Origin: Deltaproteobacteria bacterium
GTDB taxonomy: Bacteria > Desulfobacterota > Desulfuromonadia > Geobacterales > Pseudopelobacteraceae
Reading direction: 5' to 3'
DNA: 64,000 bases
Assembly (NCBI GenBank): GCA_021779135.1
Contig: JAJYBH010000001.1
Location: 1 to 64,000 of the forward strand
Shown here: piece after piece, positions 1 through 64,000 of the stretch
How the letters are laid out: each line of letters opens with the position of its first letter
How positions within the stretch are numbered: the first letter of the stretch is position 1
Program-made: the position numbers and the translations under genes
The notes under the pieces: generated by a model
Databases searched by the model: none
What the model was told of the DNA's origin: nothing
The model's input: the letters and a program-made list of their open reading frames with translations, nothing else

Positions 1-1
1 G

Positions 2-136
2 AAAATCACCCGCAAGGTGATCACCTATCGTCTCCTTTCCCTGATCTGCCCGACCGGGCAGGTCAGGCGGAAGCTGGCATCCTACCGGGACTACCGGCAG
101 GAACTTACGTCAACCTGCCGGCCGGAGTGGCAATAA
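2..136 (+). CDS. C-terminal fragment of an upstream protein, truncated by the window edge
   Basis: Frame 2 is open from the window start to TAA at 134-136 (…KITRKVITYRLLSLICPTGQVRRKLASYRDYRQELTSTCRPEWQ*); the stop overlaps the ATG of the next gene (TAATG). Confidence 0.5.
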   Translation, partial: KITRKVITYRLLSLICPTGQVRRKLASYRDYRQELTSTCRPEWQ

Positions 137-957
137 TGTCTTCCGACCTGCAATCATCAGGGAGCGGCTTGAATATGTCCGTCGATATCGTCATCCCGGT
201 GCTCAATCACCTCCACTATACAAAACAGTGCCTGGAAACCCTCTTCGCCCATGCGGAAAGCCCGCTGCAGGTGATCGTGGTCAATAACGGCTCCAGCGAC
301 GGTACAGCGGAATACCTTGCCTCGCAGTCCGAGTTGACCGTCATCAGCAACGAGAACAACCGGGGCTGTGCCGCGGCCTGGAATCAGGGGGTACTGGCCG
401 GGGAATCACCCTGGGTCGTGATCCTGAACAATGATGTCCTGCTGCCGAAGGGGTGGCTTGAGGGGTTGCTGAGCTATGCCCGGGAGAGCGGCGCCGATAT
501 CGTCAGCCCTGCAATGCGTGGTGGCCCCTGTGATTACGATGTGGAGGCCTACGCGGCCGGCTATATGCAGGCCATGGCGGGCGTCTCCCGTAAAGGTGAG
601 GCCCACGGCGTCTGTTTCATGGTCAAGAGAAGCGTCTTTGAGAAGATTGGTTATTTTGACGAGAACTTCCGGATCGGACAATACGAGGACGCCGATTTTT
701 TCCGCAGGGCCAGGATGGGCGGCTGTGTCCTCGGCGTTACCGGACGCTCGTTCATCCACCACTTCGGGTCAGTGACCCAGAATACCCTCAAGGACGACAA
801 GGCGACCAGGCCGTACGAGGCTGAGAACAGGGCCTATTTCCGCAGAAAATGGCGCTTGAACTGGATAAAACGCTTCCTGCTGAGGCAGCAGATGAAAGTG
901 AAGTTCATCGCCTGGCGCCTGTCGGAAAAACTGTTCCACGGATATACCATCTACTAG
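136..957 (+). CDS. Family 2 glycosyltransferase
   Basis: VDIVIPVLNHLHYTKQCLETL…VVNNGSSDGT…VILNNDV GT2 pattern; ATG at 136 overlaps the upstream stop (the ORF track starts at GTG 127). Confidence 0.85.
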   Translation: MSSDLQSSGSGLNMSVDIVIPVLNHLHYTKQCLETLFAHAESPLQVIVVNNGSSDGTAEYLASQSELTVISNENNRGCAAAWNQGVLAGESPWVVILNNDVLLPKGWLEGLLSYARESGADIVSPAMRGGPCDYDVEAYAAGYMQAMAGVSRKGEAHGVCFMVKRSVFEKIGYFDENFRIGQYEDADFFRRARMGGCVLGVTGRSFIHHFGSVTQNTLKDDKATRPYEAENRAYFRRKWRLNWIKRFLLRQQMKVKFIAWRLSEKLFHGYTIY

Positions 958-977
958 GAGCGTGCGCTATCGAACGC

Positions 978-2063
978 TTGTCTGGCATTCATAAAAGGGA
1001 TCCCGCCTTTCTGATCATCGTGCTGCGCTATCTGGGGGACGTGCTGGTGACGACCCCTCTGGCGGTATCCCTCAAACGGGCCTTTCCCGAGGCTGCTGTC
1101 GATTACCTGGTATTCGAGGGTACGGAAGGCGTGCTGGCCCACAATCCCCTGATCAGGAACGTCATCACGGTCCCGCATAAAAAACACAACCTCGGAACCC
1201 TGGCGGCCCTTTTCAGAAAATATGACGTGGCCTTCGGGGCGTACCCCTCGGACAGAACGGCTATCGTAGCGGCATGTGCCGGCCGGCGCTCCGTCTGTCT
1301 GAGCTACCAGGGAAAAAATGACCGCTGGAAAAAGATCTTTCTGGATCACGATCTGCTCTGCGATGACCGGCGCCATGTGGTCAACAACATCCTCTCGCTG
1401 CTGGGACCCCTGAACATCCCGGCGGTGCCCCGGCTCTCGATGGGGCATGACGAGAGCGATCTGAACTTTGCCCGTCAGGTGGCGCCCGCCGGACCCTATA
1501 TCGTCGTTCACCCGTTCAGCAGGAACCGCTATAAGTATCTGCCGGCCGCGACATGGGCCGGTCTGGCGCGACTGATCCGGGAACGGACGGATTGCAGCGT
1601 GCTGGTCACCAGGACGCCGGCCGCCGAGGATCAGGCCTATCTGGAGCTCATCCTTTCCCTGGCAGACGGGGCGGCCACGACATTCAAGGAGCCCTGCAGC
1701 CTCAGTCAGCTGGCCGCTGTCATAGCCGGCGCGGCTGCCTATGCCGGCATCGATACGGCTGTCACCCATATCGCCACCGCCGTGGAAGCGCCGACCGTGG
1801 CCATCTTTGGCCCGACCCTGACCCGCTACTGGGCCCCCTGGCCCAACGGCTGCGGCGAGGCCTCCCCCTTTGCAGCCAACCAGGGAATTCAGCGGGTGGG
1901 GAACGTGACCGTGCTCCAGAGAGAGTGGCCGTGCGTCCCCTGCAATGGCGGAGACTGTGCCATCAGTACGCGTGGGGTCATGGAGTGCCTGGAACAGGTG
2001 ACGCCGGCGGAGATCTTCGGTGAATTGGAAAAGTTCCTCAAAAAAGCAGATAGTCATGGATAA
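978..2063 (+). CDS. Glycosyltransferase family 9 (heptosyltransferase-like)
   Basis: IIVLRYLGDVLVTTPLAVSLKRAFPEAAVDYLV…YAGIDTAVTHIATAVEAPTVAIFGPT typical of GT9; start uncertain (TTG 978 proposed, ORF opens at 849). Confidence 0.8.
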   Translation: MSGIHKRDPAFLIIVLRYLGDVLVTTPLAVSLKRAFPEAAVDYLVFEGTEGVLAHNPLIRNVITVPHKKHNLGTLAALFRKYDVAFGAYPSDRTAIVAACAGRRSVCLSYQGKNDRWKKIFLDHDLLCDDRRHVVNNILSLLGPLNIPAVPRLSMGHDESDLNFARQVAPAGPYIVVHPFSRNRYKYLPAATWAGLARLIRERTDCSVLVTRTPAAEDQAYLELILSLADGAATTFKEPCSLSQLAAVIAGAAAYAGIDTAVTHIATAVEAPTVAIFGPTLTRYWAPWPNGCGEASPFAANQGIQRVGNVTVLQREWPCVPCNGGDCAISTRGVMECLEQVTPAEIFGELEKFLKKADSHG

Positions 2064-3663
2064 TTTCAATATCGCCTATCACTGCACCACCCGGCAGTGC
2101 GAAGCCGGCCTGGCCGACAAGATCGCCCTGCGCTGGATATCGTCCGCCTTCGAGCGCCAGGAGTACACATTCTCCGATCTGGACCGTCTTTCCAACCGCT
2201 TTGCCAATGTCCTGCGATCCCTTGGCCTTGCAGCCGGCCAGGTCATCTTCACCTTTCTCCCCAAAGCGCCCGAACAGTTCACGGCCTTCCTCGGCTCGCT
2301 GAAGGCCGAGTGCATCACCGGCACGCTCTTCTCCAACTTTGGCGATGACGCGCTGCTGGACCGCTTGGGGGCCTCGGGTGCGCGACTGGTGGTCACCCGC
2401 AGAAGCCTGTACCGCAAGATCGAGCGCATCCGGGATCGACTCCCCGAGCTGCGCGCCATAATCCTGACTGACGTGGTTGAGGACCTGTCCGCCGATGTCC
2501 TCAGCTGGGAGCGCCTGATGGAAGCGGCTTCGGAGGGGTTTGCCACCCCCGTTACCCCCCCGGATACCCCCTCGGTCCTGCACTACACGTCCGGTTCCAC
2601 CGGAAAGCCGAAGGGTGTCCTGCATTGCCACCGAAGCATCCTGCAGCAATCGCAGACCGCCCGCGAAGTCCTGGGACTTCAAGCAAACGATCTCTTCTGG
2701 TGCACCGCCGATCAGGGCTGGGTCACCGGCACCTCCTACGGCATCATTGGCCCCTGGAGCCTGGGAGTAACACAGTTGCACTTCGGTGGCGGCTACAGCG
2801 CCCGGCACTGGTTCGAACTGCTGCAGAACGAGCGGGTCACCGTCTGGTACACGGCCCCCACCGCCCTGCGCATGCTGATGCGCGAAGAGCAGGCCGGCTA
2901 TCGGGAGTATGACCTGACCCGCCTGCGCAGCATTTTCAGCGTGGGCGAGCCGCTCAACCCGGAGGTTATCGCCTGGGGACGCAACACACTGCAAAAGGAG
3001 ATCTACGACACCTGGTTCCAGACCGAGACCGGCGCCATCATGATCGCCAACCGCCCCGGCATCCCCCTGCGACCCGGCTCGATGGGTACCCCTCTTCCCG
3101 GCATCGAGCCAGGTATTCTGGCTGATGACGGCACCCCCCTGCAGGATGGCGAACAGGGCAATCTCTGCGTCAGGGCCGGCTGGGATTCCATGTTCATTGC
3201 CTATCTCAACAACGACTCGGCCTACGCCAGCAAGTTCAGGGACGGCTGGTACCATACCGGCGACATGGCCTGGCGCGATAACGAAGGCTACTACTGGTTC
3301 CTGGGACGCAGCGACGACGTCATCAATACCTCCGGGCACCTGGTAAGCCCCTTCGAGGTGGAGAGCGCCCTGCTGGAGTTGCCGGAGGTGGCCGAATCCG
3401 GCGTGATCGGCGCCCCGGACGACCTGCTCTTCGAGAAGGTTGTGGCTTTCGTGCATTTCCACTCCGGCACTGAGTTCACCCCAGAGCTGGAGTTGAAGAT
3501 CCGTCTGCACATCGCCAACCGCCTTTCCTCGGTAGCCATCCCCCAGGAGGTGGTTCCGCTGGAGGCCGTACCCAAGAACAAGAGCGGCAAGATCATGCGG
3601 CGCGTCCTCAAGGCGCGCTATCTCGGACAGGACGCCGGAGACATCTCTACACTGGAGGAATAA
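2056..3663 (+). CDS. AMP-dependent acyl-CoA synthetase/ligase (acetyl-CoA synthetase-like)
   Basis: YTSGSTGKPKGVLH, DTWFQTETG, WYHTGDMAWRD and PKNKSGKIMRRVLK motifs; ATG 2056 overlaps the preceding stop. Confidence 0.9.
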   Translation: MDNFNIAYHCTTRQCEAGLADKIALRWISSAFERQEYTFSDLDRLSNRFANVLRSLGLAAGQVIFTFLPKAPEQFTAFLGSLKAECITGTLFSNFGDDALLDRLGASGARLVVTRRSLYRKIERIRDRLPELRAIILTDVVEDLSADVLSWERLMEAASEGFATPVTPPDTPSVLHYTSGSTGKPKGVLHCHRSILQQSQTAREVLGLQANDLFWCTADQGWVTGTSYGIIGPWSLGVTQLHFGGGYSARHWFELLQNERVTVWYTAPTALRMLMREEQAGYREYDLTRLRSIFSVGEPLNPEVIAWGRNTLQKEIYDTWFQTETGAIMIANRPGIPLRPGSMGTPLPGIEPGILADDGTPLQDGEQGNLCVRAGWDSMFIAYLNNDSAYASKFRDGWYHTGDMAWRDNEGYYWFLGRSDDVINTSGHLVSPFEVESALLELPEVAESGVIGAPDDLLFEKVVAFVHFHSGTEFTPELELKIRLHIANRLSSVAIPQEVVPLEAVPKNKSGKIMRRVLKARYLGQDAGDISTLEE

Positions 3664-3668
3664 AGGCC

Positions 3669-3911
3669 ATGATATCACTTGAAGAGCTCACCCCGGTTTT
3701 CAGACAGGTATTTGACGACAACAGCATCGAAATAACCAGAAATTCGACCGCCGACGACATCGACGACTGGGACTCGCTGACCCACATGAACCTGGTCATC
3801 GCCGTTGAATTGCGCTTCAAGGTCAAATTTGCCCTGGGCGAGCTGCAGAGCCTCAAGAACGTGGGCGACATGCTGGACCTGATCAACAAGAAGATCGCGA
3901 AGCAGGCTTAG
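3669..3911 (+). CDS. Acyl carrier protein-like
   Basis: 80 aa with DDWDSLTHMNLV phosphopantetheine-attachment motif. Confidence 0.88.
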   Translation: MISLEELTPVFRQVFDDNSIEITRNSTADDIDDWDSLTHMNLVIAVELRFKVKFALGELQSLKNVGDMLDLINKKIAKQA

Positions 3912-3918
3912 ATAACGG

Positions 3919-5388
3919 ATGCTCTTCAATTCCTTCGAGTTCATTCTGCTCTTTCTGCCGCTGACTCTGCTGGTGTACTTTGTGCTGCTGCGAAAACGCC
4001 TGACCATTGCGGCCAAATCCTGGCTGTTGTTCGCCTCGCTCTTTTTCTACAGTTGGTGGGACGCCAGGTACCTGCCGCTGATCCTGGGTTCGATCCTCTT
4101 CAACTACACCATCGGCGGCCTTCTGGCGGAGTACGACGGCAACGACAGGCAGCGGGTCTCGAAAAAGGCCATCTTCATCACCGGAATAGTCGCCAACATC
4201 GCGCTGCTCTGCTGGTTCAAGTACATGGATTTTTTCATCGGCAGCGCCAACGGACTCCTGGGTACCCAGCTGCCGCTATTGAAGATCGTGCTGCCCTTGG
4301 GGATCAGCTTCTTCACCATCACCCAGATCGCTTTTCTGGTGGACGCCTACGAGGGGCTGGTGGAGGAGCGCAACCTGCTCAACTACGCCCTGTTCGTGAG
4401 CTTTTTCCCGCACCTGCTGGCCGGCCCCATCCTGCACCACAAGGAGATGATGCCCCAGTTCGATCGGCTCAGAAACAAGGTCCTCAACTGGAAAAACCTC
4501 TACCTGGGTCTGATGCTGTTCTTCCTGGGGCTCTTCAAAAAAGTTGTCCTGGCTGATACCTTTTCGGTGTGGGCTTCGGCGGGGTTTGATGCCACTCAGC
4601 CCATGAGCCTCGTTCCCGCCTGGCTGGCCAGCCTTTCCTATACCTTTCAGCTCTACTTCGATTTCAGCGGTTACAGCGACATGGCCGTAGGTGTCGGCTG
4701 GATGTTCAACATTGCCCTGCCGGTCAACTTCAACAGCCCTTACAAGGCCACCGGCATGATCGATTTCTGGAAGCGCTGGCACATCACCCTGACCAACTTC
4801 GTCACCACCTATCTCTACACCCCCATCCTGCGGGCCTTTGGCCGGATCACCTTCATCCGTTCCCTGGTGGCGATCTTCCTGGCCATGTTGATCTCCGGTT
4901 TCTGGCACGGCGCCGGCTGGACATTCATCATCTGGGGAGGGATGCACGGCCTGGGGCTGGTGGTGAATCACATCTGGAAGAAGCGAAAGCTGCCCATGCC
5001 CCCGTTGCTGGGGGGGCTGATCACCTTCAACTTTGTCAACATATCTTTCGTATTCTTCCGTTCAAAGTCGCTGGTAGGGGCGCTGTCCATCCTGAAGGGG
5101 ATGGCGGGGTTGAATGGGGTCATGCTGCACAGATCCCTGGCTAAAGTAAAACTGCTTTCTTCCCTGGGGATTACGTTCGGCGGATGGCTGGATGCGATAA
5201 AAGGAAAAGACGAAACCTGGATCATGGTTATCGTGGCCCTCCTGATAGCCGTCTTCTGGAAAAATTCCATGGAAATCGTTGCCCGTGTGCGCCCCGTCTG
5301 GAGCTGGTTCGCACTGCTGCTCGTCATCGCCTTCTGGTCGCTCCTGGATATGGGCAAGGTGAGCGAGTTCCTCTACTTCCAGTTTTAG
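3919..5388 (+). CDS. MBOAT family O-acyltransferase (AlgI/DltB-like)
   Basis: Polytopic; LYFDFSGYSDMAVG, NFNSPYKA, DFWKRWHITL and SGFWHGAGWTFIIWGGMHG motifs. Confidence 0.92.
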   Translation: MLFNSFEFILLFLPLTLLVYFVLLRKRLTIAAKSWLLFASLFFYSWWDARYLPLILGSILFNYTIGGLLAEYDGNDRQRVSKKAIFITGIVANIALLCWFKYMDFFIGSANGLLGTQLPLLKIVLPLGISFFTITQIAFLVDAYEGLVEERNLLNYALFVSFFPHLLAGPILHHKEMMPQFDRLRNKVLNWKNLYLGLMLFFLGLFKKVVLADTFSVWASAGFDATQPMSLVPAWLASLSYTFQLYFDFSGYSDMAVGVGWMFNIALPVNFNSPYKATGMIDFWKRWHITLTNFVTTYLYTPILRAFGRITFIRSLVAIFLAMLISGFWHGAGWTFIIWGGMHGLGLVVNHIWKKRKLPMPPLLGGLITFNFVNISFVFFRSKSLVGALSILKGMAGLNGVMLHRSLAKVKLLSSLGITFGGWLDAIKGKDETWIMVIVALLIAVFWKNSMEIVARVRPVWSWFALLLVIAFWSLLDMGKVSEFLYFQF

Positions 5389-5389
5389 G

Positions 5390-6439
5390 ATGGCTCTCAT
5401 GCGCTATCGACGTCTCGTACTTACCTTTATTGCTGCCTTGGCACTCTTTGCGGGTGGAAATTATCTTGTCTGGAAATGTTGGACCGAGGCACTTCTCTCG
5501 GACAGACAGTATCAGGGAGGGGATCTTGCCCGGATGGGGTACATCGATACTTCGAAGCAATACCGGAAAAACAGCGTCGATCTGCCGCGCCGGCATGTCG
5601 AACTGACTGACTATACGGGAGGAACGTTCGACGTAATAACCATAGGCGACTCATTCTCGAACGGCGGTGCCGGCGGGAGAAACAGGTTCTATCAGGATTA
5701 TATCGCTTCGATAAACGGTATGAATGTACTCAATATCCCGCCCTTCAAGGACCTTGATATGCTGAGTACCATATCGACTATGCTCAATAGCGGATTTTTC
5801 GATTCTCTGCACCCCCGCTACGTGCTGGTGAGCTGTCATGAATGGAGCTTTATACCCGCCTTGGCCTCACCGCTGGACTTTTCAACCTCGATGAAGCCCG
5901 AAGATTTTAAACGCCTGAAACCGATGGACTATAACGTACCGCACCCTGTAGTCAATTTCATCAACACCGGTAACGCCAAGTTTGTGCTCAACAAGTTGCT
6001 GTACCAATTTTCCGACCACGCCTACTTCAGTCGCGTCTACAAGCGCAAACTGAAGAAGCCCATGTTTACCGCACCAGATGACGAAAGCCTGCTTTTCCTG
6101 CGCACAAAAACCATTTCGGATCACAAGGCACTACAGTCACTGAACGATAACCTCAACAACCTGGCCGACCGACTTTCCACAAAGGGAATTACCCTGGTGT
6201 TCATGCCTTGCGTGGACAAGTTCACTATGTACAGCGAGTTCCTTGTCGACAATCCGTATCCGGTCAGCACGTTTTTTGAAGACTTGAATAAACTTCCGAA
6301 ACGCTACCGGATTATAAACACGAAAAATATACTTTTGGACCCTATCAGAAGAGGTGAAAAGGACATATTCTATGCAGATGACACACATTGGAGCTGGAAG
6401 GCCTCAGAAGCAATATTCAACTATTATCAGTTCAACTAA
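5390..6439 (+). CDS. Membrane-anchored SGNH-type protein (AlgJ/AlgX/DltD-like)
   Basis: N-terminal TM segment, VITIGDSFSNGG (block I Ser) and YADDTHWSWKASEAI (Asp-x-x-His block V); directly after the MBOAT gene. Confidence 0.7.
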   Translation: MALMRYRRLVLTFIAALALFAGGNYLVWKCWTEALLSDRQYQGGDLARMGYIDTSKQYRKNSVDLPRRHVELTDYTGGTFDVITIGDSFSNGGAGGRNRFYQDYIASINGMNVLNIPPFKDLDMLSTISTMLNSGFFDSLHPRYVLVSCHEWSFIPALASPLDFSTSMKPEDFKRLKPMDYNVPHPVVNFINTGNAKFVLNKLLYQFSDHAYFSRVYKRKLKKPMFTAPDDESLLFLRTKTISDHKALQSLNDNLNNLADRLSTKGITLVFMPCVDKFTMYSEFLVDNPYPVSTFFEDLNKLPKRYRIINTKNILLDPIRRGEKDIFYADDTHWSWKASEAIFNYYQFN

Positions 6440-6520
6440 GCATGAATATGCCCATGAATGCTATTCAGGATCGCACTTTTTCAATATTATCCAATTCCAA
6501 GGATCAAATGGTGCAACCAC

Positions 6521-7291
6521 ATGAAACTCCTTGACTGGTTCCTGGACAAAGTTATAACGGGACATTTTGTTTGTCCCGTGTGTCAACAGGTTGTCCGCAA
6601 ATTTCGTCCTATACCTTCATATTACCTGAAAAACCTGACTAAATATGGTGGTTCTACTGATTTCTCCCGGTACGAAACGCTTAATTACAAGGAATACTCG
6701 TGCCCTGATTGTGGTGCGTCCGACCGGGACCGTTTATATGCGTTGTATCTTAAACTCAAATTTCAGGACTCATCGGCTCAGGAACAGTTCACTTTTATCG
6801 ATTTTGCTCCATCGGGATCTTTGGCCCGTATTATCAGACCCATTAAAGGAATCATCTATAGATCCGCCGACATCTCAATGGATGGTGTCGATGATCAAGT
6901 AGACCTAATGGATCTTCATATTTACCCCGACCGATTTTGTGATTTCTTCATCTGTTCCCACGTATTGGAGCATGTCCCTGATGATCATTTGGCGTTGAAG
7001 GAGTTATACAGAATACTGAAACCTGGGGGAGAGGGGATTTTGATGGTTCCCCTTGTTCTCTCTGATGTTGATATCGATGAAGATCCTGAAGAAACCAGAG
7101 AGGCCGAAAGATGGCGACGCTTCGGGCAGGGTGATCATATACGGCTATACTCAAAAAAAGGTTATTTGAATCGTTTGCACGAATCAGGCTTTCAAGTTAA
7201 GGAGTTGGGAGTAGATTTTTTTGGATCTGATCAGTTTGACACTGCGGCAATAACAAAACAGAGCATGCTGTATGTCGTCACAAAGAATTAA
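6521..7291 (+). CDS. SAM-dependent methyltransferase with N-terminal Cys motifs
   Basis: CPVCQQV…CPDCGASDRDR and SHVLEHVPDDHLALKELYRILKPGG methyltransferase_11 motif. Confidence 0.8.
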   Translation: MKLLDWFLDKVITGHFVCPVCQQVVRKFRPIPSYYLKNLTKYGGSTDFSRYETLNYKEYSCPDCGASDRDRLYALYLKLKFQDSSAQEQFTFIDFAPSGSLARIIRPIKGIIYRSADISMDGVDDQVDLMDLHIYPDRFCDFFICSHVLEHVPDDHLALKELYRILKPGGEGILMVPLVLSDVDIDEDPEETREAERWRRFGQGDHIRLYSKKGYLNRLHESGFQVKELGVDFFGSDQFDTAAITKQSMLYVVTKN

Positions 7292-7363
7292 TTCCGGGAT
7301 TATCGGTTCTGGACGAATTCATCTTTCATACGTTCTTTTACGAAGTATTGCGAGAGGAGTGCT

Positions 7364-8191
7364 ATGATTAACAACCTGCAAATATTTGGTAAAAATTTAA
7401 GCACTTTCTTCAAAAGCTATAAACTGATCAATGGCCTCAGGAATGAAATTGACACCTTGAAAGCCAAACTTGATGTTCCCAAGGATTTGTATGATCGATT
7501 CTATGCAGAGCGGAACAGCGCTAGCTATTCAAGCGTATTTACCAAGGATGAACCGCTTGTCACCGTCTGTATCGCCACGTACAACCGCGGCCGGCTGCTG
7601 GTAGAACGCTCCATTGCATCCGTCCTGGGACAGACCTACAAAAATATCGAGCTGATTGTCATCGGTGACTGCTGCAGCGATGACACCGCTCAACTGGTGG
7701 GCGCAATTGATGATTCGCGGCTCCGCTTTTACAACCTTCCGGAACGGGGAAACTATCCCCAAAATCCTCTTCACAGCTGGTACGTTGCGGGCACCTCTCC
7801 AGTTAATTATGCCTTGAAGCTGGCGCAAGGTGATTTCATCACTCACCTAGACGACGATGATGAATTTGTCGTTGACCGGATTGAAAAGCTCGTATCCTTC
7901 ATACAGCGTGAACAGGCTGATCTGGTGTGGCATCCGTTCTGGTATGAACGTAATAACGGCAAATGGGCCCTGAAAAAGTCCCAGGAATTTGCTGGTGGAC
8001 AACTCACCACCTCATCGATTTTCTACCATCGCTGGTTCGCCTCAATCCCATGGGATGTTGAAGCCTACCGCTACCAAGAACCGGGAGACTGGAACAGATT
8101 GCGCAAATTCAAATATCTCGGGGCCAACATGACGCGTTTTCCCGAACCGCTGTTGAAGCATTATCTTGAACGGAATCAGAGAGGCAGGTAA
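7364..8191 (+). CDS. Family 2 glycosyltransferase
   Basis: PLVTVCIATYNRGRLLVERSIASVLGQTYKNIELIVIGDCCSDDT…FITHLDDDDE. Confidence 0.88.
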   Translation: MINNLQIFGKNLSTFFKSYKLINGLRNEIDTLKAKLDVPKDLYDRFYAERNSASYSSVFTKDEPLVTVCIATYNRGRLLVERSIASVLGQTYKNIELIVIGDCCSDDTAQLVGAIDDSRLRFYNLPERGNYPQNPLHSWYVAGTSPVNYALKLAQGDFITHLDDDDEFVVDRIEKLVSFIQREQADLVWHPFWYERNNGKWALKKSQEFAGGQLTTSSIFYHRWFASIPWDVEAYRYQEPGDWNRLRKFKYLGANMTRFPEPLLKHYLERNQRGR

Positions 8192-8285
8192 AAGCCAACG
8201 AAAGTTTTCTGAGATACTGCCATAATACCAACAATGGATGGCTCAAAATGTTTTGGGCTTGTTCCTCTAAATGGAGGGTGTAGTT

Positions 8286-8903
8286 ATGAATCAAGCATAT
8301 TCGTTGCCTTTTGTTACTATCGGAAAGGATGTTACAATTTGGCCTTTGGCAAAAATTGTCATGCCAAATAGGATCAGCATTGGAGATTCAGTTATTATCG
8401 ACGATTTCGTTTTTATCATGGGAGGGGTCGCAACGCGAATCGGCAGTTTCGTCCACATTGGATCATTTACATCGATAACCGGGGGGGGAGAATTAATCTT
8501 GGAAGATTTTTCCGGAATTTCCGGGGGGGTTCGGGTATATACGGGAAACGAGGATTATACGGGAGGGTGCATGACTAACCCAACGGTGCCGGAACCCTTC
8601 CGAAAGCCAGTCCGGTCGTCGGTTGTCATAAAAAAACATGCAATTGTTGGTGCAAACTCGGTTATCCTTCCCGGAGTTGTTATAGGCGAGGGGGCTGTAG
8701 TTGGAGCCAATTCTCTCGTTACCAAGGATTGCAAGCCTTGGACAGTGTATTTTGGATCGCCGGCAAAAGAACTGAAACGGCGCAAAATGGAAATCATCTT
8801 AGATTTGGAAGAGAAACTCAGGGAAACTCTCTATGACTCTCAGGGTTGCTATATTTCGCAAACCATTCGCGAGCAAAACAAACTAACGGACGGAATACAA
8901 TGA
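8286..8903 (+). CDS. Left-handed beta-helix (hexapeptide repeat) acyltransferase
   Basis: Hexapeptide repeats: …IVGANSVILPGVVIGEGAVVGANSLVTKDCKPWTVYFGSPAK. Confidence 0.85.
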   Translation: MNQAYSLPFVTIGKDVTIWPLAKIVMPNRISIGDSVIIDDFVFIMGGVATRIGSFVHIGSFTSITGGGELILEDFSGISGGVRVYTGNEDYTGGCMTNPTVPEPFRKPVRSSVVIKKHAIVGANSVILPGVVIGEGAVVGANSLVTKDCKPWTVYFGSPAKELKRRKMEIILDLEEKLRETLYDSQGCYISQTIREQNKLTDGIQ

Positions 8904-10111
8904 AAGATCATTTCAGGGATTTGGCAATTTTTGGAGGAAATCCCGCTTTCGCTGACCAACTATTTGTTGGACGGCCTAATATCGGCGACCGCCAGGCGTT
9001 TCTGGCAAGGGTGAATGATATCCTTGACCGCCGCTGGTTGACCAACAATGGAGCCTATGTCCAGGAATTGGAGCGGAAACTGGAAGAATATCTTGGTGTT
9101 AAGCACTGCATCGCCATGTGCAACGCCACCATAGCACTCGAGATTACCATCAGGGCTCTGGGGATGTCTGGTGAGGTTATCGTTCCTTCGTTTACGTTCA
9201 TTGCGACGCCGCATTCCCTCCAGTGGCAGCAGATTACTCCCGTCTTCTGCGATATCGACCCAGCCACCCATTCTCTCGATCCAACACGGGTCGAGTCGCT
9301 CATCACCCCGCGCACCACCGGCATCATTGGGGTGCATCTCTGGGGAAAACCATGCGCAATCGAACAGTTGGAGGCGATTGCCCAACGGCGTAATCTGCGG
9401 CTCCTCTTCGATGCCGCCCATGCTTTTGGCTGCTCTCACGATAACCGGATGATCGGCGGTTTCGGCGACGCGGAGGTCTTCAGCTTCCATGCCACCAAGT
9501 TCTTCAATACCTTTGAAGGTGGGGCTGTGACCACGAATGATGATGAACTGGCGGCGCGCATCCGACTGATGAAGAACTTCGGTTTTGCCGGGTACGACAA
9601 CGTGATCTATATCGGTACCAACGGCAAGATGTCAGAGGTATCCGCTGCCATGGGTCTGACCTCTCTGGAGCACCTGGATGACCTCATCGCGCTCAATCGC
9701 CGGAATCATGAGGCATATGGCCGGGGATTGGCAGGCCTGCTGGGTGTGCGCCTTGTGCCGTACGACGGGAACAACCGCTATAACTATCAGTATGTTGTAT
9801 TGGAGATTGACTCCGAATCGGCTGGAGTTGATCGCGACCTGCTCTTGCAGATACTGCACGCCGAAAACGTCATGGCCCGCCGCTACTTCTATCCTGGCTG
9901 CCACCAGATGGAGCCCTACAGATCACATTTTCCGCACGCTGGCTTGCTATTGCCGGAGACCGAGGGCCTTGTTCAGAGGGTCATGTCGCTTCCCACTGGA
10001 TCGGCCGTAACGGAAGAGGATATTTCCCGGATCAGTTCCATCATCAGACTGGTACTGATGAATGGCAGCGAAATGACAGAAGCGCTCCTTCGGCGAGGAG
10101 ATGCTGCCTGA
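8900..10111 (+). CDS. DegT/DnrJ/EryC1/StrS family PLP aminotransferase
   Basis: IAMCNATIALEITIRALGMSGEVIVPSFTFIATPHSLQW…FDAAHAFGC…FSFHATKFFNTFEGGAVTTND; ATG 8900 overlaps the previous gene. Confidence 0.9.
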   Translation: MKDHFRDLAIFGGNPAFADQLFVGRPNIGDRQAFLARVNDILDRRWLTNNGAYVQELERKLEEYLGVKHCIAMCNATIALEITIRALGMSGEVIVPSFTFIATPHSLQWQQITPVFCDIDPATHSLDPTRVESLITPRTTGIIGVHLWGKPCAIEQLEAIAQRRNLRLLFDAAHAFGCSHDNRMIGGFGDAEVFSFHATKFFNTFEGGAVTTNDDELAARIRLMKNFGFAGYDNVIYIGTNGKMSEVSAAMGLTSLEHLDDLIALNRRNHEAYGRGLAGLLGVRLVPYDGNNRYNYQYVVLEIDSESAGVDRDLLLQILHAENVMARRYFYPGCHQMEPYRSHFPHAGLLLPETEGLVQRVMSLPTGSAVTEEDISRISSIIRLVLMNGSEMTEALLRRGDAA

Positions 10112-10116
10112 GAGTT

Positions 10117-11166
10117 TTGATAATAAAAACCTCCGCCTTGGGCGACATCATTCATGCCTTGCCGGTACTGGATTACCTTCACCAGGTTGCCCCTGGAGTT
10201 CGCATTGACTGGGTTGTCGAAGAAGCCTTCCTCGAACTCCTCTCGGGCAATCCCCTGTTTGACCGGTTGATTACGGTTGCGTTCAAGCGTTGGAAAAAGT
10301 CGCCCCTGGCACTTGAGACGTGGCGTGAGGTTGGGGCCGTCCGGAGAAGGATCCGGGAGCGGGAGTATGACCTCGTCTTTGATCTACAGGGCAACACCAA
10401 GAGTGGCCTGGTCTGCTGGCTGGCCAGGTCTCGCCACAAGATCGGTTTCAGCCGGGATGATATGCAGGAGCGGCTCAACGCCCTGTTCACCAACCAGAAG
10501 GTTGCGCTGCATAGAGACGACCGGCATGCCACGACCCGCTATCTGCGGATCATCAGTGCGCCCTTCGGTGTCGATCCGTCCGCTCTGACGCTGACAACCG
10601 ATATTTATACGGCCGATGATGATGAAGCGGCAGGGCGGATGCTGCCGCAGGATACCAGCGGTCCCGTCCTGCTCTTCCATACCGGGACCACCTGGCAGAC
10701 CAAGCTCTGGCATGAACAGGGCTGGATCGCCCTGGCGAATGGCCTGCTTGAACGTTACCCCGCCGCCGCAATCCTGTTGTCGTGGGGAAACGAGCAAGAA
10801 CATGAAACAGCTCTGCGGATAAGGGAGCAGGTCGGCCAGCGGGCACAGGTTTTGGAGAGGATGTCTCTGAAACGATTTGCCGCGCTCCTGAAACGTGTCG
10901 ATGCCGCGGTTGGCGGTGATACCGGCCCCGTGCATCTGGCCGCGGCTGTCGGTACGGCTACTGTATCGTTCTACCGCTGTACCGACGGTTCTCTCAACGG
11001 ACCCAAGGGGGAGAATCACATAATCGTGCAATCGCCGCTGGCCTGTACGAAATGCCTCCAGAAGACCTGTGAACGGAATGAGGAATGCATCGCCAGCATC
11101 ACACCGCAGGCGATAGGCGCCGGGATAGATAAAATCTTGCAGGAGCGGGGTTTCGGCCCGGCTTGA
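10117..11166 (+). CDS. waaC: Lipopolysaccharide heptosyltransferase I-like (GT9)
   Basis: IIKTSALGDIIHALPVLDYLHQVAPGVRIDWVVEEAF… and GGDTGPVHLAAAVGTATVSFY; TTG start. Confidence 0.82.
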   Translation: MIIKTSALGDIIHALPVLDYLHQVAPGVRIDWVVEEAFLELLSGNPLFDRLITVAFKRWKKSPLALETWREVGAVRRRIREREYDLVFDLQGNTKSGLVCWLARSRHKIGFSRDDMQERLNALFTNQKVALHRDDRHATTRYLRIISAPFGVDPSALTLTTDIYTADDDEAAGRMLPQDTSGPVLLFHTGTTWQTKLWHEQGWIALANGLLERYPAAAILLSWGNEQEHETALRIREQVGQRAQVLERMSLKRFAALLKRVDAAVGGDTGPVHLAAAVGTATVSFYRCTDGSLNGPKGENHIIVQSPLACTKCLQKTCERNEECIASITPQAIGAGIDKILQERGFGPA

Positions 11167-11193
11167 CAGGGGCGGGACCACCAAAGGATACGG

Positions 11194-12270
11194 ATGAACA
11201 CTCCCCTGACCATACTGCAGGTGATCTCGCAGCGGCATCTTTCCGGTGCGGAGCGGGTCTGCCTGATGCTTTCCGAGTCGCTGCAGCGGCGGGGGCACCG
11301 GGTGGTCCTGCTGTGCAAGAAGGATGCTGCCATGCTCGAAGAGGCGCAGCAGCGCGGCATCGAAACCCGCACGCCGGGGCTGTCGGGCAAGTTCAACCCC
11401 CTGGTGGCTTGGGGTATCCTGCGCATTGCCCGGGAAGTCGGAGCGGATCTGATCCACACGCACCTGTCAACCGCTTCCCAATGGGGAGGTGTCGCCGGCC
11501 GCCTCGGCGGCATTCCGGTTATTTCCCACGTTCACGCCATGAATTCGCGCTACTTTTTCATGCTGGCGGATGCCATGATCGCCTGCTCAGAAGGGGTGCG
11601 GCAGCATATCATCGGACAGGGTGTTTCCGCCGAGCGGATCGGAACGATCTACAACGGCATCGAATCAAAACGGCTGGAGTTTGCCGGCGATGCGGCAGGG
11701 ATCAGGTCTTCCCTGGGCATCGCCGCCGATACTCCGGCCATTGCCTGTATCGCGCACCTGGCCGATAAGAAGGGGCAGGCCGATCTGGTTACGGCGCTTT
11801 CACTGCTGCGGGATAAGTGGCCCGGGCTGCACTGCTTCTTTGTCGGTACCGGTGAAAACATGGACAGCCTGCGGAGCCAGGCGGAAGCGCTGGGTGTGGC
11901 GCGGCGGGCCGTGCTGCTGGGGTACCGCAGTGACGCGGTTGCGATCATGAACGCCATGGATATCATCATCCTGCCATCGCTGGGCAAGGAGGGGTTGCCG
12001 CTGGTGCTGCTCGAAGCGGCCCTGCTCGGCAAACCCGCCATCTGCAGTAACATACCCGGCAACAACGAGGTGGTCCTCGACGGCGTAACCGGCCTGCTCT
12101 TCCCACCCGGAGATGCCGCTGAGCTGGCCGCCCGGATCGATGGGCTTCTCTCGGATGGCGAACAGCGCGGGCGGATGGGAAGCGCGGCCAGAGAACGGGC
12201 CGGGAGGGAATTTACCATCGAAGCCATGACGGATCGAGTGGAGAATCTCTACCGTCGATTGTTGCAATAA
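11194..12270 (+). CDS. Glycosyltransferase family 4
   Basis: HLSGAERVCLMLSESLQRRGH…PSLGKEGLPLVLLEAALLGKPAICSNIPGNNEVV. Confidence 0.9.
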   Translation: MNTPLTILQVISQRHLSGAERVCLMLSESLQRRGHRVVLLCKKDAAMLEEAQQRGIETRTPGLSGKFNPLVAWGILRIAREVGADLIHTHLSTASQWGGVAGRLGGIPVISHVHAMNSRYFFMLADAMIACSEGVRQHIIGQGVSAERIGTIYNGIESKRLEFAGDAAGIRSSLGIAADTPAIACIAHLADKKGQADLVTALSLLRDKWPGLHCFFVGTGENMDSLRSQAEALGVARRAVLLGYRSDAVAIMNAMDIIILPSLGKEGLPLVLLEAALLGKPAICSNIPGNNEVVLDGVTGLLFPPGDAAELAARIDGLLSDGEQRGRMGSAARERAGREFTIEAMTDRVENLYRRLLQ

Positions 12271-12280
12271 GGGGCAGATC

Positions 12281-12308
12281 TTGGCTGGCTCTGCGTGTTC
12301 GATAATAT
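12281..12308 (+). promoter_or_regulatory. Candidate sigma70 promoter (TTGGCT-N16-TAATAT)
   Basis: TTGGCT 12281-12286, 16-nt spacer, TAATAT 12303-12308, upstream of the leader ORF. Confidence 0.4.
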
Positions 12309-12329
12309 CGTTGACGGGGATATTCCAGT

Positions 12330-12431
12330 ATGTTATTGAAATCAACCATGAAGATAGAACGTAATCTCATAGCAGCACGAGCTATCGGCGCCGCGGCGCG
12401 TAATGCCGCAGGTGTATCTGCCGCCCGCTGA
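12330..12431 (+). promoter_or_regulatory. Putative Ala-rich leader peptide ORF (MLLKSTMKIERNLIAARAIGAAARNAAGVSAAR*)
   Basis: 33-codon ORF with GGGGA upstream and 10 Ala codons, followed by a strong terminator and then an aminotransferase gene. Confidence 0.45.
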
Positions 12432-12460
12432 TCGTCGTTGTTTTCAAACGTATCGTACAA

Positions 12461-12489
12461 GCCATGGGCGGAAGTCCATGGCTTTTTTT
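12461..12489 (+). terminator. Rho-independent terminator/attenuator
   Basis: GCCATGG-gcggaagt-CCATGGC followed by TTTTTTT. Confidence 0.8.
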
Positions 12490-12543
12490 ATATTTCATCA
12501 CGAGATCCGCTCGATACAAATTTGAATTTGGGAGGTTGCAAAC

Positions 12544-13848
12544 ATGCGCGTCGAACTGGTACGCCCCGGAGCCGGGGAGCTGACGTACGAGATCAGAAAC
12601 ATCGTAAATGTGGCTGAAAAACTTCAGAAACATGGTGTCAAGATCAATTGGGAAAATATCGGCGATCCGATCGTCAAGGGCGAGGTCATCCCGGAGTGGA
12701 TGAAGGCGATCGTGGCCACGGCAGCCATGGATAATCATACCTGGGGCTATTGCCACACCCGCGGCGTGCTGGAGACCCGCGAGTTCATCTGCGAGACCAC
12801 CAACGCTCGAGGTGGCGCCCGGATTACCCCCGACGATATCATCTTCTTCAACGGCCTGGGCGATGCCATCGCCAAGATCTACGGTGCCTTGCGGCCCGAG
12901 GCGCGGGTGCTGATGCCGTCACCCTCCTACACCACCCACACCCTGGGTGAGATCGGCCACGCCCATGCCGCGCCGGCCCTGTTCCGGCTCAAGTCCGAGG
13001 ACCAATGGTATCCGGACCTGGATGACCTGCGCAACCACATCAAGTACAATCCCAATATCTGCGCCATCATGATCATCAACCCGGACAATCCGACCGGGAT
13101 GGTGTATCCGGAGGAGACCCTGCGGGAGATTGTCGATATCGCCCGGCAGAACGACCTGTTCATCATCGCCGACGAAGTCTACATCAACATCGTCTACAAC
13201 GGCCACAAGACGATGCATATCAGCGATGTCATCGGTGATGTGCCGGCCATCTCCCTGAAGGGCATCTCCAAGGAGTTCCCCTGGCCCGGGTCCCGCTGCG
13301 GCTGGATCGAGGTCTATAACGGCCATAAGGACGAGCAGTTCCGCAAGTATGTCAACCTGATCCTGACCGGCAAGATGAATGAAGTCTGCTCGACAACCCT
13401 GCCGCAGACCGTCATCCCCGCCATTGTACAGCACCCGGAATATGCGGGCTATCTGGCCGAGCGCATCGCCAGCTACGAAAAGATGAGCAACATTACCTAC
13501 GACTTCCTCAGCCAGGTGCCGGCACTACAGGTCAATCGCACCAACGGCGCCTTCTACATGGCAGTGGCCTTCAAGGATGGTCTGCTGAATAGCCGGCAAT
13601 CGCTGCCGATCGCCAATCCCGAGGTCCGGGAGCTGGTGCAGGGGCTGGTCAACCAGCCGGGTGTGTCGCCGGACAAGCGTTTCGTCTACCACATCCTGGC
13701 CGCTACCGGCATCTGCGTTGTGCCGCTCTCATCGTTCTCGACCCCGCTGCAGGGTTTCCGCGTGACCCTGCTGGAGAAGGACGAAAACGAGTGCCGCCGC
13801 ATCTACCGCACGCTGGCGGAGAAGATCGGTGAGTATCTGAATTCCTAG
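12544..13848 (+). CDS. Class I/II PLP-dependent aminotransferase (alanine aminotransferase-like, substrate uncertain)
   Basis: INPDNPTGMVYPEE, IIADEVYINIVYNG, SLKGISKEFPWPGSRCGW; RBS GGGAGG upstream. Confidence 0.85.
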   Translation: MRVELVRPGAGELTYEIRNIVNVAEKLQKHGVKINWENIGDPIVKGEVIPEWMKAIVATAAMDNHTWGYCHTRGVLETREFICETTNARGGARITPDDIIFFNGLGDAIAKIYGALRPEARVLMPSPSYTTHTLGEIGHAHAAPALFRLKSEDQWYPDLDDLRNHIKYNPNICAIMIINPDNPTGMVYPEETLREIVDIARQNDLFIIADEVYINIVYNGHKTMHISDVIGDVPAISLKGISKEFPWPGSRCGWIEVYNGHKDEQFRKYVNLILTGKMNEVCSTTLPQTVIPAIVQHPEYAGYLAERIASYEKMSNITYDFLSQVPALQVNRTNGAFYMAVAFKDGLLNSRQSLPIANPEVRELVQGLVNQPGVSPDKRFVYHILAATGICVVPLSSFSTPLQGFRVTLLEKDENECRRIYRTLAEKIGEYLNS

Positions 13849-13860
13849 ACCTCTTCATGC

Positions 13861-13906
13861 CAACGAAAAAGGGGAAAGCCGCTCGCGGCTTTCCCCTTTT
13901 TCGTTG
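13861..13906. terminator. Bidirectional rho-independent terminator
   Basis: Perfect 22-bp arms CAACGAAAAAGGGGAAAGCCGC / GCGGCTTTCCCCTTTTTCGTTG between convergent genes. Confidence 0.95.
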
Positions 13907-13922
13907 ATATCTAAAACCTGAA

Positions 13923-14111
13923 TCAGGACTTTTTGTCGTTATCCTCGCTCTTGGGCTTGATTTCTATCTCATCCTTGCCATCCGAGGCTTTTTTGAAGTT
14001 GCGGATGCTTTTGCCTAAGGCGCCGCCGATCTCGGGAAGCCTTCCGGCGCCAAACACGACCAGAACGATAACCAGTATGATGATCAGTTCCGGCATACCG
14101 AATCCAAACAT
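13923..14111 (-). CDS. tatA: Sec-independent translocase TatA/TatE
   Basis: [42 protein letters not shown]. Confidence 0.93.
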
Positions 14112-14388
14112 TATATCCTCCTCTGAACCCCTGAAGTTTTTCACGTTACTAATCTTGTTTGCCAGGTTGGGAGTATCGCACCTCGGGCTGAAAAAATCAA
14201 GTATTGGGAAGTGTTGGGTACCGGGTGTTTACAACGCGGGGAATGTAAGTCCGGAAGTGCAGAACAATTGCATTAATAAAGCTCTAACCGGTGGAAGCGC
14301 CGGCGCTTTTGCAGGGTCAGATTCGTTGACAGCATCCGGCCCCCGTGATACAAGCAGAGAAAATTTTTTGTGATGAGGGGTTTGCACT

Positions 14389-16086
14389 ATGTCCGATGTG
14401 CACTATACAAGCCTGTCCACCCGCAAAACACGCATGGTGCTGGTTTCGCTGTTTGTCGCCATTGTCGCGGGTGGACTGCTCTTCGCAGCGGGAAGCGGCG
14501 GATTGGCTGTTGGCGGAGTTATCGCAACAGCCTTAGTCTGTTCGTTGATCTGTACGCGATATCTTGCAACAGCTATTGCAGAGATCCGGGCCGATCAGGC
14601 CCGTGTCGTGGCAAGTCTCCAGCTCAGCGAGGATGTGTCATCCGTGTATGCCGAGCAGGATGATGTCAAGGTTATCACTTCATTTGACAAGATCATCATC
14701 AAAACGGTTGAAACCAGACGAAAAGAGCGCCAGCATCTCCTGAACCAGATTATTGCCGCGGAAGAACAGCTCAAGCAGATCATTCACAACATGATAACGG
14801 GCGACAACCAGGAAGTTGCCCAGGTTGGGAATGCGGTGATTGCCATGGAAAGCATGAAAGCCGCTTTTTCCAAGGTCATCGATGAAATAGATGAACTTTC
14901 GGGGCGTACCGAGGAGCGCGCCTCGATCTCGACCGAGATGAGCGCTACCACCGATGCGATCGCGGAGAATATCAATCAGTATTCCTCCTTTGTGATTGAG
15001 ACCTCCAGCTCCATCGAGGAAATGGCCCACGCTGCCAAGGAGACCGCCGATAATATCCGGGGCCTGTCCATCTCCACCGAACAGACCGCCGCCGCCATCC
15101 ACCAGATCAGTGCTTCCCAGTCGAATGTCCGCGAGAATTCCGAGCGGGGGGCGGCTGCATCCGGCAGTGTGCGTGATCAGGCCCAGCAAGGATTGAGCAG
15201 CATGGCGGCGACTATGAAGGCCATGCAGGAGATCGTAAAAAGCACCGATGAATCCTTCGCTTCCATAAACCGCCTCTCGCGCTATTCTGCCCGGGTTGGC
15301 GAATTCCTGGTCGTAATCCAGGAGGTGGTGGAGCAGACCAATCTGCTGTCACTGAATGCCTCCATCATTGCGGCCCAGGCCGGCGAACGGGGCAAGGCCT
15401 TCGCCGTTGTGGCCGAAGAGGTCCGCTCTCTGGCGCGCCGCACATCGGCCTCTACAAAAGAGATCGAGGAACTGGTCCGCAATATCCAGAGCGAAACCGC
15501 CTCGGTGCAACGCTCGGTTACCCTGGGGCGGGATAAGGTCACGGAAGGGGTCAAGATCTCATCCCGGGCAAACGAAGCGCTGGATATCATAGACAAAAGT
15601 GCCGAAGAGGCCTCCCGTGTGGTCGCAAACATAGCCAGTGAAACCGCCGAGCAGTCGGTCGATATTCAGCGCATCACGGAAGCGTCTGAAAAGAATCTGG
15701 AGCGTGTGCGACAGATTACCCAGGCCACTGAACAGCAGCAGGACGCTACCAACCAGATTCTCAAAAACCTGGAACATATGCGCGAACTGGCCCACCGCAT
15801 CAACTCCTCGGCCCAGGAACAGGCCAAGGGCAACCGCCTCTATCTGAAGAGTGTCCTGGAAGACAATGATCGCACCAGGGCGATCAAGGAGGAGGCCTCC
15901 GGGCACATTGCCGTGGTTGACCAGGCCGTGGAAGCCGTGCAGAAGGTGAATGCGCTGATCTCTTCCAACGCGGCCGACAGCATGCAGATCCTGGAAGGCG
16001 TTAAGACACTGACAAGGCTTATTGACCACTATCGCACGGGGACGGTCCTGGCAAACCAGGCAGACGCACAATCCCATGAGAAATAG
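14389..16086 (+). CDS. Methyl-accepting chemotaxis protein
   Basis: [40 protein letters not shown] signalling hairpin; N-terminal TM segments close together. Confidence 0.92.
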
Positions 16087-16087
16087 A

Positions 16088-17098
16088 ATGGATGCACTGT
16101 CCAGCGCTTTTCTGGCCCTGTTCCTGATCTGTTTTGCGGTGCCGTGCCTGGGGTCGGATATGGAGATCACCCCATTCCGAACCGTGAATCAAAGCCCTCT
16201 GGTGCGGATATTCGGCCTTCCGGCCCAATCGGACGGCGCGCTTACCCCGGCCGGTCGGATCACGGCCAACCTCACCCAGGATGTTGCCAGCAACTACACC
16301 CTCAGCACGACGGCCCGTGAGCAGATCCTCCTGGATGGCGAATCCTACCGTTGGACCCTGGCAGCCCGATACGGCCTCGGCCAGCGCTTCGAAGCCGGGA
16401 TCGAGATACCCTACGTGCTGGATGGCGGCGGCTTTCTGGACAGTTTCATCATCGATTGGCACAATGCCTTCGGCCTGCCCCAGGGAGGGCGCGACGTGGC
16501 TGCCAAGAACCGGCTGAATTACCTCTACCTAAAAGATGGCGTCCAGAAACTGAAGATGAATCATGCCGGCTCCGGAATCGGTGATATCAGTCTGACCGGT
16601 GCCATGAAGCTCTATGAAGCCCGTGATGATGAGCACCATGACAGCCTGGCTCTGCGGGCCGCGCTCAAGCTGCCGACCGGCGACAGCGCTTACTTGCGGG
16701 GCAGCGGCAGCACCGATTTTGCCCTGTCCCTGTGCGGCAGCATGAACAACTTTACCGAATGGGGCAGCCTGGCTTTATATGGTTCAGCAGGGGGGCTGGC
16801 CATGACGGATGGTGACGTCCTGCGGGACCAGCAACGGAACCTGGTTGGCTTCGGCACTGTTGGTCTTGGCTGGGGTCCGGCGGAATGGATCTCCTTCAAG
16901 TTTCAGCTGAATGGCAACACCGCCTTCTTTGGCGGCAGCTCGCTGGACGAGCTGTCCAAAAACTCGCTGATGCTGGTGACGGGCGGAGCGCTCAGGCTCC
17001 CCGGCAATTATCTCCTGGACATCGGCGTGTCCGAGGATATTGTTGTCGCCACGGCGCCGGATGTGACCTTCCACCTCGGTCTGAGCCGACAGTTCTGA
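16088..17098 (+). CDS. DUF3187-like exported (outer-membrane-type) protein
   Basis: Signal peptide; TPFRTVNQSPLVRIFGLP…; alternating beta-rich C-terminus ending LGLSRQF. Confidence 0.7.
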   Translation: MDALSSAFLALFLICFAVPCLGSDMEITPFRTVNQSPLVRIFGLPAQSDGALTPAGRITANLTQDVASNYTLSTTAREQILLDGESYRWTLAARYGLGQRFEAGIEIPYVLDGGGFLDSFIIDWHNAFGLPQGGRDVAAKNRLNYLYLKDGVQKLKMNHAGSGIGDISLTGAMKLYEARDDEHHDSLALRAALKLPTGDSAYLRGSGSTDFALSLCGSMNNFTEWGSLALYGSAGGLAMTDGDVLRDQQRNLVGFGTVGLGWGPAEWISFKFQLNGNTAFFGGSSLDELSKNSLMLVTGGALRLPGNYLLDIGVSEDIVVATAPDVTFHLGLSRQF

Positions 17099-17118
17099 TT
17101 CGTTTTGTAAACCCGAAA

Positions 17119-17156
17119 CACAAAAAAAGCCCTGCTTCCGCAGGGCTTTTTTTGTG
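17119..17156. terminator. Bidirectional rho-independent terminator
   Basis: CACAAAAAAAGCCCTGC-ttcc-GCAGGGCTTTTTTTGTG, perfect 17-bp arms between convergent genes. Confidence 0.95.
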
Positions 17157-17175
17157 AGTGAGATATGGCGAGCTA

Positions 17176-17703
17176 TCAATAATTCTTGTCGGCGTAATCA
17201 ACCCAGCCGCCAGCCAGCACCAGGGCCTTGTCAAAGGGGGAGATGTCGAAGCTGAAGGTCTTCTGCTTGCCGTTGCCGCTCATGGTCAGGGTCCCGGCCT
17301 CGATGTCGATGCTCATGGCCGCGTCCTCGTCGCCGGCATGGGAGAAGATCAGGTCGAGATCCTCCTTGGGCAGCTCAATGGCGGCCATGCCGCAGTTGAA
17401 CATGTTCTGGCGGAAGATGCGGGCAAAGGATTCGGCAATGACGGCGGTGATGCCGTTGACCTCGAATACCCAGGGGGCATGCTCGCGGGAAGAGCCGCAA
17501 CCGAAATTGGCGCGGGAAATGACCACCCGGGCGTTTCTGGTTTTGGGCCCCTTGGGGTCAAAACCGGGCAGTTTCAGGTCTTCCAGGATGTAGGGTTTGA
17601 GGTCTTCCTTGGTGATCTCGGTCAGGTACTTGGCCGGGATGATCTCGTCGGTGTTGATGTCGCTGCGGTCGAGGAAGAGGACCGGGCCTCCGAAGGTTTT
17701 CAT
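17176..17703 (-). CDS. leuD: 3-isopropylmalate dehydratase small subunit
   Basis: VLFLDRSDINTDEIIPAKYL…ARVVISRANFGCGSSREHAPW. Confidence 0.92.
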   Translation of the reverse strand: MKTFGGPVLFLDRSDINTDEIIPAKYLTEITKEDLKPYILEDLKLPGFDPKGPKTRNARVVISRANFGCGSSREHAPWVFEVNGITAVIAESFARIFRQNMFNCGMAAIELPKEDLDLIFSHAGDEDAAMSIDIEAGTLTMSGNGKQKTFSFDISPFDKALVLAGGWVDYADKNY

Positions 17704-17736
17704 TATGGTGACTCCTTATATGGGTGAAATTCGTTT

Positions 17737-17856
17737 GCCACAGAGGGCACAGAGGACTCAGAGAAAATCATAAAGGAAATGAATAGGATAACAGGATAAT
17801 ATCCCCCGAACACCATATTCTAGTGGTAATCCTTTGAGTCGTAATCCTGTGTATCC
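17737..17856. repeat. Dispersed-repeat-like intergenic sequence
   Basis: GCCACAGAGGGCACAGAGGACTCAGAGAAA plus imperfect inverted repeat GGATAACAGGATAAT / GTAATCCTGTGTATCC between leuD and leuC. Confidence 0.4.
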
Positions 17857-17914
17857 ATGCTCATGACTGTTAATTTGTAATTGGTTTGTCTCCGTATCCA
17901 CTGCGGCGAAAGTC

Positions 17915-19198
<1,284 letters not shown>

Positions 19199-19379
19199 GT
19201 GTATACCTCTCTCAATACTGTATTAGTGCGTTTGTAGCAGAATTTGACGGCGATGTAAACCGCTGAGCTGAAGTTTGATTTTGTTACATCGTTACCCTGG
19301 TAAATTTGGTGTGGCAAGCCTGAGGTGCGTGGTGTATAAAAAATCTTATACACAATTTCAAACGGCAAGGATTCTAAAT

Positions 19380-20129
19380 ATGAGCCCTGAATATCTTAAA
19401 AAACTGCTGGATGACGTCAAGGACGGAGCAACCACGGTAGACGAAGCGGTGGAATGTCTGCGGCAGCTCCCCTACCAGGATGTCGATTGCGCCCAGGTGG
19501 ACCACCATCGTGAACTGCGTCAGGGGATGCCTGAAATGATTTTCGGCGAAGGCAAGAGTGTCGAGCAGATTGTTCGCATCATGTCAGCCATGGCCAGCAA
19601 GGGCAGCAATATACTTGTGACGCGGATTTCCGCCGAAAAATCCAGGGAGGTCGTGCAGGCCTTCCCGGCGGCAAACTGTCATGAGGAGGCGCGCTGCCTG
19701 ACCCTGCAGCAACATCCACCGGAGCCGCAGGGACGCGGTACCATACTGGTTGTTTCGGCCGGGACTTCCGATATTCCGGTGGCTGCCGAAGCGTTGCTGA
19801 CCGCCCGTTTTCTTGGTAACGAAACCAGCCATGTCTACGACGTAGGCGTGGCCGGTATCCATCGCCTGCTGGCGCGGCGGGAACAGTTGGAAGCGGCCAC
19901 CGTGATAATCGTGGTCGCCGGTATGGAGGGGGCACTCCCCTCGGTAGTGGGTGGAATGGTGAACAAACCGGTCATTGCCGTGCCAACCTCGATCGGCTAC
20001 GGCGCCTCCTTCGGCGGCATCGCGGCGCTGCTGGGGATGCTCAACTCCTGCGCCGCCGGGGTGACGGTCGTCAATATCGATAACGGTTTCGGCGCGGCCT
20101 GTGCGGCAAATTTAATCAACAGGGTGTGA
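19380..20129 (+). CDS. larB: Nickel-pincer cofactor biosynthesis protein LarB
   Basis: AIR carboxylase-like: VSAGTSDIPVAAEALLTARFLGNETSHVYDVGVAGIHRLL…VVAGMEGALPSVVGGM. Confidence 0.9.
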   Translation: MSPEYLKKLLDDVKDGATTVDEAVECLRQLPYQDVDCAQVDHHRELRQGMPEMIFGEGKSVEQIVRIMSAMASKGSNILVTRISAEKSREVVQAFPAANCHEEARCLTLQQHPPEPQGRGTILVVSAGTSDIPVAAEALLTARFLGNETSHVYDVGVAGIHRLLARREQLEAATVIIVVAGMEGALPSVVGGMVNKPVIAVPTSIGYGASFGGIAALLGMLNSCAAGVTVVNIDNGFGAACAANLINRV

Positions 20130-20215
20130 GCATATGGGAACCGGCCTGATGTCCATTTCTACATGTGATACCGGCAATCGAATGAATTGTCAGCTGATGT
20201 GCAACGTTGTATATT

Positions 20216-20230
20216 GGTATCAATGATACC
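20216..20230. promoter_or_regulatory. Candidate TA autoregulatory operator
   Basis: Perfect palindrome GGTATCA-a-TGATACC immediately upstream of the antitoxin RBS; half-site TGATACC also at 20166. Confidence 0.55.
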
Positions 20231-20243
20231 GCGGAGGTGATTT

Positions 20244-20519
20244 ATGGCCGGCAGCAGACAACTGGGGCTCAGGCTTGACGAAAACGACAGCATGAATCTG
20301 AAGCGGATTGCACAGCGCGAAGGGCGCAACGAGCAGGATGTAATCAGGGATTCATTGCGCATGTACGTGCGTGGCGCCGATGAACAAAAGGAATTCTTCG
20401 ATTCGGTGGAACGAGGTTGGTACGAGCTTCGTTCCGGATTGGGAGATGTCGTCGCTGAGGGGGATGCGTTTTACGATTCTCTCAAGAAAGATCTGCGAAA
20501 TGGGAAAACGTCAGCTTAA
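20244..20519 (+). CDS. Ribbon-helix-helix-type antitoxin
   Basis: 91 aa: QLGLRLDENDSMNLKRIAQREGRNEQDVIRDSLRMYV; overlaps the downstream small toxin-like ORF. Confidence 0.7.
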   Translation: MAGSRQLGLRLDENDSMNLKRIAQREGRNEQDVIRDSLRMYVRGADEQKEFFDSVERGWYELRSGLGDVVAEGDAFYDSLKKDLRNGKTSA

Positions 20520-20847
20520 GCGCTCACTGGAATATCAGGTCAGGGTCCGGCGATATGCGGAGGGGTTGGCGGAGCGTTACCGGCTGGAGATTGCGGAAGC
20601 GTTTCTGGATCGCATTGAAGCGGCAGAAAAGTTTCTTTGTGACAACAATCTCGCTGGGACTGATTCCCCCTACCTGCTTGCCGGTCAGCAGGTGGTGCTT
20701 AAAGAGTTGTACATTGATTCCGGACCGGTCAAGTACTGCGTCAACTATGAAGTAACGGACGAATATGTGGGCCTGATTTCGTTATGGCACGGCGAGGGTT
20801 CGCGGAAAACGGGCATGCTTATTCGACTGTGGGGAATGAATCGATAG
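20500..20847 (+). CDS. RelE/ParE-superfamily-like toxin
   Basis: 115 aa starting ATG 20500 inside the antitoxin 3' end; IEAAEKFLCDNN…VLKELYIDSGPVKYCVNYEVTDEYVGLISLWHGE. Confidence 0.65.
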   Translation: MGKRQLKRSLEYQVRVRRYAEGLAERYRLEIAEAFLDRIEAAEKFLCDNNLAGTDSPYLLAGQQVVLKELYIDSGPVKYCVNYEVTDEYVGLISLWHGEGSRKTGMLIRLWGMNR

Positions 20848-20981
20848 AAATATCCTATTCGGCTACACGGTACTACGTCCGATAACATCATAGCGACACT
20901 CGAAAAGAGTCATACCTGTTCCGTGTTGACCGTGGATCGATATTTTGCGGAAATACCGGGAATAATTAGGGACTTCCCGCA

Positions 20982-21284
20982 TTACGGCTCAGAAAGTCGT
21001 GTTTCAATGTCCATATGTCCGTGCAGGACACGGACAATCTCGATCGTGTCGACGAGAGTTTGGCGGTAAAAAATTACATGACTGCCAGCATTCAATTTCC
21101 GATAGCCAATTCGAATATCACTGCAATCCTTCCCTTTGAGCGGGTTGGCAGCCAACTGTTGAAATGAAACATCCAGCATTTGTAGATACAAGTTGCGCTG
21201 TTCACGCCCCCAACGGTTTTGTGTGAACCTGGCGATCTCTTTCAAATCTGCCTTTGCCATGTTTGTGAGGGAAAATGAGGGCAT
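20982..21284 (-). CDS. parE: ParE family toxin
   Basis: SLTNMAKADLKEIARFTQNRWGREQRNLYLQMLDVSFQQLAANP…SHVIFYRQTLVDTIEIVRVLHGHMD. Confidence 0.9.
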   Translation of the reverse strand: MPSFSLTNMAKADLKEIARFTQNRWGREQRNLYLQMLDVSFQQLAANPLKGKDCSDIRIGYRKLNAGSHVIFYRQTLVDTIEIVRVLHGHMDIETRLSEP

Positions 21285-21526
21285 CAGTTTAAACTTTCAC
21301 CATCAAGTTCAGAGAGTAAGCTCTTGAGCGAATAATCAGCGGTGCCGCTTTCTTCACCCTCAACAAGCGCACGGCGTAGCAGCGACAACTTGGTTTCCCG
21401 TTCTTCCAATAGTCGCAGACCGGCACGAATTGTTTCACTTGCTGAACCAAATCGGCCTTGGACAACCTGCTGAGAAATGAAATTTTCGTAGTGTTTGCCA
21501 AGAGTAACACTGGTGTTTTTATGCAT
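21284..21526 (-). CDS. parD: ParD-like antitoxin
   Basis: VTLGKHYENFISQQVVQGRFGSASETIRAGLRLLEERE. Confidence 0.9.
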   Translation of the reverse strand: MHKNTSVTLGKHYENFISQQVVQGRFGSASETIRAGLRLLEERETKLSLLRRALVEGEESGTADYSLKSLLSELDGESLN

Positions 21527-21553
21527 GAGATGACCTCCATCAAAGCCATTATA

Positions 21554-21580
21554 ATACCAAACTATAATATTTATTGGTAT
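21554..21580. promoter_or_regulatory. Candidate parDE operator
   Basis: ATACCAA-N13-TTGGTAT inverted repeat just upstream of parD; shares ATTGGTATC with the neighbouring TA operator. Confidence 0.5.
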
Positions 21581-21746
21581 CGGTCAACAGGTAAGGTGGC
21601 AGGAATATTCCAACAACTTCAAAAACAGTAATCGGAATGAAAAAGAGAAGATGTCCCACGCTCGGCGGCAGACGGTCGCGATAAGACCGCGCCGCTGCGC
21701 CTCATACCCGATTAAGCGACAGGAAAACCTCATCCCCGGAGAACCC

Positions 21747-24299
21747 ATGAAAAAAAGTAAAACCCCGAAAAAACGCCCCGGCAGCCGCTCCGCTGAATCC
21801 GCTACAACAATAAAACCCCCAAAGCAGGCCAAGCTCAGCCGGACCCACAAGCCGGAAGATATGACGCTGGAAGAGTGGCAGCGCCAACTGCGGATGGAGT
21901 ACGGTGAAAGCCAGGAATTTCTCCTGGAAAATCGCGGCGACCATCCGGTGTTCTCCGAATTTGCCCTGACAAACCCCGTGTCAAACAGAACCTACCGCAT
22001 CGCCATCCGCGGTGACCAGGCGGGGGATAATTTCTGCTCCTGCCCGGATTTCCGCATCAGCGGACTGGGCGTCTGCAAGCATATTTCTTTCACCCTTGCC
22101 CGCTTGAAGGGTACGAAGGCGAACGCACGGCACTTCAAGCAGGGCTTCAATCAGACCTGGTCGGAAATCTATCTTTCCTACGGACTGAAACGCGAGGTCA
22201 GACTGCGCCTGGGGAGTACGGCGCCCGTTCCTGTTTGCAAACTGGCGCAACGCTATTTTTCCGCTGATGGTATTCTCAAGGAGCAACGCTTCAGCGACAT
22301 AACTGATTTTATTGACAAGGCGTCCAGCCAGCCAGGCCATGAACTGCGCTGTTATGACGATGTCATAGCATTCATCGCCGCGCGTCAGGATGTCGTTCAT
22401 CGCCAAGCCCTGATTGATGATGCGTTCCCGGCGGGAATCGATGCGCCACTCTTTGGCTCGCTCATCAAAGCATCCCTGTATCCCTACCAGCGGGAAGGGA
22501 TCCTGTTCGCGTCACGGGCAGGGCGGTCGCTGCTGGCCGATGATATGGGGCTCGGCAAGACCGTCCAGGCCATAGCGGTGGCGGAGGTCATGGCGAGGCT
22601 GTTTGGCGTCGCCAAGGTTCTGGTTGTTTCTCCAACCTCATTAAAACACCAGTGGAAGGGTGAGATCGATTCCTTCACCGACCGGACAGCGACCGTGATT
22701 GAAGGGGTGACCCAGCAACGCTGCGAGTTGTACCGATCTGATTCGTTTTTCAAGCTGGTGAATTACGAGCTCATCTACCGGGATGCGGACCTTATCGCGG
22801 CATGGGCCCCTGATCTGATTATCCTGGACGAGGCGCAGCGGATCAAAAACTGGCAGACCCGCACGGCCCAGGCGGTGAAGCGCCTGGAATCGCCGTTTGC
22901 CCTGGTTCTTAGCGGCACGCCGCTGGAAAATCGGATCGAGGAGCTCCATTCGATTATGGAGTTCGTGGATTGTCATCACCTGGGGCCGCTCTACCGCTTT
23001 GTCCATGCGCACCGGGTGACGGATCATGCCGGCAAGTTGGTGGGGTACAAGGAATTGGACAAGATCCGCGCCTCCTTGAGCGGCGTCATGATCCGACGGA
23101 AAAAGAGCCAGGTGCTGAAGCAGCTTCCCGAACGGATCGATAAGAATTTCTTTGTGCCGATGACACCGGAACAGACGGCCATTCATCAGGATTACGCCGA
23201 TATGGTGGCGCAACTGGTGAACAAGTGGCGACGTTTCCGCTTCCTCAGCGAGGCTGATAGTTTGCGCCTTCGTATCGCCCTGGCCAATATGCGCATGGTG
23301 TCGGACAATACCTGGCTGGTTGACAAGAAAACCGTGCGTGGGCCGAAAATCGGGGAGTTAGAGAAACTTCTGCGGGAGCTGGTTGTCGAGGGCGGCGAAA
23401 AGGTCGTCATCTTCAGCCAGTGGCTCAGAATGAATGAGCTGGTGGAACAGGTGCTGGAACGCCTTCAAATCGGTCATGTCCATTTGAACGGTTCCGTGCC
23501 GTCCAAAGAGCGCAAGCATCTCATGAGCCGTTTCAAGTTCGACCCTGCCTGCAATGTTTTCCTCTCCACCGATGCCGGCGGGGTAGGGCTGAATCTCCAA
23601 AGCGGCTCGGTTGTGATCAACCTGGATATCCCCTGGAACCCGGCCATCCTGGAGCAGCGCATTGCCAGGGTCCACCGCATGGGTCAGAAAAAGCCGGTAC
23701 GGGTGATCAATTTTATCTCCCGCAACTCCATCGAGGAGCGTATCCTTGACCTGCTGCGCTTCAAAAAGGCGGTCTTTGCCGGGGCGTTGGATGAGGATGG
23801 ACGTGATACGGTGATGATTGGCGAATCCCAGCTCGAATCCTTCATGAATTCGGTGGAGAATCTGACCGGTGGTATGGAGCCGGCAGATTTGCCTGGTGGA
23901 CAAGAGCTCTGGCGCAACGAACAAGATGCGGAGGAGGCGGGAGAGGAGATCGTTGCTGAGGTTGCTGAAGATGAAGCGGAGGCAACTACCTCTTCAAAAG
24001 CAATAAAATCAGGTGGAGCGACAGTAACCCCGCCATTGAGCGAGCTGTTGCAAAGCGGCGCGCGGTTCCTCATGGAACTGGGACAGGCGCTTGCACCACA
24101 GCCGGACGTTGTCGATAGAGCAGCCGGAACTACCAGTGGCGAGGTCACTCGGACAGGCCCGCTTAGCGGGTTAGTGGCTGTTGACGAGGCTACCGGCAAG
24201 AGATGCCTGAAGATTCCGTTGCCGGAACCGGAGGCAATGAACTCAATCGTTTCCGGTTTGAGTCAGCTGCTGGCAGGGTTTATGGCGGGGAGGAAGTAA
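21747..24299 (+). CDS. SWIM zinc-finger SNF2-family helicase
   Basis: FCSCPDFRISGLGVCKHI SWIM; LLADDMGLGKTVQAIA, DEAQRIKN, SGTPLENR, STDAGGVGLNLQSG, QRIARVHRMGQ motifs. Confidence 0.92.
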   Translation: MKKSKTPKKRPGSRSAESATTIKPPKQAKLSRTHKPEDMTLEEWQRQLRMEYGESQEFLLENRGDHPVFSEFALTNPVSNRTYRIAIRGDQAGDNFCSCPDFRISGLGVCKHISFTLARLKGTKANARHFKQGFNQTWSEIYLSYGLKREVRLRLGSTAPVPVCKLAQRYFSADGILKEQRFSDITDFIDKASSQPGHELRCYDDVIAFIAARQDVVHRQALIDDAFPAGIDAPLFGSLIKASLYPYQREGILFASRAGRSLLADDMGLGKTVQAIAVAEVMARLFGVAKVLVVSPTSLKHQWKGEIDSFTDRTATVIEGVTQQRCELYRSDSFFKLVNYELIYRDADLIAAWAPDLIILDEAQRIKNWQTRTAQAVKRLESPFALVLSGTPLENRIEELHSIMEFVDCHHLGPLYRFVHAHRVTDHAGKLVGYKELDKIRASLSGVMIRRKKSQVLKQLPERIDKNFFVPMTPEQTAIHQDYADMVAQLVNKWRRFRFLSEADSLRLRIALANMRMVSDNTWLVDKKTVRGPKIGELEKLLRELVVEGGEKVVIFSQWLRMNELVEQVLERLQIGHVHLNGSVPSKERKHLMSRFKFDPACNVFLSTDAGGVGLNLQSGSVVINLDIPWNPAILEQRIARVHRMGQKKPVRVINFISRNSIEERILDLLRFKKAVFAGALDEDGRDTVMIGESQLESFMNSVENLTGGMEPADLPGGQELWRNEQDAEEAGEEIVAEVAEDEAEATTSSKAIKSGGATVTPPLSELLQSGARFLMELGQALAPQPDVVDRAAGTTSGEVTRTGPLSGLVAVDEATGKRCLKIPLPEPEAMNSIVSGLSQLLAGFMAGRK

Positions 24300-24303
24300 T
24301 CCC

Positions 24304-25455
24304 ATGAATATTCTTTATCTAGACTGTCAATCCGGCATCTCCGGCGACATGGCCGTGGGGGCGCTGCTGGACCTCGGCGTGCCGCTGGAATTGCTGAGGG
24401 CGGAGCTGACCAAGCTGGGACTGTCGTCGGACTCCTACGCACTTTCCACCCACCGCACCGAGCGCCAGCATGTTGCTGCATTGAAATTTGATGTGCAGGT
24501 GAATGACCACCACACCCACCGGCACTATGCCGGTATCGACGCCATGATTGCCGGCAGCGCCCTTGCCGATCCGGTTAAGGAAACCTCCCGCCGAATCTTT
24601 CGTCGCCTGGCCGAGGCCGAGGCGAAGGTGCACGGGGTTGCCGTTGAGGATGTGCATTTCCACGAGGTCGGGGCGGTTGATTCCATTGTCGATATCGTCG
24701 GAACTGTCATATGCCTGGAGTATCTGGGTGTTGAGGCGGTCTACGCTGCAGCGCTTCCGCTGGGGAGCGGTTTTATCGAGACCGCACACGGCCGGCTGCC
24801 GGTGCCGGCCCCTGCAACGGCTGAACTGCTGCGGGGCATGCCGGTGCACGGCGGCTGCGGCGAGGGCGAACGGGTGACCCCCACCGGTGCGGCTATTCTG
24901 GTAGCCTTGGCAACCAGTCCTGGCACACGACCGGACATGACCCTCCTGCGGGTCGGCAACGGCGCCGGCGGCAAGGATTTCAGCGACTGTCCCAACATCC
25001 TGCGGGCCTTCCTCGGCACGGATTCAGGCGGGGGGACAGAAGAGGCACGGGAGGTGTCCTGCAATCTCGACGATGTGACGGCCGAGGTCATCGGCTATGT
25101 ACAGGAACTGCTGCTGGAGAGGGGGGCCCTGGATGTGTGGCTGGTACCTGTGCAGATGAAAAAGGGGCGCCCGGGGGTGGTGCTGACGTTTCTATGCCTG
25201 CCGACCGACCTGGAGCGCCTGGCGGCGCTGGTCATGTCGGAAACCGGCACCCTGGGCGTGAGGTACACCTCCTTGCGGCGCATCGTGCAGTCACGGCGGA
25301 TTGAGGAGCGCGACACACAGTTCGGCCGGGTGCGTTTCAAGGTCAGCGAGTTCGGAGAGAAACCCGAATACGAGGATTGTCGCCGCATCGCCCGTGAACG
25401 CGGCATTCCCTGCCGGGTCGTCATGCAACGGCTGTTGCGTAAGGAAGAACCATGA
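24304..25455 (+). CDS. larC: Nickel-pincer cofactor biosynthesis protein LarC
   Basis: [27 protein letters not shown]…[15 protein letters not shown]…[14 protein letters not shown]. Confidence 0.92.
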
Positions 25456-26699
25456 AGATAGCAACCTTGAGTGTGGGCGATGAACTGCTCTGCGGCCAGA
25501 TTACGGACACCAATGCCGGCACGATAGCTGAAGTGCTCCTCTCGCACGGGCTGCGGGTGCAACGGCATATGGCTGTCGGCGACAGTGAACCGGACATCAT
25601 CGAAGCCATTTTGGGGCTCGCCAGAAACAGCGATGCCATTATCGTGACCGGCGGCCTGGGGCCGACGGCGGATGATCTGACCGCCCGGGCCGCGGCCCGG
25701 GCAACCGGCCGGCGTCTGGTCCTGAATGATCATGCCAAGGCCCATGTTCGTGAAATGTCCGGCCGTCTGCCATCGCTGGTCGTCTGCCCGCTGAATGACA
25801 AGCAGGCCATGATTCCCGCCAAGACGGTCCTGATACCGAACCCGACCGGCACCGCCTGCGGTTTTCACCTGATGAACAACGGCTGTTTCATGTTTTTCCT
25901 GCCGGGAGTGCCTTCCGAGATGTCCCGGATGCTGCACGACTCCGTAATCCCCTTTCTTGCGGAACGGACCACCGGCAAGCGCGCGATCCGCATGGAACGC
26001 CTGAACGTCTTCGGCCCCGGCGAGGCCGAGGTGGATGAGATGCTGGGTGGTATTGCCCGGCCGGACCAGGGTCTGTACCTGGGGATATGCGTTACGTTTC
26101 CCTGGATGCGCATTACACTGCGGGCTGAAGCGGATGGTGACGACAAGGCCTCGGCACTGCTTGACCCCGCTGTCAGCCTGGTGCGGGAACGGCTTCAGGA
26201 GTACGTCTTTTCGAATGGTGACCGTACCATCGACGAGATCATTGCCGAACTGTTCATCCGGAAGGGGATGACACTGTCGCTGGCGGAATCCTGTACCGGC
26301 GGGATGATTGCCCAGAGAATCACCTCGATCTCCGGCAGTTCCCGTTATTTTCTGGAGGGGGCGGTAACCTACAGCAATGCCGCCAAGTCCCGTCAGCTGG
26401 AGGTGGGGCCGGCGTTGCTGGCGGAAAAGGGCGCGGTCAGCCGCGAGGTGGCTTCGGCCATGGCCAAAGGGGTGCGCCGGGCCGCGGGCAGCCATCTGGG
26501 ACTGGCTGTCACCGGAATCGCCGGGCCGGACGGCGGCACCGACGACAAACCGGTCGGCACGGTGTTCATCTCCCTGGCGGCCCCGGACGGTTGCTGGACC
26601 AAGCGTTTCCGGTTCAGCGGCAGTCGCGACGAAATCCGCATTATCACGACCTGGACGGCGCTTGACTGGCTGCGGCGCTACCTGCTTAAGAAGGAGTAG
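25452..26699 (+). CDS. cinA: CinA family competence/damage-inducible protein (nicotinamide-nucleotide amidohydrolase)
   Basis: [26 protein letters not shown]…[11 protein letters not shown]…[15 protein letters not shown]…[16 protein letters not shown] overlap with larC. Confidence 0.93.
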
Positions 26700-26730
26700 A
26701 TACGCTTTCATAAGTTGCTTGTCATCATCC

Positions 26731-26766
26731 CCTCGTGGAACATGAAACGAGGCGGCAGCTTTTTTT
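26731..26766 (+). terminator. Possible rho-independent terminator downstream of cinA
   Basis: CCTCGT…ACGAGG short stem then CTTTTTTTC. Confidence 0.4.
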
Positions 26767-26891
26767 CATCATAAATGTCACCTAGAGACGTATTGTGTCA
26801 CCCTCCCGTGGTATCCTTCAAAAAGATTGTAACTGTTTGGATTTTGTATTTGTCAGTGCGGACATTTTGGCCCAAAGAAGGAGTACGTGCC

Positions 26892-27737
26892 ATGACAAAA
26901 AGCGAGCTTATTCGGGTAGCTGTTTTTGAAGGAAAGCATATTCGCAAAATCTTGCATGAAGGCGAATGGTGGTTTGCAGTAATTGATATCGTGGAAGTAC
27001 TCACCGGAAGCAGCATTCCTAAACGGTACTGGAGCGATCTCAAAAGAAAGCTTGCCAGGGAAGGCTATTTCGAGTTGTACGAAAAAATCGTACAACTGAA
27101 ATTCGAAGCAGCCGATGGCAAGTTCTACTCCACCGACTGCGCAGATACCGAGACGATGTTCCGTATCATCCAGTCCATCCCGTCACCCAAGGTAGAACCT
27201 CTGAAACGCTGGCTGGCCAAGGTCGGCAAGGAGCGGATCGACGAGATCGAAAATCCGGAACTCTCCATGGAGCGGATGAAGTCCCTCTACGAGAAAAAGG
27301 GCTATCCGAAAGATTGGATCGACAAACGGATGCGGGGGATAGCCGTCCGGCAGGACCTGACAGACGAATGGCAGAATCGAGGCGCCGGAACAAGCCTGGA
27401 GTATGCGATACTGACCAACGAGATCATGCAGGGGACGTTTGATCTGAAGGTGGAGGATTACAAGCAGGTCAAGGGATTGGAACGGGAAAATCTGCGCGAT
27501 CACATGACCGACATTGAGTTGATCCTGACCATGCTGGCCGAGGCGACGACTACCAAGCTCCACCGCGACCGGGATTCAAAGGGATTCGAGCCGCTGAAAA
27601 AGGATGCCCAGGAGGGTGGAGCCGTGGCCGGCAGCACACGCAGGGATATTGAGAAGCGGTCGGGCAAGCCGGTGGTGACGGGAGAAAATTTCAAGGGATT
27701 GACGGGGAAAGGGCGGAAGAAGCCTGAAATTGGCTGA
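26892..27737 (+). CDS. BRO-N domain protein (DinD/antirepressor-like)
   Basis: IRVAVFEGKHIRKILHEGEWWFAVIDIVEVLTGSSIPKRYWSDLKRKL Bro-N; AILTNEIMQGTF and LRDHMTDIELILTMLAEATTT as in DinD-like proteins. Confidence 0.75.
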   Translation: MTKSELIRVAVFEGKHIRKILHEGEWWFAVIDIVEVLTGSSIPKRYWSDLKRKLAREGYFELYEKIVQLKFEAADGKFYSTDCADTETMFRIIQSIPSPKVEPLKRWLAKVGKERIDEIENPELSMERMKSLYEKKGYPKDWIDKRMRGIAVRQDLTDEWQNRGAGTSLEYAILTNEIMQGTFDLKVEDYKQVKGLERENLRDHMTDIELILTMLAEATTTKLHRDRDSKGFEPLKKDAQEGGAVAGSTRRDIEKRSGKPVVTGENFKGLTGKGRKKPEIG

Positions 27738-28055
27738 GGTTTGAAGAAGTGAAACCTAGGCATAATCATAAAATGTTTAGAAGTTAAATCTATGGCTAAA
27801 GCCGGTAAAATCTGCTATGGCAAATAGACTGGATCGGACTGGGTGGCGCGCACCAGTAAGTGTTTAGGGCCGGTTTTGTTGCTGTTAGGGATCGGATAGG
27901 TTTTGTGGGGTAAAGGCGTGGGATGGGTGCCGTGGCCTCTGGGGCTTGGATTAATGCAACAAAGCAAATTTGACCTTGATGAGGTATCTATCAAGTCGCA
28001 TTCTATAACGAAAATGAAAAATTAGATGCCATTGGGCCCATTCCAAGGAGGAAGT

Positions 28056-28379
28056 ATGATAAATCTGGAAGCAATGAGGATTGTGGCAATTGAGAATGAA
28101 TTGGCTCTGCATGAAAGTTCGACTGGTGTAATGTTGATGGAATTCCCCTCGATAGGAAAAGTTTTACCACTATTGTTGTCAGCTGATGAAGGAGAAACTT
28201 GGTGCCCTGAAGCCTCCGGCCCAGAAGTAAAAATGTGGGGTGGTCGAATTAGTTTGCAAGGTATAACGCTGGAAACGGAAATTCGAGACATGTACCGTGA
28301 CTTAAGTCTTGGTTCACCAGATAAAATGTTGAAGGCTGCCAATGAATTGCAGTCGATGAATGGGACCATATTCTCTTAA
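28056..28379 (+). CDS. Hypothetical protein
   Basis: 107-aa ORF with strong RBS (AAGGAGGA) before ATG 28056. Confidence 0.5.
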   Translation: MINLEAMRIVAIENELALHESSTGVMLMEFPSIGKVLPLLLSADEGETWCPEASGPEVKMWGGRISLQGITLETEIRDMYRDLSLGSPDKMLKAANELQSMNGTIFS

Positions 28380-28468
28380 AGAGGCAACAAATTACGCACC
28401 AATTTGGAGGACTAATGAGTTACCAGTCTGAAATCACTGGTAGGCATAACAAACCGGCCACCTAAAAT

Positions 28469-28535
28469 CATATCCAGGGAACTTACGAACTCTCGACCTT
28501 CGAGAAAATAGCACCAATGATTATTCCTGGATATG
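28469..28535. repeat. Nested inverted repeats upstream of recA
   Basis: CATATCCAGG (28469-28478) / CCTGGATATG (28526-28535), enclosing hairpin TCTCGA-cct-TCGAGA (28491-28505). Confidence 0.6.
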
Positions 28536-28672
28536 CTCGGCTCAACACACTTCATTCTCTTGTCAGTTGACCCAATCGAGAACCCCAGATAAAGCCTTGC
28601 GGGACAACGCCAGGATATGCTATTTTCTAACCCTTTAAATTACCCATCCCACCTTTCAGGAGACATATACCA

Positions 28673-29695
28673 ATGGCGGAAAAAGATACGGCATCGGATA
28701 AAAACAAGGCCATAGACCTGGCGCTCAGCCAGATTGAGAAACAGTTCGGCAAGGGTGCCATCATGCGGCTGGGCACGGATGAGGCGCTCCCGGGGGTGGA
28801 AGCCATTTCTACCGGTTCCATCTCCCTGGACATGGCTCTGGGAGTGGGTGGCGTGCCGCGCGGCAGGATCGTGGAAATATACGGACCAGAGTCTTCCGGC
28901 AAGACGACCCTGGCTCTGCACATTGTGGCCGAGGCCATGAAGAGCGGTGGCATCGCCGCCTTCGTGGATGCTGAGCACGCCCTGGACATCGGCTACGCCC
29001 GCAAGCTGGGGGTCAAGACCGATGACCTGCTGGTATCCCAGCCGGACACCGGCGAGCAGGCCCTGGAAATCGCCGAGACCCTGGTGCGCAGCGGCGCCAT
29101 CGATGTGCTGGTGATCGATTCGGTGGCGGCACTGGTGCCCAAGGCCGAGATCGAAGGCGACATGGGCGATTCCCACATGGGCCTTCAGGCCCGCCTGATG
29201 TCCCAGGCCCTGCGAAAATTGACCGGCATCATCTCCAAGTCCAATTGCTGCGTGATCTTTATCAACCAGATCCGCATGAAGATCGGTGTCATGTTCGGCA
29301 ATCCCGAAACCACTACCGGCGGCAACGCCCTCAAGTTCTACGCCTCGGTGCGCATGGATATCCGCAAGATTGCCACCCTGAAGCAGGGGGATGCCGTAAT
29401 CGGTTCCCGCACCCGCGTCAAGGTCGTCAAGAACAAGGTGGCCCCCCCTTTCAAAGAGGTGGAGTTCGATATCCTTTACGGTGAAGGTATCTCCCGCACC
29501 GGTGATGTGCTGGACCTGGCGGTGGACAGGGGCATCGTCGACAAGAGCGGAGCCTGGTTCTCCTACGGTAAGGAACGTATCGGACAGGGTCGCGAAAACT
29601 CTCGCACCTGGTTGACCGAGCACCCTGAAACACTGGCCGAGATCGAAGGAAAGCTCATGGACCTGCTCAAGGCTCCACTGGTCGCCAAAAAGTAG
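28673..29695 (+). CDS. recA: Recombinase A
   Basis: [61 protein letters not shown]. Confidence 0.99.
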
Positions 29696-29706
29696 TCGGA
29701 GGGAAC

Positions 29707-30861
29707 ATGGATCTGAATGAAATACTGACGATCGCCGTCAAGGCCAAGGGCTCGGATATACATATCAAGACCGGGTTGCCTCCCATCGTCCGTATCGATG
29801 GCCGGTTGCACCCGATCCCCAACGCCCCCCGGCTTTCTCCCGACGTTGTCAATGGCATGAGTCAGGGTATGATGAATGATCGGCAGAGGCGGATATTCGA
29901 GGAGAATTCGGAGGTCGATCTGGCCTATGCCGTTCCGGGACTGGGGCGTTTCAGGGTCAGCGTGTATCGACAGCGCGGCACTACCGCGATGGTGTTCCGC
30001 TCCATCTCCTTTGTCATACCGTCACTCTCTGGGCTCAACCTGCCGCCGGTTCTGCAGAAGATCTGCCAGGAGGAGCGCGGACTGGTGCTGGTGACCGGTA
30101 CCACCGGTTCCGGCAAGTCTTCTACCCTGGCAGCGATGATCGACTATATCAACCAGAACCGCACCTGCAACATCATCACCATCGAAGACCCGGTCGAGTT
30201 CCTGCATCGCGACAACAAGAGCATCATCAGCCAGCGTGAGGTGGGATCGGATACGCCCTCCTTCTCCGGCGCCCTCAAGGGAGCCCTGCGGCAGGACCCC
30301 GATGTTATCCTGGTGGGCGAGATGCGCGACTACGAGACGATTGAGACCGCAATGACCGCTGCCGAGACCGGCCACCTGGTCATGTCAACCCTGCACACCA
30401 TGGATGCCGCCGAGACGGTAAACCGCATCATCGGCGTGTTTCCTCCCTACCATCAGCGCCAGGTCCGCATCCAGCTGGCAAGTGTTATCAAAGGGGTCAT
30501 CTCCCAGAGGCTGGTGCCGAAATCCGATGGTAAAGGACGTGTTCCGGCGGTGGAGGTCATGCTGGGGACCGGCCGCATACGCGAATGCATCGATGACAAG
30601 GACAAGACCAAGCAGTTGCATGATGCCATTGCACAGGGATTTGTCAGCTATGGCATGCAGACCTTTGACCAGTCATTGATGAAACTCTACACGGCTAACC
30701 TGATCTCCTATGAAGAGGCGGTGCGGCAGAGTTCCAACCCGGACGACTTCGCCCTCAAGGTCTCCGGTATCTCGGGCACCTCGGATGCCTCCTGGGAAGG
30801 CTTCGAGAGCAAGGAAGACCCGGTTGCGGAACCGGAACCGCTTGAAATCGAGAAGTTCTGA
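29707..30861 (+). CDS. pilT: Type IV pilus retraction ATPase PilT family
   Basis: LVLVTGTTGSGKSSTLAAMIDYIN, TIEDPVEFLH, GALRQDPDVILVGEMRD, AAETGHLVMSTLHT. Confidence 0.95.
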   Translation: MDLNEILTIAVKAKGSDIHIKTGLPPIVRIDGRLHPIPNAPRLSPDVVNGMSQGMMNDRQRRIFEENSEVDLAYAVPGLGRFRVSVYRQRGTTAMVFRSISFVIPSLSGLNLPPVLQKICQEERGLVLVTGTTGSGKSSTLAAMIDYINQNRTCNIITIEDPVEFLHRDNKSIISQREVGSDTPSFSGALKGALRQDPDVILVGEMRDYETIETAMTAAETGHLVMSTLHTMDAAETVNRIIGVFPPYHQRQVRIQLASVIKGVISQRLVPKSDGKGRVPAVEVMLGTGRIRECIDDKDKTKQLHDAIAQGFVSYGMQTFDQSLMKLYTANLISYEEAVRQSSNPDDFALKVSGISGTSDASWEGFESKEDPVAEPEPLEIEKF

Positions 30862-31327
30862 ACCCTCTTCTCCGGAACGGGCGTACCTGTATGCGCTACG
30901 CATTCTGACCGCGCGGGATTATACGGTGTCCCGGCTGCAGGAAAAGCTCCGTGGCAGGGATTTTGATCTGGCGGATATCGAGACCGCACTCGGGCGACTG
31001 GTCTCGGAGGGGTGGGTGGACGACCGCCGTTTTGCCGAACGCTTTGCCGAATCGGCGCTGGCGTCCGGGCGTTACTACGGCGCCCGTTTGCGGCAGGAGA
31101 TGCGACGGCGGGGACTGCCGTCCGAACTGGTGTCCGAGGTGCTCGGACAACTCCTGGCGGATCATGATGAAGTCGAGGAAGTATGCGCAATCGTTGAACA
31201 CCGTTTCAGCGGTTTTTCATTTTCCGCTGCCAGCGACAAGGAAAAACGCCGGGCGGTAGGTTTTCTGCAACGCCGCGGGTTCTCTCTTTCCGCGATAATG
31301 CGTGCCCTGCGGACAACGGAGCTGTAA
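30842..31327 (+). CDS. recX: Regulatory protein RecX
   Basis: ALRILTARDYTVSRLQEKLRGRDFDLADIETALGRLVSEGWVDDRRFAERFAES; TTG 30842 proposed start overlapping pilT. Confidence 0.88.
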   Translation: MKSRSSEPSSPERAYLYALRILTARDYTVSRLQEKLRGRDFDLADIETALGRLVSEGWVDDRRFAERFAESALASGRYYGARLRQEMRRRGLPSELVSEVLGQLLADHDEVEEVCAIVEHRFSGFSFSAASDKEKRRAVGFLQRRGFSLSAIMRALRTTEL

Positions 31328-31356
31328 AGAAAAATTTCTAAGTGTTGAGGATACAG

Positions 31357-33990
31357 ATGACAGGCAGAGAGATTCGCGCACGATTTCTGAAATATTTTGA
31401 GGATCGGGGACATGTGGTGGTCCCCAGCTCGGGGATCCTCCCCAAGAACGACCCGACTCTGATGTTTACCAATGCCGGCATGAACCAGTTCAAGGACTGT
31501 TTCCTGGGTCTGGAGGATCGCGGCTATTACCGGGCAGCCAGTTCGCAGAAGTGCGTGCGGGCCGGCGGCAAGCACAATGACCTGGAGAATGTGGGGCGCA
31601 CCGCCCGCCATCATACCTTCTTCGAGATGCTGGGCAACTTTTCCTTCGGCGACTACTTCAAGAAAGAGGCCATCGCCTTTGCCTGGGAATTTCTCACCGT
31701 CGACCTGGGGCTGGACAAGAGCCGCCTGTATGTGACGGTCTACACCGATGACGACGAGGCCGCCGACCTCTGGCACCTGCAGGAAGGTGTGCCGCGTGAG
31801 CGGATCTACCGCTTCGGCGAGAAGGACAACTTCTGGTCAATGGGGGATACCGGCCCCTGCGGCCCCTGTACAGAAATCTTCTGGGACAACGGTCCCGAGG
31901 TGGGCTGCGGCTCTCCAGACTGTGCCGTGGGATGCGACTGCGACCGCTACATGGAGATCTGGAACAATGTCTTCATGCAGTTCAACCGCTCAGCCGACGG
32001 TGTCCTGACGCCGCTGCCCAAGCCCTCCGTCGATACCGGCATGGGGTTGGAGCGCATCACGACCGTCATGCAGGGGGTGCACTCCAACTACGATACCGAT
32101 CTGCTGCAGGGGATCATCCGACACATCGAGCGTCACAGCGGTAAAACGTATGGCGACAATGAGAAAGACAATGTCTCCATGCGGGTCATAGCCGATCACT
32201 GCCGTGCCGTGACTTTCCTGATCTGTGACGGGGCCCTGCCCAGCAACGAGGGGCGCGGCTATGTGCTGCGACGCATCATGCGCCGCGCCGCCCGTCATGC
32301 CAAGATGCTGGGGGTGGGCGAACCGTTGCTCTACAGGATGGTGGAGGCGGTACGCGAAATGATGGGGGATGCCTATCCGGAACTGGCCGAGCGCGAGGCC
32401 TATATCAAGAAGGTGGTTCTGGCGGAAGAGGAACGCTTCACCGAGACCCTTGATCGCGGCCTCGGGATTCTCAACGATGAAGTGGCAGCGTTGCGTATCA
32501 GCGGAAAAACGGTAATTCCGGGCGACGTGCTCTTCAAGCTGTACGATACCTTCGGTTTCCCGGTCGATCTGACGGCTGATATCGTGGAATCGGAAGGTTT
32601 TACGGTTGATGAAGCCGGTTTCGGGGCCTGCATGGAAAAACAGCGCGAGCTGGGCCGCGAACACTGGAAAGGTTCCGGGGCTGAGGGAATTGCCGACATC
32701 TACAAGGCAATACACAATCGTGGTGTTCATTCCCAGTTTGTCGGCTATGACGCCCTGCTGGCCTATTCTCCGATACTGGCGCTGGTGCGTGGTGGCGTTG
32801 AAGCCAACACTGCAACGGCCGGCGACCAGGTGGATGTGATCGTGGAATCGACGCCTTTCTACGGTGAATCAGGTGGACAGGCAGGTGATGGCGGCCTGAT
32901 CTCCTCCGGAAGCGCTCATCTGGAGGTTGTGGATACCAGTCGGCCATTTGTTGACCTGATAGTCCATCATTGCCTCGTCAAGGAAGGGTCACTGCGGGTT
33001 GGTGATGCGGTCAATCTGACCGTCAACGGCGCTACCCGCGCTGCCACGGCGCGCAATCACACCGCCACGCACCTGCTCCAGACCGCCCTGCGCCAGGTGC
33101 TGGGGGAGCATGTCAAGCAGGCCGGTTCACTGGTGTCTCCAGACCGTCTGCGTTTCGACTTTACCCATTTCTCCGCCATGACCACCGACGAGCTCAGGCA
33201 GGTGGAGGGTCTGGTCAATGGCTATGTCATGGAGAATGCCCCGGTGGCTACCAACCAGATGCCGATCAGTGAAGCCATCGAAGCCGGGGCAACGGCCCTG
33301 TTCGATGAAAAATACGGTGATTCGGTGCGCGTGGTCCGTGTGGGCGATGTCAGCATGGAGTTGTGCGGCGGCACCCACGTTCGGGCGGCTGGCGACATTG
33401 GTCTGTTCAAGATCGTCTCGGAAGCCGGGATTGCCGCGGGGGTACGCCGCATCGAAGCTCTGACCGGGACCGGCGCGCTCGGTTTCGTCCGGCAGATGGA
33501 GGATGAACAGCGGGCGATGGCGGCACTGCTCAAGGCCGAGGGAGGCAACCCGCTGGACCGGCTGGAAAAGCTGCTGCTCCGCCAGAGGGAGTTACAGCGC
33601 GAGATCGAGTCGCTCCAGGGGCGCCTCAACGCCGCGGCGTCCGGGGATCTGCTGTCGCAGGTTGTTGAGGTCAACGGCATAAGACTGCTGGCGGTACAGG
33701 TACAGGTCGAGGATATCAAGGGGTTGCGTGACCTGTCCGATACCCTCAAGGAGCGTATGGGTGAAGGGGTTGTCATCCTGGGCGCCGAGATCGGCGGCAA
33801 GGCCAATTTGCTGGTTGCCGTCAGCAAAGAATTGAGTGCAACAATAAAAGCCGGTGATATAATCAAACAACTGGCACCGATTGTGGGAGGAAGTGGCGGC
33901 GGCAAGCCCGAATTGGCCCAGGCCGGCGGAAACCTTCCCGGCAAGATTGGTGAAGCCCTGGCTGCGACAGCACGGATACTCGGACGCTAG
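31357..33990 (+). CDS. alaS: Alanyl-tRNA synthetase
   Basis: [47 protein letters not shown]…; CGGTHV editing motif. Confidence 0.99.
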
Positions 33991-34020
33991 GAGCCTGGTT
34001 CATTCGTCACGAGGTTTGCA

Positions 34021-35139
34021 ATGATATTACAACACCTGCATAACGAGGCGCCCACCCCGCAAAAAAATCCGACAACCATCCTGATTGTGGACGATGAGTC
34101 CGTCATCAGGGATCTTTGTGCGAAGGCCCTCAGCAGCTACAATGTGTTTCAGGCCGGTTCCTGTCTGGAGGCCATGAATATCTATGAAAACGAATCCGTA
34201 GACCTGATCCTCACCGATGTCATGATGCCTGGCGGCACCGGGCTTGATCTCCTGCGGCAGATCAAGCATATTGATCCCACGGCCGTCGTTGTAATCATGA
34301 CCGGGTTTGTTGAAAAGGATATTATTCTCGAAGCGCTCAAAGAGGGCGCCGATGATTTTATCAACAAGCCTCTCAATTTATTGCAGTTGAGAACAGCCGT
34401 CGAGAAGGCCATTGCAAAGAAAATACTTAAAGAAGAACTTGCAAATCTGAAAAAACTGGATCACCTCAAGAGTATCTTCCTCTCGCTCATCTCCCATAAA
34501 CTCCGCACGCCGATCACTTCAATCTCACTGTTTCTGCAGGATATTCAGCACGGCGTCTATGATATGAATGATCCTTCATTTGCACAGAATGTGCGGATGA
34601 TCAATGAAGAAACCCTGTATCTGAGCCGCATGGTGGGCGACCTTCTTGCTTTCAGCCAGGTAATGGATGTGAGGGGGGTACAGCGCGAGGCATGTGATCT
34701 CAACTTTATCGTGGCCTCGGTACTGCAGGGATCCATGGAGGCGCAAAGCAAACCCGGCATTGAGACGGATTTTCATGAAGTGCCGCTGCCCCCATTACAG
34801 CTGGACCGGAAAAAAATCACCTTTGCTTTGCAGCAGGTCATCGAGAATGCCTACAAATTTTCAGGTGAGGTAGGTCACGTTACCATCTCCCTGCTCGATG
34901 CCGGCGACCAGGTGTGTATAATTGTTACTGATACCGGGGTCGGGATGGCCCGTGACGAGATCCACAAGGTGTTTGAAAAATTCTATCAGATCGATCCCTG
35001 TAATACCGGCCAGGTGCGGGGCTTTGGTCTGGGGTTGTATTATGCGCGGGAGTTTATCCGGCTGCATGGGGGCAGTATCAATCTGGACAGCCAACCCGGT
35101 TTGGGAGCCACGGTTACGATAATGCTGCCGATGCAATAA
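34021..35139 (+). CDS. Receiver domain-histidine kinase hybrid
   Basis: ILIVDDESVIRD…LILTDVMMPGGTGLDLL receiver; LISHKLRTPITSIS HisKA; VIVTDTGVGMARDE and GLGLYYAREFIRLHGG ATPase. Confidence 0.9.
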   Translation: MILQHLHNEAPTPQKNPTTILIVDDESVIRDLCAKALSSYNVFQAGSCLEAMNIYENESVDLILTDVMMPGGTGLDLLRQIKHIDPTAVVVIMTGFVEKDIILEALKEGADDFINKPLNLLQLRTAVEKAIAKKILKEELANLKKLDHLKSIFLSLISHKLRTPITSISLFLQDIQHGVYDMNDPSFAQNVRMINEETLYLSRMVGDLLAFSQVMDVRGVQREACDLNFIVASVLQGSMEAQSKPGIETDFHEVPLPPLQLDRKKITFALQQVIENAYKFSGEVGHVTISLLDAGDQVCIIVTDTGVGMARDEIHKVFEKFYQIDPCNTGQVRGFGLGLYYAREFIRLHGGSINLDSQPGLGATVTIMLPMQ

Positions 35140-35167
35140 CCTTTTGAGGTTTTGCGAATTCTACGTT

Positions 35168-35206
35168 AAACTGCCAGCTTTAAGGTTGGCAGTTTTATTT
35201 TTTTTA
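35168..35206 (+). terminator. Rho-independent terminator
   Basis: AAACTGCCA…TGGCAGTTTTATTTTTTTT. Confidence 0.8.
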
Positions 35207-35241
35207 TCGCACGTATCCCGCATCCGGGGAAAAGAGACGAT

Positions 35242-36120
35242 ATGAAACATCTGATAGAAAAAGCCACGACGTTGATGGAGGCGCTGCCCTACATCCGGCG
35301 CTTCGCCGGCAGGACATTTGTTATCAAGTACGGCGGCCACGCCATGTCGGACGAGAAGCTGAAAGAGTCGTTTGCCCTGGACGTGATCATGCTGAAGTCA
35401 CTGGGAATCAATGCCGTCATCGTGCATGGTGGCGGCCCGCAGATCAACGAGACCCTTAAGCGTTACGGCATCGTCTCTGAATTTGTCAGGGGCATGCGGG
35501 TGACCGATGCCGAAACCATGTCAGTGGTGGAGATGGTGCTGGTTGGTCAGGTCAACCGGGAAGTGGTTGGCTATCTCAACCAGCATGGCGGTCGCGCAGT
35601 CGGGCTGTCCGGCAAGGACGGTACCCTGCTGCTTGCCGAGAAGCTTCTTCAGGAGGTTACCGGAGACGATGGCGCAGTGGAGCTGGTTGACATCGGCTAC
35701 GTCGGTGATGTGGTCAAGGTCAATACCGACCTGATCGCAACCCTGGAAAACGGGAAATATATCCCGGTCATTGCGCCGGTGGGAGTCGGCCAGGATGGGG
35801 AAAGCTACAATATCAACGCCGACCTGGTTGCCGGACGGGTTGCCGCGGCGCTTAATGCGGAAAAGCTGATTCTTTTGACAGACATTGAAGGTGTCAAGGA
35901 CACGAACGGCAGGCTCCTGGGAAGTCTTTCGGTAGCTGAATTGCACTGCCAGATCGAGCAGGGCGCCATTACGGGTGGAATGATCCCCAAGGTGGTCTGT
36001 TGCGCCGATGCACTAGGGGATGGCGTCAAGAAGGCCCATATCATCGATGGGAGAGTGCCCCATGCCGTGCTGCTTGAAATATTTACCGACGTCGGTATCG
36101 GGACGGAGATCACCAAATAG
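35242..36120 (+). CDS. argB: Acetylglutamate kinase
   Basis: [49 protein letters not shown]. Confidence 0.97.
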
Positions 36121-36240
36121 AAGGAACGCGAATTTTTCCCAATCTCGGCGTTGGCCATCGCGCCTCCTCGTGCAGCGTAGCGCTGCTACGCTTCCTCGTC
36201 GCCCCTTGGCCGCCTTGATATTGAAAAATACACGTTCCTA
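36121..36240. repeat. Palindromic MITE/REP-like intergenic element
   Basis: Ends AAGGAACGCGAATTTTTC … GAAAAATACACGTTCCTA (15/18 inverted match); central AGCGTAGC-gct-GCTACGCT; flanking direct copies of CTCCTCGT/TTCCTCGT. Confidence 0.6.
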
Positions 36241-36255
36241 TGGGTTGGAGAAAAA

Positions 36256-37452
36256 ATGAATTCACAACAGTGGATAGAAAAATCAGACAGATACATCATG
36301 CGGACCTATGGCCGCTACCCGATCGTGCCGGTACGGGGTGAAGGATGCCGCCTGTGGGATGCCGACGGCAAGGAATACCTGGATTTCCTGGGGGGCGTGG
36401 CAGTCAACAACCTGGGCCACTGTCATCCCAAGGTGGTCGCGGCGCTGCAGAAGCAGGCCGCTGAGCTGATCCACTGCTCCAACTACTATCAGATCCCCCA
36501 GCAGATCGAACTGGCGGAGCTGCTCTGCAACCATTCGTTTGCTGACAAGGCCTTCTTCTGCAACAGCGGCGCCGAGGCCAATGAGGCGGCCATCAAGTTG
36601 GCCCGCAAGTACAGCCGCGATACCTATGGTCCCGAGCGCTACGAGATCATTACCGCAGCCGATTCCTTCCATGGCCGCACCATGGCCACGGTGTCCGCTA
36701 CCGGTCAGGAAAAGGTCCAGCGATTTTTCGATCCGCTGCTGCATGGATTCAAACACGTTCCCTTTGACGACCTGGATGCCCTTGAGGCGGCGGTCACTCC
36801 CGCTACCTGTGCGGTCATGCTGGAACCGATCCAGGGTGAGGGGGGGGTAAATGTACCGTCTCCCGGATATTTCCAGGAAGTACGGCGCATCTGCGACAAA
36901 CACGACCTTATCCTGATCTTCGATGAGGTGCAGGTGGGCATGGGGCGCACCGGAAAACTGTTCGCCTATGAACATTTCGATATCGTCCCGGATATCATGA
37001 CCCTGGCCAAGGCGCTGGCCGGTGGTGCTCCCGTCGGAACCATGCTGGCGAAGGACCGCTTCGCAGCCGCTTTTGTGCCCGGCACCCACGGATCCACCTT
37101 TGGCGGCAATCCGCTGGTATGCGCCGCAGCCATCGCCACGGTCCGGACAATCCTGGAGGACGGTATCCTCAACCGCTGTGAAGAAATCGGCGAGTATCTG
37201 GTGGGAGAGCTCCAGTCGCTCCAGCACAAATATCATGTCGTGAAAGAGGTGCGCGGCATCGGCCTGATGATCGGCATGGCCCTGGATATCCCGGCCGGTG
37301 ACATCGTCAAGAAGGGGCACGAGCGGGGCGTGCTGCTGAACGTGACCCACGAAACGGTGCTGAGATTTGTCCCGCCCTTGACAGTGACGAAGCAGGAAAT
37401 TAATCAAATGATTGCCATTCTCGACGGTATTTTTGCGGAGGGCGCGGCGTAA
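36256..37452 (+). CDS. argD: Acetylornithine aminotransferase
   Basis: YPIVPVRGEGCRLWDADGKEYLDFLGGVAVNNLGHCHPKVV…LIFDEVQVGMGRTGKLFAYE. Confidence 0.96.
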   Translation: MNSQQWIEKSDRYIMRTYGRYPIVPVRGEGCRLWDADGKEYLDFLGGVAVNNLGHCHPKVVAALQKQAAELIHCSNYYQIPQQIELAELLCNHSFADKAFFCNSGAEANEAAIKLARKYSRDTYGPERYEIITAADSFHGRTMATVSATGQEKVQRFFDPLLHGFKHVPFDDLDALEAAVTPATCAVMLEPIQGEGGVNVPSPGYFQEVRRICDKHDLILIFDEVQVGMGRTGKLFAYEHFDIVPDIMTLAKALAGGAPVGTMLAKDRFAAAFVPGTHGSTFGGNPLVCAAAIATVRTILEDGILNRCEEIGEYLVGELQSLQHKYHVVKEVRGIGLMIGMALDIPAGDIVKKGHERGVLLNVTHETVLRFVPPLTVTKQEINQMIAILDGIFAEGAA

Positions 37453-38375
37453 TGGGGGTGACAGTGACGCGACATTTTCTGGCGCTGCATGATTACAACG
37501 AGATTGAGCTGTTCGGCATGCTGACCCTGGCCCGCGAGTTGAAAGAGAAGCAGAAGCAGGGCATAGCGCACAGATTGCTGGAAGGCAAAACGGTGGCGCT
37601 GATTTTTGAGAAGGCCTCCACCCGTACCCGTGTTTCCTTCGAGGTGGGCGTCTTTCAACTGGGTGGCTATGGCCTGTTTATGTCATCCGGCACGTCTCAG
37701 ATGGGGCGCGGTGAGCCGATCAAGGACAGTGCCCGTGTCATGTCGCGTTATTGCGACGGTGTCATGATCCGCACCTTTGGCCAGGAAATCGTGGAAGAGT
37801 TTGCCCGCTACTCATCGGTGCCGATAATCAACGGTCTGACCGACCTGTTTCACCCCTGTCAGATCATGGCCGACCTGCTGACGGTCATTGAGCACAAGCG
37901 CAGCTACGAAGGGCTGAAATTCGCTTGGGTGGGGGACGGAAACAACATGGCCAACACCTGGATAGAAGCGGCCGCAATACTCGGTTTTGACCTGACTCTG
38001 GCATGCCCGCAGGGTTATGAGCCGGATGCCGGGGTCATGGCCTGGGCTCGGGCCAAGGCGCCCGGCAGGATCCAACTGACGACGGATCCGAAGCTGGCGG
38101 TGACGGGAGCCGATGTCATCAACACCGATGTCTGGGCCAGCATGGGTCAGGAGAGCGAACAGAAGGAGCGCGAGCAGGCCTTTGCCGGCTACTGTCTGGA
38201 TGACGCGCTGCTGGCCCTGGCGCAGCCGGATTGCTTGGTGCTGCACTGCCTGCCCGCTCACCGTGGAGAGGAGATCTCTGACTCGGTCATCGAAGGCAGG
38301 AACTCGGTAGTCTGGGACGAGGCTGAAAACCGGCTGCATATACAAAAAGCTATCATGGCAACCTTGATAAAATAA
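37452..38375 (+). CDS. argF: Ornithine carbamoyltransferase
   Basis: EKASTRTRVSFEVGVFQLGG, FHPCQIMADLLTV, VLHCLPAHRGEEI; TAATG overlap with argD. Confidence 0.97.
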   Translation: MGVTVTRHFLALHDYNEIELFGMLTLARELKEKQKQGIAHRLLEGKTVALIFEKASTRTRVSFEVGVFQLGGYGLFMSSGTSQMGRGEPIKDSARVMSRYCDGVMIRTFGQEIVEEFARYSSVPIINGLTDLFHPCQIMADLLTVIEHKRSYEGLKFAWVGDGNNMANTWIEAAAILGFDLTLACPQGYEPDAGVMAWARAKAPGRIQLTTDPKLAVTGADVINTDVWASMGQESEQKEREQAFAGYCLDDALLALAQPDCLVLHCLPAHRGEEISDSVIEGRNSVVWDEAENRLHIQKAIMATLIK

Positions 38376-38399
38376 AACAGACAAGCGAAGGAGAAGCTC

Positions 38400-39629
38400 A
38401 TGGCAAAAGTTAAGAAACCTGAAATCAACAAGATCGTTCTGGCCTATTCAGGCGGCTTGGACACCTCCATCATCCTCAAATGGCTCAAGAACGAGTACGG
38501 ATGCAAGGTCGTGGCCTTTTCGGCCGATCTGGGGCAGGGGGATGAGCTTGATCCGGTCCGTGAAAAGGCCCTGGCTACCGGAGCCGACAAAGTCTATATC
38601 GATGACCTGCGCGAGGAGTTCGTCAGGGATTTCGTGTTCCCCATGTTCCGCGCCAACGCTATCTACGAAGGTCACTATCTGCTGGGCACCTCCATCGCCC
38701 GACCGCTGATCGCCAAACGCCAGATGGAGATCGCCGCCAAGGAGAAGTGCGATGCCGTTTCCCACGGGGCCACCGGCAAGGGCAACGACCAGGTCCGTTT
38801 CGAACTGGCCTACTACCACTTCAACCCGGCCATCAAGGTCATCGCACCCTGGAGGATGTGGGACCTGAACAGCCGTCAGGCCCTGATCGAGTACGCCAAG
38901 AAGAACGGCATTCCTATCCCGACCATAAAGAAGCGTCCCTGGTCATCAGACCGCAACCTGCTGCACATCTCCTTCGAGGGGGGCATCCTGGAGGATACCT
39001 GGGCCGAGGCGCCGGAAGAGATGTACGTGCTGACCAAATCTCCGGAGAAGGCGCCCAACAAGGCCCAGTATGTGGAGATCGAGTTCAAGAACGGTAATGC
39101 CGTGGCCGTGGATGGCGAGAAGATGACGCCGGCCCAACTGCTGGCGCACCTCAACTATATCGGCGGACAGCATGGCGTTGGCCGTGTGGATCTGCTGGAA
39201 AACCGGTCCGTGGGGATGAAGTCGCGCGGCGTGTACGAGACCCCCGGTGGCACCATCCTGCGCGAGGCCCACTCGGCCGTCGAGCAGATCACCATGGACC
39301 GCGAAGTCATGCGTATCCGCGACAGCCTGATTCCAGAATATGCCAAGCAGATCTACGCCGGTTACTGGTTTTCTCCCGAACGCCAGATGCTGCAGACCCT
39401 GATCGACGACTCGCAGAAGTGCGTCAACGGCGTGGCCCGCGTAAAGCTTTACAAGGGCTTGTGCCGTACGGTCGGCCGCAAATCCGAGAGCGATTCGCTC
39501 TTTAACCTGGATTTTGCCACCTTCGAGAAGGATCAGGTCTTCAACCAGGCTGATGCCGAGGGCTTCATCAAGATCAACTCCCTGCGGCTGCGCATACGTT
39601 CGCTGATGCAGGCCAATCGGAAGAAATAA
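38400..39629 (+). CDS. argG: Argininosuccinate synthase
   Basis: [24 protein letters not shown]…[18 protein letters not shown]. Confidence 0.98.
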
Positions 39630-39644
39630 TTCAGGAGCATTGTG

Positions 39645-41021
39645 ATGTCCAAAGACAAATTGTGGGGCGGGCGTTTCACCCAGCCTACCGATAAATTCGT
39701 GGAGGAGTTCACCGCTTCCATCGACTTCGACAAGCGCCTCTATCACCAGGATATTCGCGGCTCGATTGCCCATGCCCGCATGCTGGGCAAACAGGGGATC
39801 ATTACCCTGTCCGACGTGGAGCAGATCGTCCACGGACTGCAGCAGATCCTGCAGCAGATCGAGGCCGGAGAGTTCGATTTTTCGATCAGCCTGGAAGATA
39901 TCCATATGAACATCGAGGCGCGTCTTTCGACCGCCATCGGCGAAGCGGGCAAGCGTCTTCACACCGGCCGCTCGCGCAACGACCAGGTGGCGCTGGACAT
40001 CCGCCTCTATCTGCGGGACGAGATCGTGGGGATCAGCACCTACCTTGATCTGCTGATAGATGCCCTGCTCAATCAGGCCGAGGGCAACCTGGATGTGATC
40101 ATGCCCGGTTTTACCCATCTGCAGACAGCCCAACCGATCCTTTTCAGCCACCATATGATGGCATATGTGGAGATGTTCAGGCGTGACAAGGCCCGTTTGG
40201 AAGACTGCCTGAAACGGGTCAATGTCCTGCCGCTGGGGGCTGGCGCGCTGGCCGGTACGACCTTCCCGATCGATCGCGAGTATGTGGCCGAGCAGCTGGA
40301 TTTTCCGACGGTGACCCGTAATTCTCTGGATGCTGTTTCGGACCGGGATTTTGCGCTAGAGTTTCTGGCGGATGCCGCCATCCTGATGATGCACCTCTCC
40401 CGTTTCTCCGAGGAGCTGATTCTCTGGTCCACCAGCTCCTTCAGATTCATCGATCTGTCAGACGGTTTCTGCACCGGTTCATCGATCATGCCCCAGAAGA
40501 AAAACCCGGATGTGCCGGAGCTGGTGCGGGGCAAGACCGGTAGGGTCTACGGCAACCTGATGGCGCTCCTGACGACCATGAAATCGCTGCCACTGGCCTA
40601 CAACAAGGATATGCAGGAAGACAAGGAACCGCTTTTCGATACCATCGATACGGTCAAGGGGAGTCTGAAGATCTTTGCCGATATGATCCGCGAGATGCGC
40701 GTCAACGGCGATAGCATGAGGCGTGCCGCGTCTCTGGGGTTTTCGACCGCCACGGATGTGGCTGATTATCTCGTCCGCAAGGGTCTGCCATTTCGCGATG
40801 CCCATGAGGCGGTTGGCAAGGCGGTCGGCTACTGCGTCGAAAACGGCATGGATATCACCGAGTTGTCACTGGCGGAGTGGCAGCTTTTCTCCGCTAAGAT
40901 CGAAAGTGACATCTTTGCCTGCATTACGGTCGAGGCCAGCGTCAATGCCCGCAATGTGATCGGCGGTACCGCGCGGGTCGCGGTGGAGCATGAGATACAG
41001 AGAGCACGAGAGGGTAAGTAA
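39645..41021 (+). CDS. argH: Argininosuccinate lyase
   Basis: [21 protein letters not shown]…[26 protein letters not shown]. Confidence 0.98.
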
Positions 41022-41027
41022 TCCCTG

Positions 41028-41891
41028 ATGTACTGTGAATTTTTCGGTTTCAGCGAAAAACCGTTCACGATCACCCCCAATCCGCAGTTCATTTATCTGA
41101 GCGAGCACCATCGCGAAGCCTTTGCACACCTTCTGTACGGTATCGACAGCCATGCCGGCTTCATTGCCATGACCGGCGAAGTGGGCACCGGCAAGACGAC
41201 CGTGCTTCGGACGCTCCTTACCCAGCTTGACCCGGAAAAATATTGCAGCGCCCTGATCTTCAACCCCTGTCGTTCGGGTGAACAGCTCCTGGCCAACATC
41301 TGCCGCGAGTTCGGCGTGAATCCGGAGGAGCGAAACGGCTTCGGATACCTGGACGCGCTCAACAACTTTCTGCTTGAGCAGCATGAAGCCGGAAGAACAG
41401 TCGTCCTTGTCGTCGATGAGGCCCAGAACTTGACCCCCGACGTTCTCGAGCAGGTGCGCCTGATCTCGAACCTTGAGACAGAGCGTGACAAACTGATACA
41501 GATCGTTCTGTCCGGCCAGCCGGAGCTCGACACTGTCCTGCAACGTCACGACCTGCGTCAGCTCAACCAGCGCATAACTGTACGCTGTCGTCTGGCACCG
41601 ATGGATATGCGCGATACCGCCGAATACATCCGGCACCGGCTGAAGGTGACCGGCTGCCGGATTCCTAGCCTGTTCTCTGTGGGGGCGGTGAGGCGCATTT
41701 ACCGCTTTTCGCGGGGGGTGCCACGCTTGGTCAATGTAGTCTGTGAACAGGCGCTGGTCATGGCCTGGACCCAGGAAAACAGCAGCGTGACCCCGGCCAT
41801 TGCTTCTCGGGTAATCGCAGGAATCCGGCATTCTTCAGGACATCGCAACGTATGGCAACGAATACATGGTTGGCTTTGGGCCGGAAGGTAA
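41028..41891 (+). CDS. ExeA/GspA-like AAA ATPase
   Basis: MYCEFFGFSEKPFTITPNPQFIYLSEHHREAFAHLLYGI, TGEVGTGKTTVLRTLL, VLVVDEAQNLTPDVLEQVRLISNLE. Confidence 0.92.
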   Translation: MYCEFFGFSEKPFTITPNPQFIYLSEHHREAFAHLLYGIDSHAGFIAMTGEVGTGKTTVLRTLLTQLDPEKYCSALIFNPCRSGEQLLANICREFGVNPEERNGFGYLDALNNFLLEQHEAGRTVVLVVDEAQNLTPDVLEQVRLISNLETERDKLIQIVLSGQPELDTVLQRHDLRQLNQRITVRCRLAPMDMRDTAEYIRHRLKVTGCRIPSLFSVGAVRRIYRFSRGVPRLVNVVCEQALVMAWTQENSSVTPAIASRVIAGIRHSSGHRNVWQRIHGWLWAGR

Positions 41892-41898
41892 TTGTAAA

Positions 41899-42636
41899 AT
41901 GAGCTATATCCTCGATGCATTGAAAAAGCTGGAGAACGAAAAGTCCAGAAAATCCCGCAAGGACGGGGTTATCAACATATCCGGTGCGCTCTTTGAGAAT
42001 GAACGTCATCAGGGTTCAGGAATGTCGGGCTGGAAAATTGTTCTCGCCGTGACGCTGGTCGTGCTGGTTACTTTCGGAGCCAGCTGGTTGTTTTTCCGGT
42101 CCGGGAAGGGCCGCAAAAATATGATACCGCTCATTGCAAAACCGGCCCAGATAACTCCTGCCGCCCCTCCGGCTGCTATCTTGACCGCTCCGCCACCGGT
42201 GATACCGGCTGTTCCTGCGCCGCAAGTCCCCATATCAACGCCTCCCGTGCCAGCAGTAAAAACCCATCCCATACGTTCCGCTTCCCCTGCGAGAGCGCGG
42301 AAAGCCGCTGTTCAGGCCGCGACCGTTGCCGAAGATGATACTCCTCGGAAAACTCCGCAGGAGCAGTACACACGTAAGAAAGATCAGAAAAGACAGGACG
42401 TGCCGGCAGAACAAACCATGGCTGCGCCAACCGACATCAAGCTGTCCGGCATAGCCTGGCAGGAAGAACACCGCGCCCGTCGGGCAGTCGTGAATGGATT
42501 TCTGGTGAAGGAGGGTGACGTTATCTCGGGCGCCAGAATAACGGACATTTATCAGGACCGGGTGCGATTCTTACTTTCTGGCAAGAGCTTTGAGATCCCA
42601 CTGGTTTCATCGACTGTTCCCGCCGCAGGAAAATAA
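41899..42636 (+). CDS. GspB-like (type II secretion system B) protein
   Basis: MSYILDALKKLENEKSRKS; single TM, Pro-rich linker, C-terminal IKLSGIAWQEEHRARRAVVNGFLVKEGDVISGARITDIYQDRVRFL. Confidence 0.85.
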   Translation: MSYILDALKKLENEKSRKSRKDGVINISGALFENERHQGSGMSGWKIVLAVTLVVLVTFGASWLFFRSGKGRKNMIPLIAKPAQITPAAPPAAILTAPPPVIPAVPAPQVPISTPPVPAVKTHPIRSASPARARKAAVQAATVAEDDTPRKTPQEQYTRKKDQKRQDVPAEQTMAAPTDIKLSGIAWQEEHRARRAVVNGFLVKEGDVISGARITDIYQDRVRFLLSGKSFEIPLVSSTVPAAGK

Positions 42637-42664
42637 CACTCATCACTAAGGGAAAGGTGTCTTC

Positions 42665-43426
42665 ATGCGCACGCTCTTTGGCCTGCTGTTTTTCGCCATA
42701 TCCATCACCGCCTGCGGTAAAAAGGGCCCCCTGTTCTACCCGGATATGCTGGTGCCGGCCGCTCCTTCGGCTGTGACGGCGCTTCAGTCCGGCAAATCCA
42801 TTAAACTGTCTTTTGAACTACCTTCCAGGGATCTGGCTGGTCGGAACTTTGCCGGCCTGACCGGTGTTAAAATCCTCAAGCGCGACATGCCTGCCGGACA
42901 GAACCCTGGTTGCAGCGCCTGTATGGATGATTATTCCTTGTTCCGAACGTTTAATCTCGACCTGCTTCAGCCCGATATCCAGCGCTACGGCCGATTGCTG
43001 ATGCTGCAGGATAACGACGTGCTTGTCGGCAGATCCTATACCTATCGAGTCTCCGCACTGGCCAAAGATAATCAGGCCGGCGGGTTTTCTGCTCCGGTCT
43101 CAGTGGTTATGGTCGCACCAGTCGTACCGCCGGTGCTTCAGGTGATAAGTCAACCGACCGAGATACTGCTCGAATTTGCCGGATTGCCGCCAGCCGAGGG
43201 CGTTCTCGTGGGGTACAACGTCTACCGGGCTCTCAAAGGAGAAAACTTGCCTTATCAGCCCCTGAACAGAGAACCATTGGCTGACAACCGTTATGCCGAT
43301 GTGGGACTTGAACGGCGCACAAGCTATGTGTATGGTGTCAGGTCGGTTGTGCGGCTATCGTCTGGGGACAGGGTCGAGAGCAGTCTCTCCAACGAGGCGG
43401 TGGGGCGCTTGAAGGATGATGAATAG
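42665..43426 (+). CDS. Lipoprotein with fibronectin type III-like segments
   Basis: Lipobox ITACGKKGPLFYPD; APSAVTALQSGKSIKLSFELP; YNVYRALKGENLPYQPLNREPL. Confidence 0.7.
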   Translation: MRTLFGLLFFAISITACGKKGPLFYPDMLVPAAPSAVTALQSGKSIKLSFELPSRDLAGRNFAGLTGVKILKRDMPAGQNPGCSACMDDYSLFRTFNLDLLQPDIQRYGRLLMLQDNDVLVGRSYTYRVSALAKDNQAGGFSAPVSVVMVAPVVPPVLQVISQPTEILLEFAGLPPAEGVLVGYNVYRALKGENLPYQPLNREPLADNRYADVGLERRTSYVYGVRSVVRLSSGDRVESSLSNEAVGRLKDDE

Positions 43427-43454
43427 AGGATTGCAGCGCAATTGAGCAACTACC

Positions 43455-43497
43455 AACTGAAAAGGGCATCCGCAATAAACGGATGCCCTTTTCAGTT
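43455..43497. terminator. Bidirectional rho-independent terminator
   Basis: AACTGAAAAGGGCATCCG-caataaa-CGGATGCCCTTTTCAGTT, perfect 18-bp arms. Confidence 0.95.
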
Positions 43498-43517
43498 ACT
43501 GTGACGCGGCTTGAAAA

Positions 43518-43796
43518 TTACTTGGCAACGACGGTTTTTGCCAGTTCCAGAGCGATATCCTTGTAGGGGTTGGCGAACAGGATGATCAAACAGACTACCA
43601 GGGCGTAGATTGCCAGAGACTCGATCATGGCCAGACCAATCATCATGGTGGTCAGAATCTTGCCGGAAGCGCCGGGATTACGGGAAACACCTTCTACCGC
43701 ACTTTTAACAGCCAGACCCTGGCCAATGCCGGTGCCCAGTGTACCCAGTGCCATACCAATACCTGCTGCCAGAACGCACATCGTGAAAAAGCTCAT
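43518..43796 (-). CDS. atpE: ATP synthase F0 subunit c
   Basis: GMALGTLGTGIGQGLAVKSAVEGVSRNPGASGKILTTMMIGLAMIESLAIYALVV. Confidence 0.97.
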   Translation of the reverse strand: MSFFTMCVLAAGIGMALGTLGTGIGQGLAVKSAVEGVSRNPGASGKILTTMMIGLAMIESLAIYALVVCLIILFANPYKDIALELAKTVVAK

Positions 43797-43856
43797 CTTT
43801 ACTTCTCCTCTCTTCTATTGGTTGATATCCTAAACAGTATAGGATTTGAAATATTG

Positions 43857-44546
43857 TTAGTGTGCGTGCTCCAGTGAACCCTGGATGTAGATCATGGCCA
43901 GGAGCATGAACACAAAGGCCTGGATAAAGGATACCAGAACCCCCATCAGCATCATCGGCAATGGAACCAGGAAAGGTGCCAGGCCGAAGAATATCATCAG
44001 GACCAACTCGTGGCCGTTCATGTTGCCGAAGAGACGCAGGGTCAGGGAAACCGGGCGGCTCAGGTGGCCGATGACCTCGATGAAGAACATGATCGGGGCC
44101 AGCCATGCGATAGGTCCCAGGAAATGTTTGATGTAACCTGCACCATGGTGTTTGAGCCCGACAATGTGGGTCGAGATAAATACGATTACCGCACAGGCCG
44201 CGGTAGTGTTGATGTTGGCGGTCGGCGGAAAAAATCCGGGAACCAGGCCGATCAGGTTTGAGACCAGTATGAAGATTGCCAGAGTGGCGATCAGGGGAAA
44301 GAAAGGGCGGCCATGTTCGCCCATGGTTTCGACAACCATGTTCTCGATGCCGCCGATGACGACCTCCATGAAGTTCTGCAGTCCACCGGGGACCGCCTTG
44401 ATCGCCTTGGTCGCCAGTACGGAAAGAATGAGCAGAAGAATAATCACAAACCAAGTGTAGATTATTGCGTCGGCGCTGGCGCCGGTTATATGAAACGGAA
44501 CCAGTAGCGTGCGGAAGAACTCGAGAAAAAGTAATGGGTGAACCAT
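43857..44546 (-). CDS. atpB: ATP synthase F0 subunit a
   Basis: [28 protein letters not shown]…[20 protein letters not shown]. Confidence 0.96.
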
Positions 44547-44550
44547 GAAG

Positions 44551-44934
44551 CTAACCTCCTGTGTGTATGGCACGATATAGTGAAAGTGAAATTATATTGA
44601 CCACAATGATGGATAATCCCGCCAGCGTACCGGCCAGCGAAAACCATCCAGATGTTAATACGAAGTAGAGGGCACATCCGGTTACTGTCATGCGGGCAAT
44701 GTACCGCATCAACGCATACCGTTGTGCATTGACCGGTAATAGCCCCAGTATGCGCTGCAGCACGTTGCGCATCCAGAGGAAGTTGACGATCGCGATGACA
44801 CCCCCCGCCAGGACCCCCAGTGCCGCCTGGCAGGAAAACAGGACAAAAGCGCCGAGCGCAAGAACCGCCAGCAGTCCGAGGCTGCCCTTGATGATGACTG
44901 AGAAGAGGTTATCTTCGTTGATCGCTGTCATCAT
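44551..44934 (-). CDS. atpI: ATP synthase I-like membrane protein
   Basis: Small 4-TM protein in F0 operon context, [32 protein letters not shown]…. Confidence 0.7.
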
Positions 44935-45151
44935 CCCTGCGGATCTCCCTGCCGGCAATGACATAGATGTTCTTGAAGCCGGCGGCGATGCCGATAAAAA
45001 GAAAGATATAAAAGAACCAGGGTTCAGTGCCGAACCATTTGTCCAACTGTCGACCAAAGGCAAATCCAATCACGATGGCCAAAACCACCGAGATGCCCAT
45101 GCTGGATACCATGGCGAGGTTTCGAAACAGCTCTTTCTTGTCGTTATTCAT
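44909..45151 (-). CDS. atpZ: AtpZ/AtpI family protein
   Basis: FRNLAMVSSMGISVVLAIVIGFAFGRQLDKWFGTEPWFFYIFLFIGIAAGFKNIY. Confidence 0.85.
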   Translation of the reverse strand: MNNDKKELFRNLAMVSSMGISVVLAIVIGFAFGRQLDKWFGTEPWFFYIFLFIGIAAGFKNIYVIAGREIRRDDDSDQRR

Positions 45152-45233
45152 GACAGGACGCGTATACAACTGTGCACAAAACCTGTATTCCATAGCACGG
45201 CCGGCGCAATTCTGTCAAACGAAATCAAGTCTG

Positions 45234-46520
45234 TCACGCGATCAGTTTAAAACATTTTGCCGCTGCAGCGATTGTCTTTTCGATGTCGGATATTCCGTGG
45301 GCGGCAGAGACAAAGCCGGTCTCGAACTGGGACGGGGCCAGGTAGATACCCTCGTTCAGCATGGCCAGGAAGTATGCGGCGAAGGCCTTGGTGTCGCACT
45401 GCGATGCAGATGGCCAGTCGTGGACCTCACCTTTGGTGAAGAAGGCGCAGAACATGCTACCGACTCGGGTGGAATAGATCGGGTACCCGGCATCCTTGGC
45501 CGCTTTAGCGATACCCTCCGCCACCATGCGGCTCTTGTCTTCAAGTGCCTGGTAAAAACCGGGCTGCTTGAGGATGTTCAGGGTGGCGATCCCTGCCGAC
45601 ATGGCCAGGGGGTTGCCGGAGAGGGTGCCGGCCTGATAGATCCCGCCGGAGGGTGAAAGCTTCTCCATAATCTCGCGCCTTGCGCCGAATGCGCCCACCG
45701 GAAGGCCGCCGCCGATGATCTTGCCCAGTGTGGTCATGTCAGGCGTAACGCCGTACAGTTCCTGAGCCCCGCCATAAGCCACGCGGAAACCAGACATTAC
45801 CTCGTCAAAGATCAGGATGATCCCTTCCTGTGTGCAAATATCTCGGAGTCCTTCCAGAAAACCCTCTCGCGGCGGGACAGTGCCCATGTTTCCGGCCACC
45901 GGCTCAACGATGATACAGGCTACGGAGTCCCTGTTTTCAGCTACCAACTTTCTGACCGAAGCAAGCGAATTGTATTCTGCCGTCAGTGTCAGCTTGGCAA
46001 CCTCGGCTGGGACGCCGGGTGAATCGGGTACCCCGAAGGTGGCGGCACCGGAACCGGCCTTGACCAACAGGGAGTCGGCGTGGCCATGGTAGCAGCCGGC
46101 AAATTTCAGGATTTTATCACGGCTGGTAAAACCGCGAGCAAGGCGGATAGCGCTCATGGTGGCTTCTGTTCCGGAGCTGACCATGCGCACCATTTCAATT
46201 GAGGGAACCGCATCAATAACCATGTTGGCCAAGGTGGTTTCGAGTTCTGTCGGTGCGCCGAAGCTGGCGCCGCTCTCCATGGTGTTTTTAACCGCGGCGA
46301 TGACGGCCGGGTGGCAATGGCCGACTATCATTGGCCCCCAGGACCCGACGAAATCTACATAGGTGTTCTCATCTTCGTCAATAATATGGCAGCCGGAAGC
46401 TTTCTTGATAAAAAGCGGATCGGCGCCGACTGATTTAAAGGCCCTGACCGGGCTGTTGACTCCACCGGGAATAGAGGATTTGGCCTGTTGAAATAACAAA
46501 CTGGAGCGAGTGTGGTTCAC
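45234..46520 (-). CDS. hemL: Glutamate-1-semialdehyde 2,1-aminomutase
   Basis: [27 protein letters not shown]…[19 protein letters not shown]…[18 protein letters not shown]. Confidence 0.97.
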
Positions 46521-46764
46521 GTTGATGACTCCTTTGAAGCGGTAAGTGAGGAACAGCAGGCAAATCTGATAGTCTTGGTTAGCATATTGAATGCGGCCAT
46601 GTCAATCACAGAGAAAATTTGTCGTTAGCAAGGTATTTATTTGATTTTTCTTATGTACTAATTGATAGCTGGTAAGGAAATATTGTAACAGTAACGTATA
46701 CATAAGGATTGTGATGATTATTATTCCAAGCAAATATCTACGAAAAAAAACACGGAAAAACTCC

Positions 46765-46793
46765 TTGACAAAGGGCTTCGAATAACCTATTTT
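46765..46793 (+). promoter_or_regulatory. Candidate sigma70 promoter of nuo operon
   Basis: TTGACA 46765-46770, 17-nt spacer, TATTTT 46788-46793. Confidence 0.65.
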
Positions 46794-46807
46794 CCTCAGC
46801 GTTTGTA

Positions 46808-46821
46808 TACAGTATACTGTA
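46808..46821. promoter_or_regulatory. Palindromic operator-like site near nuo +1
   Basis: Perfect 14-bp palindrome TACAGTATACTGTA between the -10 and the nuoA RBS. Confidence 0.5.
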
Positions 46822-46841
46822 CGCAGTAAGGAGGTCTATCA

Positions 46842-47198
46842 ATGCTCGGTGCTTATCTACCTATACTTCTTCTGGTTATTGTAGCGATAGGCTTTGGCCT
46901 CGTTTCGCTGGTGATGTCTTCTCTCATCGGCCCGAAGAAGTACTCAGCTTTAAAAATGTCTCCATACGAGAGCGGATGCGAACCGGTAGGAACGGCTCGC
47001 GAGCGTTTCTCGATCAAGTTTTATCTGATTGCCATGCTCTTCATTGTGTTTGATATAGAGGCGGTGTTTCTCTACCCTTGGGCAATCCTCTACAAAAAGC
47101 TTGGTATGTTCGGTTTGGTGGAGATGGGGCTTTTTATCGTCATCCTCTTCGTCGGCTATATTTATGTATGGAAAAAAGGAGCACTGGAATGGGAGTAG
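46842..47198 (+). CDS. nuoA: NADH-quinone oxidoreductase subunit A
   Basis: [40 protein letters not shown]. Confidence 0.97.
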
Positions 47199-47701
47199 AA
47201 AATCCGCTTGGCGAAAACATCATAACCACGTCACTTGATGCACTTGTGAACTGGTCACGGAAATCGTCCATCTGGCCGATGACCTTTGGTCTTGCCTGCT
47301 GCGCTATTGAGATGATGGCTACCGGCGCCTCCCATAATGACCTTGACCGATTCGGCATAATATTCCGCGCTTCTCCTCGCCAGTCAGACTGTATCATCAT
47401 CGCCGGCACTGTCACCAAGAAAATGTTGCCGGTTATCAAGACCGTCTATGAGCAGATGCCCGAGCCGAAATGGGTTATCGCAATGGGAGCCTGTGCCTGC
47501 TCCGGCGGGATATTCGATACCTATAGTGTCGTTCAGGGTATTGACGAAGCACTGCCGGTTGATGTCTATATCCCAGGCTGCCCTCCTCGCCCCGAGGCGC
47601 TACTCTTTGGTCTGATGAAACTGCAGGACAAGATAATGAAAGACAAAAACTCATTCGGATCAGCTATTGGTCTTGGTGAGAGGATTGCGTCAGCCGCCTA
47701 A
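47189..47701 (+). CDS. nuoB: NADH-quinone oxidoreductase subunit B
   Basis: [20 protein letters not shown]…[24 protein letters not shown]. Confidence 0.97.
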
Positions 47702-47760
47702 CTGCAACCAGCTAAGCAGGTCGTTGCATAAATCAAATCCCAGAAAAAGGGTTGGATATC

Positions 47761-48249
47761 ATGGCAGAAAATAATCGCGCAGTACTCCAGTTGAAGGAAA
47801 AATACGCTGCTTCAATTATTGACGTGGTTGAGTTCAGGGGTGAGGTGACGGTGACCGTCAGAAAGGATGCCATTATTGATATCCTTTCGTTCCTCAAGCA
47901 GTCACTTCAGTACAACCTGCTCACAGATCTTACGGCAGTCGATTATATGGGGAAGAAAGAAGATCGTTTCATGATGGTATATCTTCTTTATTCGATTTCT
48001 AACAAGGATCGCCTGCGAATCAAGACGTCGGTGAGCGAGGCCGATTGTCACATCCCGAGCGCCACTCAGGTATGGAGAACTGCTAACTGGTTGGAGCGGG
48101 AAGTCTTTGACCTTTTTGGTATCGTTTTTGACAATCATCCCGACCTTCGTCGCATCCTCATGACCGATGACTGGGAAGGGCACCCGCTCCGCAAAGATTA
48201 TCCATTGCAAGGCCCTGACCGTGAACCTTATAAAGGGCGTTTGTCGTAG
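47761..48249 (+). CDS. nuoC: NADH-quinone oxidoreductase subunit C
   Basis: ANWLEREVFDLFGIVFDNHPDLRRILMTDDWEGHPLRKDYPL. Confidence 0.97.
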   Translation: MAENNRAVLQLKEKYAASIIDVVEFRGEVTVTVRKDAIIDILSFLKQSLQYNLLTDLTAVDYMGKKEDRFMMVYLLYSISNKDRLRIKTSVSEADCHIPSATQVWRTANWLEREVFDLFGIVFDNHPDLRRILMTDDWEGHPLRKDYPLQGPDREPYKGRLS

Positions 48250-48297
48250 TATAACTGCTACATCGTTTTCGTATTTCGACCATAGAAGAGGCGATAC

Positions 48298-49470
48298 ATG
48301 GCTACTACCGAAACAATGACACTGAACATGGGACCGCAGCACCCCAGTACACACGGGGTTTTGAGGCTAGTTCTCGAACTGGACGGTGAGGTGATCACCA
48401 AGATCACCCCTCATATCGGTTATCTGCATCGAGGTGTAGAAAAACTGTCCGAGCACCGCACCTACCATCAAATTCTGCCTCTTACCGACCGACTCGATTA
48501 CTTGGCGCCCATGAGCAACAACCTCGGTTATATCCTGGCAGTCGAAAAACTGATGGCGGTTGAGGTGCCCGAACGTGCTGAAACGATTAGGGTAATCATG
48601 ACTGAGCTGACCAGGCTTGAATCGCATTTAGTCTGGATTGCATGCCATGCTCTCGATATCGGCGCCATGACTGTCTTTATCTATGCCTTCCGTGAGCGCG
48701 AGGCCATTATGGAGACCTATGAACTGATCTCCGGTGCACGTATGACCTCGAACTTCTTCCGGGTTGGTGGACTTTCCCAGGATGTGCCTGATGAGTTTGT
48801 ACGGAAAGTAAGTGACTTTATAGACAGTATGCCAGGATACCTGGACCAGTATGAAGGACTGTTGACGACTAATCCGATATGGCTCAAGCGAACTATCGGA
48901 AATGGTGTCATCTCGGCCGAAGATGCCATCGATTTTGGCATTACCGGTCCAGCACTGCGCGGCTCTGGTGTTGATTGGGATCTCCGACGCGATAATTCGT
49001 ATAGTGGGTACGAGAAATACCAGTTCAAAGTGCCGGTAGGTGAAAACTGTGACACTTTTGATCGTTACAAAGTTCGATTGATTGAGATGCGCGAAGCCTG
49101 CAAGATAGTCCGTCAGGGGCTTGACAGGCTTAAGCCGGGACCGGTTCTGGCTGATAATCCGCAGGTCTGCTATCCACCGAAGGAAAATGTCTACAACAGT
49201 ATTGAGGGTCTTATACATCACTTCAAGATAGCTTCTGAAGGTTTCCCCGCACCAGAAGGAGAAGTATACCAGGGCGTTGAGGCTCCCAAAGGGGAGCTGG
49301 GATTCTATATCGTCAGCGACGGCGGAAACAAGCCGCAGCGATTGAGAATTCGCCCACCATCGTTCGTCAACCTTCAGGCAATCGAGAAAATGGCCAAAGG
49401 AGCCATGATTGCCGACTTGGTGGCTGTAATCGGAACCTTGGACATCGTTCTTGGTGAGATAGACAGATAA
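48298..49470 (+). CDS. nuoD: NADH-quinone oxidoreductase subunit D
   Basis: NMGPQHPSTHGVLRLVLELDGE…HIGYLHRGVEKLSEHRTY. Confidence 0.98.
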   Translation: MATTETMTLNMGPQHPSTHGVLRLVLELDGEVITKITPHIGYLHRGVEKLSEHRTYHQILPLTDRLDYLAPMSNNLGYILAVEKLMAVEVPERAETIRVIMTELTRLESHLVWIACHALDIGAMTVFIYAFREREAIMETYELISGARMTSNFFRVGGLSQDVPDEFVRKVSDFIDSMPGYLDQYEGLLTTNPIWLKRTIGNGVISAEDAIDFGITGPALRGSGVDWDLRRDNSYSGYEKYQFKVPVGENCDTFDRYKVRLIEMREACKIVRQGLDRLKPGPVLADNPQVCYPPKENVYNSIEGLIHHFKIASEGFPAPEGEVYQGVEAPKGELGFYIVSDGGNKPQRLRIRPPSFVNLQAIEKMAKGAMIADLVAVIGTLDIVLGEIDR

Positions 49471-49572
49471 CTCCCACGTAATTAAGTAACTTGATGAACC
49501 GTGTTTAAGTAACCAATGGACTTTTCTAATAAATCAGAAAATTTGTTGTTTACTAAAAAGGAGAAGGCGCGA

Positions 49573-50085
49573 ATGAGTGAAGCAGTTGCTCAACAGGCTG
49601 CAGAGCAGGAACCGGAAATAGACCTCTCGCTTGCCAATAAGATCATAGACAAGTATATAGACATGCCAGGAAACTTGATGCCGGTACTTCAGGGTGCTCA
49701 GGACGAGTATGGTTACATTCCTCGCGCCGTTGCCGACCTCATCGCCGAACGCCTGAATGTCTATCCTAGCCAGATATATGGTGTCCTTACCTTTTACGCC
49801 CAGTTCCATCTCAAACCGCGCGGCAGGTTTATCATCAGAGTGTGCGTCGGGACGGCTTGCCATGTGCAGGGCGCACCGCGTATCGTTGAGACATTCTTCG
49901 ACAAACTGAAAATCGGTCATGCAGAAACCACCCCCGACCTTCGCTATACCTTCGAAAAGGTGGCCTGTCTGGGGGCTTGTGGTATGGCTCCGCTGGCCAT
50001 GGTCAATGATTCAACCTACGGTGCCATGACGGTGCAGAAGGTTGATGAAATCGTTAATGATTATAACCAGAGACCAATGAAATAG
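49573..50085 (+). CDS. nuoE: NADH-quinone oxidoreductase subunit E
   Basis: GVLTFYAQFHLKPRGRFIIRVCVGTACHVQGAPRI…VACLGACGMAPLAMVND. Confidence 0.95.
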   Translation: MSEAVAQQAAEQEPEIDLSLANKIIDKYIDMPGNLMPVLQGAQDEYGYIPRAVADLIAERLNVYPSQIYGVLTFYAQFHLKPRGRFIIRVCVGTACHVQGAPRIVETFFDKLKIGHAETTPDLRYTFEKVACLGACGMAPLAMVNDSTYGAMTVQKVDEIVNDYNQRPMK

Positions 50086-50124
50086 AAAGTAGCTCGAAAC
50101 TTTCCAGTAGGGGACAAATCAGTC

Positions 50125-51906
50125 ATGAGCGAAAACGAAGCAATTAAAATTCTGATCTGCCAGGGAACTGGCGGGGTTTCGATGGGCGCCAAAGAGGTAG
50201 AGGCGGCTTTCGTTAAGCATCTTGCTGAGAAAGGTGTTAGCGCCGTTGTCGGCAAGCGTTGTGATGTTATAAAGACAGGATGTCGCGGATTGTGCGCCAA
50301 CGATGTCCTTGTTGACATCATAACCCCTGATCAGGGACGCGTCACCTACGATTTTGTTAAACCCGAAGAGGTCGAGAAGATCATTGAGGAGCATATCGTC
50401 AACAAGACGATAATGGAAAAAAGAAAAGCTAAACCTTACTATAACCAATTTGTTAATGCCCAGATGCGTGTTGTCATGACCGGCTGCGGTCAGATTGATC
50501 CTGACAGTATTGATGCCTATAAAGAAGAAGATGGATTCAAGGCAATCGAGAAGTGCGTCAAGTCAATGAAACCAGAAGAGGTTATAGAAGAAGTAAAAAA
50601 ATCAGGACTGCGTGGTCGTGGAGGCGGTGGTTTTCCCACTGGAATGAAGTGGTCCTTTTGCAAGGCATCGCCAGGCGAACACAAGTATTTGATCTGCAAC
50701 GCTGACGAGGGTGATCCCGGCGCATTTATGGACCGTTCTCTGCTGGAGGGTGACCCCTACTGCATCATTGAAGGTATGATGATTGCCGCCTATGCCATTG
50801 GTTGCGATTTTGGTTACGTGTACGTTCGTGCAGAGTACCCTCTGGCGGTACAGCGTCTGCAACACGCAATTGACGTTTGTTATGAAAAAGGTTACCTGGG
50901 CAAGAATATACAGGGTTGGGGTCTTGATTTCGATATGCGCATCAAGATGGGTGCCGGTGCCTTTGTCTGTGGTGAGGAAACCGCTTTGATGGCTTCCATT
51001 GAAGGACAGCGCGGCATGAGTCGCCCTCGTCCTCCGTTCCCTGCCGTGCGCGGTCTGTGGGGGCATCCGACTAACATCAACAATGTCGAGACATTTGGCA
51101 ACGTCCGTCACATCATCAACAAAGGTGGTGACTGGTACGCGTCACTAGGTACTGAGACTACCAAAGGTACCAAGATCTTTGCCGTCACCGGTAAGGTCAA
51201 GCACACCGGCCTGGTTGAAGTCCCTGCCGGAATGAAAATTCGCGAGGTCATCTACGATGTCTGTGGCGGTATTGCAAACAACCGAAAGTTTAAAGCCGTC
51301 CAGGCTGGCGGACCTTCCGGTGGTTGTATCCCTGCAGAAATTCTGGATACCCCGGTTGACTACGATTCGCTGATCAAAGCCGGTGCTATGATGGGTTCTG
51401 GCGGCCTGGTCGTCATGGATGAGACAACCTGCATGGTTGACGTATCACGATTCTTTCTCAACTTTACGAGAATGGAATCATGCGGCAAGTGTGTTCCCTG
51501 TAGAATCGGTCTTAAGGTCATGCTCGATATTCTTGAACGCATTACCGAAGGACGAGGCGAGGCAACCGACATTGCCACTCTTCAGGACTTGGGAATCGCT
51601 ATCAAGAAAGCCTCGTTGTGCGGACTCGGACAAACTGCGCCCAACCCGATTCTCTCCACCATCAATTATTTCCGCGATGAGTATGAAGCACACATCAACG
51701 ACAAGCGTTGTCCTTCGAACTGTTGTAAGGAACTGCTGTTGTGGCAGGTAGTCGAGGATAAGTGCGTCAAGTGCGGGGCATGCAAGAAAGCCTGTCCGGT
51801 TGACGCGATTGTATGGGAAAAAGGTCAGCTTGCATTTCTTGACAAAGAAAAGTGCACCAAGTGCAAATCATGCTATGACGCTTGCCGCTTTATGGCACTT
51901 GAATAG
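50125..51906 (+). CDS. nuoF: NADH-quinone oxidoreductase subunit F with extra N-terminal thioredoxin-like Fe-S and C-terminal 2[4Fe-4S] domains
   Basis: SGLRGRGGGGFPTGMKW FMN/NADH motif; ESCGKCVPCRIG; C-terminal CVKCGACKKACPVDAI…CTKCKSCYDACRFMALE. Confidence 0.95.
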   Translation: MSENEAIKILICQGTGGVSMGAKEVEAAFVKHLAEKGVSAVVGKRCDVIKTGCRGLCANDVLVDIITPDQGRVTYDFVKPEEVEKIIEEHIVNKTIMEKRKAKPYYNQFVNAQMRVVMTGCGQIDPDSIDAYKEEDGFKAIEKCVKSMKPEEVIEEVKKSGLRGRGGGGFPTGMKWSFCKASPGEHKYLICNADEGDPGAFMDRSLLEGDPYCIIEGMMIAAYAIGCDFGYVYVRAEYPLAVQRLQHAIDVCYEKGYLGKNIQGWGLDFDMRIKMGAGAFVCGEETALMASIEGQRGMSRPRPPFPAVRGLWGHPTNINNVETFGNVRHIINKGGDWYASLGTETTKGTKIFAVTGKVKHTGLVEVPAGMKIREVIYDVCGGIANNRKFKAVQAGGPSGGCIPAEILDTPVDYDSLIKAGAMMGSGGLVVMDETTCMVDVSRFFLNFTRMESCGKCVPCRIGLKVMLDILERITEGRGEATDIATLQDLGIAIKKASLCGLGQTAPNPILSTINYFRDEYEAHINDKRCPSNCCKELLLWQVVEDKCVKCGACKKACPVDAIVWEKGQLAFLDKEKCTKCKSCYDACRFMALE

Positions 51907-51948
51907 AATCATCACTTGAACGGTCAAACTCACTACGCAGAGGTTGAG

Positions 51949-54417
51949 ATGGTAAATCTGACAATAGATGACAAGCAGGTAACAGCACCCAAAACCGCGA
52001 CAATTTATGAAGCGGCGAAGTTGAATGGGATTAACATACCGATTTTGTGCCACGACAAAAAACTGAAGCCATTCGGTGCATGCCGCATGTGTCTGGTCGA
52101 AGTGGAGCAAATGAAGGGCCGTCAGATCCCGGCCTGCACTACTCCGGTTACTGAGGGGATGATTATCCGGACCTCAACCCCTGATATTGTCAAAGCGCGT
52201 AAGATGGTGCTTGAACTTCTCCTGCTCAACCATCCAATTGACTGCCCTGTATGTGACAAGGCCGGCGACTGCGATCTGCAGAATCTAACGTATGAATACA
52301 AGGTGAATGCCAACCGATTTACAGATGAGAAGTTCCATCACGAAATCGATTACAACAATCCTCTAATTGAACGGGATATGAATCGTTGCGTACTCTGTGG
52401 CAAGTGCGCCCGTATCTGTGATGAAATCGTCTCATTTGGAGCCTTGACATTTATCAGCCGTGGCATTGAGACCAAGATAGGTTGTGAGTTCGATGAAGCA
52501 CTGAATTGCGAGTTCTGTGGTTCCTGCGTGTCTGTCTGCCCGGTGGGTTCTTTGCTTGCACGTCCATTCAAGTTCAAAGCACGCTTCTGGTCGCTCACCA
52601 AACAAAAGACAATATGCGGGTATTGCGGTACCGGATGTAATCTGACACTAGGAGTCAAGGACAACAAGGTTCTCACCACGATTTATGATGAAAATCAGGG
52701 CTTTCATAACGGCCAGCTCTGTTGCCGAGGGCGTTTTGGTTATCAGTTCATCAATAGCGAGAAGCGTCTGACAAAGCCTTTGGTTCGTAAAAACGGAAAC
52801 CTGGTGGAAGCTGGCTGGGATGAGGCTCTTGATCTTGTAGCTGCGCGACTGAAGGGAGCCGGAGCCGCTGCGGCTGCTATAGCAACAGCACGTTTGACGA
52901 ATGAGGAACTGGTGCTTTTCAAGCAGCTGATGGAAACTGCCGGATCCAACAATTATGACCATTCCGCCGGATACGCCCATGCGGCACTCACTGAGGGTTT
53001 TGCCAGTAGCTTCGGCGTAGCCGCTTCACCTTCATCGATACTTGACATACAAAAGAGTGAGTTGTTGCTTGTGATCAAGACCGATGCGTATGAAACCCAT
53101 CCGGTAGTTGGCTTCGAGATCAATATGGCGGTCAAAAATAAGGGTGTCCTGCTCAAGATTTTGTCCGACAAGTCAGGGAAACTCTCCAAACTACCTGATG
53201 CTAAGACTCTGATCCATACTCCCGGTACAGAAACCACAATTATCAACTCATTGGCAAAAGTCATCCTGGATAATAAGCTTGCTGATGCTTCAGCTGCATT
53301 GATCCCCGGATATGACGAACTTGAGAAGGCATTAGCCGATTTTACACCTGAGGCGGTTTCTGCCCAATGTGGTTTGAGTGCTGTTGAAATTAAACAGTTG
53401 GCTAGTGCTTATGCCAAAGCAGATAAGGCTTTGATTATTTTCCCTGTTGGGCAGGCTTACCCAGGGCATACCGCCGCCTTGGCCAATGCCATTGCCAATC
53501 TGGCCTTGCTGGCTGGGAAACTTGGCAAAGAAGGCAGCGGGGTGCTCTGCCTTTCTGAAAAGAACAACAGCCAAGGCGCCGTCGACATGGGATTCCAAAC
53601 TGCCGATGGACTCAATGCAAACCAGATTCTTGACGGTTGTGCCAGTAAGACGATAAAGACTTTGCTCATTGCTGGCGAAAATCCGATGGTGTCCTATCCT
53701 GATCACGCCAAGGTAGCAGCTGCCCTAGACAGATTAGAATTTCTGGTAGTGTCAGAAATATTTCTGACAGAGACTGCGGCCATGGCCGATGTTGTTCTGC
53801 CGGTCTGCTCCTTTGCCGAAAAGGAAGGTACCTTTACCGCTACTGACAGACGAGTACAGCATATCAAGCCAGCGATCAAAAAAACTGCTCAGAGCCGCTC
53901 AGACTTTGAGATCCTAGGGGCGTTGATCAAAAAACTGGGTGGTATCGCTCCGACAGCGCCTGCATCCGTATTTGCCGAAATAGCCTCCTCTGTTCCCGGG
54001 TATGCCGGTATGAGCTACGTGTCTCTGGGAGAAGAAGGTCAATTTGCAACTGTTGCCGTAAAGCCTGCTTTTGTAGTCCCGCAAGCTCCGCTCGCCAAAT
54101 CAGAAACGGGTAAGCTGGCGCTAGTTATCGGCAGTGCTCTGTATCACAACGGAACGCTTTCTCAGTATGGTGAAGGGCCAATGCACGTCTGTCCTGAGGG
54201 ATATGTCGAACTTTCCAGGGCTGATGCCGCCGCGTTAAACTTTGCTGAAAACGATCTCCTGACGGTCAGTTCGGCCGGCGGAAGCATGGTCCTCAAGGCC
54301 CGGATCTCGTCTCGCATACCGCAGGGAGTCGTCTTTGCACCATACCATTTCGGATCCAATCCGGTTAACCAGATATGGAATGGAGCTGCTGTTACCTGGG
54401 TGACCCTGACCAAGTAG
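51949..54417 (+). CDS. nuoG: NADH-quinone oxidoreductase subunit G
   Basis: N-terminal 2Fe-2S (CHDKKLKPFGACRMCLVEV), CPVCDKAGDCDLQ, CGYCGTGCNLTLGV, molybdopterin oxidoreductase body. Confidence 0.96.
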   Translation: MVNLTIDDKQVTAPKTATIYEAAKLNGINIPILCHDKKLKPFGACRMCLVEVEQMKGRQIPACTTPVTEGMIIRTSTPDIVKARKMVLELLLLNHPIDCPVCDKAGDCDLQNLTYEYKVNANRFTDEKFHHEIDYNNPLIERDMNRCVLCGKCARICDEIVSFGALTFISRGIETKIGCEFDEALNCEFCGSCVSVCPVGSLLARPFKFKARFWSLTKQKTICGYCGTGCNLTLGVKDNKVLTTIYDENQGFHNGQLCCRGRFGYQFINSEKRLTKPLVRKNGNLVEAGWDEALDLVAARLKGAGAAAAAIATARLTNEELVLFKQLMETAGSNNYDHSAGYAHAALTEGFASSFGVAASPSSILDIQKSELLLVIKTDAYETHPVVGFEINMAVKNKGVLLKILSDKSGKLSKLPDAKTLIHTPGTETTIINSLAKVILDNKLADASAALIPGYDELEKALADFTPEAVSAQCGLSAVEIKQLASAYAKADKALIIFPVGQAYPGHTAALANAIANLALLAGKLGKEGSGVLCLSEKNNSQGAVDMGFQTADGLNANQILDGCASKTIKTLLIAGENPMVSYPDHAKVAAALDRLEFLVVSEIFLTETAAMADVVLPVCSFAEKEGTFTATDRRVQHIKPAIKKTAQSRSDFEILGALIKKLGGIAPTAPASVFAEIASSVPGYAGMSYVSLGEEGQFATVAVKPAFVVPQAPLAKSETGKLALVIGSALYHNGTLSQYGEGPMHVCPEGYVELSRADAAALNFAENDLLTVSSAGGSMVLKARISSRIPQGVVFAPYHFGSNPVNQIWNGAAVTWVTLTK

Positions 54418-54467
54418 TCTATTACAACACCTACGAAAATAACTATAAACCAAGGAAAGAGGGACAG

Positions 54468-55535
54468 ATGGATATCGTGATATTAGGACTGCCGATGATG
54501 TACTACATCGCCATGGTTGCCAAGGTCCTGGTGGCGTTTGTCTTCGTGTTGCTGACCGTGGCATATTCCACTTATGCTGAACGCAAAATTATCGGACATA
54601 TGCAAGTGCGACTGGGACCTATGCGTACTGGATGGCACGGACTTTTGCAACCGATAGCCGACGGAGTCAAACTCTTTTTCAAGGAAGAGATTGTCCCTGC
54701 ACAAGCGAGTACCTTTGCTTTTTTGATTGCACCTATAATTGCACTGGTCCCGGCCTTTATAACTTTTGCAGTCATCCCGTTCGGTGGAGTTATTGAGGTG
54801 GCCGGCTACAAGATTCCGCTACAGGTTGCAAGTTACGTTGATGTCGCCTCCGGTAAAGTTTATGACATCAACGTCGGTGTATTGTATATCCTAGCCATGT
54901 CTTCAATCGGTGTTTATGGCATTGTCCTAGCCGGATGGGCATCAAACAGCAAGTATTCTCTTCTGGGCGGTCTGCGTGCATCGGCACAGATGATATCGTA
55001 CGAACTTTCAGCCGGTCTGGCCATTGTCTCTGTTTTTATGCTTTCCGGCACTCTTTCAATGAATGAAATTGTCAATCTTCAATCCGGTGTTGGAGGGTTC
55101 GACTGGTACATATTCAAACAGCCGCTAGCATTTATCATGTTTTTCATCTGTTCGATAGCAGAGATCAACCGCACACCTTTCGACCTACCAGAAGCAGAAA
55201 CTGAACTGGTATCGGGATTCTGCACTGAGTATTCAAGTATGAAATACGCGATGTTTTTCATGGCTGAATACGCCAACATGATAACCGTGTGCGCTATTAC
55301 TACCACCCTGTTCCTGGGTGGGTGGAACGGTCCGATGGCAACGACAATACCACTGCTTGGCCCGGTCTATTTCGTGGCAAAGGTTTATTTCCTGATTTTC
55401 TTCTGCATGTGGCTTCGTGCAACAGTCCCCAGGTATCGCTATGACCAACTCATGCATATAGGGTGGAAAGTGTTTATCCCGCTTGGTTTACTTAACATTG
55501 TGGCCACAGGTATCTGGAATTTTATTCTTCAGTAG
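54468..55535 (+). CDS. nuoH: NADH-quinone oxidoreductase subunit H
   Basis: YAERKIIGHMQVRLGPMRTGWHGLLQPIADGVKLFFKE…NRTPFDLPEAETELVSGFCTEYSSMK. Confidence 0.98.
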   Translation: MDIVILGLPMMYYIAMVAKVLVAFVFVLLTVAYSTYAERKIIGHMQVRLGPMRTGWHGLLQPIADGVKLFFKEEIVPAQASTFAFLIAPIIALVPAFITFAVIPFGGVIEVAGYKIPLQVASYVDVASGKVYDINVGVLYILAMSSIGVYGIVLAGWASNSKYSLLGGLRASAQMISYELSAGLAIVSVFMLSGTLSMNEIVNLQSGVGGFDWYIFKQPLAFIMFFICSIAEINRTPFDLPEAETELVSGFCTEYSSMKYAMFFMAEYANMITVCAITTTLFLGGWNGPMATTIPLLGPVYFVAKVYFLIFFCMWLRATVPRYRYDQLMHIGWKVFIPLGLLNIVATGIWNFILQ

Positions 55536-55572
55536 GATTTAAACCAAGGACTCCAAGAACAAGGACGGAAAC

Positions 55573-55986
55573 ATGAATCCGATTAATACGTTTGTGCCGA
55601 TCATACAAGGCCTTAAAATCACACTGGGGCATCTATTCAAAAAACCGGTCACCTTGCAGTACCCAGATGAGCGACCAAAAGTAGCAGCGCGCTTCAGGGG
55701 GCTGCATGCATTGAATGTTTCTCACAACAAGGCAAAATGTGTGGCCTGTTACCTCTGCCCTACTGTTTGTCCTGCCAAGTGCATAACGGTTGAGGCGGGT
55801 GAGGATGCTTCCCATGACAAGTTTGCTGCTGTCTATGAGATTGACATGTTACGCTGCATCTTCTGCGGTTACTGTGTCGAGGCTTGCCCGGTGGATGCCA
55901 TTCGGATGACGGGTGAGTTTGAGCTGGCCAACTATAACCGCAAGGATTTCGTCTACTCCAAGGAACGACTCTTAGAAAAGAAATAA
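55573..55986 (+). CDS. nuoI: NADH-quinone oxidoreductase subunit I
   Basis: CVACYLCPTVCPAKCITVEAGED…CIFCGYCVEACPVDAIRMTGEFELA. Confidence 0.97.
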   Translation: MNPINTFVPIIQGLKITLGHLFKKPVTLQYPDERPKVAARFRGLHALNVSHNKAKCVACYLCPTVCPAKCITVEAGEDASHDKFAAVYEIDMLRCIFCGYCVEACPVDAIRMTGEFELANYNRKDFVYSKERLLEKK

Positions 55987-55997
55987 AGGAGCAGTAC

Positions 55998-56501
55998 ATG
56001 GAAACCCTCTTCTTCTTAATAATCTCGCTGGTGGCCATCGTGTCGGCGATCCTGGTGGTTACCTGCAGGAACCCGATAAATAGTGCTCTGTCACTGATCC
56101 TGACTTTTTTCTGTCTGGCAACCTACTACGTGATGCTGGATGCACCATTCATGGCTGCAGTTCAGGTGATGGTATATGCCGGTGCCATCATGGTCCTGAT
56201 TGTGTTCACCATCATGCTGCTCAATATCCGGGTAAACGCATCTAAAAGCCAATCACATAAAATTGTGCTGGGAACTATTATCGGTTTCTTCACGCTGATC
56301 AATACCGCTGTAATCGTTTTCAAGGGTCGTGTCGCAATTCCCAGCGGACCATTGACTGGCGAAATTATCAAGCAACAGGGTCATACCGAGTTGATTGGGC
56401 GTGAGATGTTCACCACCTTTCTGCTCCCTTTCGAGATAACTTCGATTCTACTCCTGGTAGCCATTATAGGTGCTGTTATTTTGGCCAAGAAAAAAATCTA
56501 G
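55998..56501 (+). CDS. nuoJ: NADH-quinone oxidoreductase subunit J
   Basis: [53 protein letters not shown]. Confidence 0.97.
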
Positions 56502-56517
56502 ACAGAGGGATAAATTC

Positions 56518-56820
56518 ATGGAAAATCTGAACGGTTATCTCATAATCAGCGCCATACTTTTCTCGATCGGGACGATTGGTGTGCTGACGCGCAAAAATGC
56601 CATCGTTATCTTCATGTGTGTGGAAATGATGCTTAATGCTGTGAATCTTACCTTCGTGGCGCTTTCACGGCACTTGGGCAATCTGGACGGACAGGTGTTT
56701 GTTTTCTTTGTCATGACTGTTGCCGCTGCGGAGGCCGCCGTCGGTCTGGCTTTGATGATAGCATTTTACAACAACAAAGAATCGATTGACGTCGATGACG
56801 TCAATCTGATGAAGTGGTAG
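56518..56820 (+). CDS. nuoK: NADH-quinone oxidoreductase subunit K
   Basis: [38 protein letters not shown]…[16 protein letters not shown]. Confidence 0.97.
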
Positions 56821-56873
56821 TTCCGGTTTCAATAAAACAAACAACGTTTAACGATTGAATAAAGGAGTCCCAC

Positions 56874-58868
56874 ATGCTTGACTACGTTTGGCTGATCCCG
56901 TTCTTCCCGCTTGTTGGTTTTCTGATCAACGGATTGCTCGGGAAAAAGATCAAGAATGAGGCGGTCATCGGTGCAATCGGCACCTTGGCGATATTTTCGT
57001 CATTTATTGTCTCCTGCATGGTTCTTCTCGAGATGATAGGTCTATCTCCCGAGAATCGAGTCTTTGAGAAAGTGGTCTTTCCTTGGATTCACTCCGGTAA
57101 CTTCAAGGCGGATATGGCTTTTTTGGTGGATCCGCTCTCCTGTGTAATGATCATGGTCGTCACAGGGGTAGGATCTCTGATTCACCTCTACTCCATTGGC
57201 TATATGCACGGTGAGGAGGGCTTCTACCGCTTTTTCGCCTACCTGAACCTGTTCTGTATGTCCATGCTGCTGCTGGTGCTGGGCGGCAACATGCTTGTCA
57301 TGTTCATCGGCTGGGAAGGTGTCGGTCTCTGTTCATACCTGCTGATAGGTTACTATTTCCACAAAAAATCTGCCGGGGACGCTGCTAAGAAAGCCTTTGT
57401 CATGAATCGCGTAGGCGACTTTGGATTCCTGATCGGCCTGTTTACTCTTTACTGGTGGCTCGGTAGCAACCATAATATTTGGACCATCAACTTCACCGAA
57501 ATCAAAGCTGCGTCACATCTGTTGCCCTACGGAGGCGTTGTAACAATCGCTACTCTATGCTTCTTTGTTGGTGCTACGGGTAAATCGGCTCAGATTCCTC
57601 TCTTTACCTGGCTACCTGATGCCATGGAAGGTCCGACCCCCGTTTCTGCTCTGATCCACGCGGCCACAATGGTCACCGCAGGTGTTTACATGATCGGTAG
57701 AATGAGCTTTGTCTTCATAAAATCGCCCGAGACTATGATGGTTATCGCAGTCGTCGGAGCTGCAACTGCTATCTTTGCAGCTACCATCGGTACTGCGCAG
57801 AATGATATCAAGCGCGTTCTCGCTTACTCTACCGTATCGCAGCTCGGATTCATGTTTCTGGCCATGGGTGTCGGTGCATTTGGGGCCGGTATCTTTCATC
57901 TTATGACCCATGCATTTTTCAAGGCCTGTCTGTTCCTCGGGTCTGGGTCGGTCATTCATGCCATGCACCATGCGCTACATAAAGGACACCTGCACGATGA
58001 TGCCCAGGATATGCGCAACATGGGTGGACTCAGAAAAGCCATGCCAATTACTTTCCTGACATTTCTTGTGTCTACCATCGCAATCTCTGGAATACCCGGT
58101 TTTTCCGGTTTCTTTTCGAAGGACGAGATCCTCTGGCAAGCCTTCGCCAACCCCTATCATGGCAATCTGAATTACTTCCTTTGGGCGACTGGTGCGATAG
58201 CGGCCTGTTTCACAGCCTTCTACATGTTCCGTCTGGTATTCATGACCTTCTTTGGCGAGTGCCGTATCAACAGCAAGGTCAAGGAGCACCTGCACGAGTC
58301 ACCTCTGGTTATCACGATCCCTCTGATGGTGTTAGGTTTTCTTGCTCTGATCGGCGGCTATATTGGTATGCCGAAACTGATGGGAATGCTTCCTAACTAC
58401 TTTGAACATTGGCTTGATCCCGTCTTTGAACTGGCCACAGAATACGGTGCCGCCTATGCACACCATGGCGAACATTCTAGTCATGCACTGGAATGGGGAT
58501 TGATGTTCGGCTCAGTAGTTATTGCCGTGATAGGTATCGGCATTGCAGCCACCATGTATACGAAAAACTCCACGCTGCCTAAACGGTTCACCGACGCGTT
58601 CCCGTCCTTGCACCGTGCCGTATACAACAAGTGGTACATCGATGAACTTTATGATTTTGCTTTTGTTAATCCCTGCAAGTCATTTGGCCAGTTTCTTTGG
58701 AAAGGTTTTGATGTGCTGGTTATTGACGGTGTTGTCAACGGTGTTGCCGGTGTGGTAATGGGATTCAGCGGCATATTCCGTTACATGCAGTCCGGCCTGA
58801 TTTCCAACTATGCCTGGTCCATGGCCTTTGGCGTTGTTGTGATGCTGGGCTACTACGTATTCAAGTAA
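56874..58868 (+). CDS. nuoL: NADH-quinone oxidoreductase subunit L
   Basis: IGWEGVGLCSYLLIGYYFHKKSAGDAAKKAFVMNRVGDFGFLIGLF…LPDAMEGPTPVSALIHAATMVTAGVYMI. Confidence 0.98.
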   Translation: MLDYVWLIPFFPLVGFLINGLLGKKIKNEAVIGAIGTLAIFSSFIVSCMVLLEMIGLSPENRVFEKVVFPWIHSGNFKADMAFLVDPLSCVMIMVVTGVGSLIHLYSIGYMHGEEGFYRFFAYLNLFCMSMLLLVLGGNMLVMFIGWEGVGLCSYLLIGYYFHKKSAGDAAKKAFVMNRVGDFGFLIGLFTLYWWLGSNHNIWTINFTEIKAASHLLPYGGVVTIATLCFFVGATGKSAQIPLFTWLPDAMEGPTPVSALIHAATMVTAGVYMIGRMSFVFIKSPETMMVIAVVGAATAIFAATIGTAQNDIKRVLAYSTVSQLGFMFLAMGVGAFGAGIFHLMTHAFFKACLFLGSGSVIHAMHHALHKGHLHDDAQDMRNMGGLRKAMPITFLTFLVSTIAISGIPGFSGFFSKDEILWQAFANPYHGNLNYFLWATGAIAACFTAFYMFRLVFMTFFGECRINSKVKEHLHESPLVITIPLMVLGFLALIGGYIGMPKLMGMLPNYFEHWLDPVFELATEYGAAYAHHGEHSSHALEWGLMFGSVVIAVIGIGIAATMYTKNSTLPKRFTDAFPSLHRAVYNKWYIDELYDFAFVNPCKSFGQFLWKGFDVLVIDGVVNGVAGVVMGFSGIFRYMQSGLISNYAWSMAFGVVVMLGYYVFK

Positions 58869-58905
58869 GCGATACTCTGCAATTTGCATAAAGGAGCATG
58901 AATTC

Positions 58906-60534
58906 ATGAGTAACCTATTGAGCCTGACGACATTCCTGCCGATACTGGGTGTCCTGTTGTTGCTGTTTATACCCAAAGACAGCAAAGGAACGCTGCGTAA
59001 TGTTGCACTTGCAACAACAGTCGTGACTTTCATTGTGTCGTTGCCGATAATGTTTGGCTTCCAGAGTAACGCCGAATTTCAGTTCGTAGAGAATATTCCC
59101 TGGATATCAGCCGGCCCGTTTGTCATGCGCTACTTCGTTGGTATCGATGGCATCAGCCTCTGGCTGGTCATCTTGACTACCTTCATCATGCCGATCGCGG
59201 TACTTTCCACCTATACTGCTGTCGAGGAGAAGGTCAAAGAGTACATGATCCTGTTGCTGTTGCTCGAGACCGGAATGCTGGGGGCGTTTATATCCCTGGA
59301 CATGTTTCTATTCTATATCTTCTGGGAAGTCATGCTGATCCCGATGTATTTCATGATTGGTATCTGGGGTGGTAAAAACCGAATTTATGCTGCTGTAAAG
59401 TTTTTCATCTACACCATGGTTGGCTCCCTGCTCATGCTTGTTGCTCTGATCTATCTCTATTTCAAGGGTGTAGAGGCCGGTTTTACCAACTTCGGACTTC
59501 TTCAGTTCTTTAACTTGCAACTACCGCTTGCAACACAGGTTTGGCTGTTCCTGGCCTTTGCCCTGGCCTTTGCAATCAAGGTTCCAATGTTCCCTTTGCA
59601 TACCTGGTTGCCGGATGCCCACACCGAAGCACCAACAGCCGGTTCCGTTATCTTGGCCGCCATACTGTTGAAGATGGGTACGTATGGTTATGTACGTTTT
59701 GCTATACCGCTTTTCCCGGAGGCTGCCCACAAATTTGCTCCTCTCATCGCGACACTGGCAGTGATCGGCATTATCTATGCTGCACTTGTTGCCATGGTGC
59801 AGGAGGATGTCAAAAAATTGGTCGCCTATTCATCTGTTGCCCATCTTGGTTTCGTTATGCTGGGTGTTTTTGCCTTCAATGTTGAAGGTATCACTGGTGG
59901 ACTTCTGCAAATGATTAACCACGGTGTTTCCACCGGCGCTCTGTTCCTTATCGTCGGATTCATTTATGAACGTCGGCACACGCGACTGATTACTGATTTC
60001 GGCGGACTCTCAAAACAGATGCCGATTTTTGCAACCATTTTCATGATTGTAACCTTTTCTTCGATTGGTCTACCTGGTACCAACGGGTTTGTTGGCGAGT
60101 TCCTGGTTCTAATCGGTGCCTTCGAAAGCGAACTGCGCTGGTGGACGATCATCGCTTCTAGCGGTGTGATTCTTTCAGCAGTCTATATGCTCTGGATGTT
60201 CCAGCGGGTTATGTTCGGTGAACTGGACAATCCAAAAAACCAGAAGCTGGCAGACCTGAATGCACGCGAGATTGTTATCATGGTGCCGCTGATCGTTATG
60301 ATATTTGTGATGGGTATTTACCCGAAACCATTTATTGACAAGATGGATCCAGCCATCAAAAAACTGGTATCACAGGTCCGCCCTCTTTCTATGAGTGCCC
60401 AGAAGATGTCGGAAGCCCAGCCGTCACTTCCATCTGGACATACCGGTATTGAAATGCCCGCCGGACACCCCGGCATGTCTCCAGAAACTGATTCACACGC
60501 GGCACCGGTAGCAAATCCACACGAAGCCAAGTAA
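58906..60534 (+). CDS. nuoM: NADH-quinone oxidoreductase subunit M
   Basis: FPLHTWLPDAHTEAPTAGSVILAAILLKMGTYGYVRFAIPLFPEA. Confidence 0.98.
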   Translation: MSNLLSLTTFLPILGVLLLLFIPKDSKGTLRNVALATTVVTFIVSLPIMFGFQSNAEFQFVENIPWISAGPFVMRYFVGIDGISLWLVILTTFIMPIAVLSTYTAVEEKVKEYMILLLLLETGMLGAFISLDMFLFYIFWEVMLIPMYFMIGIWGGKNRIYAAVKFFIYTMVGSLLMLVALIYLYFKGVEAGFTNFGLLQFFNLQLPLATQVWLFLAFALAFAIKVPMFPLHTWLPDAHTEAPTAGSVILAAILLKMGTYGYVRFAIPLFPEAAHKFAPLIATLAVIGIIYAALVAMVQEDVKKLVAYSSVAHLGFVMLGVFAFNVEGITGGLLQMINHGVSTGALFLIVGFIYERRHTRLITDFGGLSKQMPIFATIFMIVTFSSIGLPGTNGFVGEFLVLIGAFESELRWWTIIASSGVILSAVYMLWMFQRVMFGELDNPKNQKLADLNAREIVIMVPLIVMIFVMGIYPKPFIDKMDPAIKKLVSQVRPLSMSAQKMSEAQPSLPSGHTGIEMPAGHPGMSPETDSHAAPVANPHEAK

Positions 60535-60566
60535 AAAAGCGTCAATCCGACCGGAGGATATACTAG

Positions 60567-62024
60567 ATGGACATGATTATTATTCCAGCCGTCAACTTTA
60601 CACCGATTCTGCCGGAGATATTCCTCTCTGTGCTAGCCATGGTACTTCTGCTGATCAACGTATTCGTCCCGGGTGATCGCAAAGCCTACCTGGGTTACCT
60701 CAGTTTCTTCGGTATAGTTGCAACGGGCGTACTAGTTGGTGCTGGTTGGGGCGGTCATATCGAGAGCTTTAGCGGCTCGGTAGTACTGGATAATTTTGCT
60801 ACCTTTTTCAAGATGATCTTCCTTGTCGCTGCCGGACTTGCCGTACTCATTTCCGACCAGTACATGGAGCGCGAACAGTGCAACCACGGTGAACTGTACC
60901 CTTTGATTCTTTTCTGTGTAGTCGGCATGATGCTGATGGCTTCGGGTACGGACCTGATGACAATTTTCCTCGGACTGGAGGTCATGTCAGTATCTTTGTA
61001 TGTTTTGGCCGGATTCAATCGAAGCAACAAGAAGTCTAACGAGGCAGGACTCAAGTATTTCCTTCTGGGGGCATTTTCCACAGGCTTCCTGCTGTACGGC
61101 ATGGCCCTGACCTACGGTGCCACTGGAACAACACGTATTGCCAAAATTGCTGCGACAGTCGGCCAGATGACACTTCCTTCGACCAATATCATGCTGGTAG
61201 CTGGCATGCTGCTGATGTTGACCGGATTTGCATTCAAGGTAGCCGCCGCTCCATTTCACATGTGGACCCCTGATGTCTATGAAGGTGCCCCGACTCCCAT
61301 GACCGCATTTATGTCAGCTGGACCCAAGGCCGCCGGTTTTGCAGCCGCCTTGCGTATCTTCCTGGTAGCTCTCCCCACATTGCAGGTTGAGTGGAGTCAA
61401 GTTTTCTGGATCCTTGCGGTATTGACTATGACTGTAGGCAACATCACGGCTCTTCGTCAGGATAACATCAAGCGTATGCTTGCATATTCATCCATTGCAC
61501 ATGCCGGTTATGCCTTGGTCGGCTTTGCTGCCGGTAACCCTACCGGTACGGCAGGCATTCTATTTTACATGTTGTCATACGCATTCATGAATATTGGTGC
61601 TTTTGCCATCATCATTCTGGTTGGCAAGAAGGGAGAAGCCAACGGAAATGTTCAGGACTTCGCCGGGTTCGGAGTCAAGCATCCTGTCCTAGCCGTTGCC
61701 ATGTCAATATTTCTGTTCTCGTTGGCCGGTATGCCGCCTACAGCAGGTTTTATTGGTAAATTTTATTTGTTCTCAGGCGCAATTCAAAAAGGTTACATCT
61801 GGCTGGCGATCATTGGTGTACTTAACAGCGCCGCATCAGTCTATTACTACCTGAGGGTGATGGTTTATATGTACATGAAAGATTCTACTGAAGAATTCGA
61901 CTGGATGCAGGTGACCGCTCCAATGGCACTGTGTGTTGCAATCTCGGTAGCTGGTTCACTGATACCCGGCATTGTCCCATCAATAATCCTCCAATTTGCA
62001 CAACAGGCAATAAAGCTAATCTGA
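60567..62024 (+). CDS. nuoN: NADH-quinone oxidoreductase subunit N
   Basis: FKVAAAPFHMWTPDVYEGAPTPMTAFMSAGPKAAGFAAALRIF. Confidence 0.98.
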   Translation: MDMIIIPAVNFTPILPEIFLSVLAMVLLLINVFVPGDRKAYLGYLSFFGIVATGVLVGAGWGGHIESFSGSVVLDNFATFFKMIFLVAAGLAVLISDQYMEREQCNHGELYPLILFCVVGMMLMASGTDLMTIFLGLEVMSVSLYVLAGFNRSNKKSNEAGLKYFLLGAFSTGFLLYGMALTYGATGTTRIAKIAATVGQMTLPSTNIMLVAGMLLMLTGFAFKVAAAPFHMWTPDVYEGAPTPMTAFMSAGPKAAGFAAALRIFLVALPTLQVEWSQVFWILAVLTMTVGNITALRQDNIKRMLAYSSIAHAGYALVGFAAGNPTGTAGILFYMLSYAFMNIGAFAIIILVGKKGEANGNVQDFAGFGVKHPVLAVAMSIFLFSLAGMPPTAGFIGKFYLFSGAIQKGYIWLAIIGVLNSAASVYYYLRVMVYMYMKDSTEEFDWMQVTAPMALCVAISVAGSLIPGIVPSIILQFAQQAIKLI

Positions 62025-62052
62025 CTTAGCTGCTTTTTTGTCATGACACGAA

Positions 62053-62080
62053 AAGGGCGGTCTCCTGGGAGGTCGCCCTT
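62053..62080. terminator. Probable terminator hairpin after nuoN
   Basis: AAGGGCG…CGCCCTT stem between convergent genes; short T-tract. Confidence 0.5.
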
Positions 62081-62103
62081 CGTATTTTCGAGTGCGTAAT
62101 TCT

Positions 62104-62406
62104 TCAATGGAATGTCGGCAGGCGCTCCTGGATAAGGACATAGGGGCTGATAATCAGCATGGAGAATTTCTTTGTAACATCATCATTCCACGAATGAATC
62201 TGCTTTGCGGAAGGTTTGCCAATCTTACCATCGTTAATCCACTGCTCAATCGTTGCTATATCGTCTTCCGCAACCTTTAATGCCGCTTCCGCAAGATCAA
62301 GGCTGTCATCAACAAGAATCAAACCTCCACGCTCCAAATGCGCTCGCAGCCAGCTCCATTCGCTTTCATCTATTGTCAGTGCCAGTTCCTCTTTAGACGC
62401 TATCAT
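62104..62406 (-). CDS. DUF2288-like protein
   Basis: WSWLRAHLERGGLILVDDSLDLAEAALKVAEDDIATIEQWINDGKIGKPSAKQIHSW…SPYVLIQE. Confidence 0.7.
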   Translation of the reverse strand: MIASKEELALTIDESEWSWLRAHLERGGLILVDDSLDLAEAALKVAEDDIATIEQWINDGKIGKPSAKQIHSWNDDVTKKFSMLIISPYVLIQERLPTFH

Positions 62407-62792
62407 TTAAAAAAGCCTTTCTCGATGCATTTCTCGCGAACTGCAATGGTATCATCTACGACTTTTTTCTGTTCGATAGACATGGCAGCATAACCTAGTG
62501 TATCAAGTGGTGTTATCACCGTATGAACATATTGCTCGAAATTAATGTTAAGTGGCAGGTTAGTGCTGACGCAGTCACAGAATTTTTCGCGAGCAAATGC
62601 CTTCATGCACTGGTCTGATTTAACCGCAGTGATAGATTGTTGTGCCTTGAGGATCTTCAGTTCCTGTATCTGTTGTTCGAGTTGTCTGATTTTCTCCATC
62701 ATGTCATCCTGCGCAATAGAAGGAAGAACGGATAGAGACAGACAGGACAATATTAATATTAAGCGTTGAAGCATGACCTTTCTCCAATCCAT
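62403..62792 (-). CDS. Small exported protein with Cys pairs
   Basis: Signal peptide MLQRLILILSCLSLSVLPSIAQ; short coiled coil; CMKAFAREKFCDCVSTNLP…. Confidence 0.55.
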   Translation of the reverse strand: MDWRKVMLQRLILILSCLSLSVLPSIAQDDMMEKIRQLEQQIQELKILKAQQSITAVKSDQCMKAFAREKFCDCVSTNLPLNINFEQYVHTVITPLDTLGYAAMSIEQKKVVDDTIAVREKCIEKGFFK

Positions 62793-62811
62793 GTAATGTG
62801 CTCCTGTTGTA

Positions 62812-63822
62812 TCAGGCAACGCAAACAAAATCGAGTCCTTCTTTTAAAGATAGCGGTCGGACGAGTTCTCTGAACTGCTCACGAGCGCCACGGACACCGA
62901 TTGCCACAATAATTGGACCATGTTGGGTTCCAAGTTGATCCACGCTCATTACTGGAGCACCATGCAAAATTCGGCCAATCTTGCGCGGATCAACATCCAC
63001 CCAGCCGGATACGGAGATTCCCTTGTCAGCCAGTTGACGATGCCATGCCCGTCCTTCAAGACCAGCTCCGGCAATGATTACTTTCTGAGTATTCTTGAGA
63101 AAACCTTGGCAGAGATGATAAAGCTTGCAGGCGCGGAATGCCGATGCACTGTACTCAATCATAGTGCGTGTGGCGCGATCGGGATGATCGCGCCAAAAAA
63201 AGAGTGGATACGGCACTCGTGCAAAACGTATTCCCATGTAGGCCATGCGCAACCAAAGATCGTAGTCTTCGGCCCATCCGCAGTCGCGATAACCTCCTGC
63301 AGCTTCAATCAGGCCTCGTCGTGTCATAATAGAGGGATGAACAAATGGAGACTCGACGAAAAGGTCACGCTGGATCAGTTCATGGTTCACAAGGGCATTT
63401 TGCCAGGTTTCGTAGGACAACAAGCCCTGTTTGAGTGTGTTGCGTGGAAAATGACGGAAGTTGCAAGCCACCAGTCCCGTGTCGGCGTGCGTATCCAGAT
63501 ATGTTGCCTGGAGTTCGAGACGCTTGGGATGGCAGATATCATCGCCGTCCATGCGCGCTAACAAGGGAGCTCGACAGGCTGCCAAGCCGCAGTTGAGTGC
63601 AGCCACCAATCCGCCACCATCCCGACGGATAACACGGATCCGGTGATCCATGCGGGCGGCCTCCGCCAAGATGGCGGGTGTATTATCGCTGGAGCCGTCA
63701 TCCACGGCGATCAACTCCCAGTCTCGCAACGACTGCTGCGTGAGAGATTTGAGCGCCGCCGGGAGAAAGGCGGCTTCGTTGCGTACGGGCATGAGAATCG
63801 AGATGCGGGGCAGGGCGGTCAT
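62812..63822 (-). CDS. Family 2 glycosyltransferase with C-terminal Rossmann-like domain
   Basis: PRISILMPVRNEAAFLPAALKSLTQQSLRDWELIAVDDGSSDNT…RMDGDDICHPKRLE; C-terminal KVIIAGAGLEGRAWHRQLADKGISVSGWVDVDPRKIG. Confidence 0.88.
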   Translation of the reverse strand: MTALPRISILMPVRNEAAFLPAALKSLTQQSLRDWELIAVDDGSSDNTPAILAEAARMDHRIRVIRRDGGGLVAALNCGLAACRAPLLARMDGDDICHPKRLELQATYLDTHADTGLVACNFRHFPRNTLKQGLLSYETWQNALVNHELIQRDLFVESPFVHPSIMTRRGLIEAAGGYRDCGWAEDYDLWLRMAYMGIRFARVPYPLFFWRDHPDRATRTMIEYSASAFRACKLYHLCQGFLKNTQKVIIAGAGLEGRAWHRQLADKGISVSGWVDVDPRKIGRILHGAPVMSVDQLGTQHGPIIVAIGVRGAREQFRELVRPLSLKEGLDFVCVA

Positions 63823-64000
63823 CAGGACTCCTGTTTTTTCTTGACGAATGAATGACACATCGTAAAGGATATATAAAAACACATAAGGACATCGTAGTGA
63901 TAAGCACGCTTCCGGGGTATCAGAACACAATCGGTGACATCGCAGAGAGGCTAGGGCGGCGCGTACACCAGAAGCAATACGCCGTTGGCAGGCGAACCAG

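Follow-up and report, generated by a model that had tools for sequence, protein, structure and literature searches.

The locus raised the question of why the gap between a GT4 glycosyltransferase gene (ending at position 12270) and the aminotransferase gene downstream of it should contain a promoter followed by a short ORF rich in Ala and then by an intrinsic terminator. It lies in the window, the 64,000-nucleotide stretch of DNA, from a Geobacterales-like MAG, that was analysed. Leader-peptide attenuation is a textbook mechanism, e.g., for tryptophan and histidine, the classical examples being the trp, his, phe, leu, ilv, and thr operons of E. coli and Salmonella. As in such systems, we found here a short ORF rich in one amino acid and an intrinsic terminator between this leader ORF and the gene (Table 1). 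The original prediction was of ribosome-mediated attenuation at Ala codons, and our analysis supports it, as conservation across the class extends to the leader with its Ala codons, alternative pairing, and terminator, the pairing co-varies between lineages, and constrained folding reproduces the switch. We put at about 0.86 the probability that the region acts by ribosome-mediated attenuation of transcription, sensing charged tRNA-Ala and thereby controlling an aminotransferase whose product is probably alanine.

Table 1. Features of the putative alanine attenuator and its regulated gene, in window coordinates
Feature	Position	Strand	Basis or remark
Complete leader-peptide attenuator (putative)	12311-12491	+	Upstream of PRK06855-type aminotransferase
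-35 box TTGACG	12311-12316	+	TTGAC(G/T) aligned in orthologous leaders, 35-39 nt before leader ATG
-10 box TATTGA, 17-nt spacer	12334-12339	+	TA-rich hexamer aligned in orthologous leaders
Leader ORF MKIERNLIAARAIGAAARNAAGVSAAR, 27 codons + TGA, predicted leaderless	12348-12431	+	ATG 8 nt after -10
Element 1 of 1:2 anti-antiterminator, partner 12419-12442 in untranslated RNA	12371-12398	+	MFE of untranslated leader
Control region, Ala codons at 12372, 12375, 12381, 12390, 12393, 12396, 12405, 12408	12372-12410	+	Constrained folding
Covariance-model R1 match, 113 bits	12374-12488	+	R1 search
Element 2 CCGCCCG, last leader codons, antiterminator 5' strand	12421-12427	+	Folding, register test, inter-lineage coevolution
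3:4 intrinsic terminator with stem at 12459-12484 and U tract ending near 12491	12459-12491	+	Sequence and folding
Element 3 UGGGCGG, terminator 5' arm and loop edge, antiterminator 3' strand	12465-12471	+	Folding, register test, coevolution
RBS gggagg	12530-12535	+	Sequence inspection
PLP-dependent aminotransferase NF005334/PRK06855, regulated gene	12544-13848	+	745 bits, cut-off 443

The promoter had originally been placed at TTGGCT-N16-TAATAT, which is present at 12281-12308 but without conservation in orthologous leaders; we dropped it in favor of TTGACG-N17-TATTGA, the window's version of a promoter that aligns across orthologous leaders as TTGAC(G/T)-N16-18-TA-rich hexamer. Neither site was listed by a generic promoter scan of the window. 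Because the start codon at 12330 lies inside this conserved promoter, the 33-codon ORF proposed from it was rejected; the Ala-rich leader ORF itself stands, with its stop at 12429-12431 and all 10 of its predicted Ala codons, at a length of 27 codons. The sequence likewise bears out the RBS noted ahead of the aminotransferase ATG. Among the order-level leaders (the 82 strong matches within the order to covariance model R1, which has alignment A1 of upstream regions underlying it) the gap between -10 box and ATG is 6-11 nt, with a mode of 8, in 81, and a Shine-Dalgarno-like motif occurs in just three. Given the short gap and the scarcity of such motifs, the leader is probably translated from a leaderless mRNA. 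Outside the order a Shine-Dalgarno-like motif is found in 29 of 52 leaders.

It could be argued that the terminator merely ends the upstream glycosyltransferase operon, the Ala-rich ORF being a coincidence of GC-rich sequence and the aminotransferase promoter lying after the terminator; intrinsic terminators are commonplace between operons, and some relatives have the aminotransferase without any leader. The distribution of the block speaks strongly against this. Of the 57 genomes searched, the window's own among them, 56 gave a strong match to the aminotransferase (E < 1e-160). The promoter-ORF-terminator block was present in 18 of the 30 upstream regions fetched, with TTGAC(G/T), a TA-rich -10 box, an ATG that in nearly all of them lies 7-9 nt further on, an ORF of 27-30 codons (8-13 of them Ala), and then the terminator. 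Within the order R1 matched 91 of 141 genomes; for the class, order included, the figure was 137 of 243. Strong R1 matches sit upstream of a PRK06855-type aminotransferase. Most of the 40 loci fetched outside the order also have an Ala-rich leader and terminator before a PRK06855-type gene, an identity that was verified with NCBIfam for representatives of f6, f7, and f54. The last of these lineages belongs to another class and has diverged leaders such as MRMITRKLRTACPAIAINAAAAASARWPAVLLLGFIP that keep their Ala runs; a diverged form is also present in Geomonas and Citrifermentans bremense (e.g., MYTNSVTSRGSVHEAAAARPF). The upstream alignment that had been proposed as a check thus found leader, Ala codons, alternative pairing, and terminator conserved across the class. 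Since the same block precedes the aminotransferase behind differing upstream genes, and since both its Ala content and its pairing show conservation and covariation, we consider a mere operon end extremely improbable.

Several close relatives keep the aminotransferase and have no leader, including all three congeners searched (L002-L004), and in L023 (G032:C87) there is an apparent clean deletion running from the -35 box to just before the aminotransferase. Genome G022 (L005, L035) has two PRK06855 copies with the attenuator at the C8 copy only. At L112 (G042:C101:43500-45300, reverse strand) the attenuator lies about 1.1 kb upstream of the aminotransferase, separated from it by an open frame of ~320 codons. 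Four weak R1 matches (L113, L115, L116, and L118) were discarded as chance terminators adjoining Ala/Lys-rich genes.

The specificity of the leader for alanine was assessed in 37 divergent, non-redundant leaders (<75% identity), which also served as the coevolution sample. Ala makes up 34% of their residues, the next being Arg at 8.6%, and a run of at least three Ala occurs in 33 of the 37, such a run of any other residue being found in at most one. The other two sense frames have an Ala content of 4-6%. On the other side, GC-rich sequence favors Ala, and one of the antisense frames equals the sense frame in Ala richness, since GC-palindromic codons specify Ala on either strand; the direction of the leader therefore rests on the promoter and terminator. 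Leaders L088 (MSNIIRTNAQGARAISAAALTPQVYPLPRE) and L107 (MTTVNFPKSVRQERAMSAAAFTPQVYPRPY) carry a frameshift after the first Ala run, and are natural variants with only part of the control codons.

These sequences also bear on the idea that the leader is an arrest peptide, which would sense a ligand or translation stress via the nascent chain and not the charging of tRNA-Ala. In its favor, an ARAI.AAA core is conserved within the order at both peptide and codon level; in the core, at 12375-12385 of the window, the codons CGA (82/82 order-level leaders) and GCT (GCU in the RNA; 80/82) are nearly or wholly invariant, and both are uncommon in the window's CDSs. Against it, the peptide drifts across the class and Ala is the residue retained in the divergent peptides, all four Ala codons are in use (GCA accounting for 127 of 371 leader Ala codons vs 9.7% in seven window CDSs), and the regulated enzyme family suits alanine metabolism. 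An arrest peptide is accordingly very improbable in our estimation, and tRNA-Ala charging remains the preferred signal.

The strong terminator that had been predicted is evident in the sequence as a stem of 11 pairs with a GGAA loop and a T run after it, and so is the alternative pairing, CCGCCC at 12421-12426 being exactly complementary to GGGCGG at 12466-12471. Equilibrium folding of the window sequence always favored the terminator over the antiterminator; since the terminator is favored once its 3' arm exists, control must be kinetic. When folding of the nascent window RNA was constrained by a ribosome with its A-site on any of the Ala codons 12372-12408, all of them far enough upstream to leave element 2 free, the antiterminator formed with core-pair probabilities of 0.94-1.0. 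With the ribosome at the stop codon, where it masks element 2, or with no ribosome, the probability of the terminator was 1.0; in the latter case element 2 was held in the long 1:2 helix, so that in the model the untranslated leader also terminates. Model folding of the order-level leaders gave a similar picture: the terminator exceeded 0.5 in 80 of 82 without a ribosome and in all 82 with a ribosome at the stop codon, a stalled ribosome left at least five expected antiterminator pairs in 78/82, and element 2 was paired upstream in 67/82 when no ribosome was present.

From these results we propose a mechanism in which transcription would start at, or no more than about 2 nt from, the leader AUG, with ribosomes loading on the leaderless mRNA. 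When Ala-tRNA is ample, the ribosome would reach the stop codon and cover element 2, the 3:4 terminator would form, and transcription is predicted by folding to stop near 12490. When Ala-tRNA is scarce, the ribosome would stall within the control region, and the free element 2 could pair with element 3 before the terminator 3' arm is made, allowing RNA polymerase to read on by kinetic antitermination. Without a ribosome, 1:2 pairing would sequester element 2 and the terminator would form. On this model low Ala-tRNA would induce expression of the aminotransferase, and antitermination in cells would be kinetic.

The mutually exclusive terminator and antiterminator appear to be kept by coevolution between lineages. 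Across the window's own family the 8-bp antiterminator register is 87% paired, vs 27-47% for slid registers, but swapping partners within this family leaves pairing unreduced (P=0.88, covariation not significant), and the within-family signal is therefore one of conservation, not covariation; covariation inside Geobacteraceae alone was also not significant. Between lineages, the swapped-partner test on the 37 non-redundant leaders gave a duplex energy of -18.2 kcal/mol for own partners vs -15.3 kcal/mol with the terminator arms of others, with 33 of 37 residuals negative (z=-6.4; permutation P=5e-5, an approximate value because related sequences are not fully independent). The paired strands are CCGCCC/GGGCGG in the window, CUGCCCGC/GUGGGCAG in relatives, UACCCGC/GUGGGUA in Geobacteraceae, and CUGUCCAU/AUGGACAG elsewhere in the class. 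A dinucleotide-shuffle test of single leaders was superseded by the swapped-partner test, as the GC-richness of the segments made its results weak for individual leaders, 13 of 42 falling below 0.05.

Two further explanations were considered. The first is a T-box or metabolite riboswitch in place of a leader-peptide system; in its favor, an amino-acid enzyme is here under terminator-based control. Rfam covariance models gave no match in the window at the gathering threshold and chance-level E-values only, the best sub-threshold matches being to unrelated sRNAs far under their cut-offs, and the conserved unit is an Ala-rich ORF; a riboswitch thus verges on the implausible. The second is regulation in trans by the terminated leader RNA and/or the peptide, on the pattern of rnTrpL/peTrpL of S. 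meliloti, with attenuation secondary. Such a role would fit the predicted leaderless start, which rnTrpL also has (PMC7298713), and the invariance of the ACGAGCUA core at the nucleotide level beyond coding need. We nonetheless judge it unlikely, as throughout the class the block accompanies a single gene, and its antiterminator coevolves with the terminator, which would be needless for a pure sRNA; it is in any case compatible with attenuation. The ACGAGCUA core may tentatively be given a second RNA- or translation-level function besides alanine attenuation, though we lean against this; examples would be a programmed pause that keeps a ribosome on the leaderless message in step with RNA polymerase, or an action of the terminated leader RNA in trans. 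The core is also kept in Geobacteraceae, where its 1:2 pairing partner is missing and would not account for the invariance. GCACGAGCTAT occurs once in the whole genome.

Regarding the regulated enzyme, the next-best family after PRK06855 was alanine aminotransferase PRK08363, below its equivalog cut-off, and the best PDB matches were 1xi9 (a putative transaminase) and 4cvq (the glutamate-pyruvate aminotransferase AlaA); these are the nearest to the window aminotransferase, yet all are distant. No match to alanine dehydrogenase (TIGR00518) was found in the window's genome, G000; several leader-bearing relatives have one. The specificity of the leader, the nearest relatives of known character, and the genome's want of an alanine dehydrogenase match together suggest that the aminotransferase probably makes alanine.

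Our best reading is that alanine-tRNA is a new amino-acid specificity for a classical ribosome-mediated attenuator, and one that is widespread in the class. Rfam 15 has no matching family, and we found no earlier report of an alanine attenuator in the searchable open-access literature, to which our search was limited; an alanine-sensing leader-peptide attenuator of predicted leaderless design thus appears to be previously unreported, its priority being uncertain for that reason. If the reading is correct, alanine joins the amino acids sensed by leader-peptide attenuation, and the uncharacterised PRK06855 aminotransferases of Geobacter-type bacteria gain a likely function in alanine synthesis. 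It would also offer dozens of natural variants for studying the evolution and loss of an attenuator, including leaderless vs Shine-Dalgarno versions, frameshifted leaders, and clean deletions, and cultured genera such as Geomonas and Oryzomonas make it directly testable.

Among R1 matches outside the order we also observed Tyr/Phe-rich leader ORFs (e.g., MKNFSGRTNSYYYYYYAFGLPAAG and MTANQSRAYLYYYYYYTKRRGLLMD) with terminators (L211, L213, L215-L220, and L223-L225), several of which precede aromatic biosynthesis genes (DAHP synthase, aroK-aroC). These are apparent tyrosine/aromatic attenuators with a similar antiterminator; they come from the same phylum as the window and resemble its leader in their terminator and in a CTGCC(C)/GGGCAG-type element close to where the leader ends, and they differ in their Tyr/Phe codons and aromatic biosynthesis genes.

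The predicted leaderless start at the AUG has a counterpart in S. meliloti trpL, where the transcript begins with the start codon (AUG) of the leader ORF and the leader mRNA is thus leaderless; rnTrpL/peTrpL differs in having Trp codons, trp genes, and known trans-acting roles (PMC7298713). The actinobacterial leader-peptide attenuators of trp, trpS, ilvB, leuS, and cys resemble ours in the comparative-genomics evidence of a leader peptide and alternative hairpins, and a word search of that paper found no mention of an alanine attenuator (PMC1262725). Like the classical attenuators, the window's element has a short ORF whose control codons would be those for the amino acid of the pathway, 1:2, 2:3, and 3:4 helices that overlap, an element 2 located where the leader ORF ends, and an intrinsic terminator ahead of the gene; unlike them, it has alanine as the control residue and a single aminotransferase gene, and lies in a Desulfuromonadia-like class.
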